Shown: in pieces, positions 1 through 64,000 of the stretch
Numbering within the stretch: the first letter of the stretch is position 1
How the letters are laid out: the number at the start of each line of letters is the position of its first letter
NCBI RefSeq assembly: GCF_964019385.1
Contig: NC_088645.1
Coordinates: 17,476,180-17,540,179, forward strand
Direction of reading: 5' to 3'
Length of the DNA: 64,000 bases
Origin: Sycon ciliatum
Taxonomy: Eukaryota; Porifera; Calcarea; Leucosolenida; Sycettidae
Position numbers and translations under genes: made by a program
The notes under the pieces: generated by a model
Told to the model about the DNA's origin: nothing
Database searches by the model: none
Seen by the model: only the letters and a program-made list of their open reading frames with translations

Positions 1-2399
1 TGATCAGTATGAAGCCTCTCCACTGTGTATCTTTCCAACGTTACGTTGTGCACGAAATGATATGAGTCGGGCATAAAGATGCACTTTGCCTGCGATATGC
101 TAGAAAAGAATCGTTCTCACATCCGTGTTGCTACCGGCTATGCATTGGTGTTAAGAAGGGCAATCAGCGTAAGACGATTAGCACTTTGCAGGTCACCAGC
201 ATGCCTGATAGAATCTATCAGCCGGTGGCAACACGGATGTGAGAACGTTTCTTGATATACCTGTGTGGATGTTACCAATGATACACTACTGCAGATCCAG
301 TGTGCCACGCTAGCACTGATATGCAAGTAACTACAAGGTCCCAGTGGTTCTACACACGACAGATGTAGCGTCATTTCTGTTATTCATAGTAGTACCAGCT
401 GTTCTCTTCCAAAACTTGTACAAAATTGGCTGGCACACATCCCACAAAGAAATAAGATGGATGTGTTCGACACATCATTAGAAGCCGCTGTCAAGGATGA
501 CCTCGCCCAATGTGTCTTTTGGCGTGCCAAAGACTTGCACTACCTCTCTCTAGTTGTTTGGCACACCAGCGAGTCATGGTGTCTAATGAAATGTCCTGAA
601 CAGATGGCAACATGTTGAGGTCAGTCACCGGATTGTGCATGCTTGTTTGATTACCATAAATGGACTGCTCAGGATAATTAGTTGTATGCAGTATGGTGTC
701 TTAGACTTGGTAGTGATTGGGATCATCGAGTCACGGCCGGACCGGTAGTAGGACTAATCTATAAAAAGCCTGAGACATAGATGAAGAGACTGTTAAAACG
801 TGTGAGAGAGAGGGTGAACGTATGCACGGATGATGGCTGTGTGCAGGTTTAGCGTATATACAGTGTATTTGGCACGTAACGATCTTGGTTAAGATTTGAA
901 GTGCATTTAGAGGAGTTTTTGCAAAGAGAATGTCATAGTTTCCGCTAGGATTGAGCAAAGCAAAGCACGCGTCCCACAGGATGAGAATCGGACAGACCAT
1001 ACACAAATCAAGTCTGATAGCTAGTGTGCTTCAGTTCACCCAAAGCGGTTACAAATGTAAGCAGAGCTGATTGCTCTCGGATTGCTTTTCCGCAGCTCAG
1101 TGACGGTGGATTTTACACGTATCCATACATACAGGATCAATGGCTCTGTGTTTCACTTGTATTCGGTATCATTATGATTTTATTTTAGGTGCAGCATGTA
1201 CAATGGCTGTTCAAATGGCTACTGATGGCTATACAGTTCCTTGGGCGTCAGTGAAACTGCATCCGCTTGGCCTTGATTTGAATCGTGTTGTTCACCATCT
1301 GTGCACCATGCTTGGTTAGCGTCTCTAACAATACAGTAGAGCTCATTTTAGTACGTACACAGGCAGACTCTTGCTTAGAATGCATATTGTTCCATGCACT
1401 GGTGTCATGATGCAAACCAAAGTATTTTGAGATAAAAGTTAACTCAGATACTACGTACTATGTACAATTTCCTGCTGCCCATGGGGAAGTCTTGCAAATT
1501 TGACACCTTTGGTGATGCAGCCATGTTTAGATTCCCATAACACGAGCTAAGGATTCAGCGTGAGGATGAGGTGACTTGATCCAGCTTGCAAACAAGTATC
1601 AGCAAATCGAACATCTCAGCCGCCTGTTTGTACTGGCTGCCCATTAACCATTGCCCAGCTGCTCTCTTGCTCTTCCATAGCGATTTGAGACTGTAAATGC
1701 AAGTCCCCAATGAAATAAGAAGTTGATGATGCGAATTGGGAGTGGTGTGCAGTTGGATTCGGAGGATAGACAAAAGTACTTCTACGAAGCTAACACTTGC
1801 ATGGTGACTCATTACGCTCCGTTCGAGCGTTTGTGGGCAGTAGCTGAGATCAATGCTAAAGACAACACGTCATATGGAATATGGCTGTGAAGATCACGAG
1901 TTTCAAAGTCCCGAAAAACATTACACATGTACTTGGTAGTTGTTGTTGTAAGTGTCTGGAATGGTCAAAAATGCATTGTACGTCTTACAGATCTACACAG
2001 GAAAATACTATCCGCTCATACAGCTTTGCAATGTGAAAGCACTCCGCAATGGCATAATATTATAAACAAGAAAAATGTTGCACCAGTTGTAGAAGCAGTG
2101 CTGAATGCTCTAGGCACAAAACTCTCCCACACACACACATACACATGGATAACAAAACAGCAAAGGGAAGTATGTTCCCAACTCCTACTGACGTTTAGCA
2201 TCCGTCGCACTCCATTCAATTGCTGTCCTTTTCGTTCGGCCTTGTTCCATTCCCTTGTTTGTTTCCTCCTATGCGAGTTTGGTGTCGGAATATTGAGTGA
2301 AAGTGATAGTATACTTGGAGGAAAGCAATTGGTCGTGAGAAAACAGCATTGAAAGGGTGGAAGATGTGCCAAAAGGTTGGCTATCACTTCTTTGAATAG
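1..2399. repeat. Duplicated cluster block R1, copy 1
   Basis: This non-coding stretch is homologous to 17,741-20,026 and 37,260-39,330, and in each case it lies just beyond the 3' end of a tail-A exon. Shared landmarks are a conserved exon-like segment (here 475-635, minus strand, broken by a 2-nt loss and a stop), a CAGCATGTAC region near 1,190, and the stretch at 1,900-2,390. Some open frames are shared between copies, but on either strand and without recognisable domains, so I treat the block as intergenic duplicated DNA and not as a gene. It probably also holds the 5' region of a B-type receptor gene lying left of the window. Confidence 0.7.
102..252. repeat. Inverted repeat, about 33-bp arms
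   Basis: An arm ending TCACATCCGTGTTGCTACCGG (about 102-137) is matched in reverse by CCGGTGGCAACACGGATGTGA (about 222-252). The interior shares a short segment with block R1 at 17,741, so this may be a foldback arising inside the block. The arms are absent from the other R1 copies. Confidence 0.5.
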
Positions 2400-3609
2400 C
2401 TAGGGTAACAGACATTCGGAGGGAGAAAGATAATCTGATGGATTCCCTGGTACCTTTTCTTTCGCCTGAGAAGTAATGCTACCCTTTTGCTCTGAACATG
2501 TCACGCGATAGGAATCATTTGGCTGTGGAGGTGGCATGCCAGCCATAATGTCATTGACAGGAGGTCTATCCATTCCAACCATTTACTTCGAAGTAGTTTG
2601 TTTGGCGATCTTTCCTAGTCACCATTGCTGTCTGATTGTTAGCCGAGGTGGTAGACACATACGTTGGATCAGACGTGTATCTGGAGCTGCATGGTGTGGT
2701 CCTGATGTTGGGAAAAGAAGTGCGAGCCGTGGCTAAAGCGTAGCCATAACCATCTGTGCTCCCCATCAAGCTGCTTGACACAGCGCCTGCACGTCTCCCC
2801 GTGTTATCAATACATTCATTGCCGGGAGCAGTGGCAAGGGCATAATGTATATTCCACACTCTGATCCATATGGTCTGGAACACAAGTATATTCGTTTGGC
2901 GATTCTTTGTTTATGTTGTCGTTTTCTATTCGATTCCAAAGCTGGGAGTACCTCGCTGCATTAGTAGTAGAGCCAGCATTCGGGGCTGTGGCAAGAGAGT
3001 ATTCACACTCCATATTCTGCTGCTTTTGTTCAGGAACACTAGCGTATTCGTTTGGCAATCCTTCACCGAGTGTGTAGACGTTTTCCATTCGGTTCGGAGG
3101 CTGGGAGTGCATCCCTGCAGTAGCAGCGGATTCGGCGGTGGGTGGCGTGGAAAGGGAATATGTATGATCTTCAATCCGGTCAATCCCAATGGCAACGGAA
3201 ACGGTAGTATATTCCTCTCCTGTTCCCGTGTATGTCGGGAGCGTTCGATTCGGCTGTTGAAGGGACATTTCCGTCTCTGTGCGGTCTGCGTGAACCATGT
3301 TAACACGTCCATGAACAGCTGTGGGCCGTAGTGCGATTGAATTGCGCCGAAATATTTTCAATATATTCTCTCTCTTTCGGAGTGTAAGCGCCACCAGCAA
3401 AGCAATAAGTATTACACTAATAGTTGACAGAGTCACCAGCAAAGTCTTGTCGTTCCGTACTTTTCCTGATGGTGACCTTGGCACTTGCGTAATGCCGAGA
3501 TATGTTGCTGATGTTGAAGTAGCTGTAGTATTTCGGAGAGATGTTCGTGCTGCAACGGTTTTCAAGTCCTTGTGCAATTGTGTTGGGGTTGGTGACGCAG
3601 TTGACAAGA
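2400..3609 (-). pseudogene. Tail-A exon of A1 with frameshifts
   Basis: The exon starts after a CTGTAG acceptor and encodes a Thr/Ser-rich stalk, a TM helix (core ILIALLVALTL), a basic stop-transfer stretch and a tyrosine-rich tail. Motifs of the type Y-[AS]-L-[AS]-T-[AP]-P recur, along with NEYASV. Compared with A2, an extra T near 2,844 shifts the frame just before the third repeat. A second break lies near 2,575, after which the family C terminus (SDYLSPSEC) appears in another frame. The A3 copy shows that the ancestral frame ran through to that end. Confidence 0.8.
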
Positions 3610-4835
3610 CTACAGGAAACAGGAAAAGAGGTTACAAGGTCAAGCTGTGTTCTTTTGAAAAAAAAGAAAGAAGAAGAAGAAAATGGCCATTATCAAAGAT
3701 CCTCATTCCGACGTGAAGCTATCCAGGTATTCTTGTGTTGCTCAAACTCCGATATTATCCCATGCTCATGTAACTGCCTTGTACAAGTTCAATCTCAATG
3801 CTTCTCTCAAAAGTCTTGTAACATTTCCCCATGTGCTTTATATTTGTACTGCAAAAGTAGCCAATGCCATGTTACACACTGGATTCACACCTTTGAAACC
3901 CGCTCTCTATCGTTACCATACATAAGAGAGATGGCTTAATTCGGATACAGTGAAGTCAGTCCAACTGAATTTGTACATGAGCAGGGACAAACGTATATAA
4001 CAATGCTCACACTTTCGCCCAGAGTGCAGCAAAATGGCTGCGTCGGCAATTTGAGCTGAATCATCACCCAGGAAAGAAAAATATCTTTGAGTCAAGTACT
4101 AGTCGGATACTTAGATTCAGATACTAAGATGAGGAACAATTTAAAATAATATTGATACAGTATCAGATTACAGTTGTATATGGAATGCTCAAGCACTTTT
4201 AAAGTTCACATTGTTAGGACTAATCTGTATCTCCAAACGAGCTCTAATGCGTTTTCCCTTTGACTGCGCGATCAAAAGCCGACACTGCCATACGTAAGAA
4301 GTCCCACTGCACGAATTAATGCGAAAAAGGTCAGATACACATGGATACGAGTTATGAGCAGTCGTTCATCACTTAAACTAGACAATAAACGGTACAAAAG
4401 AGCGAATAGTAGGCACCTTACTGACAGAGAACTGAGAAATTTAGCCGCCCCGCTCACCTTCCCCTCTTTTGTATTTCTCCAAGCTTACCTTACAAGTACT
4501 TCAAAAGGAAGTAAATTGGAAGGTCTAGCAGATAGTATATGTATTGTAACTACATGTGGGAGTTAGGTCGTTGAATGTCTGACCAGGCATGAATTACAGT
4601 GGCGGACAGTTGTTCATAAATCGAATCCATTGGTAGTTACTTGTATTAGTTATAAGGATCTAAAGCAGTACAATTACAATGCTTCGGATCACAACTAATG
4701 ATTTGTCAACAAATCACGTATGACTTGAAAAATTGGGCAACGAAAACCTTCTCCCACAATTGTATGGCCGCCATACACCTCATGGTGCTGCATCCCCCAT
4801 CTTTCGGAGAACTCCTCCTCTGTTGTAATCCTTAC

Positions 4836-5296
4836 CTCGGCATAACGTGCCATTAGATGTGGGAGTAGCCGAATATCCACTGGAGCATTTACAATAGTAG
4901 GACCCAGGAGTGTTCACACATTTTCCAGACCCTTGATTGGAAGGCTGGTTACAGAGATGACGAATCTGAGAACATTCATCGATATCCCGGCAGAGGATAT
5001 TACTCCAATACTGTTTGTGTTCATAACCGTTGTGACAAAAACATCGATAGGATCCCATCGTGTTTCACAGTATGGCTCGTGATTACTGTGATACTGACCA
5101 TAGCAAGGATTTTTTGATTTTGAACATTCATTGATATCTTTGCATGTAAAAACTGGCGCATTTCCCCGGGTAATAGGTTTATATCCGTCTTCACAGTCAC
5201 ATTCGTAGGACCCCCATGTGTTGATGCAGGCGGGTGTATTGCCGTTGCTAGAGTGATCATCGCAAGGATTATGTGCATGATCGCATTCGTTGATAT
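4836..5296 (-). pseudogene. Triple EGF exon of A1, one base deleted
   Basis: The acceptor TGTTAG/AT and donor G/GTAAGG bound three cbEGF modules, each beginning D-I-N/D-E-C. The frame changes near 5,058, between 'CETR' and 'GSYRCFC'. Homologous exons read C-x-N-T-x-G-S-Y there without a break, and 461 nt is exactly 1 nt short of the expected 462. I infer a single-base deletion in the second EGF module. Confidence 0.85.
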
Positions 5297-5433
5297 CTAA
5301 CACAGTTAAAGAGGGAAAATCATTCCTTGGGATTCACACATGACTTTGTTTGATTACACGAGATAATGCGACTGTCTCCAGATCGCACACTTCACGCCAT
5401 TAACTAAAACCCTGTATCCGGAGAACAAAATAC

Positions 5434-5964
5434 CTTCTTGAAAGATTAATCCAATGAATGGTTTCTTGTCTGGAGTCAATCGCATCATACATGATCGACT
5501 CGATCCAGTCATTTTAAGGACGTTGAATGTGATACGAAATTTAGTTGATGGTATCAGTGCCAGCTTGATATAGCCATGACCTTCTGACGTAACTTGGCGC
5601 TGCATAGTTGTTGTGGACGAACCATTGTCGTAGACATCTTCCGAGGATACCATGAACAGGCAGGCATCGTTTGAGTTGTATTCTATTCCTGAGACATTGA
5701 TGCGACAGGTACCTTGAAATTCGAAGAATGCAGTCACGTTATTGCCTGAGAGGTTTTGCCACTGAGGATGGGGTTTGGTAATAGGATTCCAGGTTACCCA
5801 TTTGAGTACTTCAAGGCCTCCAAACATCTCTTTTGTAACAGTAAGGTAGTGATCATCTCCCAGCACACATTTAGACTGCACTGTACTTGATACCAACTGT
5901 GTAACCGACCACATGCTGATTGCGAGGACAATCAAAATGACGTTAGTGCATGATAGATGAGTAC
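5434..5964 (-). CDS. Leader and N-domain exon of A1
   Basis: The exon begins after CCCAG/GTACTCA and ends GAAG/GTATTT (phase 1 both sides, 531 nt). A hydrophobic leader (core VILIVLAISMW) is followed by a beta-rich domain with family cysteines in 'QSKC', 'QGTC', 'NDAC' and 'SRSC', and with NVT/NVS glycosylation sites. No in-frame ATG precedes the leader, so the start codon should be in an upstream exon. The exon is open although the rest of the gene is broken. Confidence 0.7.
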
Positions 5965-6029
5965 CTGGGTATATGAGGAGCAACACAGTACGAAAAGAAT
6001 GGATTCGTTTCCATCGATTTCATCGTAGT

Positions 6030-6330
6030 AAGAGCTGTTAGAGCTTTGCTGGCCCAAAGGGAGGGTCCCTAGTTTGAGTCCTGGTTGTGACAGTTAATTT
6101 TGTCTTCAGATCTTTCCCGTTTTCTACTCTCAAACCTCTGAATATTTGTCATATTAAATATAGAAAATATTACGTACAAATTGAATATTCACTTGTTTCA
6201 GAGAAAGACACAGACGGGAAAAGTCGGAATAAAAAATTGACTGTCACCACCTGCACTCGAACCAGGGAGCCTCGTTCATAGCCAGCGATGCTCTAACCAC
6301 GGAGCTATGGTGTAGTCGGCATCCAGGCAG
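6030..6330. repeat. Two tRNA-headed SINE fragments, tail to tail
   Basis: The left arm (about 6,035-6,150, plus) carries GGGTCCCTAGTTTGAGTCC and the AGTTAATTTTGTCTTCAGA body. The right arm (about 6,200-6,330, minus) carries the same head, with box B GGTTCGAGTGC and box A TAGCTCCGTGG. Both match the SINE at 59,630-60,147. The arms can pair into a long imperfect hairpin with a spacer of about 50 nt. Confidence 0.7.
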
Positions 6331-6339
6331 AGACACATT

Positions 6340-7480
6340 ATCTTCAAAAATTGAATTTCAATTTTTACTTGCCCAACACAAAATATGTACTTGTACATGC
6401 ATATCTGAGGTAAGATATTCATTCAGAAATTCACCCTTTTATCAAACACATTCAGAACTAAATCGTGCGATTTTCTACTTCTGGAGAATCCATGGAAACT
6501 ATTCAGGTTAGATAAACTTACAAGGTAGATTTGATAACCGTATCATGATGGCTACGATGTGGAAGCAAAAGGAATAGAAGAATATTGTACCGGTGATAGC
6601 GAGCCTGTTATCCGATTGCAACAATGTTTCGGCTGGGATTCAGCACCATCAGTCGGTATATTGGCCAATAGAATAGCTGAGATACCTATAGTTGGTTTGT
6701 CTCTGAGATAATTTCAGACGTGAAAACCTATCACCGGTTAGGCTTATGCGTTAACGTAGAGTCCATGGAGCAATTGGAACTTGTACTGGTGATGGATTGT
6801 TGTAGATAATCAGGACTGTCAAATTGCAATGCTTCTTCAGGACTACTCTAGTCAGCATTAAACGTCATGAAGTGTCAGACACATTTCCTCTACCTATCTC
6901 TGTTTTCACTAGTACAGACCACTCTCTTTATATACATCTATGTTTTCCGACTACACTCCTCTCTTTAAATTGTTTAAAATGGACTATAGGCATTATTTAG
7001 CACTCTCTGGTGATACTTCTCTGAACAAGTCAGCTGATATTAGTACTAGCCTAAGCCGCAACATTCATCAGACCCAATGACAGAACATCTCACCTGGTAC
7101 CGGAATCGAGCGAACAAATGTGGTCGAGACAACCCATACCGTATTGTTTTAGAAATTAGACCAACACGGAGAGGTATTTACAAGTTACTTCATGAACTAA
7201 CGTCAGCATTTTCAAGTGCTATAGCTTCCGGGCGATATACAGCATGTGGATGTTTGACAACGGATGGTAGATCTATTGAGTTTTGCAATGCACACGTCTC
7301 CGGTAGCGAGTCCACATTGATAGCAAAGCGAACCGCGATACTCGCCTGCAACAAACAAATGTAACATTCTAGGCACATTTTGCCCTTTACATTGTCCTCG
7401 ACTTATGAATAATAAACTATCGGGAAGATTCAACTCTTTCATTAGTTTGTAGCTTCCAGGTTGGCTAGTGATGCAGGCAA
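6340..7480 (-). promoter_or_regulatory. Conserved upstream block of A-type genes, copy 1
   Basis: This block lies 0.4-1.5 kb upstream of the A1 N-domain exon and is repeated upstream of A2 (21,881-23,060), A3 (42,850-44,510) and the chimera (57,850-59,340). The best-kept core is CAGACCCAATGACAGAACAT with ACCGGAAT and TGTGGTCGAG just after it. An open frame at 7,077-7,364 (plus) is kept in the A2 copy but broken in the other two, so I favour a promoter or first-exon region over a gene. Function is inferred from position only. Confidence 0.4.
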
Positions 7481-7732
7481 ACGTACGGCAGATGGTGGAC
7501 GCAAATCCTATCCGGCGTAAATTTAACCAATCCGGTTCCCTATCTGCTCATTTGAAATTGATCACTGCTGTTACTTGTAGCATCTACATCTAGAGATACA
7601 TGCACATGTGTTGAGGTCAGATAAAAGTCATTGATAACTGAAATTCCATTACTGATACTAGAACAAGTACCTGCAAAGACAACACCATGTAACCTAGCCA
7701 ACTCTACCATCACATGGTATTAGTCAAACAAC

Positions 7733-8181
7733 ACGGAGCGGAGCCATACGCGCAGATTACCTCCTTGCGGCGCTGTCGCCTTGGGTTTGCCCTGGTTCGT
7801 TGTGATGTAATGTGCCTGCGTGGCTCAAGGAGCATGTTTGTTCCTGTGTTGCCCGAGTCCCCTGCAATGCTGAGGCACGCAACCACTGAACCTGGTTGGG
7901 TTCTTTTCATTTGCTTTGAGTTATTTTCATTTGCATCAGGTTCTTTACATTTTCAAATTGTTTTTATGTTTTAGTTGCATTTCTATTATTGATCAATATG
8001 GTATTTTTGCCCGTGCAAGAAGAGGCTTGGGAAAGGTAAAAATCCAGTGAACCTGCAGCGATCCTACTGACTCTGTGTAGTGATTACTATTACAGTGTAT
8101 TATCATTCGTTTGATGTTATTGTGTTGATGCTTAAAATGTGTTATTTTGCCCGTACAAGAGACGCAACCTGCTTGGAAAAC
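7733..8181. mobile_element. 449-bp retroposon-like insertion with 11-bp TSD
   Basis: The segment is bounded by AGTCAAACAAC at 7,722-7,732 and again at 8,182-8,192. The homologous site near A2 (about 23,265-23,290) has a single AGTCAAACAAC running straight into CACCAAAGCCGC, which is an empty site. The insert encodes no recognisable protein and does not match other repeats in the window. Class unknown; the TSD length suggests target-primed insertion. Confidence 0.7.
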
Positions 8182-8665
8182 AGTCAAACAACCACCAAAG
8201 CCGCACAGCATGCATAACGGCTGCGGAATTCAGTGCATACGTCAATAGCAAAGCTCTGAACATATAACATTCACATCCAAATGTGTGCGTCTTCTACTCA
8301 TCCTCTTCAAGGGACTATTTTGGGAGTGAAAGTGAGAACCATTTAGCACAATATACAGCCACACTGCTTCAATGGCTAAGCATTACACCGCACTCGGAAA
8401 CCATTTCCCTTATGTATTTGCTCAAACACACTAACGTTATAAATGTGATGAATACCTTTACTACCCACGATATCATTTTTTTTCAAATACCCTCTGTTAC
8501 TTGTTCAAACTCTACGAGGATTACGATAATATTTATTCATGCATCGGTTAGCAGAGAGACAAGGAATAGAACCTGTGCCGTGAAACTACCATGTACGTGG
8601 AAATTTCGAGCAGGAGGTAGGGCAGTAGCATTGACAATGAAGCATACACATTTTGAATACTAATG

Positions 8666-8830
8666 AAGTGTGTGTGTGTGTGTGTGAGAGAGATTTAGAG
8701 AAGGAATATGTGTGTGTGTGTGAGAGAGAGAGACTTAGAGAATGAATGTGTGTGTGTGTGTTTGTTTGAGAGAGATAAATTTAGAGAATGTGTGTGTGTG
8801 CGTGTATGTGCGTGTGAGTGTATGTGTATG
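8666..8830. repeat. Compound (TG)n/(AG)n microsatellite
   Basis: Runs of TGTGTG alternate with GAGAGA three to four times. The A2-side duplicate lacks the run. Confidence 0.9.
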
Positions 8831-8894
8831 TGAGAAAAGGGAGAGAGTGTGGGTGTATGTGTGTAATAGTATGGGCATGTGTGAATTTGGCATT

Positions 8895-9135
8895 TAAAAG
8901 TCCCCAGCTCTATTCTATATCATTTGCGCCGGAACTGCTGCTGTATAGCCCCAAGTCTGAAGACTTGGCAACTTCACGCCTGCACCTGACTCTTGCGCTA
9001 TGATACTCGGAATTTCCCTCCTTGCTCCCCCTTATGTTCTGGCTGCCCGTTTTGGATCCATCCGTTGCCTGATGATCGTAGTAATACGTGAAACTCAGAG
9101 TTGTAACAAAGCTTCCAATCTCTCTCTTGTATAAT
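8895..9135. repeat. About 240-bp dispersed repeat
   Basis: The segment from the CCCCAGCTCTATTCTAT region to AATCTCTCTCTTGT matches 50,245-50,495 in reverse orientation, including CACGTATTAC/CACGTAGTCACGATC and CGGCAGCC-like stretches. It is missing from the duplicated position near 23,770. No coding potential was recognised. Confidence 0.55.
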
Positions 9136-10080
9136 GAAAATAATGATGAAATTGGCGCATAGGGTAAAAAAGCTCTGAGCACGGTGAGCTGCAAAGAAGG
9201 ACGTGCAATATCGCAAGGTGTACAAAAGCACATGACGTCACACAGGGGAGAAAATGAATATAAAGCTGAATCATAAGGCAAGTGGAATTGGTCGATGACT
9301 TCATTTGTCGTAACGTTATTTTATGCAAGAGGTGTAATAAAGAGATTAAAGTCATCACCTTTTTGACACAAATTACTTAGTTCTATACGACGTGCAGAAG
9401 CAGTGAAGCAATGAGTTAGTACGACATCCTCCAAATGAATGAGAATAATCTTATTCGTGGTTTATCCGCCAAGGAGAAAACTAAAAGTGTAAAAGTGATA
9501 AAAATAGAAAGGGAACGCATATGTATTTCACCCATTAATCAACATGGATTCAGACCTATAACTACGGTTCGTATTGTGTTAGCGTTACGCGATGGATTTG
9601 TAGAAGAACGAGATGTGTAAACTTAGGTCTGGCGTAGAGTGCGTGTTGGTACCACCACAGAATATTGCGTGTCCTGACCACGTATCTCGTGATAAGAGAG
9701 ATGCTTGGTCTGAAGAGTCGTTGAGTGAAAGGATAGTTTGGTGTATTCATAGATGGGCACGTCGCGAGCATCAGGTGCTTTGGAGAAAAAAACTGGAATA
9801 TAGAATGTCTCTGGAGGTGTGCGCATGGTTCCGAGGTGATAGTTCTGATACGTGGGGTTCCGATATGCGACCTATAATCCGCAGGCGTCACTTGACTCAG
9901 TTTGCAAGGCATAAAAACCGACATCATCCTTCCAACAGTCTTGGTTGCCATGAGGATCTGAGTTACAGGAAGGCATTGTGGTGTGGTGTATGTCTCTACC
10001 CTGAGTGAGTAAAGCAGAAAATATTGTATTGATCGAGTCTCGCTGCCCGCTGTACAAGTGTGTTCAAACACACAGTAGTA
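9136..10080. other. Intergenic, part of the A/B gene spacer
   Basis: Parts at 9,140-9,260 and 9,800-10,080 match 23,775-23,890 and 24,000-24,290 next to B2, so this is duplicated spacer downstream of the B tail exon. The piece at 9,390-9,800 is present only here. Nothing coding was recognised. Confidence 0.6.
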
Positions 10081-10871
10081 TTATGCAATCTCCATGTAAT
10101 CAGAGGCATCTTCCTGAGTGGATACTGTTTTCGTTGAACCCCGTGACTGTTGACAAGTCGATTCTTCGTACACTGGATTGATGGTAGTGAGTGCTCGTAC
10201 GGGTGTAATTGGTATCAAGGGTAGTGGTGCGTCGTTGAAGTTACCTGTGAAAGTCAGTGAAATGTTGTCATTCTCGGGAATAGCCTGCAGGATGTAGAGT
10301 TCATTTTCAGTGAGGTCGGTCGTGTTGGATGGGTCTCGCCGTACACAAACTGTCCTCGCCGAGGTTTCGGGAGGTGCGGAGTTTTTCTTGCTACGACGAA
10401 CAACAATGATAAGGACCAAAGCAGCAACAAAAAGTAAGACTGATATAATAGATCCTATGCTGATGTAGAGGGTATAGGACGCTTCTGGCTGAGCTGTTGA
10501 CTTTATCATAGTTGTTGAATTCGTTATTCTGACGATGTCACTATCGCCAATAAGAGGTATAGTTGATTGCACTGCTGTAGCACGGCTCATTTTTGATTGC
10601 ACTGAGATCGATATGGGATTAGAAGTCCTTGGTAGAAGCCTAGTTGCTGTATCGTGCTGGTGAGAACTTGTTGGTGCAGCTGTTGGATTTATCATAATTG
10701 TTGAATTCGTTATTCTGAGGATGGCACCATCGCCAATAAGAGATATAGTCGATTGCACTGCTGTAGCACGGCTCATTTTTGATTGCACTGAGATCGACAT
10801 GGGATTAGAAGTCCTTGGTAGAAGCCTAGTTGCTGCATCGTGCTGGTCAGAACTTGTTGGTGCAGGCGTTG
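10081..10871 (-). CDS. Tail-B exon of B1 with duplicated stalk
   Basis: The acceptor TTGTAG opens the exon in phase 1. The stalk has two consecutive copies of an approximately 60-residue unit, each containing LLPRTSNP, ISVQSKMSRATAVQST and ITNST; B2 and B3 have about one copy or less. The TM helix (core SVLLFVAALVLIIVV) is followed by RRSKK and a tail with NELYILQAI, an NPVY motif (PTB-type) and a terminal SDYMEI that fits the ITIM consensus S-x-Y-x-x-I. The stop at 10,081 gives the family end, although the last residue is A instead of L. Confidence 0.8.
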
Positions 10872-13420
10872 CTACAACACAGAGTGGAATGCAGAGAAGG
10901 AAAGTGTCACATAAAGATTGAACACGTACAAGTGAAGTAAGGTCTCACTAAATGTCACTACTTGGAGTCTTTGGTGTGCTGCATGAATTAGAATGGTCTG
11001 GGTTCGAGGAAGCTGAAACGCGCCCTGTATTCCTAATCGAACCTGCGTACTTCCTCCGAAACTGCGATACTAGACAGGTAGATGTGAGCAAAGAGTCACT
11101 TCGTTCTCGCTCCACTTATACTGGCCCACACAGAGACATAGACACCAACAGCGACAACACACAAAGTGAAGGATAGTTGGCCGCAGCCAGATGTGAACCG
11201 GATAACGAGTGAGGTATGGAAGCAAGGACTGAGAACAGAGTGTCTCAGATGGAATAGGCGTGCCAGTGGATAGAAGAAATAGGCCATGATGCAGAACCAA
11301 CTGGGTCCGTCAGATAAATCTTCCTGGACTGAGCCAGCCGGGAAAAAACCCTCGCGCCGACAGACACAGTTGTGAGGGAAAACACCGGGTGTATATCCCA
11401 AAGGCGATTAGGCGTCATGTAGGCATGGCAAGCACATCACGGCAAAAAGTGATAAAAAGCATTGAGAATATGCACAGAAAGGAAGGTTGGAAGGCAGGGG
11501 CACTGGTGAGACTCAAAAACTGACTGAAGAAGTCAGGAAAAGAAGCGACAATAAAGAGCACACAAGATGCCATATTTGCAACTGAAACTGTTTCGCGAGA
11601 AATCATTTTCTCGCCTATCTCGCTGCGCTCGGCCGGCGAGAAATACAACTTGTCATAGAACTACTGGGAAAGAAGAAACTCTCAGACCCTTGTAGTGTTC
11701 TAGACAATGAATTGAATCGCATTTGTCCAAGGAGGCTGCTATACAGCATGCAGCCTGTTTTCACAATCGAATGGGGTCCTCGAAACAGTATCACTCGACG
11801 AGTGCAGCATCTCGTACACAACAAGGACAGTGACATTTTGATTTTAGGCCATACTACCCCTTTTACGTCATGTATACTAAATTTATAGTAAAGAAAAGGA
11901 CCAATGAACTACGAGTTACGCCACTAACACCACCAGTTACTAATATAATATGTTGCCTTAGATCTCCTAGGATATAGTCGTATTTCATCAGTTCCAAGCG
12001 CGAAACCAGCACTGCTGGTAGAGAATTAAACACTGAATCGCAGGGTCGTAGGTATGAACCCCAAGGGGTTCGAGCGTAATGTTGAGCCACCCAAATCCGC
12101 ATGGTCACCATTAAAAGCCAGCCAAGGAGGACATAATAATGTTGGCGAAGAAATTGGTATGGGGAATATTCAGGAACAGAAATTATGATCAACCGGTCAG
12201 TATCATTACATACATGTATAAATGCCTCCGTAGTGTCCTCAACAACGATTAGTATGGGATATTGACCAGGACGAGGTCTATATGGAATATATAGGCTGAG
12301 TGAAAGACCGAGGTCCGCCGAGGTCTTTTACGAGGCCTATATTTCCCATATAGACCGAAGTCGAGGTCAATATCCTATTAATATTATTTTATCACGATTC
12401 CTTTGGCATAACCCCAAAATTTGAACTTTTAGGTCATTATCCCATACTAATCGCTGTTGAGAACACTACATTTATAACCTACTTTAACCTTCTTAGCATA
12501 GCATTTGTACTATAGTGTACATAGGATGTTGCCTATTTTGGGTACAAGACTGTAAGAAGAACAGGGTTCAGCAGCTGCAGCACAGTGGCTGGGTGGTATA
12601 AGGGGTTGCTTTAGATTCATACTGTTGTGGGTTCGAATCCTGCTTGCTCTCTTCCTTTCTCTTCTTTCTTTCAAATTTTCTTTTTGAAGTGGAGAGAAAA
12701 TTTCTAAGTCCCTCCAAAGTCGAAAGATTACAATGCCTAAGTGGTCGATACAAGCGGTCGATACAAGCGGTCGATATTACGGCGATATGGGTAATATAGG
12801 ACCAGTCAAGGATCACAAGAATTAGTGGAGGTCGATACAGAAGAGTGATAAGTATATATTAAATACAACCCAACAGTACGCTTGTACGTGAAATATATAC
12901 CGACATACAAACCGAGGCGAAGCCGAGGGGGTAGTTGTCGCTTCCCTGAACGATTTTTCAAATTTATCTTGTCTACCCGAAAGGCAAAGAAATCAGCTAC
13001 AGTAGAAATTGAGGCAGAGCATAGTCGACGGACCAAGCGTTAGTTTGTGGCCTTCCGCTTCGCTGCACTTGCAGCTAAGGCCGACGGCTTCATCAGAGTT
13101 TGAGGCAGACCATTCAGCCCTCAACAATACGCTGAACAAGACGCGCCTTCAAATTCATGTCAAGAAACTTAGTTTTCAAGCCATCCATGCATCCAGGTGG
13201 CAGGCGGAGGAGGTGGCAGGCGATGACGGCCAACTAGCATTTTTTCAAGTACACTGTAACGCCCTTCTACCGGGATAGGGTAAGCAGTTCCGCACCTTCT
13301 TTCCTTGGCAAGCGCTTCGCTGATTTTGTTGGTATTTTCAGACCTGCTACCTTCGCAGCAATATGCGCCACACGTAGAGCATTTTAGGAATTTGAGAACA
13401 CTTTGTTGATGGGGTGGTGT

Positions 13421-13486
<66 letters not shown>

Positions 13487-16400
13487 GGGGGAGGTTGGTG
13501 GCTACAATGACATGTAGATTACAATGTGCACAGGAAATCCCTTTTACAAAAATCCATTGACTAGATAACATGGCGGACCTGCCTAAGAAAGGCTAAGATA
13601 CGAGATAGGCCAAAGTTTAAAGTGTATTGATTTGAAAAACAAGTGATTCACCGAAGTACACATATAACGTGACTCACCTGCACATATCCGGCCATTTTGA
13701 GTATCTCGGATAGTGAATCCCTCGAAGCAATCGCACGAGTAGGACCCCGGAATATTCACACATTTTCCTAGACTTTGCGCAGAGTACGCAGCACAGTGGT
13801 GAGGTGTAAGAGAGCATTCATCAATATCCTGGCATTGAAGTAAGGTTCCATTGCCGATAACCTCATAGCCTTGCCCACAAACACAGGTATAGCTTCCAAG
13901 TTTATTTACACAGTGCAACGCATTATCACTGCGAATATATCCAGAGCAAGGAACATCAGTCTCTACACATTCATCAATATCGTTGCAAGTATAGGTTGTT
14001 CCATTTTCCGTGAGTTTATATCCATGTTGACAAGTACACCTGTAAGATCCCCACGTGTTGTGACAATGCGGACCCGAATCATGGTTCACACTGTATCCAT
14101 AGCAGGGATTATACGACGCTGAGCATTCGTCGTGATCTGAAGGGAATATTTAAAACATGCAGAGCAGTCATAGATTAAAAGTTTTAATTTGAAACACGGA
14201 TGTTGGGACAGTAATATAATCAATGTGCGGACAATAATATAATAAAATATATATATTATTATGTACTCAATCTGCGGACAGCATGCTGTTTCGTTCTTTT
14301 TGAACTCATCAGCGCAGCACAGAGAAAATGAGGCCGAACCTGATAGCAATGGAAATAAAAATTTCCAATCAGGCCCGAACGTACCATTATTATGTAGAAA
14401 GGAAAAGGACATAATATGTATGAATCTTCCCAGAACCTACGAGTTGGACTGCTGTTGGTTTGTTAACTGATTTGTAAGGTGCGACATTATGCTCTTGCAT
14501 GGCACAGGCTATAGCATCTTCTAAGCGATGGTCCTTGTTCTTGAACCTTCTTCTAGATTCTAGCATATTCAACTTGATTCTCTTGTCAGCCAGCTTGCTG
14601 ATAACATTATTGCCTTACTGCTCGCTATATAGGCACACTATTCCACTCTTCTGAGGCACCTGCCTCGCGCATTGCTTGCACATTGGCAATTCGTACGACT
14701 TGCACTCAGGACTTCAACTGAGTTCATGGTTCACAGACTTGAACAAGTTCAGCAAGATCTGCAATTTGGGTTTCTTATGCAGTTTTCAGGAATGATTGTG
14801 TGAGCCGCTGTGACTAGATGCGGATCGAGTCAGCGCATTGGTTGCGGGAAGGTCTGAATTAAGAAGGGATTCGGAACATTGTTTCGGTGAATTGTGGAAG
14901 GATTCCTTTCTCTTCACCTCCGATACGATTAGTTCGAAATGGTGTTAGTGGCTAACTTTGGAGAGCTGCTTGCTTCGGGCATCCAATTTATTAACGTTAC
15001 TTAGTGTCATTTAGGGGTTGTCCACAAATTAATATCAATATATTTTTAGAGAATGTGAAGAAGAAGTTGGTGCGACTTCGGCGATAATTGGACACCATGT
15101 ATTGAGCAGGGAGTGGTGCTTCCTTGCAGGTTTTCCCAGTGGAAGGTTCTATGGACTTCTCGTGTGCTCTGGATGGCAGTCGTGAGTCAGTCAAGTGAGA
15201 ATTCAAGTCGGCCGGAATAGCGCAAGCTCACTCGCAGGGAGCAAAACACAATTACGGAAAATAAGAAAGAGTACAAAAATCGACGTGAATACATGTAGCA
15301 GCAGAAATGTGCCAAAAGATATTCATGCAAAGTTCTTTGTTATTACTGAAGTGCACAGTGGAGCAGAGAACCAAAAAGGAAGACAGAACAAAGTGGAAGA
15401 AATAACGATACAACGGGAATCCGGAGCAGCATGCTGATGCATTGGGCCTACCTCCCCCGACCATGGGCCTCGAGCGGCAGGACCAAGCACCAAGCACAAA
15501 ATACATTTTGAAACTCGGATGTTGAGCCATAAATAAATGTAGAAAGGAAAAGGACATATGGATACGAGTTAAGATTAGCGCTACGGAGATGTGTTGAAGC
15601 TAGGTGTCAGGACGTCGAATGTCTCAGTATTCTTGTCAGTTTTGTGCCTAGTTATTGCACTTTCTGACTGTATATAGTATCCAGTTACAGTGATGGAGAG
15701 TTACTCTTAACTCGTATCCATATGTCTTTTTCCTTTCTACAAGATACATTATATAGGTATAACAGAAAAATAGAAAATACGAAAGTATGTGTGATGTAAC
15801 GAAACAACATGAGATGGCAAATTGTCTGGTGTTGCAGATGAGGTACAGAGACTCGAGCAGAGAGAGAGAGAGATAGAGAGAGAGAGATAGAGAAAGAGAG
15901 AGATAGAGAGAGAGAGAGAACAAAGAGAGAGAGAGTGAGAGAGATGGAGATAGAGAGAAATATATAGAGAGAAAGAGAGAAAGAGAGAGAACAAAGAGAG
16001 ATAGAGAACAAAAAGAGAGAGAGAGCGAGAACAAAGGGAGAGAGAGACAGAGAGAGCGACAGACAGAGAGAGAGAACAGAGAGAGAGAGAACAAAGAGAC
16101 AGAGAGACAGAGAGAGAAGGAGAGAGAGAGACAGACATACAGACAGAGAGAGAGAAAGACAGACAGAGAGAGAGAGAGAACAAAGAGACAGAGAGAGAAG
16201 GAGAGAAGGAGAGAGAGAGAGACAGACATACAGACAGAGAGAGAGACAGACAGTTGCTGTATAAAATTTTAACAACCTAAAGAGAAGTCCAGCACAAGGA
16301 CCAACTGACATCGAATCCCATCTAAACGGGAATATTTATTACATAAAGAACCAAAAAGTAAATAGCGTACCTTCTTGGACATGCAAGGCGATACGTGGCT

Positions 16401-16880
16401 CATGTGCTTCATTGAGATGAAACCAACAGTTGAAGTGACTTGCCCTCTGAACTGTGAAAATGATTTTCAGCCGATGTGATGATAGCACGGAAAAAGGGAG
16501 CCAATGACGGATTGTAAAAGGAGCACGATAAGTATGCTCTACTGACCTTTCCTCTGACAAACCATTCTGGTAAGAAACGGAGAGGTGGCAATTTCCGCTT
16601 ATCGCAAATTCCACCCCTATTGCTTTAATAGTGCAGTTCCTTGGAAACTCGAAGTGCGTGCTATAAGAGTGATGGTAAGCTAGCCTGTAGAATTTTGGAA
16701 GTGTATCTGATGTATTCAATGGATACCATAGGAATGTTTCCAATCCACCGTACAGACCATCATAATTATATCTTTGATGACCAACTGGAATGCACCTTGG
16801 CTGTAAACAACATACTTGAGTTGTCATAGTAACGATCGTCATCACTAGGACCGTCCAGCTGTACTTCGTCAGGAGACTAA
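10081..16880 (-). CDS. Receptor gene B1 (N domain, 3 EGF, TM, tail B), open
   Basis: The visible exons are 16880-16371, 14136-13678 and 10871-10081. All have consensus GT/AG borders and phase-1 junctions, and together they give about 585 codons without a stop. The predicted product is a type I membrane protein: leader, four-cysteine N domain, three cbEGF modules, an unusually long duplicated stalk, one TM helix and a roughly 110-residue cytoplasmic tail with three tyrosine motifs. A first exon with the start Met is expected upstream of 16,880. The introns hold a foldback (12,243), a tRNA-like repeat (12,575), microsatellites (13,418; 15,858) and a ribozyme-family relic (15,069). It is one of the three genes in the cluster that could be functional. 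Confidence 0.75.
12243..12459. repeat. Foldback element in a B1 intron
   Basis: The outer arms read CGATTAGTATGGGATA and, in reverse, TATCCCATACTAATCG; the inner arms repeat GACGAGGTCTATATGG and its complement near 12,345. The whole is a 217-bp imperfect palindrome, typical of a foldback MITE. No matching element was seen elsewhere in the window. Confidence 0.75.
12575..12660 (+). mobile_element. tRNA-like SINE head fragment
   Basis: A box-A-like stretch (CAGTGGCTGGGTGGTATAAGG) lies upstream of a box B (GGGTTCGAATCC, near 12,630), but the acceptor ends do not pair, so it is not a functional tRNA. A pyrimidine-rich tail follows. Confidence 0.5.
13418..13484. repeat. (GT)n microsatellite
   Basis: About 33 uninterrupted GT units lie in the B1 intron just left of the EGF exon donor. 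Confidence 0.95.
13678..14136 (-). CDS. Triple EGF exon of B1
   Basis: The acceptor CCTTCAG/ATCACG and donor GCAG/GTGAGT give 459 nt with phase 1 at both ends. It encodes three six-cysteine cbEGF modules beginning DHDEC, DIDEC and DIDEC, each with the C-x-N-T/K/I-x-G-S-Y-x-C-x-C core that includes the hydroxylation-type Asn and the aromatic residue. The negative D-x-D/N-E-C starts predict Ca2+ binding and a rod-like spacer between the N domain and the stalk. Confidence 0.9.
15069..15249 (+). mobile_element. Relic of the hammerhead-ribozyme repeat family
   Basis: GGTGCGACTTCGGCGATAAT is followed by GTATTGAGCAGGGAGTGGTG and, at 15,160-15,249, by the CTCGTGTGCTCTGGATGGCA part of the 478-bp unit found at 48,672-50,234. 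The ribozyme is cut off just before its cleavage-site strand, so it has no catalytic core. Confidence 0.7.
15858..16250. repeat. GA-rich compound microsatellite
   Basis: About 390 nt of GAGA, GACA and AACAAAGAGA units. It produces long Ser/Leu-only frames on the minus strand that are not genes. Confidence 0.95.
16371..16880 (-). CDS. Leader and N-domain exon of B1
   Basis: The exon runs from TTTTAG to GAAG/GTACGC (510 nt, phase 1-1). A hydrophobic leader (YSWTVLVMTIVTM) precedes the N domain, which has cysteines in 'QPRC', 'RNC', 'GNC' and 'FNC' and the family signatures G-G-L-E-T-F-x-W and L-K-I-I-F-T-V. The ending H-E-P-R-I-A-L-x-V-Q-E-G leads into the EGF exon. The B2 exon lacks an in-frame ATG at the matching place, so Met is probably in an earlier exon. 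Confidence 0.7.
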
Positions 16881-17740
16881 CTAAAACGCAGCAGAAAACA
16901 AGGAAAACACGGGAGCGAAGTACAAGTATCTATTCACTTCACAAATGTGTATACTTTCAACACAGCGATCGACAAATCTTTCAATCTCTCTTGTATACTA
17001 TCAACACAGCGATCGACATATCTTTCAATCTCTCTTGTATACTATCCATAAATAATCTGCGAGGAGACATCAATAAGACTTAGTGGTGCTCGTATTTGTT
17101 ATCTATTTTGGAAAAAAGACAGGCACATATGGATAGGAGTTAAAATTAGCTGTCCACCACTATATTTAGATACAGTCAGAAAGTGCAACAGCTAGGCACT
17201 AAACCTGACAGTGTACTGACTCCTGACACATATTAGACAATAATGTTATTGACTCGACATCCGAGTTTCAAATCCATTCTTCATTCATTCCATAGAACAG
17301 GACAACATAAACGGGACTCAAACCTAGAATAGTAGAAATGCATATCGGTGCTTGCATACTTGGTCACCGCCCATGAGAAGACTTTCTGAGATATAGAGGA
17401 TTGATAAATTGTCCAGTGTAACAAGGGGGGGGGGGGAATTAAATTTTCGAAAATGAATGTTTACGGCAGATGGCTTCGCCTTAAATACAGCTGTGAAATT
17501 TACTAACCATCTTTCGTTGAAGAATGAGCCATCATCACGCAGTGATGTAAATAACGAGACAGTATCTAGAACACGATGAAGTTTCTTTCCACGTGAAACC
17601 AAAATCTGGCAGGATTCGGCATGAGGGTCTTCGGCAGTCTATCCAGGATGTGATCAACACGATCTTAGACTGAACTGTCCCTCTAACGAAGGCAACCTGA
17701 AGATTATCTGCACGAAAAACATACTTAGTAAGTAAGCACT
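16881..17740. other. Upstream region of B1
   Basis: This holds a locally repeated segment (ATCGACAAATCTTTCAATCTC near 16,970 and again near 17,010) and a poly-G run near 17,427. The stretch near 17,440-17,560 aligns with 36,930-37,050 upstream of B2, so it is a shared 5' region. No first exon could be chosen. Confidence 0.45.
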
Positions 17741-17956
17741 TTGCAGGCCACCAGCATGACTCATAGATTTACATGTACCTGCAGGGGTGTTGCACTACAT
17801 GTACTGCACATACTGCAGATCCATTTTGCCACACCAGCAATCTTATGCACCCACATGTATAAACAATGGAGAATAGTTCTGCACACGACAGCTGTTGAGT
17901 CATGGCTGTAACTCCTAACCAGCTGTTCTCTTACAAAATGTGTGCAACATGGACTG

Positions 17957-18166
17957 TCACACTTCCCACATAAAGCGAAATGGGTATGTTCGACACGCCG
18001 TTTGGAAGCCGCTATCAATGATGACCTCGCCCAATGTGCCTTCTGGTTTGCCAAAGACTTGCACTACACGTCGGTCTAGTTGTTTGGTACACCAGCGAGT
18101 CATGGTGTCTAATGAAAGGTCCTGAACAGATGACAAAATGTTGAGGTCAGACACCGGATTGTGCAT
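17957..18166 (-). other. Conserved exon-like open segment in R1
   Basis: About 55 codons, with SLDTMTRWC, KQLDR, VVQVFGKPEGTLGEV and DSGFQ. The copy at 37,409-37,580 reads SLDTMARFC, KQLDR and FGKPEGTLAEV with no indels and many substitutions. Copy 1 (475-635) is frameshifted and stopped. I recognise no domain. It lies upstream of B1, on the same strand, so it could be an early exon of a B gene or a fragment of another duplicated gene. Confidence 0.35.
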
Positions 18167-18568
18167 GTTTGTGTGATTACCGTAACTGCACTGTTCAGCT
18201 TAATTAGTTGCATGCAGTATGGTGTCTTAGGATTGGTAGTGTTTGGGAACACCGAGTCAACGCTAGACGGGTGGGAGGTCCAATCTATAAACAAGCCTGA
18301 GACGTAGACGAAGAGACTGTTAAAACGTGTGAGCGAGAGGGTGAACGTATGCACGGATGATGGCTGTGTGCAGGTTTAACGTGTATACAGTGTATTTGGC
18401 ACGTAACGATCTTGGTTTAGATTTGAAGTGCATTTAGAGGAGTTTTTGCAAAGAGAATGTCATAGTTCCCGCAAGGATTGAGCAAAGCAAAGCACGCGTC
18501 CCGCAGGATGAGAATTGGACAGACCCTACACAAATCAAGTCTGATAGCTAGTGTGCTTCAGTTCACCC

Positions 18569-18690
18569 AATTACATTTCACGGTTCGCGTGAGACTCGGC
18601 TGGAAGCCGGGCTTTCCGCATCCGTAGGAACGCCACCACCCTTCAAGGATAAAGGCGCAGATACAGCTCCTAAAGCGGTTAAGGCGGTTA
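18569..18690. repeat. SINE-like insertion in R1 copy 2
   Basis: The segment from TTACATTTCACGGTTCGCG to CAGCTCCTAAAGCGG interrupts the sequence that is continuous at 1,028-1,060 in copy 1. It matches 46,920-47,030 in reverse orientation, including CCACCACCCTTCAAGG. Confidence 0.6.
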
Positions 18691-20026
18691 CAAATATAAG
18701 GAGAGCTGATTGCTCTTGGATTGTTTTTCGGCAGCTCAGTGACGGCGAATTTTACACGTATTCCTACAGGATCAATGGCTCTGTGTTTCTCTGTATTATG
18801 TATCAGTATGATTATATTTTAGGTGCAGCATGTACGATTGCTGTCCAAATGGCTACCGCTGGCTATACCGTTCCTTGGGCGTCAGTGACACTGCATCCCC
18901 TTGGCCCTGATGTGAATCGTGTGGTTTACCATGTGTGCACCATGCTTGATTAGCTTCTCTAACAATACAGTAGAGCTCATTTAAGTATGTACTAAGGCAC
19001 ACTCCTGCTTAGAACGCATATTGTTCGATGCACTGGTGTTATGATCCAAACCAAAGTATTTTGAGATAAAGTTCACTCAGATACTACGTAGTATTTTCAC
19101 TGTCCTGCTGCCCATGGGGAAGTCTTGCAAATTTGACACCTTTGGTGCTGCAGATAGGCTTAGATTCCCATGACACGAGGCAAGGATTCCACGTGAGAAT
19201 TAGAATCTAACTTGGTCCAGCTTGAAACAAGTATCATCAAATTGAATATCTCAGCCGCCTGTTTGTACTGGCTGCCCATTAACCATTGCGAAGCTGCTCT
19301 CTTGCTCTTCCATAGCTATTTGAGAGTGTAAATGCAAGTCCTAAATGAAATCAGAAGTTGATGATGCGAATTGGGAGGGGTATGCAGTTGGATTCTGATG
19401 ATATACAAAAGTACTTATACAAAGCTAACACTTGCATGGTGACTCATTACGCTCCGTTCGAGCGTTTGTGGGCAATAGCTGAGTTCAATGATAAAGACAA
19501 CACGTCATATGGAATATGAATGTGAAGATCACGAGTTTCAAAGTCCCGAAAAACACTACAAAAATACACTACACTGTGCTTGGTAGTTGTTGTTGTAAGG
19601 GTCTGGAAAGGTCAAAAATACATTGCACGTCTTACCGATCTACACAGGAAAATACTATCCGTTCATACAGCTTTGCAATGTGCAAGTACTCCGCAATGGC
19701 ATAATATTATAAAGAAGAAAAATGTTGCATCAATTGTGGAAACAGTGCTCAATGCTCTAGGCACAAAACTCTCTCACACACATACACATGGATAACAAAA
19801 CAGCAAAGGGAAGTATGTTCCCAACTCCTACTGACGTTTATCATCCGTTGCACTCCATTCAATTCCTGTCCTTTTCGTTCGGCCTTGTTCCATTCCCTTG
19901 TTTGTTTCCACCTATGCGAGTTTGGTGTCCGAATATTGAGTGAAAGTGATAGTATACTTAGAGGAAAGCAATTGGTCGTGAGAAAACAGCATTGAAAGGC
20001 TGAAAGTTGTGCTAAAACGTTGGCTA

Positions 20027-21237
20027 TCACTTCGTTGCAAAGCTAGGGTAACAGTCAGTCGGAGGGAGAAAGATAATCTGATGGATTCCCTGGTACTTTT
20101 TCTTTCGCCTGAGAATTAATGCTACCTTTTGCTCTGAGCATGTCCCGCGATAGGATTCATTTGGCAGTGGAAGTGGCATGCCAGCCAGAGTGTCACTGGC
20201 AGAAGGTCTCTCCATTCCAACCATTTAGTTTTCGGGATCTTTCCTAGTCACCATTGCTCTCTGATCTTTAGCCGAAGTGTTAGACACATGCGTTGGATCA
20301 GACGTGGATCTGGAGCTGCATGGTGTGGTCCAGCTGTTAGGAATAGAAGTGCGAGCCGTGGCTAAAGCGTAGCCATAACCATCTGTGCTCCCCATCAAGC
20401 TGCTTGACACAGCGCCCGCACATCTCCCCGTGTGATCAACACATTCATTGCCGGGAGCAGTGGCAAGGGCATATGTATATTTCACACTCTGATCCATATG
20501 GTCTGAAACATAAGTATATTCGTTTGGCGATTTTTTGTTTATGTTGTCGGTTTCCATTTGATTCGAAAGCTGGGAGTGCCTCGCTGCATTAGGAGTTGAG
20601 CCAGTATTCGGGGCTGTGGCAAGAGAGTATTCACACTCCATATTCTGCTGCTTTTGGTCAGGAACACTAGCGTATTCGTTTGGCAATCCTTCACCGAGTG
20701 TGTAGACGTTTTCCATTCGGTTCGGAGGCTGGGAGTGCATCCCTGCAGTAGCAGCGGATTCGGCGGTGGGTGCCGTGGAAAGGGAATATGTATGATCTTC
20801 AATCCGGTCAATCTCAATGGCAACGGAAACGGTAGTATATTCCTCTCCTGTTCCCGTGTATGTCGGGAGCGTTCGATTCGGCTGTTGAAGTGACATTTCC
20901 GTCTCTGTGCGGTCTGCGTGAACCATATTAACATGTCCATGAACAGCTGTGGGCCGTAGAGCGATAGAATTGCGCTGAAATAATTTCAAAATATTCTCTC
21001 TCTTCCGGAGTGTAAGCGCCACCAGCAAAGCAAAAAGTATCACACTAATAGTTGACAGAGTCACCAGCAAAGTCTTGTCGTTCCGTACTTTTCCTGATGG
21101 TGACCTTGGCACTTGCGTAATGCCGAGATGTGTTGCTGATGTTGAAGTCGCTGTAGTATTTCGGAGCGATGTTCGTGCTGCAACGGTTTTCAAGTCCTTG
21201 TGCAATTGTGTTGGGGTTGGTGACGCAGTTGACAAGA
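20027..21237 (-). pseudogene. Receptor remnant A2: tail-A exon only
   Basis: The exon is open from its CTGTAG acceptor (21,237) to a TAA at 20,227-20,225. It encodes a stalk, a TM helix (VILFALLVALTL) and a tail with four Y-[AS]-L-[AS]-T-A-[PR] repeats plus NEYASV and NEYTYV. The TAA interrupts what is coding in A3; beyond it the family C-terminal region continues in frame (ATGGTTGGAATG) and is then frameshifted after 'CSEQK'. No N-domain or EGF exon exists upstream: homology jumps from the A1 intron directly to the A1 upstream block at about 21,880. It is therefore a headless gene. Confidence 0.8.
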
Positions 21238-24200
21238 CTACAGGAAACAGGAAAAGAGGTTACAAGGTCAAGCTGTGTTCTTTTGAAAAAAAGAAGAAGA
21301 AGAAGAAATTGGCCATTATCAAAGATCCTCATTCCGACGTGAAGCTATCCAGGTATTCTTGTGTTGCTCAAACTCCGATATTATCCCATGCTCATGTAAC
21401 TGCCTTGTACAAGTTCAATCTCAATGCTTCTCTCAAAAGTCTTGTAAAAAAAAAAGTAGTCAATGCCATGCTACATACAGGATTCACACCTTTGACACCC
21501 GCTCTCTATCGTTACCATACATAAGAGAGATGGCTTAATTCGGATACAGTAAAGTCGTCAATTTGTACATGAGCAAGGACAAAATTCTATAACAATGCCC
21601 AACACTTTCGCCCTAAGTGCATGAGAAAGGGTACGTCGGCAATTTGAGCTGAATCATGATCCAGGAAAGAAAAATATCTTTGAGTCAAGTACTAGTCGGA
21701 TACTTAGATTCAGAAAATAAGATGAGGAACAATTTAAAATAATATTGATACAGTATCAGATTATATGGGCTGCTCAAGCACTTTTAAAGTTCACATTGTT
21801 CGTACTTATCTGTCCCTCCAAACGAACTCTAATGCGTTTTCCCTTTAACTGCGCGATCAAACGGCCACACTGCCATACATTTTCTTCAAAAATTAAGTTT
21901 TAATTTTTACTTGCCATGTAAATCTGAAGTAGGATATTCATCCAGAAATTCACCCGTTTATCAAAATCATTCAGAACTAAATCGTCCGATTCTCTTCTTC
22001 TGGAGAATTCATGGAAACTATCCAGGTTAGATAAACTTACAAGATAGATTTGATAACCGTATCATGATGGCTACGATGTGGAAGCAATAGGAATAGAAGA
22101 ATATTGTACCGGTGATAGCGAGCCTGTTATCCGATAGCAACAATGTTTCGGATTGGATTCAGCACATTAGTCGTCATATTGACCAATCGCAAAGCTGGGA
22201 ATAGTTGAGATACCTATAGTTGGTTCGCCTCTGAGATAACTTCAGACGTGATAACCTATCACTCTTTAGGCTTATGTGTCAACGTAAAGTCCATCGAGCA
22301 ATTGGAACTTGTACTGGTGATGGATTGTTGTAGATAATCAGGTCTGTCAAATTGCAATGCTTCTTCAGGACTACTCTAGTCAGCATTAAACGTCATGAAG
22401 TGTCAGACACATTTCGTCTACTTATCTCTGTTTTCCTAGTACAGACCACTCTCTTTATAGACATCTTTGTTCTCCGACTACACTCCTCTCTTTAGTTTGT
22501 TTAAAATGGACTATAGGCATTATTTAGCACTCTCTGGTGCTACGTCTCTGAACAAGTCAGCTGATATTAGTACTAGCCTAAGCCGCAACATTCATCAGAC
22601 CCAATGACAGAACATCTCGTGTGTTACCGGAATAGAGCGAACAAATGTGGTCGAGACAACCCATACCATATTATTTTAGAAAGTAGACCAACACGGAAAG
22701 GCATTTACAAGTTACTTCATGAACTAACGTCACCATTTTCAAGTGCTATAGCTTCCGGGCGATATACAGCATGCGGATGTTTGACAACGGATGGTAGATC
22801 TATTGAGTTTTGCAATGCACATGTCTCTGGTAGCGAGTCCACATTGATAGCAAAGCAAACAGCGATACCCGCCTGCTACAAACAAATGTAACATTCTAGG
22901 CACATTTTACCCTTTACAATGTCCTCGACTTATGAATAATAGACTATCAGGCAGATTCAACTCTTTGATTAGTTTGTAGCTTCCAGGTTGGCTAGTGATG
23001 CAGCCATACGTGCGGCAGATGCTGGAAGCATATCCTATCCGGTGTAAAGTTAACCAATCCGGTTCCCTATCTGCTCACTTGAAGTTAATCACTGCTGTTA
23101 CTTTTAGCATCTACAGAGATACATGAGATACATGTACAAGCATTGTGGTCAGTTAAAAGTGGTGGTCAGTTAAAAGTCATTGATAACTGAAATTCCATTG
23201 CTGATACTAGAACAAGTACCTGCAAAGGCAACACCATGTAACCTATCCAACTCTATCATCATAGAGTATTAGTCAAACAACCACCAAAGCCGCGCAGTTT
23301 GCATAAAAAACCGGACTTGATTCAGTCCATACCTCAATAGCAAAGTTCTGAACATATAACATTCCCACCCAATGCGCCCTCTATTCATGCTTTTTAAAGG
23401 ACCACATGTATTTGGATGTGAATGTGAGAATCATTTAGCGCAATAAACAGCCACACTGCTTCAATGTCCAAGCATTACACCGCACTTGGAAACCATTTCC
23501 CCTATGTATTTTCTCAAACACACTAACGTTATAAATGTGATGTCTATAGCTAATACCTTTACTACCCACCGGCACGATATCATATTTTTTCAAATACCCT
23601 CTGGTTCCTGGTTCAAACTCTACGAGGATGACAATAATATGTTTCAATGCATCGAATAGCAGAGAGACAAGTGATATAACCTATGCGATGAAACTACAAT
23701 GTATAATGGGGAAGTGAAGGATGTAGGGCAGTAGCATTGTGAATGAAACATACAATTTTTGAATACCTATGAAAAATGATGAAATTGGCGTACTGGCTAA
23801 AAAAGCTCTGAACACGGTGAGTTGCAAAGAAGGACGTGCAATATCGCAAGGTGTACAAAAGCACATGAAGTCACACAGGGGAGAAAATGACTACAAAAGC
23901 TGAATCAAAAGGCAAGTGGAATTGGTCGATGACTTCATTCGTCGCAACGTTATTTTATGCATGAGGTGTAATAAAGAGATTAAAGTCATTAAAGTGTCTC
24001 TGGAGGTGTGCGCATGGTTCCTAGGTGATATATCTGATACGTGGGGTTCCGATATGCGACCTATAATCCGCAGGCGTCACTTGACTCAGTTTGCAAGGCG
24101 TAAACAGCCTTGGTTGTCATGAGGATCTGCGTTCCCAGAAGGCATTGTAGTGTGGTGCATGTCTCTACTCTGAGTGAGTAGAGCAGAAGCGAATACTACA

Positions 24201-24294
24201 TACTTATATTGTGCGTCTACCGATCTGTCAGTGGCAAGGGCATAGATCGAGCCTCGCCGCCCATTGTACACGTGCACTCAAACACACATTAGTG
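21238..24294. repeat. Duplicated spacer and A-gene upstream block, copy 2
   Basis: 21,238-21,880 aligns with the A1 intron at 3,610-4,300. From about 21,880 it aligns with 6,339 onward, marking a roughly 2-kb deletion of the head exons. 21,881-23,060 is the conserved upstream block, including the open frame at 22,604-22,891. 23,060-24,294 aligns with the spacer downstream of B1 but lacks the insertions at 7,733 and 8,666-9,135. No gene was recognised. Confidence 0.65.
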
Positions 24295-24821
24295 TTATAG
24301 AATCTCCAGGTAATCAGAGGCATCCTGCTGAGTGGATACTGTTTTCGTTGAACCCCGTGGCTGAAGACAAGTCGATTCTTCGTACACTGGATTGATGGTA
24401 GTGAGCGCTCGTACAGGTGTAATTGGTATCACGGGTAGTGGTCCGTCGTTTGAGTTCCCCGTAAATGTCTGTGAAATGTTGCCATTCTCGGGAATAGCCT
24501 GCAGGATGTAGAGTTCATTTTCAGTGAGGTCGGTCGTGTTGGATGGGTCTCGCCGTACACAAACTGTCCTCCTTGAGTTTTCGGGAGGTGCGGAGTTTTT
24601 CTTCCTACGACGAACAGCAATGATAATAACCAAAGCAGCAACAAAAAGTAAGACTGATATAATAGATCCTATGCTGATGTAGAGGGTATAGGACGCTTCT
24701 GGCTGAGCTGTTGACTTTATCATAGTTGATTGTACTGCGATCGATATGGGATCAGAATCCCTTGATAGTGGGCGTGTTGCCGCCATATCGAGCTGATGAG
24801 AACTTGTGGATGGAGTCATTG
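24295..24821 (-). CDS. Tail-B exon of B2
   Basis: The acceptor TTTCTAG opens a short Ser/Thr stalk, followed by a TM helix (core ISVLLFVAALVIII), a basic RRRKK anchor and a tail with NELYILQAI, NPVYEES and a terminal SDYLEIL. The last motif matches S-x-Y-x-x-I/L of ITIMs, and NPVY fits PTB-domain ligands. The acidic end is the stop itself. It is nearly identical in the tail to B1, while the stalk lacks the internal duplication. Confidence 0.85.
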
Positions 24822-27800
24822 CTAGAAAACAGAGTGGGATGCAGAGAAGGAATGTATCACGTACAGTTGGAAAACCAAAAATGGTAAGTACACTGTATTG
24901 CCCAAAATCACAATGTCCCTACTTTTGGTCTTCCAGGAACTGTATGATTCCAATGGTCTGTGGCCGAACCAGCTGACACGCCCCCTTTCTCCCATGCTCC
25001 TAGTCGTCATAGTTATAATTGAACTGGTGTTATTACTGCGGCAATGAGGGAGCGAGACCAACTAGATAGGTATTTGTGTGTAAATTTCACTGAAAGCGTC
25101 ACTTTGTTCTTATGTAACTACGGACGAAGTTTGAGCCTTCTGAACCGCGTCTTCTGGACGCTGAATTGAATGGTCTTAGTCCGAAGAGGTTGCGATACTG
25201 CGCGTGGCATTTTGTTTCCAATGCAATGCACCCCTAGCACCAAGCCCATTAGACTCCTGCAGTATCCCGACATCGTAGTCCATACTGTACCTCCCAGTTA
25301 ATTGTTATGACTAACAGTCCACCAAGGTAACAAGATATTACCAGTATACAGTCGGATAGTGCGACAAAAATGCAGAAAACTGACAGGGCATGAGATATTC
25401 AACGACCAGACACCTAGCTCCAACACATCTACAAGCGCAAGCCAACTGCATGCCAACTTGGAAATCTCAGGTGCGGAAAGTTCAAATGTCAGGTCGTTGA
25501 ATGTCTTAGTATCTTAGGACTATTGACTGAATATCCGAATTTTTGGTTATTACATTCTCATTATTCCGAGCATCGCGTTAGTGCACACCTGCGATCTGGG
25601 GCCTGAAAAAGCGCATATAAAGTGTGCATTTTACTCCAGCAAAAAAGGTAATGTATGTTGTGGTATGTTCCCCTATAATAATGATATTATTTGGTGGCAG
25701 TCACATGAACACGACGTTCAAATACGTATACTCTTTTCATCGTTGTTAAGATATAGAGGACAATGAGGAGACAAGAATCTCAAATGATTCTCCCGCACAG
25801 TTGGTCAAAGCCTTGATGGACTACTCCATATTAGAAACACCTAGGTAAGGGATATGTAAACTTTTACAAGCACACCTTTTAAGGTGGCATATTACCCAAA
25901 AATTTCATATGGCATTCAATAGACCTTATTCAATTACGTCATCCTTTCACCGCGCGGCCGGCGCGGGGGTACTGTTCAAAATCAAGCTGGCAGAGGCAGC
26001 ATTTGCATTGTCTGGGAGAAAGATTTTACGAACAAGAAGTCCGCTTTGCTTGTTTTCTTTTGACGTGACTTAGTTTTGGAACGTGTGTTGTTTTAATCCC
26101 TTACTAGCTAAGGGGTTTTCTGTTTTAACCGCTGTCAGCATACGTTCTAAACTAGCAATGCCGCACTCCTGTACTGTTCCTGGCTGTCGGAACGTGTCTG
26201 GGGCGAAGAAATGCAAGCGAGGGTACCGACGTGTTCAGGACTGCACTGGCAAATGGTCGATGGAAGAGTATCGTCTTTGTGGGAATACGGCAAAGCGAGT
26301 CGGCTGTAGGGGCGCTTGCAGCGTGTGCAGGACGTTGCCGTTCGCCAAGTTCCCCAAACCCCTGCCCGAAAGCGCTGATCCACATCTAGCTAAACGGCAA
26401 AGAAAATTAATCAAATCGTGGAAAGATGCTGTTCGAAAACAAAATTTGACTGTGACTGCAACAAACGATGTGCGTGTATGTGGAGCACATTTCCCAGCCC
26501 TGCAACGCCAGAATGACGATGAAGTTCCCTCTGTATTTGCTTGGACCATCCCAGTGGTGGAGCGCCAAACACTGACCTCCAAGAAAGCGAGTGAGGCCGA
26601 GGAAGAAAGTATGACGGTGGATGAGGAAGAAGTGGCCAGCACCGAAGATACTGGAGAGGTGGACGTTGTCGAAGAGAATCAGCGGCTGAGGGATGAGATC
26701 TTGGACCTGAAATCACAGCTAGAGCTATTGAAAGACCAAAACACGATCCTCGAAGCTCAGCTTGAACGGCAGCGTTTTACGGCACGGCAGTTCACATCGG
26801 ACAAAAACATTCGCTGGTATACTGGGTTCAGAACATTCGGACAGTTTTAGGAGATGTTCAAACTTGTTTTGTCCACCCGTTCTGCCACCCAAGCAAGAGG
26901 TACTGCACCAATCCTTCCACTGGAAGACTGTTTTTTTATTGCAATGGTGAAGGTGTGGAAGGATTATCCGGAAGAGGAGCTGGCACGGCTAACTGGTGTC
27001 TCCCAACCAACAATATCCAGGATTATCCGCCATTGGATTCCGTTGACTGCCAATGCACTTCGCCAAATCCCGATCTTCCCGAGCAGATCCCAAGTGGATG
27101 AGCTAATGTCACTGTCGTTCCGCGAAATGTATCCACGGACACGGATTATCATCGATGCGTTGGAGATTCCGATAGAAAAGCCAAAGAACCCCACCACTCA
27201 AGCTGCCACATGGTCGGAATACAAGCAACGTAACACCGTTAAAGCGCTTGTAGGAATAACACCTGGTGGTGCTCTGTCGTTTGTGTCGCAGCTGTATGGT
27301 GGACGGACGTCTGACAAGGAGTTGGTGAGGAGATGCGAACTACTGAAGCTGCTGGACAAAGGCGATGTGATTATGGCCGACAAAGGGTTTGACATTGCAT
27401 CCGACGCACTTGTGTATGGTGTTGGTGTCAATATCCCACCCTTTCTCCACCATCAACAGTTCTCCGAAGAAGATTTACTTACAACACGACGCATTGCATC
27501 ACTGAGGATTCATGTGGAGCGAGCCATTCAGCAGATCAAGAATTATTCCATCCTTCGCTTCCTGCCGATCAGTATGGCTGATATTGGAGATGAAATCTTT
27601 TCATGCTGTGCCCTTCTCACTCTATTTAATCCACCATTGATGTAAGTTATTCTGCAATGGTCTCTCCCTCCGGGACTGTCGCGCACATAATCGCGTAATT
27701 TACATACTTCCGTGTACATACAGCTATTCCACATAACCTTTCCATAACGCGGTTGCTTGCGACCAACTAGTTACTTTCGTGCATCTCAAGTGACAGTCAC

Positions 27801-30800
27801 TATGGTAGTGACAGCTATTGTAGCGTGTGGGACAGAATGGTGCTCAGCAACAGCCTAAGACTCCCCCCCCCCCCTGCTGCCATTGAATTTGTATACTGTC
27901 GACATTGCATTACTTGTGATCTGTGCGCCTCCTTATGTAGCCTGTATTGTTGCCTTCAGGACAGCACACCTTACTCCGTTAGGCATCTAATGCAGTACAT
28001 TGTAGGATATTTTGGTGTTTGTTTGTTACATCGGACTTGGAATGGGCCTTCACTTTTCTGTGACTAAAGATGTTCTGCTCTGGAGCCGTGCTCCCAAGCA
28101 GATGTGATGCCGTACACACCCAACAAGTATCCATTCTCATTACGACATTATGAGTGACAGATCATGAAAATTCTCACATAAAATATGCTCTTCATGCCGG
28201 TACAACTGCAGCATACATAATGTGGCCAAGCTGATAGCCAGCTGGAGCCACTGGAGGGCCAACCACAGCCTGAGGCCGCCCCCCTGTGGCTGCATTCATG
28301 CCATCGTAGAAATAAAACGTGCCATTTTCATGAATATGAGACACAAAATGTTGACCATTTCCATAGGTCACACCCAGCAACCGGTATGCAGTCAGGCGGC
28401 CGGAATCAGTGCCTGGCACTTCAACCTGTAAAGGAAAATCTGCAGCAGAATAAATTGTGTGCCGACCAACCATTTCGCGGCAAATGCAGCAAAAGAATGC
28501 CACAGAGCACCCCACTCTGGAGCCACGTAGCACCTGCAACCTCCGTCGAGAATACGAGCGCACACCACCACAACGACAAGGCTGACTTCCCGGAAAAAAC
28601 CAGGCATTCAACATCACCTTTACCTGGTCCGGCCCAGGCAGGTGAGATAGGTCTCCATCTGCAGAGATAAAGATTTCTGGAGTGACGACATCTTTCTTCA
28701 CATTGCACGTGTCACATTCGTAGGATACTGACGGAAGACAAAACGATTGATTAAACGCTATAACAAACCGATCTGCTTCTGAACCATAGAAATTAATGTT
28801 CTGTCCATCACAGGGTACTCGGGGAAGGCCTAGAAGTTCAAGGGCGTGCCACCAGATGTACTTCGCTGCGCCTGGTTCGCCAATGTCAATGAACCCACAC
28901 ATATCCAGCAGGGCATGAGCTGCGCGGTTCCCACTTTTAGCTGCGTCTCTAAATTCATGAATATATATGTCATTGCTGCTGAGGAGAGTAAAACAAAACA
29001 TCAAGCCATTGTCCAGTGGGCACGTATTGCTAAAATAGAACTGTTTGCCATCTTCTGTCCGGTGAGAGCCACCCCAAGGCAGGGGGTACTCTTGCACTTG
29101 TCTGTTGTCACTAGCATTCCCAGTCACATCCATGGGCGACTGCGGATTCACTTCCTCTCGGGTAAGTTGCGTGTCAGGTTCACCACTTGGACTATGTTCA
29201 CCACTGAGACTAGGTTCACCACTAGGACTAGGTTCACAGGATGCACCCTTAGAAGCCTTATCTGTGCCTTCAGCCCGCAACTCACGACACGCCTGCTGCT
29301 GTTCTTTCACCCGTGCAATGCGTTCCACCCTTGCAACCAGCGTTGACTCGGACGGCAGAACGTGGGTGAAAGCCATTGCCACGCCGCGGGTACTAAGTTC
29401 GTTTACGTTCTTGGCGAAAGTCAGCAAGGCAGTTGCTGGCAGCCGAGGTGGGGCAAGTGGCTTGTCCAGTTCCTTCCGTGCAGCAGCTACCGGCGTTGCG
29501 CTGCTCTTGCTGTACGCAGCCTTTTTAAACACCAGATCCTTTAGCAGGCACACTTCAACCTTCTTGCTCCGTGGCACATTCCATTTGCTGGCCTCTTCCG
29601 TGCAAGTCAATGCTGACCGGTGGTACCCCAGCCGCACAAACTCCTCAAGAGCATACGCAAATGCCGCAAGGTGTTTGCAGGAAGCGTGAGGAGGGCGGCC
29701 AGCAGGACAGCCACACTCTGCGTACAGGACCTCTGCATGTCTGTCCAGCTTCATGTATAGGGTATAGGTTTTTTTTTGTTTCATTTCTGCCAGCACAATG
29801 CAGCGGAGATACATTGTTCCTTGCTCTTCGGGATCCACTGCACCTTTAATGGCCTGCACCAATCCATTGCTGAATAGAAGCAGGGCATGCTCATTTACAG
29901 CCTTGAAGTTCATTCGGCTCCCATCAGTGGACTGACCATAAATGAAATAAGCCACCATGTTGGCCATGGTGAACATCGGCAAGGCAGTCCGAATGTCAAC
30001 CAAGGGCTTCCACAAGTTCGGGTCGACTGGAAGCTTGCTTTTCGTACGGGTCACTTCTATCGACTCTGTGGATAGTGGTATATGCGGTGGTTGTGACTGT
30101 GCTGGGGGATTACTGACGTTGCCTTGTACCGGTGGCGATAGAAAGCTACTTTCAGCACGGCCTGAAGTTTTCGCAAATGTCTTTAATCTGCAGTTGACAC
30201 AGGAACACAAGCCACAGGAAGATTTGGAGTTTTTAGGCTCAGCAAGGAATATTGTCTCGTTTCATGGGTACGGTGTCACAAAACAAAAGTAAAATGACAA
30301 GAACATAATACAGGTAAAATGACTATGGATGCTGTTGCACACTGAGTTGAAAGCAGATCCCATTATAGCAACTCTCAGCAGAGTCGCAATGCTGCCATGC
30401 ACATGGTCATGGCTATGGCTTCGTCCATGCCCACACCAAACGTAGTCCAAGTGTAATCCCCCCTCCAGTCTCTTCGGAGGCGTGGGTTCGAATCCCACCG
30501 CTGCCACCATTGTAACTCGTATACTCTCAGCACTCAAAGCACATACTTGTAGTTACGTAAGTAGTTATCATTCGTTCATTGTCTCACAAGGAGAAGAAGA
30601 AGACAAGGCCGTGCGAGTGTGCGCAGAGCTATCCAAGCATTCCTACGGTGTACTATTTATGTGTATACAAATAACGTGTTATAAAGTAGCCATGCTACAC
30701 AAGTCTACTGGTTTTTGAAAAATATTTTTAGTTCAGCTCCATTCTTTGCACGCGGGCCAATAACGAAAAAACAGACGCCTGGGAGAGTTTAGTAATTTTC

Positions 30801-33800
30801 GGCAACACACTACTGAGTAAGAAGTGAAACGAAGAAAGCTTACCTCCCAATCAGTTCGTCCTTCTTTCCGGAAAGGGGTAAGCCATGTTCACGGAGTAGC
30901 CTCTTCAGCTCAGGCACTCTCAAGTCGGCTAAAGACGAAACTTTCTTGGCACTCATAGCTGACGGACCAGTCGGTGATACTCCACGACAGGCACTGCCTG
31001 GAACTCGACGTGAGGGCTAACTCTCGAAATACAAACAACCACAACTGTCTGATGTCCAAGACGAAAATTTTGGAAGAAGTGAAGTCTTTCTCACCACGAA
31101 ATCTCAAGTATACCCCCGGCGCGAGCCGATGACGTAATTGTAAATAAGGACCATTGACCGTAACTTTGGTGTCTCTCAATGGATTTGGGTGAAATTTTCA
31201 CCACACACTCCTGCCACTATGCTGGCTCTCTGGATATGATTTAAAAGTTCTTGCGCCTCACTGACAGGCTTTCCAGGCCGCAAAAACTCAACATTCCGGC
31301 ATAGTGCCACGGTGTGCGAGCCACCCAGGAGCCAAACAAATGCATTTACAATTTTTTTCATATTTTCTTGCCCATTCTGTCCGTGCGCAGGATTCAAACC
31401 TAACAAAAGTCCAAAACCAGCCATGGGTGGTGAGATAGGGCCCCTCAACGTGGCCCTGGAATCTGTCACAACGGCAGGAGTGGGCGTTCTCTCACAGACT
31501 CCCACAGACCGAAGTCATTTTTTGAATATTTTAGGTTTAGCCCGTGCTACGAGGTCGTACCTTTGATACAACATCCAGTGCTGGGACCTCCACAGCAAGC
31601 CATTTCCACAGCGCTGCACACCAAATCCAGGATACCCTCAAAAATCGGCAAAGTCTACGACTCACGTTCCACTACTGCCTAGTACTGAATCCTACATGAC
31701 TTCTTGACACGACTCAAACTTGCCAAAGTCACTAAATCCACGTCAACCACAGTAATTAAGCCACATATCTGCAACGTCACGAGGGTGCTGGCAAAAGTGC
31801 AGCCCAATACATGGCTAAAAACGTGATTTTTTGGACTCTCCTTGCAAGGGCACATTTTCGGCCATAAATCTTGAACGGTTGGTCAGATCGAGACACAATT
31901 TTCAGATATTTTGGAGCTATTCAAGCCCTTTCAACTGATGTAGCACTCGACATGAATTTACAATTTCGAATTATTGGAGAATTTTTGGGTGATATGCCAC
32001 GTTAAGGAGAGTGTTCTTTGCATCGGTGTGGATGGTGGCTTTGTTCTATTGAGTATATCACTAACCATCACAATCGGCACCATTATAACCAGGCAGGCAT
32101 GGGCAGTCGTAAGATCCGTTAAAATTTTGACAATACCTGTTGTCATCATTGGTCTTGTTGTTACAGCTGTGAGTACCGGAATTACACTCATCTATATCGG
32201 ATTATCAGCGATGTGGACCAGTGATGTGTATGAATAGCAGCGATGTAGATCAGGATGAGCGATTATACAGACAACAGAAACACATTGGCACACACCCGCA
32301 TACCCAGATAATCATAAATATCAAAAAGAACAAGTAGCTGTTCGCCAATGATGATCGTACAAGTGCGGTCATCAAAACTCTCTGTTATCCGTACCCACCG
32401 GTGCTAAATTTCACCAGATTACACTACCTCAACACTTCATTCTTCAATCTCCGGATAGAACTATTTCGGCCTTTGAGCATTAGCGCTGCACAGAGAAAAT
32501 GAGGCCTAGCTTGAGAACAATACAAAATGAATTTCCGAAACCAGATTTACACCAGGCCCGAACATACCTTGCCAGAGTGCTCAAACTGACAAGTTTGTGA
32601 ACACTGCGTTACGCAAACAGCAAAGGCATTACCCCACATGAGAGTTCTCATATCTATGATAATATCGACATGTGGTTTCCGGTTTTCTGGCGAGGTAGTT
32701 TACATAAAGTATTAAACTTTGATCTTGGACTCTTAGAGGAATAAGTGATAATGCATTATACAAGAATATGGTGTAAGCAAAAGCGTCAATTCCATTGCAA
32801 TTACACAAGATTTTGCTCTGTTAATCAACTTAGAATCTATGTTGCAGAAAATCAATTGCTGAGCTTGGATTTAAAACGCCAATCAACCTATTCATGTCCA
32901 AATATTTCCATGCAAGATAATAATATTCCGTGGGCATGTCTGTTAGAGATCACGTTGTTTACAATTTGCCTTGGTCCACCAAACACTTTTATGCTTTAAA
33001 AGGCACGCTCAATATTGCCAATAGCATGCCACTCCGGCCAACTATATTGATCTCAATACAGGTTTACCATTAGGTAAATCCTTTCCCCAGATATTCAACA
33101 AGAAGCAATTCATATAAAAATCACATAACTCCTTCCCACACGAAACAGACCTACATTACATAATTATGATCTTTGCAAATTACTTACCTACTTGTAAACA
33201 TTCAGTACTATTAGGAGTATCTTGGAAGGCGAATCCCTCGACGCAATTACACGAGTAGGACCCCATACTGTTCACGCATCTTCTAGGACCTTTTGCAGAG
33301 TACGCAACACAGTGGTGAGGTGTAATAGAGCATTCATCAATATCCAGGCATTGAAGTAAGGTTCCATTGTCGATAATCTCATAGCCTTCTCGACAAACAC
33401 AGGTATAGCTTCCAGCTGTGTTTACACAGCCTGGCTCATTATCACTGCGAATATATCCATAGCAAGGATTATCAGCTTCTACACATTCATCAATATCGTT
33501 GCAAGTATAGATAGTTCCATCTTGAGTGAGTTTATATCCATGTTGACAAGTACACCTGTAAGATCCCCACGTGTTGTGACAATGCGGTCCAGAATTTTGG
33601 GTTTCCGTATATCCATAGCAGGGATTGTACGACGCTGAACATTCATCGTGATCTGAAGGGAATATTTGAAGCATGCAGAGCCGTCATAGATTAAATGTTT
33701 TAACTTGACACTCGGATGTTGAGCCAATAGTATACCAGTACGTAGAAACGAAAAGGACATAATTATGAACCTGCCAAGAACCTACCGAGTTAGACGGCTG

Positions 33801-36729
33801 TCGGTTAGCGCTTGGGAGGTGCGTTGGAGCTAGGTATCAGGTGGTCAGTTTTGTGCCTAGTTGTTGCACCGTCTGACTGTATATAGTATATAGTTACAGT
33901 GGTGGACAGTTACTCTCAACTTGTATCCATATGTCCCTTTTTTTTCTAAATGGTTTAACAGTTGCTTTTACACGAGGCACGGAGTGATTCCGATCCATAA
34001 TATTTTAAAAGTTTTAACCGCAGGTTTCATGTATAACGGAAATCATCATGTCAGACAACTGATCTATTTTTCTCACCATAGAATTCGAGCGGGCAGCTGA
34101 CAACAAAAGCCTGCGGACACGAATCTCCAATTTCTACATGTATGAGATTTAATTCAATGTGCCACAAAAAGAATAGAAGGCAAAGGATGTTAGACAATGC
34201 TTCTCCACAGATGTACGTTCCACAAAAAGCATGGAATAGGCTGGTGCTTGGTTGGGACTATCAAGAGCCATTTTTTCAAACTTAACAGCAATACCGCGAG
34301 GAGATTGGCTGCTCGCCAATATTGATCGTACTAGAATCAAAACTCTCCGTTATCCGCAACCAATCAGTGCTCAATATCACCAGATTACACTACCTCCACA
34401 CTTCATAACTCAATCCCCGGATAGAACTGTTTTGGCCTTTGTGCATTAGCGCTGCACAGAAAAATGAGGCCTAGCTTGAAGCAATACAAAACGAATTTCC
34501 GAAACCAGATTTAAACCAGGCCCGTACCAGGGAGTAGTACAATACCGGTATTTTACTACTCCCTGGTTGTAATATCTATAGCAGAGATTCTAGGATGCTG
34601 AACATTCATCGTGATCTGAAGGGAATACTGAAAATGCTGGGCAGTCATTGATTAAAATGGGCAAAATAGTTGATCATGCACGAGACATGGAACGCAACGC
34701 TTCCGATTCATTTTAAGTTACATGTACTTCGAATACTCAATCTGCGGACAGCATGCTATTTCGTTCTTTGTGAACTCATCAGCGCAGCACAGAGGAAATG
34801 AGGCCGAACCTGATAGCAATGGAAATAAATATTTCCAATCAAGCCCGAATGTAGCTTGCCAGAGTGCTCAAACTGACAAGTCAGTGAGCTCTGCGTAATG
34901 CAAACTGCAAAGGCACTACCCCACAGGAGAGTGCTCAACTACTACAAGAGCAGGAGCGAAAATACTCAATCTGCGGACAGCATGCTGTTTCGTTCTTTGT
35001 GAACTCATCAGCGCAGCACAGAGGAAATGAGGCCGAACCTTCAAGTATATGTATAATCACTGGTTTCAGGAACACAGGTGATTATCATACAGCTGATTGC
35101 ATTGGTATTATCTTATTGTGCGAGTGGATATCTAGCTAACATCTACAATTCCGGTATACGAATCTATGAGAATGAACTCGTATGGAGAGCCAAGGAAATA
35201 TTTATTGAAAACATGGAAAACATCAGCCCGCAAGTTATGCATAAGAGTCCACCGACTACATCAGATATTGAACTGTTATGCGTAGACAATCTAGCAACAA
35301 ACCGACATGGAGTATTAAGACATTCCACGCTGGGCAACATCTGCTATAGGTGGTTGACTGTAAGGCACAACTTGTGCACCACTGTTTTCTACGAGAGTGA
35401 GACTATAATTATATTATGCGAAACCCCAAGCAAGGAAATCAAAGGATTCCGAGCGGGACATTTCTACACAACTTCTATCTGCAATGTGACATACGAATCT
35501 ATGAGAATGAGACTGCATTTGATACGAAACTCCAAGAATGGAATGGAAAGGATTCCGAGCAACGCTACTCCACAGATAAGCGTTTTGAAAAACCAGAAAT
35601 GACTGGTGCTTGGATAGGACCACCAAGAGCAAAATTTTCAAAGTTACTAGCAGTATTCTAGAGGCCGTTTTAGAAATAAAGGTTTCCAAGTATATCTCAA
35701 TGATGAGTAAATTATTTTCTCTATTTTTCGCTTTCGGATATTCAAGTACAGTAAAGCCTGTAACTAAAGACCACCGGGACTAGCGACCAGCCTGGTACTA
35801 CAGACGACTTTGCCAGGCACGGACTGTCGCACATTAGTACATGGTTGTGCGGTGCAAACCTCTAACTAAGGACCACCTGCCACTAAAGACCGCTTTCTCT
35901 GGCCCCAAGGGGTGGTCGTTAGTCACAGGTTTTACTGTAGTTGGAAACGACCGTCCTACTTCATGCAAATGATACAGAGGACACTCATCGAAGTAAATGT
36001 AGCTGCAGGAATATACAGTCATGACTGTGCATCTACATGTCATGTACCATAGTGACTCAATGAAATTGCTGTACAATGTACTGAACATCTTTCCAGGTGT
36101 TCAGTAAAACACATTCCAGAAAAGCAACGACTAACTGTGGTCTACTGCGCCTGCCTAAATGAGGAGATTTCCTACCTAACGAAGGAGTTAAAATAACATA
36201 CCTTCGTGGACGTGCAAGGCGATGAACGGTTCACGTGCTTTATTGAGTTGAATCGCACACTGGCTGAGAGGAGGTGATGGCGCACTCTGGACTGTGAATT
36301 TGATTTGCATCCCATGTGATGATTGCACGGAGAAATTGAGATTGTGACTGGATCCATATTTACTACTATCGCTGAACCTAACTGACCTTGCATTTGACCA
36401 ACCACCGTGGTCAAATGACTTAGACCTAACATAGAAGTGACAATTTCCGGCTGCCGTGAATGAAATGCCTATTGCTGCAATAGTGCAGCTCCCTTGAAAC
36501 TCGAAGTTTATGCTATAAATAGGATTGTAGCCGAGGACGCGATACGATAGTGTACCAGGTGAATGCGATGTGTACCACTTGAATGTTTGAAGTCCACCGT
36601 TCAAGCCTTCGTAACTATTTTGACGATGAGCGACTGGACGGCAACTTGGGGTCAAACACCATACCTCAGTTGTGATAACAACCAGTGTCGTCACTAGAAC
36701 AATCCAACTGTATTCGGTCTGGAAATAGA
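24295..36729 (-). CDS. Receptor gene B2 (N domain, 3+1 EGF, TM, tail B), open
   Basis: The visible exons are 36729-36202, 33652-33188, 32191-32066 and 24821-24295, all phase 1 and free of stops: about 548 codons plus a missing first exon. It differs from B1 in having a fourth, single-module EGF exon and a short stalk. The last intron contains a 6.1-kb DNA transposon starting 64 bp beyond the fourth EGF exon, and the first long intron contains tandem fragments, an EGF relic (34,571) and a pogo-type MITE (35,749). Splicing across the transposon cannot be judged here; the coding sequence itself is undamaged. Confidence 0.7.
24822..25882. other. B2 intron left of the transposon
   Basis: This aligns loosely with the B1 intron right of 10,871. 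Only short non-coding features were seen, and no further exon. Confidence 0.4.
26158..27645 (+). pseudogene. THAP-DDE transposase, one in-frame stop
   Basis: The start ATG at 26,158 places the THAP zinc finger at the N terminus: C5 and C10, a 'FPKP' stretch near residue 65, and C108/H111 (VCGAHF). An acidic linker and coiled coil (about 145-215) follow, then an HTH (LARLTGVSQPTISRIIRHW) and a DDE_4-type core with candidate catalytic residues D333 (IIIDALEI), D408 (VIMADKG) and E454 (HVERAIQQI). A single TAG at codon 231 (26,848) splits the frame; both halves are in the same frame and otherwise undamaged. Readthrough is possible, but a recent inactivating mutation is the simpler reading. Confidence 0.85.
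28192..30956 (-). CDS. Transposon-encoded SAP-SWIM protein
   Basis: The first exon (30956-30844) encodes a SAP-like DNA-binding motif and ends AG/GTAAGC in phase 2. The main exon is open from at least 30,237 down to 28,192. It has a SWIM zinc finger (C166-x-C168 and C178-x-H180, numbering from 30,210), a Pro/Ser/Glu linker with short repeats of 'SGEP', and a C-terminal half with 'NTCPLDNGLM' (C397) and 'GQHFVSH' (H621), spaced like the Cys and His boxes of ubiquitin-specific proteases. Related transposons carry a nuclease here; none was seen. The phases of the two exons do not join directly, so a small exon is missing. The peptidase reading is a hypothesis. Confidence 0.6.
30440..30510 (+). 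other. tRNA-Leu-like 3' half
   Basis: CTCTTCGGAGGC resembles a long variable arm and is followed by GTGGGTTCGAATCCCACCGCTGCCACC, a T-arm with an acceptor strand. No matching 5' half lies within 90 nt upstream, so it is a fragment and not a working tRNA gene. It falls inside the transposon. Confidence 0.45.
30844..30956 (-). CDS. SAP-motif first exon of the transposon protein
   Basis: ATG at 30,956 starts a short exon containing LADLRVPELKRLLREHGL and SGKKDELI, the helix-turn-helix pattern of SAP domains. It ends at a GTAAGC donor. SAP plus SWIM on one protein is known from transposon-derived genes. Confidence 0.65.
32066..32191 (-). CDS. Single EGF exon of B2
   Basis: The acceptor ATATAG/ATGAGTG and donor GATG/GTTAGT bound 126 nt with phase 1 at both ends. 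The translation has the six EGF cysteines: DEC, SC, YC, YDCPC and DC, with G-S-Y and PGY-N-G in the expected places. It begins 64 bp from the transposon end. No counterpart was found in B1 or in the A genes, so it is either a B2-specific gain or was lost elsewhere. It is too short and unusual to show as a long open frame. Confidence 0.8.
32192..33187. repeat. B2 intron with an internally duplicated segment
   Basis: 32,335-32,640 is repeated, diverged, at 34,310-34,540, including the stretch CACCAGATTACACTACCTC and GCATTAGCGCTGCACAG. The remaining 32,640-33,187 is AT-rich with no exon seen. Confidence 0.6.
33188..33652 (-). CDS. Triple EGF exon of B2
   Basis: The acceptor CCTTCAG/ATCACG and donor GTAG/GTAAGT give 465 nt, phase 1-1. 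Three cbEGF modules (DHDEC, DIDEC, DIDEC) align with the B1 exon throughout. The second module reads C-V-N-T-A-G-S-Y and keeps all cysteines. Confidence 0.9.
34571..34615 (-). pseudogene. Relic of a B-type EGF exon start
   Basis: CCCTTCAG/ATCACGATGAATG repeats the acceptor and first codons of the EGF exon (D-H-D-E-C-S-A-S) and is then stopped by TAG at 34,592-34,590. Homology ends about 45 nt into the exon, so it is an abortive partial duplication. Confidence 0.7.
35749..35937. mobile_element. pogo/Tigger-type MITE, 189 bp
   Basis: The ends CAGTAAAGCCTGTAACTAA and, in reverse, CAGTAAAACCTGTGACTAA are flanked by TA on both sides. Sub-terminal ACTAAAGACCAC and GACTAGCGACC repeats match the larger relic at 56,094-57,112. 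Confidence 0.8.
36202..36729 (-). CDS. Leader and N-domain exon of B2
   Basis: The acceptor ATTACAG and donor GAAG/GTATGT give 528 nt, phase 1-1. The leader (YSWIVLVTTLVVITT) has no in-frame ATG, which supports a separate first exon. The N domain keeps the four cysteines ('TPSC', 'QGSC', 'GNC', 'SQC') and the signatures G-G-L-Q-T-F-K-W, I-K-F-T-V and R-E-P-F-I-A-L-H-V. Confidence 0.75.
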
Positions 36730-37259
36730 CTGTAATGCAGAAGAGGGCAATGACGACACGAAGTAAAGTATTAATCCACCAGTAGCTACATTTTGCACAT
36801 CGTTAGCTGTATAACGTATCCGATGAAGCAGTGGTGCTCGTGAATTATACCGAGGCAGAGCCACAACGATAGGAATACATGATTATTGCGTGAATACTGG
36901 GTAAATTACTGCCCACAGGACTATTGTAAGATAGGGAGATGCCTAGGGGAGTCCAGTATAACAATAGTGGACTGAAGATATTGACCGTTCGAAAATGAAT
37001 TTGTTTGTGGCAGATACATTCGCTGTCAATGTAGCAGTGACAATAACTACCATATTTACCTGAAATGGACACCATTATTACACGATGGTGTGAATATCAG
37101 AACGGCGAAGAAGTTCCAATCCAGGTCAAGCCAACAAGGGGCAGGATTGGCTATGAGGTAACGAGGCAATCCTTTCTCGATGTGGTCAAAATTCAAAATG
37201 TTCGATCGCTCGCTGCTCACTCAAACTTCATCGGAGAGACTTCAAACCTGTTCGAGGCG
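36730..37259. other. Upstream region of B2
   Basis: Aligns in part with 16,881-17,600 upstream of B1. No start exon was identified. Confidence 0.4.
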
Positions 37260-39330
37260 ATAGATGATACCTTACTGCAGATCCAGTGTGCAACGCTAGC
37301 ACTGATATGCAAGTAGCGATAAGGTACAATAGTTCTTCACACGACGGCTGTGGCGTCATGGCTATATCTCATAGGGGAAATGAGATGGATATGTTCGACG
37401 TGTCGTTGGAAGCCGCTATCAATGACAACCTCGGCTAATGTGCCCTCTGGTTTCCCAAAGAGTTGCACTACACATCTGTCTAATTGTTTGGCACAAAAGC
37501 GAGCCATTGTGTCTAATGAATGGTCGGAAACAGACGGCAATATGTTGAAGTCACGCAGGGGATTGGGCATGTTCGTGTGATTGACATGAATAGACTGTTC
37601 AGGGTGATTAGTGGTACGTAGTATGGCGTATAAAGAATGGCAGTGCATGGGAAGTCCCAGTCACTGCTAGACGTTTAAGTAGGACCAATCTATAAACAAG
37701 CCTGATACCTAGCCCAAAAAACTGTTAGCGTGTGAGAGAGTGAACTTATGCACTGATGGTTGTGTGTCCACGTTTTGCGTGCATAAGTTACGTTGGCATG
37801 TTACGAACTTCGTTAAAAAAAAGTGACAGTGCATTCAGTGGAGATTTTGCAAATGACGTTCTCATGTACGGAAAGGATTGAGCTAAGCAAAGCAAGCGTT
37901 TTGAAGAATGAGAATGGTACAGATCCTAAACAAGTCAAGGCTGATAGCTAGTGTCCGTCAGTTCACCTATATTGGTTACAAATATTACCAGAGTTGATTG
38001 CTCTCGGATTGTTGCTAAACAGCTCATTGACGGTGGATTTGACATGTTTTCTCACTAGATTAATGGCTGTGTGTTGCCGTATGTACAAATAAACCAGCAT
38101 GTACGATTGCTGTCTAAATAGTTACTGATGGCTGTACAGTTCCTTCGGCGTCACTGAAACTGCATCCGCTTGGCCTTGATCGGAATCGTGTGGTTTACCA
38201 TCTGCGCACAATACAATGTAAAGGTACTCGGTTAGCTTCTCTAACACTGTCGTGGAGCTCCCTTAGTACGTACACCACTATGGTCGATTCTTGCTTAGAA
38301 CGGATATTGTCCGCTGCACTGGGGTCATGATCCAAACAGAATCATTTTGGGATAGATAGTATCTCAAATACTAGGTACACTTTCCTGCTACCCGTGTGCG
38401 TTATTTCAGTTTTGGTGATACAGCTATGCTTAGATTACCATAACACGAGGCAAGGATTCCACTAGAGGATTAGAAGCTGACTTGGCCACGTTTTCAAACA
38501 CGTTTCAGCAAGTTGAATATCTAATCCTGTCTTCTTTATTCACATCTATCAACCATTGCGCTGCAGCTCTAATGCTCTACCATAGCTCTTTGAGGCCTTA
38601 CATGCATATCCTAAATGAAGTCAGAGGTTGATGATGCGAATTAAAGCGAAATCAGAATGGCGTGAATTGTGATTCTCAGCATTTACAAACGTACTTTATA
38701 CAAATCTAACACTTGAATGGTGACATGCATGTATAACGCTCAGTTCTAGCGGGTTGTATGCAGTAGCTGAGATCAAAGATACAGACAAGAAATCAGATGG
38801 AAAATATGAAGTCTTCAAAGTCTTGGAAAGCACTACTTGGTAGTTTTAAGTGTCTGGAAGGGTCAAAATGCACTGTACGTCTTACCGACCTGCACAGGAA
38901 AAATGCTATCCGTTCATAGAGCTATGCATGATATTATTAACTGTGAAGTGATGGAGCAGTTGTAGCAACAGTGCTCATGGCTCTTGGCATGGATCTAGGC
39001 ACACAGCTCTCTCACACATACTGGTACACACATACATGAACGCATGCACGCTCATGAATCATGTTCGTTCCTGCTTCGGTTGTTGCCTTGTGTGTTTCCT
39101 GTAATGCGAGTTTGGTGGCTGAGTACTAAGTTAAAGTATTATAGTACTGAAAGAAAAGTAATTGGTCGCGAGAAAATAGTATTGAAAGGCTGGAAGATGT
39201 GCTAAACGTTGGTTATAATGTGAAAAAGAGGTTGGTGCGACTTCGGCGATAGTTGGGGAAGAGTGTGTTGCTCCCTACAGGGGAGCTCGCAGTTTTCCTG
39301 CCAACTTGAATTCTCGCTTGGTTATACTTC
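37260..39330. repeat. Duplicated cluster block R1, copy 3
   Basis: Homologous to copies 1 and 2, including the open exon-like segment (37,409-37,580, minus) and CTGCAGATCCAGTGTGC near 37,275. It differs by the ribozyme-family insertion at 39,218-39,317. Confidence 0.7.
39218..39317 (-). mobile_element. 100-bp ribozyme-family insertion with 9-bp TSD
   Basis: TTGGTTATA flanks the insert at 39,209-39,217 and 39,318-39,326. The matching sites next to A1 (about 2,380) and A2 (about 20,022) are uninterrupted. The insert holds GGTGCGACTTCGGCGATAG, TGCTCCCTACAGGGGAGCTCGC, the end part of the 478-bp unit at 48,672-50,234, and lacks the ribozyme. Confidence 0.75.
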
Positions 39331-39339
39331 GTTGAATAG

Positions 39340-40346
39340 CTAGGGTTCCAGACAGTCGGAGGGAGAAAGATAGTCTGATGGAGTCCCTGGTACCTTTTTT
39401 CTCGCCTGAGAAAACCTGCTGCTGCTCTGCTTCGAACCTGTCTCGCGATAGGACTCGTCAGGCAGTGGAGATGGTACGCCAAGGAGAGCATTACTGACCG
39501 GAGGTCTATCCGCTCCAGGCCAGTAGTTAGGTTTGGAATCTTTTCTAGTCACTATTGGTCTTCGATCTGTCGCGGAGGTGTTAGCCACTTGCGTCTGATC
39601 AGACATGGATCCCGAGCTGCATGGTGTGGTCCTGCTCTTGTGCATGGAAGTGGGAGCCGTGGCTAAAGCGTAGCCATAACCATCTGTTCTCTCTACTATT
39701 CCGATTGATACAGCGCCTGCACATCTGCCCGTGTGATCGTCACATTTCCTGGCTGGAGCAGTGGCAATGGCATAGGCATACTCCACATTCTGCTCCATTT
39801 GGTCAGGAACACTAGCGTATTCGTTTGGCAATCCTTCGAGTATGTAGTCATTTTCAATTCGATTCGGGGCCTGTGAGGGCATCTCTGTAGTGGGAACAGA
39901 TCCAGTGCTTGAGCCCATGGCAAGGTGATACTCATGGTAATCACTTCGGTCAATCTCAATGGCAGCCCTAGCTTGTTGGTCTCCTTCACCTGTGGATGTG
40001 CGGTGCGTATGATTGCGCTGCGGGGACGGCATCTCCACCTCTGCACGGTCTGCCTGAAACGTATCAACAGGTCCATCCCCAGCTGTCGTGGCCCGTCGAG
40101 CGGTTGAGCTGCGTCTAAGTAGTTTCAATATTTTCTCTCTCTTCCGGAGGAGCAGCGCCACCAACAAACCTATCAGGGTTACACTAATTGTTGACAGAGC
40201 CACCAGAACCGTCTTGCCGTTCTGCACTTTTCCTGATGCCGAACTCGTCATTTGCGTCGTTACGTGAGATATTGCAGATGTTGCTGTGGCTATGGTGGTG
40301 TTCAACGGATATTTGGTTATCAATTGGATTGGAAGTTGTGACGCCG
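39340..40346 (-). CDS. Tail-A exon of A3, complete C terminus
   Basis: The acceptor TTTCCAG opens a Thr/Ser stalk, a TM helix (core TVLVALSTISVTLIGLLVAL) and RKREK, followed by about 265 cytoplasmic residues. Tyrosine sites in order: SDYHEY, NDYILE, NEYASVP, VEYAYAIATAP, GYGYALATAP, NYWPG, ESYRET and SDYLSP. SDYLSP fits a Y-x-x-P Crk-type SH2 ligand; the Y-A-[IL]-A-T-A-P repeats are family-specific. The end is SDCLEP before the stop at 39,340. Confidence 0.85.
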
Positions 40347-42753
40347 CTGGAAAACATGCAGAAAATCAGATACCAAAGTAGTGATGAACGCGAGGTGCAC
40401 GTAAATCATAGCTCTTCGCATACTGAGATTGTCATTCAGATTTTCGGCTCCCAAAACATATCGTCCAACTGGCGACGCTCAAAGCTAGCAAAGAGTATTT
40501 GAGGGGTACAGCTCTCGTTAGGAGCTGCATCTCCCGCTAGGGTATACCAGGTGTTAGCGTCCGTCGTGGGTCCCTTCGGGAACGGACACGATAAATTACT
40601 TATTTACTTTGCAGCTCCCTAAAGGCAAATTTAACACCAAAACAAAAGGACAACTCCGTCGAGGTCAAATTGTCAGACGCCTCACACAGCTAGTTCATTC
40701 CAACAAACCTCATTATAGTGTCTCTCCCTCTCATCAGCGGAGCTCAGAGTTACGGACCGAAAGGATCCGCTTTGCGAACAACAAGGGTAAATCGAAATCG
40801 GACAATAGTATCAATTTCAGAGGTTCCTAACGGCGAGGAAAACTGAGAGCTATTCACGAATGATGTTATGAAGGGAACACCAACCTGGCTTAACTAGAAA
40901 ATTGATACTTAGAAGTGTGGAATGCCCTAGAAAATGGAGACCTGACTATACCAAGTCTCAAATCTCTCAATGGAGTATACCCGCAGTCCCTGGCTATGTC
41001 GTTTAGAAAATATTATCAATTCATTTTCCAGCCTAAGTGCAGTTGGCTTTTAAAGTAGTGAAAATGGTAAGACATTGGTATACTTTCCTTTCAGAGGACA
41101 ATGGCGGAATGTTGGTATGGAACCACGGACACGTATAGTCACATGTTATGTTCATGATCTATAGCAAAGGGAGGATATGGAACCTAAAGAAAAGGATTCT
41201 CTTCCCCCAACTATAGGTACGTACATGTAGATAAAATCTCGTGATACGCTGTCAAGATGAAGAAAATAACGCGTTCAGAAAAATCCTCGGAGACCTGGTA
41301 ACTGAATGCTCAACTTTGGCCATCAGTTACCTTTCTACCTTGGGTGAATTTCTGGAGAATACGATAGGGAGGAGACATGCAACTAAACGGCAGACATTTA
41401 CCAGATCATCAGGTAACCACATTGATGATCGCTTTTGGTGGAGATTCAACTCGGAGTACCTGAAAATTTTCTCTGTCCCTTTTGTATCAGCACCTACACC
41501 TAGAGTGCTTAACACTCATCGTTCTGTGGACTACTTCGCTTGTGTTTTTCTTACCTCTGCATATCGTGCCATTTTGCGCGGGAGTAGCCGAAAATCCACT
41601 GGAGCAGTTACAATAGTAGGACCCAGGAGTATTCACACATTTTCCAGATCCTTGATGCTGACTACAAAGATGAGGTACTAGGATACATTCGTCGTTATCA
41701 ATGCATCCAAAATTATTCCTCTCATGTACGCGTACTTCAAGTGCATACATGAATCCATTTTGACAAACGCATTGATAAGATCCCAAGGTGTTTTCGCACT
41801 CCGCTACGTATTTACGGTCATCGTTCCAATGCCAATGGCAGGGATTACTAGAAGTTAATTCACACTCATTGATATCGTTGCATATAAAGTCATGTTCATG
41901 TCCTACAGCCAGTACAGGTTCATATCCTTCTTCACAGTCACATTTGTATGACCCCCACGTGTTGATGCAGGTGGGTTTATCGCCGTGTTTCGAATGGTCG
42001 GAGCAAGGATTTATATGTGTGTGGAGACATTCATTGATATCATCTAACACAGTACAAGGCAAGAAACATACATGTACATGCATTATCACATCTTCCATAC
42101 ATGATTTGAATTTTTGTGTGTTGTTGCACGAGCCAATCTGATTCTCTTCACATCGTACACTTCACACTTGAAAACCCCGTGTCAGGTAAAGACCTTACCT
42201 TCTTGAAAGAATAATCCAAGGTACGGTTCCGTCTCTTCAGTCAAAGGGGTACTACATGGTGAAGACATTCCAGTTACATCATGGACGTTGATTTTGATGC
42301 GAAGCTTAGTGGATGATGCCAATGCTAGCTGTATATAGCCAGGTGCATGGTAGCCTACTGAATTGAGTTTAGACTGCACATTCTTAGTGGACCATCCATT
42401 CTTTCCATCAAAGTAGAATTCTTCTGAGGTTACGGTTAGCTCACAGGCACCGGATGAAAAATATTCTATTCCTGTGACATTGATAAGACAGTTGCCTTGG
42501 AAATCGAAGACTGCAGTTACTCCCTCCGACTGTACGTGTTGCCACACAGATCGGCTGTTGAGAGCGACACTAGGAGACCAGGTTGTCCATTTGAAAACTT
42601 GACGGCCTCCATCCTGACTTTGAACAGCAGTAACGTAGCGGTCCTCTCTCTCCAAACATTCAGGCTGCACTTCGACAGACGCCACTGTTGTTGCTGAACA
42701 CATCGTGATTACTACGACAATCAAAATGACAGTCTGGCATGCTAGGTGAGTAC
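39340..42753 (-). CDS. Receptor gene A3 (N domain, 3 EGF, TM, tail A), open
   Basis: The exons 42753-42199, 42043-41555 and 40346-39340 have consensus borders, phase-1 joins and no stops, giving about 682 codons plus a first exon not found. This is the only undamaged A-type gene in the window and the reference for A1 and A2. The predicted protein is a single-pass receptor whose long tail could be phosphorylated on several tyrosines. The introns are 155 bp and about 1.2 kb; the latter holds a SINE 3' end (40,510-40,600). An alternative start would be ATG at 42,817 with no upstream intron, but the homologous stretch in A1 does not keep that frame. Confidence 0.8.
40510..40600 (+). mobile_element. 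3' end of a SINE/LINE family
   Basis: GGAGCTGCATCTCCCGCTAGG and GGGTCCCTTCGGGAACGG followed by ATTACTTATTTACTTT match the minus-strand SINE at 52,366-52,684. Only the 3' part is here. Confidence 0.55.
41555..42043 (-). CDS. Triple EGF exon of A3
   Basis: The acceptor GTGTTAG/ATGATA and donor AGAG/GTAAGA give 489 nt, phase 1-1. Modules begin DINEC, DINEC and DNDEC. The second has an extended last loop (LEVRVHERNNFGC), making this exon the longest of the set. Confidence 0.9.
42199..42753 (-). CDS. Leader and N-domain exon of A3
   Basis: The acceptor CAATAG/GTACTC and donor GAAG/GTAAGG give 555 nt, phase 1-1. The leader (core VILIVVVITMC) precedes an N domain with cysteines in 'QPEC', 'QGNC', 'SGAC' and 'SSPC', an NVT glycosylation site, G-G-R-Q-V-F-K-W-T and L-R-I-K-I-N-V. 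It is 90% or so alike to the chimera copy by eye. Confidence 0.8.
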
Positions 42754-42849
42754 CTATTGTATAATAAGAACAGCACCAGTAAGAAAATAATGGATCAATT
42801 TCCTTCGAATACACCATAGCCTAGTGGTGGAATAGAACACTCGTTGAGA

Positions 42850-44510
42850 AATGTAAACCTGTATCGAATACATTCAGAACCAGATTGTCTGGATTGTGTT
42901 GATAGTCCAGGGAAATTATCCACGTAATTTACACTTACATTGTAGATATGATAACCAGTTCATGATTGCTAGGATGTGTGGGCAGTGGACACCCTGGTAC
43001 ACTGTGCTGGCTCTATCCAGGCCGTGAGCCAATCATGACTACTTTCAGCTATGATTCGATGCTGTAATGGTTGGTTTGCTATATTGGCCAATGCAATCGC
43101 CTAGATCTACTTTGATACGCTTCTAAGACACTTTCAGAGATGATCACCTAACCACATCACTAATAAACACCTATTTGTCAATGTAGAGTCTGTAGGGCAA
43201 CGGGAACTCGTGCTGGCGACAGAATATCTCAGCGAATCTCCTTTTTCAGGACTACTAACGCTTATATCAGCCGCACAGGTCATGAAGTTTCAGACACCTT
43301 TCTTCTGCCAATCTCTGTGTGAATTAGCCCAGGTAGTATCTCGATACGTGCGGCCATGGTTCTCCAAGTACACACCTCCTTCCTTTAGTGAATGAACGAC
43401 TCAATGAAGCGTCCGTATTCTCGAGTGCTCTGCTGTCGCTAGTCCTCTCAGCAAGCCCAGTTGCATAACAGTATCATTGGTACAATAGCAAGCATCTCGT
43501 CAGACCCAAAGACAGAGCATCTCACGTGTTACCGGAATAGAGTGTACAAATGTGGTCGAGGGGCCATTAGTACCGGTCACAAAAAACACATAGTTAATCG
43601 TTTTCAAGTACTGAAGATCAGGAAGCGAGGTACCACATGTTGATGTTTGGCAACGGATGGTATGCATTGGTGAATGCGCATATCTTCGCTTACTTGTCCA
43701 CATAGTTGACAAAGCTGCAGCTTTTCACAACTATTCAGTAACCTCCAATAACAACTAAATTACAGATACATGAGTAAAGCTATCTGTTTTCGTTCTTTTG
43801 ACATTCACAATCATCAGTTGTACTTGTAATTACACCAGAATATGGAGTACGAGAAGGAACACATCAATAAAATTGTTCTTTTTTAGTCTATATTTACACC
43901 GTTCGGTTTGTGATAGGGGCGCACTCGTTGAGATATTATGTACATGCATATCCCCAGATTTGAGTATAATGCTCCCTAGCAATCAGCAATGTTGTTAGGT
44001 TGAGCACTCTTGCCTTAGCGCGAACCCCTGCCGCTCGCCTTATGCAATGCTCACTGCTCTTGGAGCATTTCGAGCACTCTTGGCTGGGTGCAGCTCTTTA
44101 TAAAAATGCTTTGCTTCACGGAAACGTATTTCATTGCGAAGAGCTGCGCTTCGGTCCTCTGAGCTGTGCTGAGGAGCTCTAACAGAGCGAAACAGTTGCT
44201 GTCCACAGATTTAAGTGCATATACAATGTATATTATAGCTTGCCTGTCACGGTCGCGCTGTCGAGCACATTCGCCTGATCCGATAATTTTGTCAGTTCCG
44301 ATCAAGTTGACACCCTTATACAGCAGGTATCTTCCTGTCTCGAACCTATGTGTTTCTTCAAACTTCTAGTTTGGCAAGGGATGCAACCACATGTATGGTA
44401 GATGGAGGAAGTATTCCACTTACACCAGTACGTATTCATGTTTCATTGCACAAACACTTCTCTTGAAACGTAGAAGCAGACCACAGCCATTCCCTTTAGC
44501 ATCGAGATAT
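42850..44510 (-). promoter_or_regulatory. A-gene upstream block, copy 3
   Basis: Contains CAGACCCAAAGACAGAGCAT followed by CACGTGTTACCGGAATAG (an E-box-like CACGTG lost in the A1 and A2 copies). It is closely similar to 57,850-59,340, including GTCAGTTCCGATCAAGTTGA near 44,290. Function inferred from position. Confidence 0.4.
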
Positions 44511-44672
44511 ACTGTGTTAATTCCATTTAAAACTTATACCCCAATCTGCTCATTATGAGTACGAGAGTAAGTATCTCCGAAGTCACTATGTTTTCACCTA
44601 GCTAATTACATGGTTAAATCGCAGCCTTTCGTACGGACCACCACCACCACCACCAACAGCTAGGCATATGCC

Positions 44673-46300
44673 GATAATAATAAGAATAATAATAATAATA
44701 ACAGCTCGCATGTACCCCATGGGTGAGATCACCCATGGGGCTAACGCCTCTGTCGGCAAAAGAGTTGAAAACGAGAAACACATGACATACACACCTTCTT
44801 CATTCTGTTATTGCAGGGAAAAACTACCTCGATTCCACCATGAGCCTAGGCATGAGGAATATAATATTAAGTACAGAATGTTATTTACCAAAAGGATATT
44901 CAAGTAAGCGCAGATATTTTTTAGCATGATAAGTTAGTACATTGATTCACAATGCCGAGCCAAGCTTCCCTGTCTTGGGAAATAGTTTCCGCTTCGGCAA
45001 TGGAAACGTTTATTGTCTTTAAGTCATTCTTGATGTTGTCGATCCATCTGGTGACGGGGCGTCCCCTGGGCTTCTTGATGTCTTTGGTGTCGATTGAAAG
45101 TCTTAGAGCTTTGTAGGATGTCGAGTCACTGCCTTCTCTGATTACATGGCCGAACCATAACAAGCGCCGTTCCCTGCATGTTCTGGTGATAGGCAATTGG
45201 TTGGACAGCTTGTATAAGTTTTTATTCGATATTTTTTGGGGATACACTACGCCGAGAATGGATCGTAGTTTGCGGCGATGCCACGTGTCGAGCCTGTTGC
45301 CGAGTGCTGCTGTCAAGGTCCACAGGCCACAGTTGTATAGTAGAACCGGAAGGATAAGAGTGGTAAACATAAGCATTCTAGATAATAAAGTGTGTCTCTT
45401 CCAGGCTATTGTGCCAAACGCTCGGTTAGCGGCATTGATACGGTTCTCGATGTCACTTCCAGATCCCAAGAGACTTCCAAGTAGTTTCGTCTTTCTCCAT
45501 GCGTCATCATCCTTGGAAGGAGTTACAAATTGAGTTTTTGTTAGATTTAATCTCAGGTCATCCTGGGCGAAAATTGGCTCACATTTCGCTGCAGCGGCCA
45601 CCACAGCATCACGATCAGTGTCATGTATTGTGGTGTCATCTGCATACTGTGAGAAATGAGTAGGCAGGCATGAAGGGGAGGTGCAGGCTGCTCTCACCTG
45701 CCTCATCGCACCTTCTGCGTAGACAATGAACATGGCCGGAGACATCGGGTCCCCCTGAACCACGCCGATATTGGTCGAGAAGGGAGCACTGAGCTGCCCA
45801 GCAATCTTCACCCTAGCTGTCGTATCGGAGACTAGCAATTTCATCATTGAGGTGTGTGCACCCGAATCGGCCATTCGATCGAGCGCCTTGCCACGGTTCA
45901 CTGTGTCGAATGCACCGCTGAAATCGAGTAATGCTGCCGAATAGTTCCAATTTCCGAGCAAAGCTCTCTCACACAGAGACCGCACACAGAACACCCCATC
46001 AGCTGTTGAGCGACCTGGTCTGAAACCGGCTTGTGACTCATCCACAAACTGCTGAATATTGGTGCTAATTCTCTTTGTGATTATGGTTGTAAGGACTTTC
46101 CGAACCACTGACAATAGCATTACTGGTCTGTAACTCTTCGGGGCTCCTTTCGGTTTGCCATTTTTGTATATTGGCACAATAATTCCAGTAGTCAGGTCTG
46201 CCGGGCAGTGCTGTAATTGGCGAATGACATTGAAAAATGAGGACAGCCAACCAGCTAGAATGTCAGAACCTGCACGCAGCACCTCACTGCTATATAATGC
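44673..46300 (-). mobile_element. 5'-truncated non-LTR retrotransposon
   Basis: The element contains an open RT frame and ends toward 44,673 in an (AAT)n-type microsatellite (plus-strand AATAATAATAAGAATAATAA), as many LINEs do. A perfect hairpin lies in the 3' UTR at 44,715-44,740. No endonuclease or ORF1 is present. The 5' edge is set by eye near 46,270. Confidence 0.7.
44715..44740. repeat. Perfect 12-bp palindrome
   Basis: CCCCATGGGTGA, a GA spacer and TCACCCATGGGG. It may be a 3'-UTR hairpin of the adjacent LINE. Confidence 0.9.
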
Positions 46301-46351
46301 CGGCAGACAAATTGGCAGAATTCGGTACTTTTTCTGGTACGTTTCATGCAT
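44921..46351 (-). CDS. Reverse transcriptase, open 476-codon frame
   Basis: RT motifs are present in order: GIIVPIYKNG and SYRPVMLLSVV, QAGFRPGRST, ALLDFSGAFDTVNR, GVVQGDPMSP, the catalytic QYADDT, then a thumb region with RRKLRSILGV and a C-terminal RRLLWFGHV. The aspartates of A and C boxes are intact. The first 20 or so residues look like flanking DNA. Clade not assigned; the WFGHV tail is shared by several invertebrate LINE lineages. The undamaged frame suggests a recent arrival. Confidence 0.75.
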   Translation of the reverse strand: MHETYQKKYRILPICLPALYSSEVLRAGSDILAGWLSSFFNVIRQLQHCPADLTTGIIVPIYKNGKPKGAPKSYRPVMLLSVVRKVLTTIITKRISTNIQQFVDESQAGFRPGRSTADGVFCVRSLCERALLGNWNYSAALLDFSGAFDTVNRGKALDRMADSGAHTSMMKLLVSDTTARVKIAGQLSAPFSTNIGVVQGDPMSPAMFIVYAEGAMRQVRAACTSPSCLPTHFSQYADDTTIHDTDRDAVVAAAAKCEPIFAQDDLRLNLTKTQFVTPSKDDDAWRKTKLLGSLLGSGSDIENRINAANRAFGTIAWKRHTLLSRMLMFTTLILPVLLYNCGLWTLTAALGNRLDTWHRRKLRSILGVVYPQKISNKNLYKLSNQLPITRTCRERRLLWFGHVIREGSDSTSYKALRLSIDTKDIKKPRGRPVTRWIDNIKNDLKTINVSIAEAETISQDREAWLGIVNQCTNLSC

Positions 46352-48658
46352 GTTTGGTATGTGGATACAGAAATGGAGCAGAATTCGAGGAATTGCCCGC
46401 CATAAGGTGTGTATGGTTCTGCCAATTTCACTGCTTTTCGAGCAGAATCTGCAACCTTTTCGAGCATTATCCCCACACCCCTACATACAGCTCAGCACCA
46501 ACAGCTCACAGCTTGCATAGAACACCACAATAGACGCAATAATGCATGTGTTGCATCATGCACAGAGACTGTACCGTTGCTCAGGCTGTAACCACATTAT
46601 AGTGCTATTCACACCCGACAGAGGCGAAAGGCTGTGTTAGCTGTAACTGCAAGTTTCACGCATTTTAGCGATCATCAGACAGCAGCATTCAACGGACAAG
46701 TGTGTATACTGCTCTGTATATTCCTGTATTGAGCACTCTACCTCGCGCTTCCTAGACCGGCCTTGTTTGTTAGTGCTATTCATTCGTTCTTTCATTCAGT
46801 CTTGCTATGATGTCGAAGCGCCACAGTCAAAAATAGCACCACACTTGAACATTCGCAAAGTGGATGGGATTTTCGGTCTTTGACCACATGCTGGTGAGCT
46901 TATCTACTCACCTCCCACCGCTTTAGGAGCTGCATATGCGCCTTGACCCTTGAAGGGTGGTGGCGTTCCTACGGATGCGGACAACTCGGTCTCTAACCGA
47001 GTCCCACGCGACTCGTGAATCGTGAATTAAAAAAATTTGAACATTCGCATATGCCCTTGCAAACATCCAGCCTAATTCCTGCCTGGAGCTCTTTGACTCT
47101 CTTTTTTCGACACCCTCATCTCCTTGTATACGTAGAGTTATCGTGATATGCACTAGCATTCCACTTCGCTACTTGCATGAAGCTCTGAGTTACAAAGTGA
47201 TTGCTCACATACTGTGCTGTGTTGTCAGCTCTGACCGGGCTGAATTGTAGCACGTCTAGCACCCTGGCTACTCCAGTCTTGCACATGTGCATGTACGAAC
47301 ATGCAATGTGTACAAGACTAAAGGTAAGGTCTATGTATGCTGCAGGAATCATTCGATATACTTTGGTGGTGTGTATGCGGACCGGACGCTCGCAATGGCA
47401 AAACAAGGTAAGTGGTCTCTAACCCCACTACCTGAGCCCCTTACTAAAGAGGAGGATATTTCGATTCAGCTCACTGTTAACTCTGATAATGGTCTTTGTG
47501 GCTATGTCGCTGATTGGTCGCCTCCCTAACGACAAAACTGGCCACGTTCTAAAATGTATTAGGGTGCAGAAATTATTTTGTAAATGACAAGCATCACGCA
47601 GGCATTTCGTTGACAATCATTGTGCGGGTGGCGTGGATGAGACGCCACGTAGGCAATCCATCCGATGCTACGGGTATGTCAGATGTGGCTTCCAAGACTA
47701 TCGCTTTGGCCTAAAAATGTCTGTACAGTGTTGGTACTTCTGATCATTAACACCGTCAGAAAAGTTAAAACCATGACATTTTAATGTCCAAGACGGCGAA
47801 TTCATTAGCGGGCCCAGGAGGATTCGGTTTCGAAACATTTGAGTTTCATTTGAACATCCCAACATGAGAGTTTCCATTTGGACATCCCAGTAAATTCTAG
47901 GTTGATATCAGCTCTTACCTGGGTACAATCGTCTGTCAAACTACGGATTTTTAATTTTATTTTGTAGAGTTGTAGTAAGCTCTGATATCATTGCTGAAGA
48001 GAAACGAATGCCGAAACAATAGAGTTCCGAAAATACGGAGCCCTGATGAACTCGCGGATCCACTGTCGTGAGAAAGACAATACGTGAGACACAAGGTCAT
48101 TTGGACGGCGCTAAACGAGGTATTGTACTTGATTAAAGCCACCCAATCATTCTGGACTTGTTTTTGCTGCTATTAATATTATTCTTATAAGCACGTCCAT
48201 TTTTGCTGGGGCCCCCATTGGATGGAGGTTGCCCAGGTTCGCATGTGCCAAGCTGATTATGCCAACGCCTCATGACGAAAACATACAGAGAGAAACAAAT
48301 CGTGCGGAAACGAAACAAGAACAGTATTCGTAGAAGCAAAAAGGAAGCTACATGATAACAAAAAACAAAAATCTAAAACAAAAACAAACAACAAAATTAA
48401 TTTGCTTCTATACAGTAGTTCACTAATAATGAATAACGATTTCATAGTGACATAATTGGAGGAGTTATGCATGGAGCAGTTGATTAATGGGCTTGATGCA
48501 TAGGCTATACCTCGAAGTATTCAGAGGATAACATGTACAAAGAAAGAATAATTCAGGACGAAAAGAAAGTGAGGGGATTCGAAATATTGTTACAGTCATG
48601 TGTCCGTGACCATATTAACTAAAGATGATTTTCAGCGGATGACACGAATATAAGTAAC
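46352..48658. other. Gene-poor stretch between LINE and ribozyme array
   Basis: A copy of the SINE-like repeat of 18,569 lies reversed at 46,920-47,030 (CCTTGAAGGGTGGTGGCGTTCC). An open frame at 47,287-47,529 has no family signature. Otherwise I see AT-rich DNA without exons. Confidence 0.5.
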
Positions 48659-48815
48659 AAGTGATTACACAGAAAGGGTTTTCTCCCCACACCGGAGCTC
48701 GCGCTATTCCGCCGACTTTACTTGACACTTGACTGACTCACGACTGCCATCCAGAGCACACGAGAAGTCCATCGAACCTTCGACTCGGCAAACCTGCAAG
48801 AAAGCACCACTCCCT

Positions 48816-48861
48816 GCTCCATACACAGTGTTTCGGGGAATTCACCCCTCATCAGTTGAGC
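48816..48861 (-). ncRNA. Hammerhead ribozyme, unit 1
   Basis: Same core as unit 2 (CTGATGA, stem II GGGG/CCCC, GAAA) but with TGGAGC instead of TTGAGC after the cleavage site, leaving one mismatch in stem I. Probably weaker. Confidence 0.8.
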
Positions 48862-49293
48862 TTGAGTAGGCTGAGGAAGATTGTGCCTGAAGAGCACCAC
48901 TTATATAGTGCTCTCCAGGCACAAACATCACCAGGGATACAAACTTACAGAGACGCTCCGTTTTCAGCGCGACAAACACCTCGTGAACACCAGATAGCAG
49001 CGTGAGTCAGTGTCGCTCCTGGACGGTGAGACAGACGTCGAGGACGCTCGGTCATTCGCAACGCTGTCACCTCCAAACCAACTAGTCGCAAGCCCGCGCT
49101 GGGCACAACAGTACGAAGTAGTGGTTGCGACTTCGGCGATAATTTGTAAGAAAGGGTTTGCTCCCCACACCGGAGCTCGCGCTATTCCGCCGACTTTACT
49201 TGACACTTGACTGACTCACGACTGCCATCCAGAGCACACGAGAAGTCCATCGAACCTTCGACTCGGCAAACCTGCAAGAAAGCACCACTCCCT

Positions 49294-49339
49294 GCTCAAT
49301 ACACAGTGTTTCGGGGAATTCACCCCTCATCAGTTGAGC
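49294..49339 (-). ncRNA. Type I hammerhead ribozyme, unit 2
   Basis: Read on the minus strand: stem I GCTCAA, core CTGATGA, stem II GGGG-TGAATT-CCCC, core GAAA, a three-pair stem III (ACA-CTG-TGT), the cleavage triplet GTA, then TTGAGC closing stem I perfectly. All invariant hammerhead core nucleotides are present. Confidence 0.92.
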
Positions 49340-49945
49340 TTGAGTAGGCGGAGGAAGATTGTGCCTGAAGAGCACCACTTATATAGTGCTCTCCAGGCAC
49401 AAACATCACCAGGGATACAAACTTACAGAGATGCTCCGTTTTCAGCGCGACAAACACCTCGTGAACACCAGATAGCAGCGTGAGTCAGTGTCGCTCCTGG
49501 ACGGTGAGACAGACGTCGAGGACCCTCGGTCATTCGCAACGCTGTCACCTCCAAACCAACTAGTCGCAAGCCCGCGCTGGGCACAACAGTACGAAGTAGT
49601 GGTTGCGACTTCGGCGATAATTTGTAAGAAAGGGTTTGCTCCCCACACCGGAGCTCGCGCTATTCCGCCGACTTTACTTGACACTTGACTGACTCACGAC
49701 TGCCATCCAGAGCACACGAGAAGTCCATCGAACCTTCGACTCGGCAAACCTGCAAGAAAGCACCACTCCCTGCTCAATACACAGTGCCAGCGCGGGCTTG
49801 CGACTAGTTGGTTTGGAGGTGACAGCGTTGCGAATGACCGAGGGTCCAGGAGCGACACTGACTCACGCTGCTATCTGGTGTTCACGAGGTGTTTGTCGCG
49901 CTGAAAACGGAGCGTCTCTGTAAGTTTGTATCCCTGGTGATGTTT

Positions 49946-49985
49946 GTGCCTGGAGAGCACTATATAAGTGGTGCTCTTCAGGCAC
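49946..49985 (+). promoter_or_regulatory. TATA motif within a 15-bp inverted repeat
   Basis: GTGCCTGGAGAGCAC and GTGCTCTTCAGGCAC (one mismatch) enclose TATATAAGTG. The same structure occurs on the minus strand in units 1 and 2. It may be a promoter placed to start transcription just before the ribozyme, or an RNA hairpin. Confidence 0.5.
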
Positions 49986-50006
49986 AATCTTCCTCAGCCT
50001 ACTCAA

Positions 50007-50052
50007 GCTCAACTGATGAGGGGTGAATTCCCCGAAACACTGTGTATTGAGC
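50007..50052 (+). ncRNA. Type I hammerhead ribozyme, inverted unit
   Basis: Identical to unit 2 in core and stems; predicted cleavage after A50046. It lies 22 nt beyond the TATA-containing hairpin. The short stem III is typical of natural type I hammerheads that work best as dimers or in tandem transcripts. Confidence 0.92.
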
Positions 50053-50234
50053 AGGGAGTGGTGCTTTCTTGCAGGTTTGCCGAGTCGAAGGTTCGATGGA
50101 CTTCTCGTGTGATCTGGATGGCAGTCGTGAGTCAGTCAAGTGTCAAGTAAAGTCGGCGGAATAGCGCGAGCTCCGGTGTGGGGAGCAAACCCTTTCTTAC
50201 AAATTATCGCCGAAGTCGCAACCACTGCTTCGTA

Positions 50235-50899
50235 AAGTGATTACACAAGAGAAAGAAAAAGGAGAAGCTGTGTTGCAACTCCGAGTTTCACGTAGTCACG
50301 ATCAGCAGGCAACTGATGGCTCCAAAACCGGCAGCCTAAACATAGAGGAAGCAAGGTTAGAAATACTGAGGGTAATACCGCACGAGTCAGGAGCAGGCGG
50401 AACGTTCCTTAGTTTTGAGAGTTGAGGCTATGCAGCAGCAGCAGCAGTTCCGGCATGAATAGAATAGAGCTGGGGACTTTAGAAATGCGATTACATGCAC
50501 AGAGATCACACTGATCAGAATTGTTCAATTGTAGGTTGTACTGAAACACAATAACACTTCAAATGAAGCTTCAGTTGTGATTGACATTGCCCTTTCATTT
50601 GGTTTTCCATAATCAAATATTTGGCAACGTCTCCGTGAAATTACAAGTTGCCAAACCCCTCGCCTGTTGGGTGCAATGCTCATTTTTGTCTACAGTGAAG
50701 ATATGTTGTCTGCAGAAACCATATTCCTGAAGATGGTCCTTGCTCAAACATTCCAATGATATTATTCTTTTTATTCTTTTTCAGTGGTTTATGTAGCCCA
50801 GAGACTGTTTGGAGAGTGTTGCGAGAATGTATGGTTATACTGGATTGCCGCAATGAAGTCCACGCATATTGAGAAATATGTGTTCAAGAGCTGAGAGAT
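50235..50899. other. Spacer downstream of tail B3
   Basis: 50,245-50,495 is a reversed copy of the dispersed repeat at 8,895-9,135. 50,500-50,899 shows nothing coding. Confidence 0.5.
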
Positions 50900-51456
50900 T
50901 CATAGAATCTCTAGGTAATCAGAGGCATCTTCCCGAGTGGACACTCTTGCAGTCGAATCACGTGACTGATGGCAAGTCGATTCTTCGTACACTGGATTGA
51001 TGGTAGTGAGCGCTCGCACGGATGGACTGGGTGTAGCTGGCGTTGTTGCACCTTTGCAAATCCCTGTGAATGTCTGTGCAATGCTGACATCCTGGGGAAT
51101 AGCCTGTAAGATGTAGAGGTCATTGACGGTTAGGTCAGTCGTGTTCGAACGATCTCGCCGTATACAAACTGTCCCCATTGGGTATTCGGCAGATGCGGAG
51201 TTTTTCTTCCTACGACGAACAACCATGATAATGACCAAAGCAGCAAAAAAAAGTGAGACTGCTAATACAGATCCTATGATGACGTAGAGGGTATAGGACG
51301 CTTGGGGCTGAGCTGCTGATGTCATCGGCATAGTTGATTGCAGTACCGTAGCAGGGCCCATGGTTGATTGTACTGAGATCGAAATGGAATCAGAATTCCT
51401 TGATAGTGACCATGTTACGGTATCATGTGGATGAGAAATTGTTGCAGGAGTCATAG
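50900..51456 (-). CDS. Tail-B exon of the third B locus (B3)
   Basis: The acceptor TTTTGTAG opens a stalk with ISVQSTM and VLQSTMPM, a TM helix (SVLAVSLFFAALVIIMVV), RRRKK, and a tail with NDLYILQAI, NPVYEES and SDYLEIL. The spacer between the first two motifs is diverged (CKGATTPATPSPS) from B1/B2. The exon is open and may have belonged to a B gene whose head was lost. Confidence 0.8.
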
Positions 51457-52365
51457 CTACAAAACAGAGTAGGATATCGAATGCAGAGAAAGAACGTGTC
51501 ATATTCAGATTCCAATTTGACTATGAGTATGAGCCGTTTGATTTGTATGGAACGCGCGGTGAGAGTTATGTGTAGTTTTGAGGTGAATGGCAGAAGGGTG
51601 GAAAGAGTTTAGACACTGCACTGCCTTCTACAAAGAAGCCTCGAATTTCCCTTTGGGAAATCACTAACATCAAAACCTGGCGGGCATGGGATGTGGTCCT
51701 GGACTGGTGTGCTGGGATGTTGTTTCACTCGCCGGAAGAGCGCAGCGAGATAGGCCATAAATGATTTCTCGCCCAACATTTTGGTTTGCAAATATGGCAT
51801 GTGGCATGCTTTTTTCAGTCAGTTACTGAGTTTCACCAGTGTCGCATCTGGCTGGGACCAACTACCCTTCATTGGGCGCTTTCGATTACCCATTTGGGCC
51901 CAGGTTTTATAATTCTAGAATGAACAGAATGAACGGCCATCCAATACCGGTAGTCTATTATATTAATTATTCATATCTTTTTGCATCTTTCCCTCGAGTG
52001 GGTCTATTGTTATTAGGCAATTGTCTGTTATAGTCACCACTATAAATAAAAATCCAATCCAATCCAAAAAAAAGGATTGCGGCCATGTACACAAACGACT
52101 TTTGTAAACAAACGACTACACGTAAAAATCGCAAAAGGGGATCACATGGGCTCCCGTGATCCCTCGCGCGCACGTGGACCTAGCATGGCGTTTACGTGGA
52201 GTGTGTCAGTACTGGAATTTGTGTAATCGAACGGTGTATCCACCATAACTAACCCACAGACCTATGGTCTCCTTACGGGGTACCCTAGCCAATCTAGGAT
52301 TGGGATACGAAATTGACTTGATAAAGCAGCAAGACGGACCGATACCGGACCTAAGTTCCAGCGGT
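51457..52365. other. Remains of a B-type intron
   Basis: 51,690-51,800 (GAAGAGCGCAGCGAGATAGG, CATATTTGCAA) resembles the B1 intron at 11,540-11,640 with a different order. An A-rich retroposon end (AAATCCAATCCAATCC) lies near 52,050. No exon seen. Confidence 0.45.
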
Positions 52366-52684
52366 AAAAAAAAAGAAAGTAAATTATCGTATCCGTTCCC
52401 GAAGGGAACTCACGTCGGCCGCTAACACCCGATAAACCCTATAAACCCTAGCGGCAAGATGCAGCGCCTAACGGTGGGGGTGAGTGGGCAAGACTCACAA
52501 CCACTGGCACAAGTGCCGAAAACGACCCCATTAGCTGCATCCATGTACCCCTTGTGCCTGGCCACAAGTTCCCAGTTGACTGTGGGTAGCAGCACGGCTG
52601 GAAAAACCGCTCCCAGGCAGGACTTGAACCAGGTACCTCTCGTATCTCAATCATGGTCTTTGACCAACCCACTGTGCCTGCCTG
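52366..52684 (-). mobile_element. tRNA-headed SINE, 319 bp, 11-bp TSD
   Basis: GTTCCAGCGGT flanks it (52,355-52,365 and 52,685-52,695). The head, on minus, has a box-A-like CACAGTGGGTTGGTCAAAG and box B GGTTCAAGTCC; the 3' end has GTTCCCTTCGGGAACGG and a T-rich tail. The same 3' end occurs at 40,510-40,600. Confidence 0.8.
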
Positions 52685-53113
52685 GTTCCAGCGGTCAGCG
52701 GTCAGCGGCTAAATAAGAAAGAGAGGAATAACCAAATCGAGAGGAGGCTCGTGGCAGTACAAGTCCAAGCGAGACTTGAGACCTTGTGCAGGTGCGGCAA
52801 TGTGCCTCAGTATTGGCACGAAGGCAGAAAAGGCGGCACAGAAGTGAGCTGGCAGAAGAATGAACGCATCTGAATACAAGAAGAACCAGTTTAAGGGAGA
52901 AACGGATAGTGATGGGTGTGAGGTTGTTTCATGACGGAATACATTGGACATCTGCGGTGGGTGAGCAGCCAAATACAGTACGCAATGAACGGCGGGAGAT
53001 GCAGGTGAGATAATCATATTCATGTTGTCGCAGACTGTGTACATAAGTATTGCTTGCATATTCCAGTGTAGACTGGACAAAAGAGAGATATAATGTGCGT
53101 CTGGCTGCATTGG

Positions 53114-53722
53114 TCAACATGGTGCGGCAGCGCCGAATGCATTAACTTTTGCATTGACCTTCTTTCGGAGTGCATCAACTTGCTGACGGATTGTCAAGTG
53201 CTCATCAATAATGATGCCAAGATACTTAGCACAAGATGATTGTTCGACCACACTGCCACAGAACCACAACTGACGGGATCCCTGCACGGTGGGCTTCCCC
53301 AGAACAAGAAATTGAGTCTTTGCCGGGTTTAATTTGAGTTCCCTGGAGTGCAGAAACTCGCTGACTGAGTGCAAGTCTTTCTCAAGCTTTTCAATTGCTG
53401 CGTCGGCAGTCCTGTCTGCAACATAGACATTTGTATCATCGGCATAGAGTTGGCTGGTGGAGAAAGCCAAGCATGTTGGAAGAGAGCGTGTGTACAGGGC
53501 GAACAGAAGCGGACCAAGTACAGAACCCTGAGGGACACCACGGTTGTCAGGATACTGTTCTCCCGGGGGGTTGCGGCGACATACAACTTGCTGTTGACGA
53601 CTAGACAGGTAGCTGCAGAGCCAGGCCAGGGCTTTACCACCTATACCACACGCATGGAGCTCCAGGAGAAGTTTGGCATGCTGAACACAGTCAAAAGCTT
53701 TACTGAGGTCCAACATCGCCAC
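53114..53722 (-). pseudogene. LINE reverse transcriptase fragment
   Basis: AMLDLSKAFDCVQH (box A), GVPQGSVLGPLLF (box B) and LYADDTNVYV (box C) are intact, followed by LKLNPAKTQFLVLG and YLGIIID. Frame breaks lie on both sides (52,929-53,120 continues the thumb region). Confidence 0.85.
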
Positions 53723-54776
53723 CGCTACAACATTTCCATTGTCTAGAGAATGTTGCCAACTGTCAATGCAAACAGCCAGTGCGTCTTCACATGAGTGGGA
53801 TTGACGGTACGCGAATTTCCCGTTAGGAATGAGTGGAGGAGCACGAGGGGTCCTGATACATTGGCGAAGCTGGTCATATACAATTCGCTCCAGTAGCTTG
53901 GAGGCTATCGGCAGAATTGAGATGGGTCGGTACTTGGTTGAATCACTTCAGTCTCCTGTCTTAAATACAGGGCAGATATTAGCAAGTTTGTATGGGCTGG
54001 GAAATACTCCGGTAGATAGCGACTCATTAAAGAAAAAAAGAAATCTCTCAGGGTTGCTGCGAGGTAGTGGTGATTGGCTTTGAGGATAGCAGCTGGTACA
54101 CCATCTGAGCCAGTTGCCTTCCAAACATTAACTCCTTCCAGGAGCTTCTACACTTCAACCACTGTGACTGGTCGGAATGTGACAACTGCCGACTCACTAC
54201 ATGGTCCACTCGGGATCTGGTATGTTGGAGCAAGGGCGGACGATGTTTCACAGACTTGGCCTTTAAATGTTAACGTCAGAGCAGGTACGTCCACTGGCAG
54301 GGTGCCAGATGGCTTCTGGCGTCCAAGAAGACGGTTGATGATTTTCTACTGAGCACGTACATCATGTCGACTTACAGCAAATTGCTGAACAAAGTGGGTT
54401 TCCTTCAGGCGACGATTCAGAAGGGAATACTCACGGCGGGCTGCGCGGAAGGCTTGATGCGCAGACTCATTTGTACGGTCTTTGAGCCAGTTTCTGCGCA
54501 AATGGGCTTCCTTCTAATCAGCTGTGTCAGAGCTGGCGTAAGCCATGATGGAGGTGGATGGTGAAAAGTAGCTGGGACAGAGCGCACAGGACAGAATTTG
54601 TTGATGGCGTGCTTAACTGTGTTTGTCCAGAAGGCGGTGAGCTCGTCCAGCGACATGTCCGTGCAATTGACAGAGGTCAGGGAGTGTTCAACGGCAGGGC
54701 CGAACACACTTGCTGAGACACTTCGGATACTTGGTTTGCGAGCAGTGGTATGTCCAGTGCAGTGTCCTTGTGCAAA

Positions 54777-55136
54777 TCACGAGGATGAGATCAATTCAGG
54801 TGTTGCTGGGTACTCGTGTTGGTTTAGCAATGACATTACGAATGCAGAGACTGTCGCATAGACGTTGAAGATGTGGATATTGAGGCTGCTGCGATGATGG
54901 AGAATATCGACATTGAAGTCGCCTAGAAGCAATAGTTGTGCACTCATTCCATGAATTGCTACATCAACTGTATGTTCCAGATCCTCCCAGAAGGCAACTG
55001 GTGCTGTTGGTGGTCGGTACACACATCCAATACAGATTTCTCCAGGCCCAAATGTGCACTTGGTGGAAATTTTGAGGAATAGGGCTTCTACACCGGAACT
55101 CGGAATGCAGCTCAGTACTCTTGCTGCTTCACGCAC
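54777..55136 (-). pseudogene. LINE AP-endonuclease fragment
   Basis: GCVYRPPTAP and LLLLGDFNVDI are the substrate-binding and catalytic signatures of LINE endonucleases. N- and C-terminal parts are missing from this frame. Confidence 0.75.
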
Positions 55137-55416
55137 GAAAAAGCAGACACCTCCACCTTTGTTGAGTTATCTATCATGTCGATATAACGTGTAGCCTGGT
55201 ACATGGACGAGGGCGTCAGCCACACTGGTATCTAACCAGTTTCCGTAACTGCAAGAATGTCAATCAAACTGGGTGAGTTGAGTGGATAAAGGATGTGGGT
55301 GATATCAGTTATCTTATTTCTTATGCTACATTAACTATGTTAATGTGGGCTATGCTAACTGCCACTGGCTGCTTACTTGTTTTCGGAGCTGTCTGGCGGG
55401 GGAGCCCTAGACATCC

Positions 55417-55782
55417 CTATGCTGCTGACTGTGTGGGGTGCGCATTGACCTGGCTGGTCATGTGGTGCGCAATGCTCTGGTTGGTCATGTGGTTGCCATC
55501 TCCATCAAGGAAATCACCAAATGGCATGACGCATTTGATCCCTTTGGAGCGGAGTTCCTTAAACACTGGAAGCATCTTCTTACGTTGTCGTTGTTGTTCT
55601 GGTGAGAGGTCGTGGTGCGCAATTACTGGCTTGCTTCGGTATTCAAGCTTGAAACGGCCTTTGACAAAGGTCAGCTTCGCTGCCTTCGTGGCAAACGTGA
55701 CAAGGATAGGTCTATGGCGTACTGGTCCATCGGATGATGACTCACGAGACGCTCCCAGGCGCTCAGCTGAGACTACGACCTC
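55417..55782 (-). pseudogene. LINE ORF1-like C terminus fused to EGF exon
   Basis: RPILVTFATKAAK, LSPEQQRQRKKMLPVFKELR and VMPFGDF resemble the C-terminal domain of LINE ORF1 RNA-binding proteins. It follows directly, in frame, from the EGF residues QNGF at 55,783. Confidence 0.6.
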
Positions 55783-56060
55783 GAATCCATTTTGACAAAC
55801 GCGTTGATAAGATTCCATTCTGTTTTCAAACTCCGCCACATATTTGCTGTTATCGTCGCAACGGCAGGGATTACTATAAAGTTCACATTTGTTGATATCT
55901 TTGCATATAAAGTCATGTTCATGTCCTACAGCCAGTACCCGTTCACATCCGTCTTCACAGTCACATTTGTATGACCCCCATGTGTTGATGCAGATGGGTA
56001 TATAGCTGTGTTTCGAATAATCATCGCAAGCATTCTGTGTGTGGAGACATTCATTGATAT
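55783..56060 (-). pseudogene. Truncated EGF exon of the chimera
   Basis: One and a half EGF modules remain. Changes against A3 include GY to GC, DINEC to DINKC, AEC to AEF (cysteine lost) and LGSY to MESY. The acceptor reads GTGTTAA instead of GTGTTAG. Confidence 0.8.
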
Positions 56061-56093
56061 TTAACACAGAACAAGGGAATAGATATACATGTA

Positions 56094-57112
56094 CAGGAAA
56101 ACCTGTAACTAAAGACCACCGTGACTAGCGACCAGCCTGGTACTACCGACCATTTCGCCAGGCACGGACGGTCTCACATTCAAAATGCACTGTGACTAGC
56201 GACTACCTGCTGAACGCGACCAGCGACCGCCTTTTCTTGTCTCAAAGATGATTTTTGACCCGTAACTAGCGACCGTGCTGTAGGAAATCCAATGTTGCTC
56301 GAAGCTCCTTCTTGAAATTTTGATGATTTTCCGTAATCCTGAAAGGAATCTTTCGATACTACAGCTGAAGAAATGAACGCAGGTCATTTTGACTGTGGAG
56401 TCCGTGTGGACTGCACTACACCTGTCAGAATTTCAAGCACTGTCTAGAATAGACATGATAGGAAACGTCTTGGAGAGCGCATCGAAAGCGCTCTCTGATT
56501 GATGTTACTACTCGGAGGAGAAACGAAGACTAAGCGGCTCCCTCACCCCAGTAATACACACGAATCGACGATGGCATCAAGGAATCCAAAAACAAAGCAG
56601 CACCGCAAGGTCCCGATGCTGAAGGATCGCGTTCAAGCAATCGAGAAGTCGCAACAAGGACAGTCGGTACGATTGATCGCATGAACAAATTTGAAGCCCA
56701 GCGCAAAACGAAACTTCCACAGGGAACGTTTGACTCCTGGCTTCAGAAGTAGGAGCTGAATTTGATGTCCACAAAAAATATTAATCTTCTCTCTCTCTCC
56801 ATCTCTCCGTCTTTCTCTCCAAGTGTTGTTTGACCTGAAATAAGAATGGCATTGCGCAAGTCTTGGGGAATTGTATTAGCTGTATTTTGATATACATATC
56901 ATATAATGGAATCCATATATGGTCGCGCGGTGCAAACCTCTAACTAAAGATCACCTGCTACTAAAGACCGCTTTTTTACATGTTATTGCACTTGTTCTTG
57001 GTTTAGTTTTTGGCCTTTTTCGTGCTTTGGAGTTATTAATTTTGTTGTTTGACAGTGTGGAAAAAATACAAGTCACTAAAGACCGCTTTTGCTGGCACCA
57101 AGGGGTGGTCGG
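56094..57112 (+). mobile_element. pogo/Tigger relic
   Basis: The left end CAGGAAAACCTGTAACTAA follows TA, with ACTAAAGACCACC and GACTAGCGACC repeats as in the MITE at 35,749. A plus-strand frame at 56,571-56,684 (HRKVPMLKDRVQAIEKSQQG) resembles the first helices of a pogo/CENP-B-type DNA-binding domain and then stops. The right end (GGGGTGGTCGGTCC) is degenerate. Confidence 0.65.
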
Positions 57113-57221
57113 TCCGTACGTCATTTGAATTTTTGTGTTGTTGCACGACCCTATAATTATTATGATTCTTTTCACATCCTACAATTCACGCTTGAAAACC
57201 CTTGTCAGGTAAAGACCTTAC

Positions 57222-57776
57222 CTTCTTGAAAGAATAATCCGATGTACGGTTCCTTGTCTTCAGTCAAAGGGCTCCAACATGTCGAAGACAATCCATTCGC
57301 ATTATGAACGGTGAATATGATGCGAAGCTTAGTGGATGATGCCAATGGTAGCTGGATATAGCCAGGTGCATGGTCACCTACTGAATTGAGTTTAGACTGC
57401 GCATTCGTAGTGGACCATCCATTCTTTCCATCAACGTAGAATTCTTCTGAGATTACGGTTAACTCACAGGCACCGGATGAAAAATATTCTATTCCTGTGA
57501 CATTGATAAGACAGTTGCCTTGGAAATCGAAGACTGCAGTTACTCCGTCGGACGTTACGTGTTGCCACATAGGTCGGCTGTTGAGAGCGACTCTAGGAGA
57601 CCAGGTTGTCCATTTGAAAACTTGACGGCCTCCATCCTGACTTTGAACAGCAGTAACGTAGCGGTCCTCTCTCAGCACACATTCAGGCTGAACGTCGACT
57701 GGCGCCAGTGTCGTTGCCCAGCACATCATGATAGCTTGCACAATCAAAATAGCATTATGGTATGCTAAGTGAGTAC
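57222..57776 (-). CDS. Leader and N-domain exon of the chimera
   Basis: The acceptor CCGCAG/GTACTC and donor GAAG/GTAAGG give 555 nt, phase 1-1, still open. Four cysteines ('QPEC', 'QGNC', 'SGAC', 'SSTC') and an NVT site. It is a close duplicate of the A3 exon. Confidence 0.75.
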
Positions 57777-57849
57777 CTGCGGTATAATAAGAACAGCACC
57801 AGTAAGAAAAGAATGGACTAATTGCCATTGGCTATATCATAGTTGAATT

Positions 57850-59340
57850 GAGGAGTAGAGCAATCATTGAGAAATCTACCCCCTTATCGAACACTTTCAG
57901 AACCAGGTTGTCTGGATTGTTTTAGTAGTCCAGGGAAATTGTCCACGTAATTTCCACTTACATTGTAGATATGATAACCAGTTCATGATTGCTAGGATGT
58001 GCGGACAGTGGTCAACCTGGAACTCTGTGCTGGCTATATCCAGCCGCGAGCTAATCACAGTTACTGTCTGCTCAGATTCGATGCTGTAACAGTAGGTATA
58101 TTGGCCACCACAATCGCTAGGATCTACGTTGATACGCTTCCGAGACAATTTCAGAAATGATCACCAAACCACGTCACTAATAAACACGCATTTGTCAACA
58201 CAGAGTCCATTGGGCAACTGGAACTTGTGCCGGCGACGGGTTATCATAGCGAATCTGGACTGTCACGTTACAGTGCTTTTTAGGACTACTAACGCTATTA
58301 TCAGTCGCACAGGTCATGAAGATTCAGAAACCTTTCTTCTACCAATCTCTGTGTACATTATTGTAAGTAGTATCTCGATACGTACGCGATCGTTCTCCAA
58401 GTACACACCGCATTCACTTAGTGAATAAAGACTCAAAGAAGCATACATGTACGTATTCTCGAGCGCTCTGCTGGCGCTGCTCCTCTCAGCAAGCCCAATT
58501 GCATAACGTTACCAGCGGTAAAAATAGCAAGTACCACATCGGACCCAATGACAGAACATCTCACGTGTTACCGGAATAGAGTGTACAAATGTGGTCGAAG
58601 TACCCCATTTTTAACATTACTAAATGCACCTGTCACGAGAAACAAACGTAGTGTATTATTTTCAAGTATTGAAGCTCAGGAAGCGAGATACGGCATGTTG
58701 ATGTTTGGCAACAGATGGTATGCATTTGTGAATGCGCATATCTTCGCTTTCTTGTCCAAACAGATGACAAAGCTGCAAATTTTCACAACTATTTAATTTA
58801 TTATTTTAGTAACCTCCAATAACAACTAAATTACAAATACATGATTAAAGCTATCTGTTTTCGTTCTTTTGACATTCGTTGTAATTACACCAGAATATGG
58901 TGTACGAAAAGGAACATATCAATTAAATTGTTCTTTTTTAGTCTCTTTTTACACCTTTTCCTTTGTGATGGAGGGCGCACCCTTCAGGATATATGTACAT
59001 GCATGTGTGTGTACATGCATATACATTGTAGATTACAACTTGCGTGTCACGTCCGCGCTGTCAAGCACATTCACCTGATCCGATCATTTTGTCAGTTCCG
59101 ATCAAGTTGACACCCTTACACAGCAGGTATCTTCCTGTCTCTAACCTATGTGTTTCTTCAAGCTTCCAGTTTGGCAAGGGTTGCAACCACATATATGGTA
59201 GATGGTGGAAGTATGCCACTTACACCAGTACGTATTCATGTTTCATTGCACAAACACTTCTCTTGAAACGTAGAAGCACAGTCATTTCCTCTAGCATCTA
59301 CAACTACAAATATACACGTACGTCGATCTTCATTGACTAA
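57850..59340 (-). promoter_or_regulatory. A-gene upstream block, copy 4
   Basis: Contains GGACCCAATGACAGAACATC then CACGTGTTACCGGAATAG. It is closest to copy 3, so head plus upstream region were duplicated together and recently. Confidence 0.4.
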
Positions 59341-59629
59341 TCATTGATTTTCATTCTCTTTGTGTTTTACTTCAAGCTCCAAAGTAAATCACATACGCCA
59401 CCTGTACAATTCATTTGGGTTTTGGATTGATTTTATAATTGATTTTGGTTTTGGATTGATTTACTTTTTATTTCATTTTCATTTTCATTTAACCTGCCAT
59501 ATTTTGCGTGTGCATTTTTGCCTCTTCTTGTTCTTTTATTCCATGGCTGGTAGCCCTCATTCATAATATTGGTTGACACCATGTCATCCATGAATTGAGA
59601 ATAATAATAATAATAATAATAATAATAAA

Positions 59630-60116
59630 CGCCTGTGTGGATTCACAGGAAGTGTGAGTTACGAAGTCTGAAGAAAACGTCGAACGGACTCTGCTGGGAT
59701 GACGACTACACCATAGCTCAGTGGTTAGAGCATCGCTGGCTACAAGCGAGGGTCCCTGGTTCGAGTCCTGGTGGTGACAGTCAATTTTTCCTTCAGACTT
59801 TTCCCGTTTGTCTCTTTCCCTCAAACCAGTTAATATTTTATGACTTGGGGCTCCCCGCGTGCTAGTTTGTACGTGAAGTGTGTGGGTTACAGTGAGGGCT
59901 GCGTCCCACCCGCCTGTGTGGATTCACAGGAAGTGTGAGTTACGAAGTCTGAAGAAAACGTCGAACGGACTCTGCTGGGATGACGACTACACCATAGCTC
60001 AGTGGTTAGAGCATCGCTGGCTACAAGCGAGGGTCCCTGGTTCGAGTCCTGGTGGTGACAGTCAATTTTTTCTTCAGACTTTTCCCGTTTGTCTCTTTCC
60101 CTCAAACCAGTTAATA

Positions 60117-60147
<31 letters not shown>
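59630..60147 (+). mobile_element. Two tandem copies of a tRNA-headed SINE
   Basis: Copies at 59,630-59,833 and 59,911-60,115 are nearly identical. Each has box A TAGCTCAGTGGTTAGAGC and box B GGTTCGAGTCC inside a 5' extension and a TTCAGACTTTTCCCGTTTG body. (AAT)n runs stand before the first (59,600) and after the second (60,116-60,147). The tRNA-like fold is embedded, so these are SINEs and not tRNA genes. Confidence 0.85.
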
Positions 60148-60149
<2 letters not shown>

Positions 60150-60404
60150 GTAGATATACTGTGTTAATAGACCGATCCCCTTATTATTGTCTGGGTTCGA
60201 GCAAGGGGGCAACTCCGCAGTCGCGTGGAATCCTGCTGCAGACACGCGACCAACCTCACCTCGGCTGTGCGTGACTTCTCGCATGCGAAGTGCAGAGCAC
60301 GCGAAATCTACATGCAGTGCAAGCCTGTCCACAAAAAATGTCACAAGGACTTTTGATTTGAGCTGTTTTATTTTTGGTCAGACGCCTTCTTTTTACGACT
60401 TCAG

Positions 60405-61560
60405 GATGCCTTCTCAGGATCATTGCTGCGTTCCTCACTGTCAGAACAGGAGGACGAAGCAAACAAGTCATTTCACTCCTTTCCCCGTGTGGAGCCACAG
60501 CGGCCTGGAGCAAGCGGATCCAGGCTATTCCCCGTGAAGAAGGACGTAGTTTTAGGGTCACTCTGAATATTCGAGTTGCAGCGGTCATTTCGATTCCGAA
60601 ATCGAAATCGTTTTGCCCAGCTCTACAAGGACAGGATGAGTCCAGGAAACCAAACAGCTGTCCTACCTGGTTTGCCTTTCGCAAGAGAGTGGAGTCTGGA
60701 CGCCCTGCTCCCCATGCTCGCAAATCAGTATTTGCTGAGCCTAGTGCAGTTCGGTCATATAATGGAAGTGCATCGTCTGCATCACGAGCTCCCCATGCTC
60801 GCAAACCAGAATTTCCTGAGAGGCAACGGCACATTGAGTTGGAAAGGAACCTGGCTTAGTGCAGTTTGGTCCTGTAATGGTGCAGCATCTGCATCAGGAG
60901 CTGGCAGCAAGTAGAGCTCGTGTACAGAGTCTGGAGGAGCAGTTGGACGATGTGAGGACTGGGGTGAAGAAAGCCGAATAGCAGCTTACGTATATAATAA
61001 CATAAAGAAAGACTCTGAGCCGCTCCAGTTTCTGACTGGTTTGCCTTCAGGTGTTGGACCGCTCTATGGGACTTCTTTGAGCCTAGCCGAGAAAATGTAC
61101 TGCGCTGTGCCAGATCTGTGAAGGCGGAAGCTAAGGGATGGCGAATACAGTTTTAGGTGGCCGTAAAGCGGGAATGAGCATGTAATGGAGGATCAGCTGC
61201 TATTGGCATTGATGTGTCTACGCCTGGGCCGAATGGAACAGAAGCATCATATTTGGCACAAGTAAATCATCCGTTTCACGGTATATAACTAAAGTTAGCT
61301 AGCTGAGCTGGAAAGATGTCTTGTTCCTCCGTTTGGGCATTATCCCCATCTGGGCGAGCTGGCGAGATGTACACTCATCAATCCAATGTACCGCAAGACA
61401 TTCTGCATTGTGGATGAAACTGTTCTATTTTGCCATGCACTTAGGGTTCTCGCACAGGCACGGCACGACAAGACCCAACAGAAATTGATACTCGCGCTCT
61501 TATTTTCTCCCATGGTACCATTGCTGGTCACAACACCCGATAGCCAGTCGTAGATGCAAC
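60405..61560 (+). pseudogene. Decayed THAP-domain transposon gene
   Basis: ATG at 60,405 begins CCVPHC, then, frameshifted, WSKRIQAIPREEG and FRVTLNIRV, a broken THAP pattern. A coiled-coil-like stretch (ARVQSLEEQLDDV) near 60,915 and a fragment resembling the DDE_4 region (61,330-61,500) follow out of frame. It is related in type, not closely, to the transposase at 26,158. Confidence 0.5.
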
Positions 61561-61619
61561 CAAATCAACCAGGTTCTCTTACTCTTTTTTTTTCAATACT
61601 GAAACCAAAGGTATACCAT

Positions 61620-62009
61620 TACCGTTAAATCCCGCCAGAGCGCCCCGCCCCGTCTCTCCCATCCGCCCCTCTCTGACTTCTTGTCAGGGACGTGATTGAT
61701 TGTATCCTCGTATGACTCTGTCGCAGTCTGTGATGCCGTACTGTACTGCAGACGCGTGCTCTACCCCGTTGGAAATGTACGCAACAGTGCCCACCCTCTT
61801 GACCAGGGATCGCACAAACCCTGCGTTTTGTCGGGTCTGTACGACTCCTGGCTCTTGACCTTTGGTCGGTGTACGAGATGCACGAACAGTTTTCGTAGGG
61901 TGAGTACGTTTTCATGTAGCACTGAATGCGGCAAGTAGGACTCGCCCATCCGCCCCTCCCCACCTGAAGCGTCGAGGAAGTAGGGGCGCTCTGGCGGGAT
62001 TTTACGGTA
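61620..62009. mobile_element. MITE, 390 bp, family 1
   Basis: Inverted ends TACCGTTAAATCCCGCCAGA and TACCGTAAAATCCCGCCAGA continue as GCGCCCC. Interior non-coding. Confidence 0.85.
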
Positions 62010-62537
62010 TTTGCATCGAATGCAGTGATGATTTTAATACTGCCCACCAGTACCGGTACAACCAAGAGTACATAAACCAGAGTGTGCAACTGTGCATATC
62101 AGATCTGAAACAGCGCAGTTCGTGCACTACGTCACCCTGATGAGGTCAGCCAAGCCGCGACTTCCGTACAGCTCAAATTTTCATGTTTCATAGCCCGGAA
62201 ATCAGCCAAGTTTGCTTGATTTTAGACGTCCTGTTTCAGGATTTCGGTGTTTTGTGTGACTGTGTACGCTGCGTACATCCACCGACAAGCAAAGTCACCA
62301 GGCTATCCGTATCGAAAAACCGAAATCAGGACAGACTCAGTGGACCTGCACCACCGCGACTGGTTACGCAACTTTTCACCATACCTGTGGCTTACCATGC
62401 CGTCAGAAATGACGTACTGCACGAATTACGCTCCCACAGGAACCATCCCGAGTTGCACACTCTGGTTTATGTACGAGTACTTTTGGTACAACCAAGAGTC
62501 CATAAACATATATATGCACTCTTGGTACAACGCATTA
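62010..62537. other. Spacer with a repeated motif
   Basis: GGTACAACCAAGAGT occurs near 62,055 and 62,487, each followed by a CATAAAC-like stretch. No gene seen. Confidence 0.4.
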
Positions 62538-62984
62538 GGGCCTGGTCAGACTGCGGCAAAATCGAAATAATCCTACGATTATAATCCGACTCTCCATAGT
62601 TATTTGCCGCCAGAGCGGCAAAAGCGAGAGTTGACGCTCCAAAAAAAAAGTTAGAACGGGCCACGCTTTTCCGCTCCAAACAGGATTTGACGCTGATACG
62701 CCATTGACGCTGATAATCACTGATTTTTTCATCTCGATATCAAGGAGCTAATTGGCCACGGACAACAACAAAACTCATAAGGATGGTTGCAAGGATTGCA
62801 CTGAAGGTGTTGGCGATCCCAAGGTGAAGGAATTTGACGTCGTTCGTGGAGATTTCCACTTGACGCTCGAAATGAAGTTTGAATTTTCATTCTCCCCACA
62901 TGTGTAGTGTGATCGCGATTCAAATTCTGGACGCTGTTCTTTTTCCGTCAGGCAACCAAAAGTTGCCGCAGTCTGACCAGGCCC
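62538..62984. mobile_element. PIF/Harbinger-type MITE, 447 bp
   Basis: Inverted ends GGGCCTGGTCAGACTGCGGC are flanked by TTA on both sides (62,535-62,537 and 62,985-62,987). A 3-bp TTA duplication is typical of Harbinger elements. Confidence 0.85.
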
Positions 62985-63004
62985 TTACCAGATTGGCATA
63001 ATTA

Positions 63005-63308
63005 TACCGTAAAGTACCGCCAGAGCGCCCCACCATCTCGTCCTTTCGTGGTCGCCTTGTGGAGGTGGATTGTGTCTGCAGGTCATACGACACGGACCTT
63101 GCACAAACATTGCACATTGTGCAGTCAATCCGTACCCAGTTTACCTTCGAGCTCCACATAAAAGCATACCAAGTGTGACCTTAGTACACGAAGGTTCTCA
63201 CGTCGTACAAACTTAGTAGCATTCTGCCATACGATTTTCTCCCCTTGGCTGTAAAATCAAGGTGTGGCGTTCTCGCGAGACGGGGCGCTCTGGCGGTACT
63301 TTACGGTA
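63005..63308. mobile_element. MITE, 304 bp, family 1
   Basis: Inverted ends TACCGTAAAGTACCGCCAGA plus GCGCCCC, the same family as 61,620. A third start (TACCGTAAAGTAC) at 63,319 is not followed by a matching end. Confidence 0.85.
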
Positions 63309-64000
63309 ATCATGAGAATACCGTAAAGTACTGTTGATCTGCCCCCCACGCCATGTCGCTTCCCAGCTGGGTTTTCGGCAGGGGGCTGGAATTAGGCTGT
63401 GTTTACATGAGGCGTTTCAACCCGGGTTGAGTTCGACCCGGATCAGATTTCAACCCGCCATGTGCACAAAGTGAATGGCGCGTTTACATGACGCATTGCG
63501 CTTGACCCGCGTTGAAATTTCGCCCGGGGTTGATTTCAACCCTCCCCCCAAGGGGAGGGTTGAAACCAACCCGGGTCAAGAAAATCGTACAAACGTACTT
63601 CTGTGCGTATCTCGCGCCAGGTTTGAACAGCACTGCAGATGCAAATTTCGCGCGAACGGATTCACGTGACCATGCAGGACTGTAGACAACTCCATTGGTG
63701 TCAATGCCCTGCTGCCAGGGTCAGATAACAGTCAAAAGTGCAAGATGCTCGTGCAAGAGCTCCGGAAAGCCGTGTGTGGATTGTTATCTCGGCCGCAACG
63801 AACCACCAACCTGTCGGAATAGCGAGCAAATCACGGCTATGACCGTGGGGTCGCATATCGCGGTGCAGGGCATGGCTCCCGGGTCACAGGTCGTCGGGCA
63901 GGATGTGGCTCGATCGGGTGTGACCGTGGGTGCTGACCAGAGCGTTGATTGCCAAAATCAGCCTCTAGCCTGGTTGAGGAGAACATACCCAACAAGTGAT
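63309..64000. other. GC-rich end of window with palindrome
   Basis: A near-perfect 21-bp inverted repeat lies at 63,527-63,547 and 63,552-63,572 (GGGTTGATTTCAACCCTCCCC and its complement). Repeated AACCCGGGTT-like words occur from 63,418 on, suggesting one more foldback. No exon was recognised. Confidence 0.5.

Follow-up and report, generated by a model that had tools for sequence, protein, structure and literature searches.

The compound structure at 48672–50234 of the window (the whole stretch of 64,000 nucleotides analysed here) is a single insertion event, and the 478-nt element of which it is made shows the insertion anatomy of Penelope-like elements (PLEs) without any PLE gene, since it matches their tail, their inverted arm and their target-site duplication (TSD). 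The explanation that we favor, at a probability of about 0.76, is that of a retroelement without open reading frame (ORF) but bearing hammerhead ribozymes (HHRs), i.e., a retrozyme in the broad sense, moved in trans by a Penelope-type reverse transcriptase (RT) and GIY-YIG endonuclease. The value of the insertion is that it ties animal retrozyme-like elements to the PLE machinery and gives a rule of paired starts, with one outer end at each of two sites, A and B.

Repeat comparison resolves 48671–50234 into 2.3 direct units of 478 bp, starting at 48671, 49149 and 49627 (spacing 478 and 478), followed by one inverted partial unit. The initial annotation, made from the letters alone, had claimed two 478-bp steps, an inverted unit and a perfect 13-bp target duplication around the whole, all of which are confirmed; its third unit “broken inside the ribozyme” does break there, at 49786 (unit position u470), but it is just a 160-nt piece and not a full unit. 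The same annotation had proposed a retroelement inserted in one event, unless the 13-bp repeats were part of a larger duplication. The repeat AAGTGATTACACA is identical at 48659–48671 and 50235–50247, and the identity stops there; since sister copies have TSDs of their own, of 12–15 bp, the duplication of the target is genuine, and the proposal of one event stands. Unit positions are numbered in the ribozyme sense, u1 being the base after the predicted cut (window position 49299), descending to 48822. The parts of the insertion are as follows:

48659..48671, no strand: left copy of the TSD (AAGTGATTACACA), perfect over 13 bp, compared with the right copy and with sister copies
48672..49786, − strand (ribozyme sense): arm A, 2.3 direct 478-nt units, with site A (u150) as sense 3' end
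48816..48861, − strand: unit 1 hammerhead with an intact core and, in stem I, TGGAGC in place of TTGAGC (one mismatch); limits taken as those of unit 2 minus 478
49294..49339, − strand: hammerhead of unit 2, complete, with stem I GCTCAA/TTGAGC, CTGATGA, stem II GGGG/CCCC, GAAA and stem III ACA/TGT
49786..49787, no strand: inner junction, where u470 of arm A meets u198 of arm B within the third ribozyme
49787..50234, + strand: arm B, one partial unit in inverted orientation, with site B (u188) as sense 3' end
50007..50052, + strand: complete hammerhead in the inverted arm, the cut being predicted after A50046 by analogy with known hammerheads
50211..50232, + strand: AC-rich stem-loop, u165–186, at whose 3' foot arm B starts (from sequence, folds and family pattern)
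50235..50247, no strand: right copy of the TSD

This copy, thus, has A (u150) on its left and B (u188) on its right. Arm B is 448 nt long and has an internal gap of 21 nt (260 bp present against the 281 needed for u198–478), and the two arms meet without microhomology and without any inserted base. The 478-nt unit has a GC content of 53% and a longest ATG ORF of 44 aa; an ORF with RT and GIY-YIG, as an autonomous PLE should have, was not found in it.

A structure scan for the core and the three stems found core and stems I–III complete at 49333 (−) and 50013 (+), in agreement with the two ribozymes, with complete cores and matched stem I GCTCAA/TTGAGC, that had been noted from the start; these lie at 49294–49339 (−) and 50007–50052 (+). 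By sequence and pairing, the element carries a type I hammerhead with a complete core, in a minimal form whose stem III has 3 bp; of the four hammerheads within the insertion, two are complete, a third carries a mismatch in stem I and the inner junction interrupts the last. For the whole 64-kb window, the scan returned six hammerheads, against a mean of 0.01 and a maximum of one in 100 random first-order sequences, and four of the six lie outside the insertion (48659–50247). Rfam showed no hammerhead for the 478-nt element, be it at the gathering score or with E values of up to 5; the likely reason is that stem III has 3 bp only. The initial annotation had predicted that the tandem ribozymes would release 478-nt RNAs, which could circularise. 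As both ends of the insertion are located 150–188 nt downstream of the predicted cut, a linear monomer ending at that cut cannot be the whole template.

Other hammerheads are present in the window. A further retrozyme-like family, built of 229-nt units with a type I hammerhead, was seen at 34732–35040 (−) and also at 14277–14383 (−), 32461–32650 (−) and 44155–44203 (+); it amounts in the window to 1.35 units plus single or diverged pieces, with 3' ends apparently just past the ribozyme and no A/B pair. A third hammerhead-like motif (CTGATGATCG...CGTGAAACT) occurs at 9069–9095 (+) and 46652–46678 (−), with 0 occurrences expected by chance; the latter copy lies about 170 bp upstream of a frame matching RVT_1 (44921–46480, −), and motifs resembling it are found near an RT-like frame in locus L039.

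A genome search for further copies had been recommended together with the initial annotation, and it was productive: 39 loci of the 478-nt family were fetched from the 538 Mb searched (313 contigs). The unit search gave 150 matches from the best 40 of 646 first-look candidates; one has to keep in mind that, with 40 of 646 candidates scored, the 39 loci represent the copies most similar to the unit of the window rather than a random sample. Loci L060, L061, L069, L071 and L073 were replaced by larger fetches (L080–L084), L081 being then dropped as a duplicate of L080; L049 and L050 (near L048), as well as L063 (like L062), are probable duplicates, L042 holds an additional older, diverged copy, and the one-armed state of L059 is uncertain because one side runs into N. 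With up to 3 mismatches allowed, the stem-loop u165–186 matches the genome 3796 times and the reversed pattern 3 times, and the family is, therefore, large; it is also young, with a difference of about 1.3% between loci.

An insertion was scored as two-armed if a plus arm comes after a minus arm; a piece of 21 nt that faces inward beyond the A end of L051 does not count as an arm. Among the 39 loci, 25 are two-armed, with 26 insertions because L084 has two, one is the duplicate L081 and 13 are one-armed. The compound structure, at first deemed unusual, is on the contrary the commonest form in this set (26 two-armed insertions); the resident PLE copies listed have this layout too, and a like structure has already been described for PLEs (PMC3846280). 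The 478-nt insertion of the window is, thus, no freak: it has the form usual in its family, which is similar to that of PLEs.

In the 26 two-armed insertions, the arms point outward in the ribozyme sense (head-to-head), and 25 of them pair an outer end at A with one at B, while 0 are A/A and 0 B/B; if ends were independent and equally frequent, 25 A/B pairs would have a chance of 0.5^25 = 3e-8. Raw outer ends of these 25 insertions range over u149–167 for A and u184–195 for B. The ranges are narrower when the ends are defined by TSDs in ordinary sequence, namely u150–153 for A and u184–188 for B in 14 of 14 insertions (including L084b); in L080, sited in an AT repeat, the ends are 155 and 185. 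The exception to the A/B pairing is L047, with ends at B and u446. As for the 13 one-armed loci, some of them duplicates of one another, ten end at B and three at A, and L058 is a single case with a 3' end at u189 and a 5' end at u150. One of the one-armed loci is a long array of about 16.8 units (L083, 521–8570, i.e., C13:13563020–13571069), in a shorter fetch of which (L071) private variants are common to non-adjacent units, as if the array were becoming satellite DNA. Site B is the 3' foot of the stem-loop CGAAGU-CGCAACCACU-ACUUCG, and site A lies about 34 nt upstream; the 135 nt around this stem-loop fold no better than shuffled sequences (z +1.9). A second sample, the first 100 exact stem-loop places listed, all on contig C1, contains 16 opposite-strand neighbour pairs within 4.5 kb, none of them in a fetched locus; 15 are head-to-head and one is inward.

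These features have their counterparts in PLEs. In Frangieh et al. 2024 (PMC11167929), a purified PLE protein is reported to cut both target strands and to extend both of them, with a preference for ATT, and to have two adjacent internal start sites on the RNA, most often in an AC-rich stem loop; what lies between these two sites is the PLE “tail”, of 30–40 bp. The ends at u150–153 and u184–188 would mark two such start sites. In Arkhipova et al. 2013 (PMC3846280), the typical Penelope insert consists of direct pLTRs and an adjacent inverted pLTR with a TSD, plus an optional 31-bp tail on one inverted pLTR; tandem and head-to-head arms within one TSD, as in a PLE insertion, are likewise found in our family.

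Such a strict pairing of one A with one B suggests that a paired enzyme complex primes both ends on the same RNA; among the hints of a single RNA with two start sites, this rule is, we infer, the strongest. Arm-to-arm sequence identity was tried as a proof of one RNA and is uninformative: in a comparison that excluded eight loci, the arm of the same locus was closer than the best other locus in 3 cases, tied with it in 14 and farther in 27, mean differences being 1.33% for another locus, 0.78% for the other arm and 0.48% for the same arm. A lap test, in which inner ends would pile up at B after one lap of a circle, gave 4 of 60 against 1.9 expected and is unconvincing.

TSDs were surveyed in 36 insertions (35 loci). 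Exact TSDs of at least 11 bp (12–15 bp) were found in 13 of 20 non-microsatellite targets versus 8 of 380 swapped flank pairs, these eight matches being either element sequence at the boundary (five) or target sequence common to two loci (three). The flanks have an AT share of 0.50–0.97, mostly at least 0.65 (raw shares), and many targets are ATT/TAA repeats. L075 and L084, on different contigs, have a common TSD (TAATAAACAAGAA) and differing inner junctions, perhaps because a repeated target was hit twice; target sequence is also common to L052 and L068. Inner junctions are spread across the unit. The joint has no unmatched bases in 16 of 26 cases, and seven of these 16 simple joints show a microhomology of 3–4 bp (about 5% expected for each), as determined by exact inspection since BLAST overlaps overstate it; the other 10 of 26 contain 1–52 unmatched bases. 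Junction distances are slightly non-uniform, leaning larger (KS p 0.049). The junctions look like end joining of two cDNAs started independently.

An RT of Penelope type, which the initial annotation had suggested looking for, is present in the genome. There are at least 13 GIY-YIG matches (best 150 of 944 candidates scored), and upstream of one of these, 401 bases code for a piece of RT in the same 807-aa frame. We take this RT piece to belong to PLEs, on the basis of PLE motifs and of the GIY-YIG domain in its frame; its Pfam RVT_1 match (E 0.0003) is below the cut-off of that model, and no chain in PDB matches it. Such an RT lies within 3 kb upstream at 4 of the 13 GIY-YIG places, and the RT piece has at least 150 matches (best 150 of 1576 candidates scored). 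Among the 150 places listed, opposite-strand RT neighbours within 8 kb are head-to-head in 15 of 15 cases, and there are 15 same-strand neighbours, 10 of which are at 2935 bp. Searching the genome with RVT_1 does not single out PLEs (21675 first-look candidates). No PLE with the same tail or stem-loop was found: for the 11 PLE RT places listed on C1, 0–33 Mb, the nearest listed exact stem-loop is at least 103 kb away (100 of 3796 stem-loop places listed). In L067 (2728–3101), a 5'-truncated PLE RT fragment lies less than 1 kb from a copy of the 478-nt element; it gave no tail.

Movement by PLE proteins might proceed as follows. Both target strands would be cut about 13 nt apart, leaving 3' overhangs, a step to which the TSD and the published cutting and extension of both strands by a PLE protein point. 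The target 3' ends would then prime reverse transcription inside the element RNA, one at A (u150–153) and the other at B (u184–188), where the ends are observed. The cDNAs may traverse several units, on circular or multimeric RNA; the multi-unit arms seen in the genome are compatible with either. The two cDNA ends would be joined head-to-head at variable places, often with the short microhomology or few extra bases seen at the junctions, and gap filling would duplicate the target. We would give slightly less than even odds to a broader proposal, in which PLE integration is obligately paired: a two-subunit complex on one RNA would hold a pair of start sites separated by about 34 nt and would assign one of them to each target 3' end, so that tail, inverted arm and TSD would be traces of one event, which small hammerhead RNAs would parasitise, possibly as circles. 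A counterpoint to the favored explanation comes from the in vitro work on the anole PLE, where the two strands did not differ in their start sites (PMC11167929), and because of this the one-each rule is not predicted by that element.

The inverted arm has rival explanations. A single cDNA could snap back, prime on itself and copy itself, a model proposed for PLEs, there on an antisense template (PMC3846280); it would account for the head-to-head layout and for the L042 junction, which is symmetric (u186/u186). We consider such foldback improbable, as only 2 of 26 inner junctions lie within 25 nt of symmetry, with 2.8 expected, the others being asymmetric; moreover, arm lengths differ widely, and nothing in foldback predicts that the second outer end should be fixed at A once the first is at B. 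L1-like twin priming also makes an inverted arm within one insertion, the second strand priming at an internal place that varies along the RNA. Although RVT_1 is abundant (the 21675 first-look candidates mentioned above, and two window frames that match it), priming of this kind by a LINE is as improbable as foldback: both starts are within 4–5 nt of fixed sites in 14 of 14 TSD-defined cases, and in the ends that were inspected neither poly(A) nor a 3' end repeat separates the element from its TSD. Lastly, a satellite array might have been rearranged later by recombination and inversion, with no single insertion at all; the array of about 16.8 units, with its private variants common to non-adjacent units (seen on the shorter fetch), as in satellites, would speak for this, but TSDs tightly flank the whole compound and the same outer ends recur at unrelated sites, so that this origin is highly improbable.

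The most serious alternative is rather a variant of our favored explanation, with which it is compatible: the element would use the same PLE machinery but be an ORF-deleted PLE instead of a retrozyme, its ribozyme and circles having no role in its spread. The architecture matches that of PLEs, for which minimal HHRs have been reported (PMC7761336), and in vitro the anole PLE still inserts when its HHR is mutated (PMC11167929). Against it speak the 115 intact hammerheads counted in 35 loci with an exact-core pattern, though the family is young (the above 1.3% between loci), and a PLE sharing the 478-nt unit was not found in our searches. We regard this variant as possible, if somewhat doubtful.

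Mobilization in trans by PLE proteins, our preferred reading, combines components of known kinds. Penelope/Poseidon PLEs have the same partial tandems and inverted arm, one-side tail, TSD, type I HHR and AC-rich stem-loop at an RT start, a putative one here (PMC11167929, PMC3846280), and AT-rich targets may be a further similarity; unlike them, the 478-nt element has no RT or endonuclease ORF. Metazoan non-LTR retrozymes, as described by Cervera and de la Pena 2020 (PMC7229834), also have a type I HHR, ORF-less tandem units of a few hundred bp and a TSD of more than 4 bp; they differ by RNAs of about 170–400 nt (478 nt here), by a canonical HHR (minimal here) and by a GC content below 50% (53% here), the latter being a trait of the known set and not of the mechanism. 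The words “inverted” and “tail” have 0 occurrences in the main text of that article, and we came across no head-to-head arms or A/B ends in the sections considered. Plant LTR retrozymes are ORF-less and HHR-bearing as well (PMC4918200) but, as told in PMC7229834, have a type III HHR, LTR, PBS, PPT and a 4-bp TSD. In the literature searched, mainly titles, starts of abstracts and passages, with most subscription papers outside it, we found no published link of retrozymes to PLE tails or inverted arms, nor the one-A-one-B rule. The enzyme moving animal retrozymes has been left open, with PLEs named “a strong candidate” (PMC7229834, Discussion); the 478-nt copies with their PLE fingerprint are direct genomic evidence on this question. 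They also constitute a natural data set on PLE inverted arms, which dual priming fits and simple foldback does not.

Elsewhere in the window, two tRNA matches of equal score are located 281 bp apart on the + strand (59709–59776 and 59990–60057).
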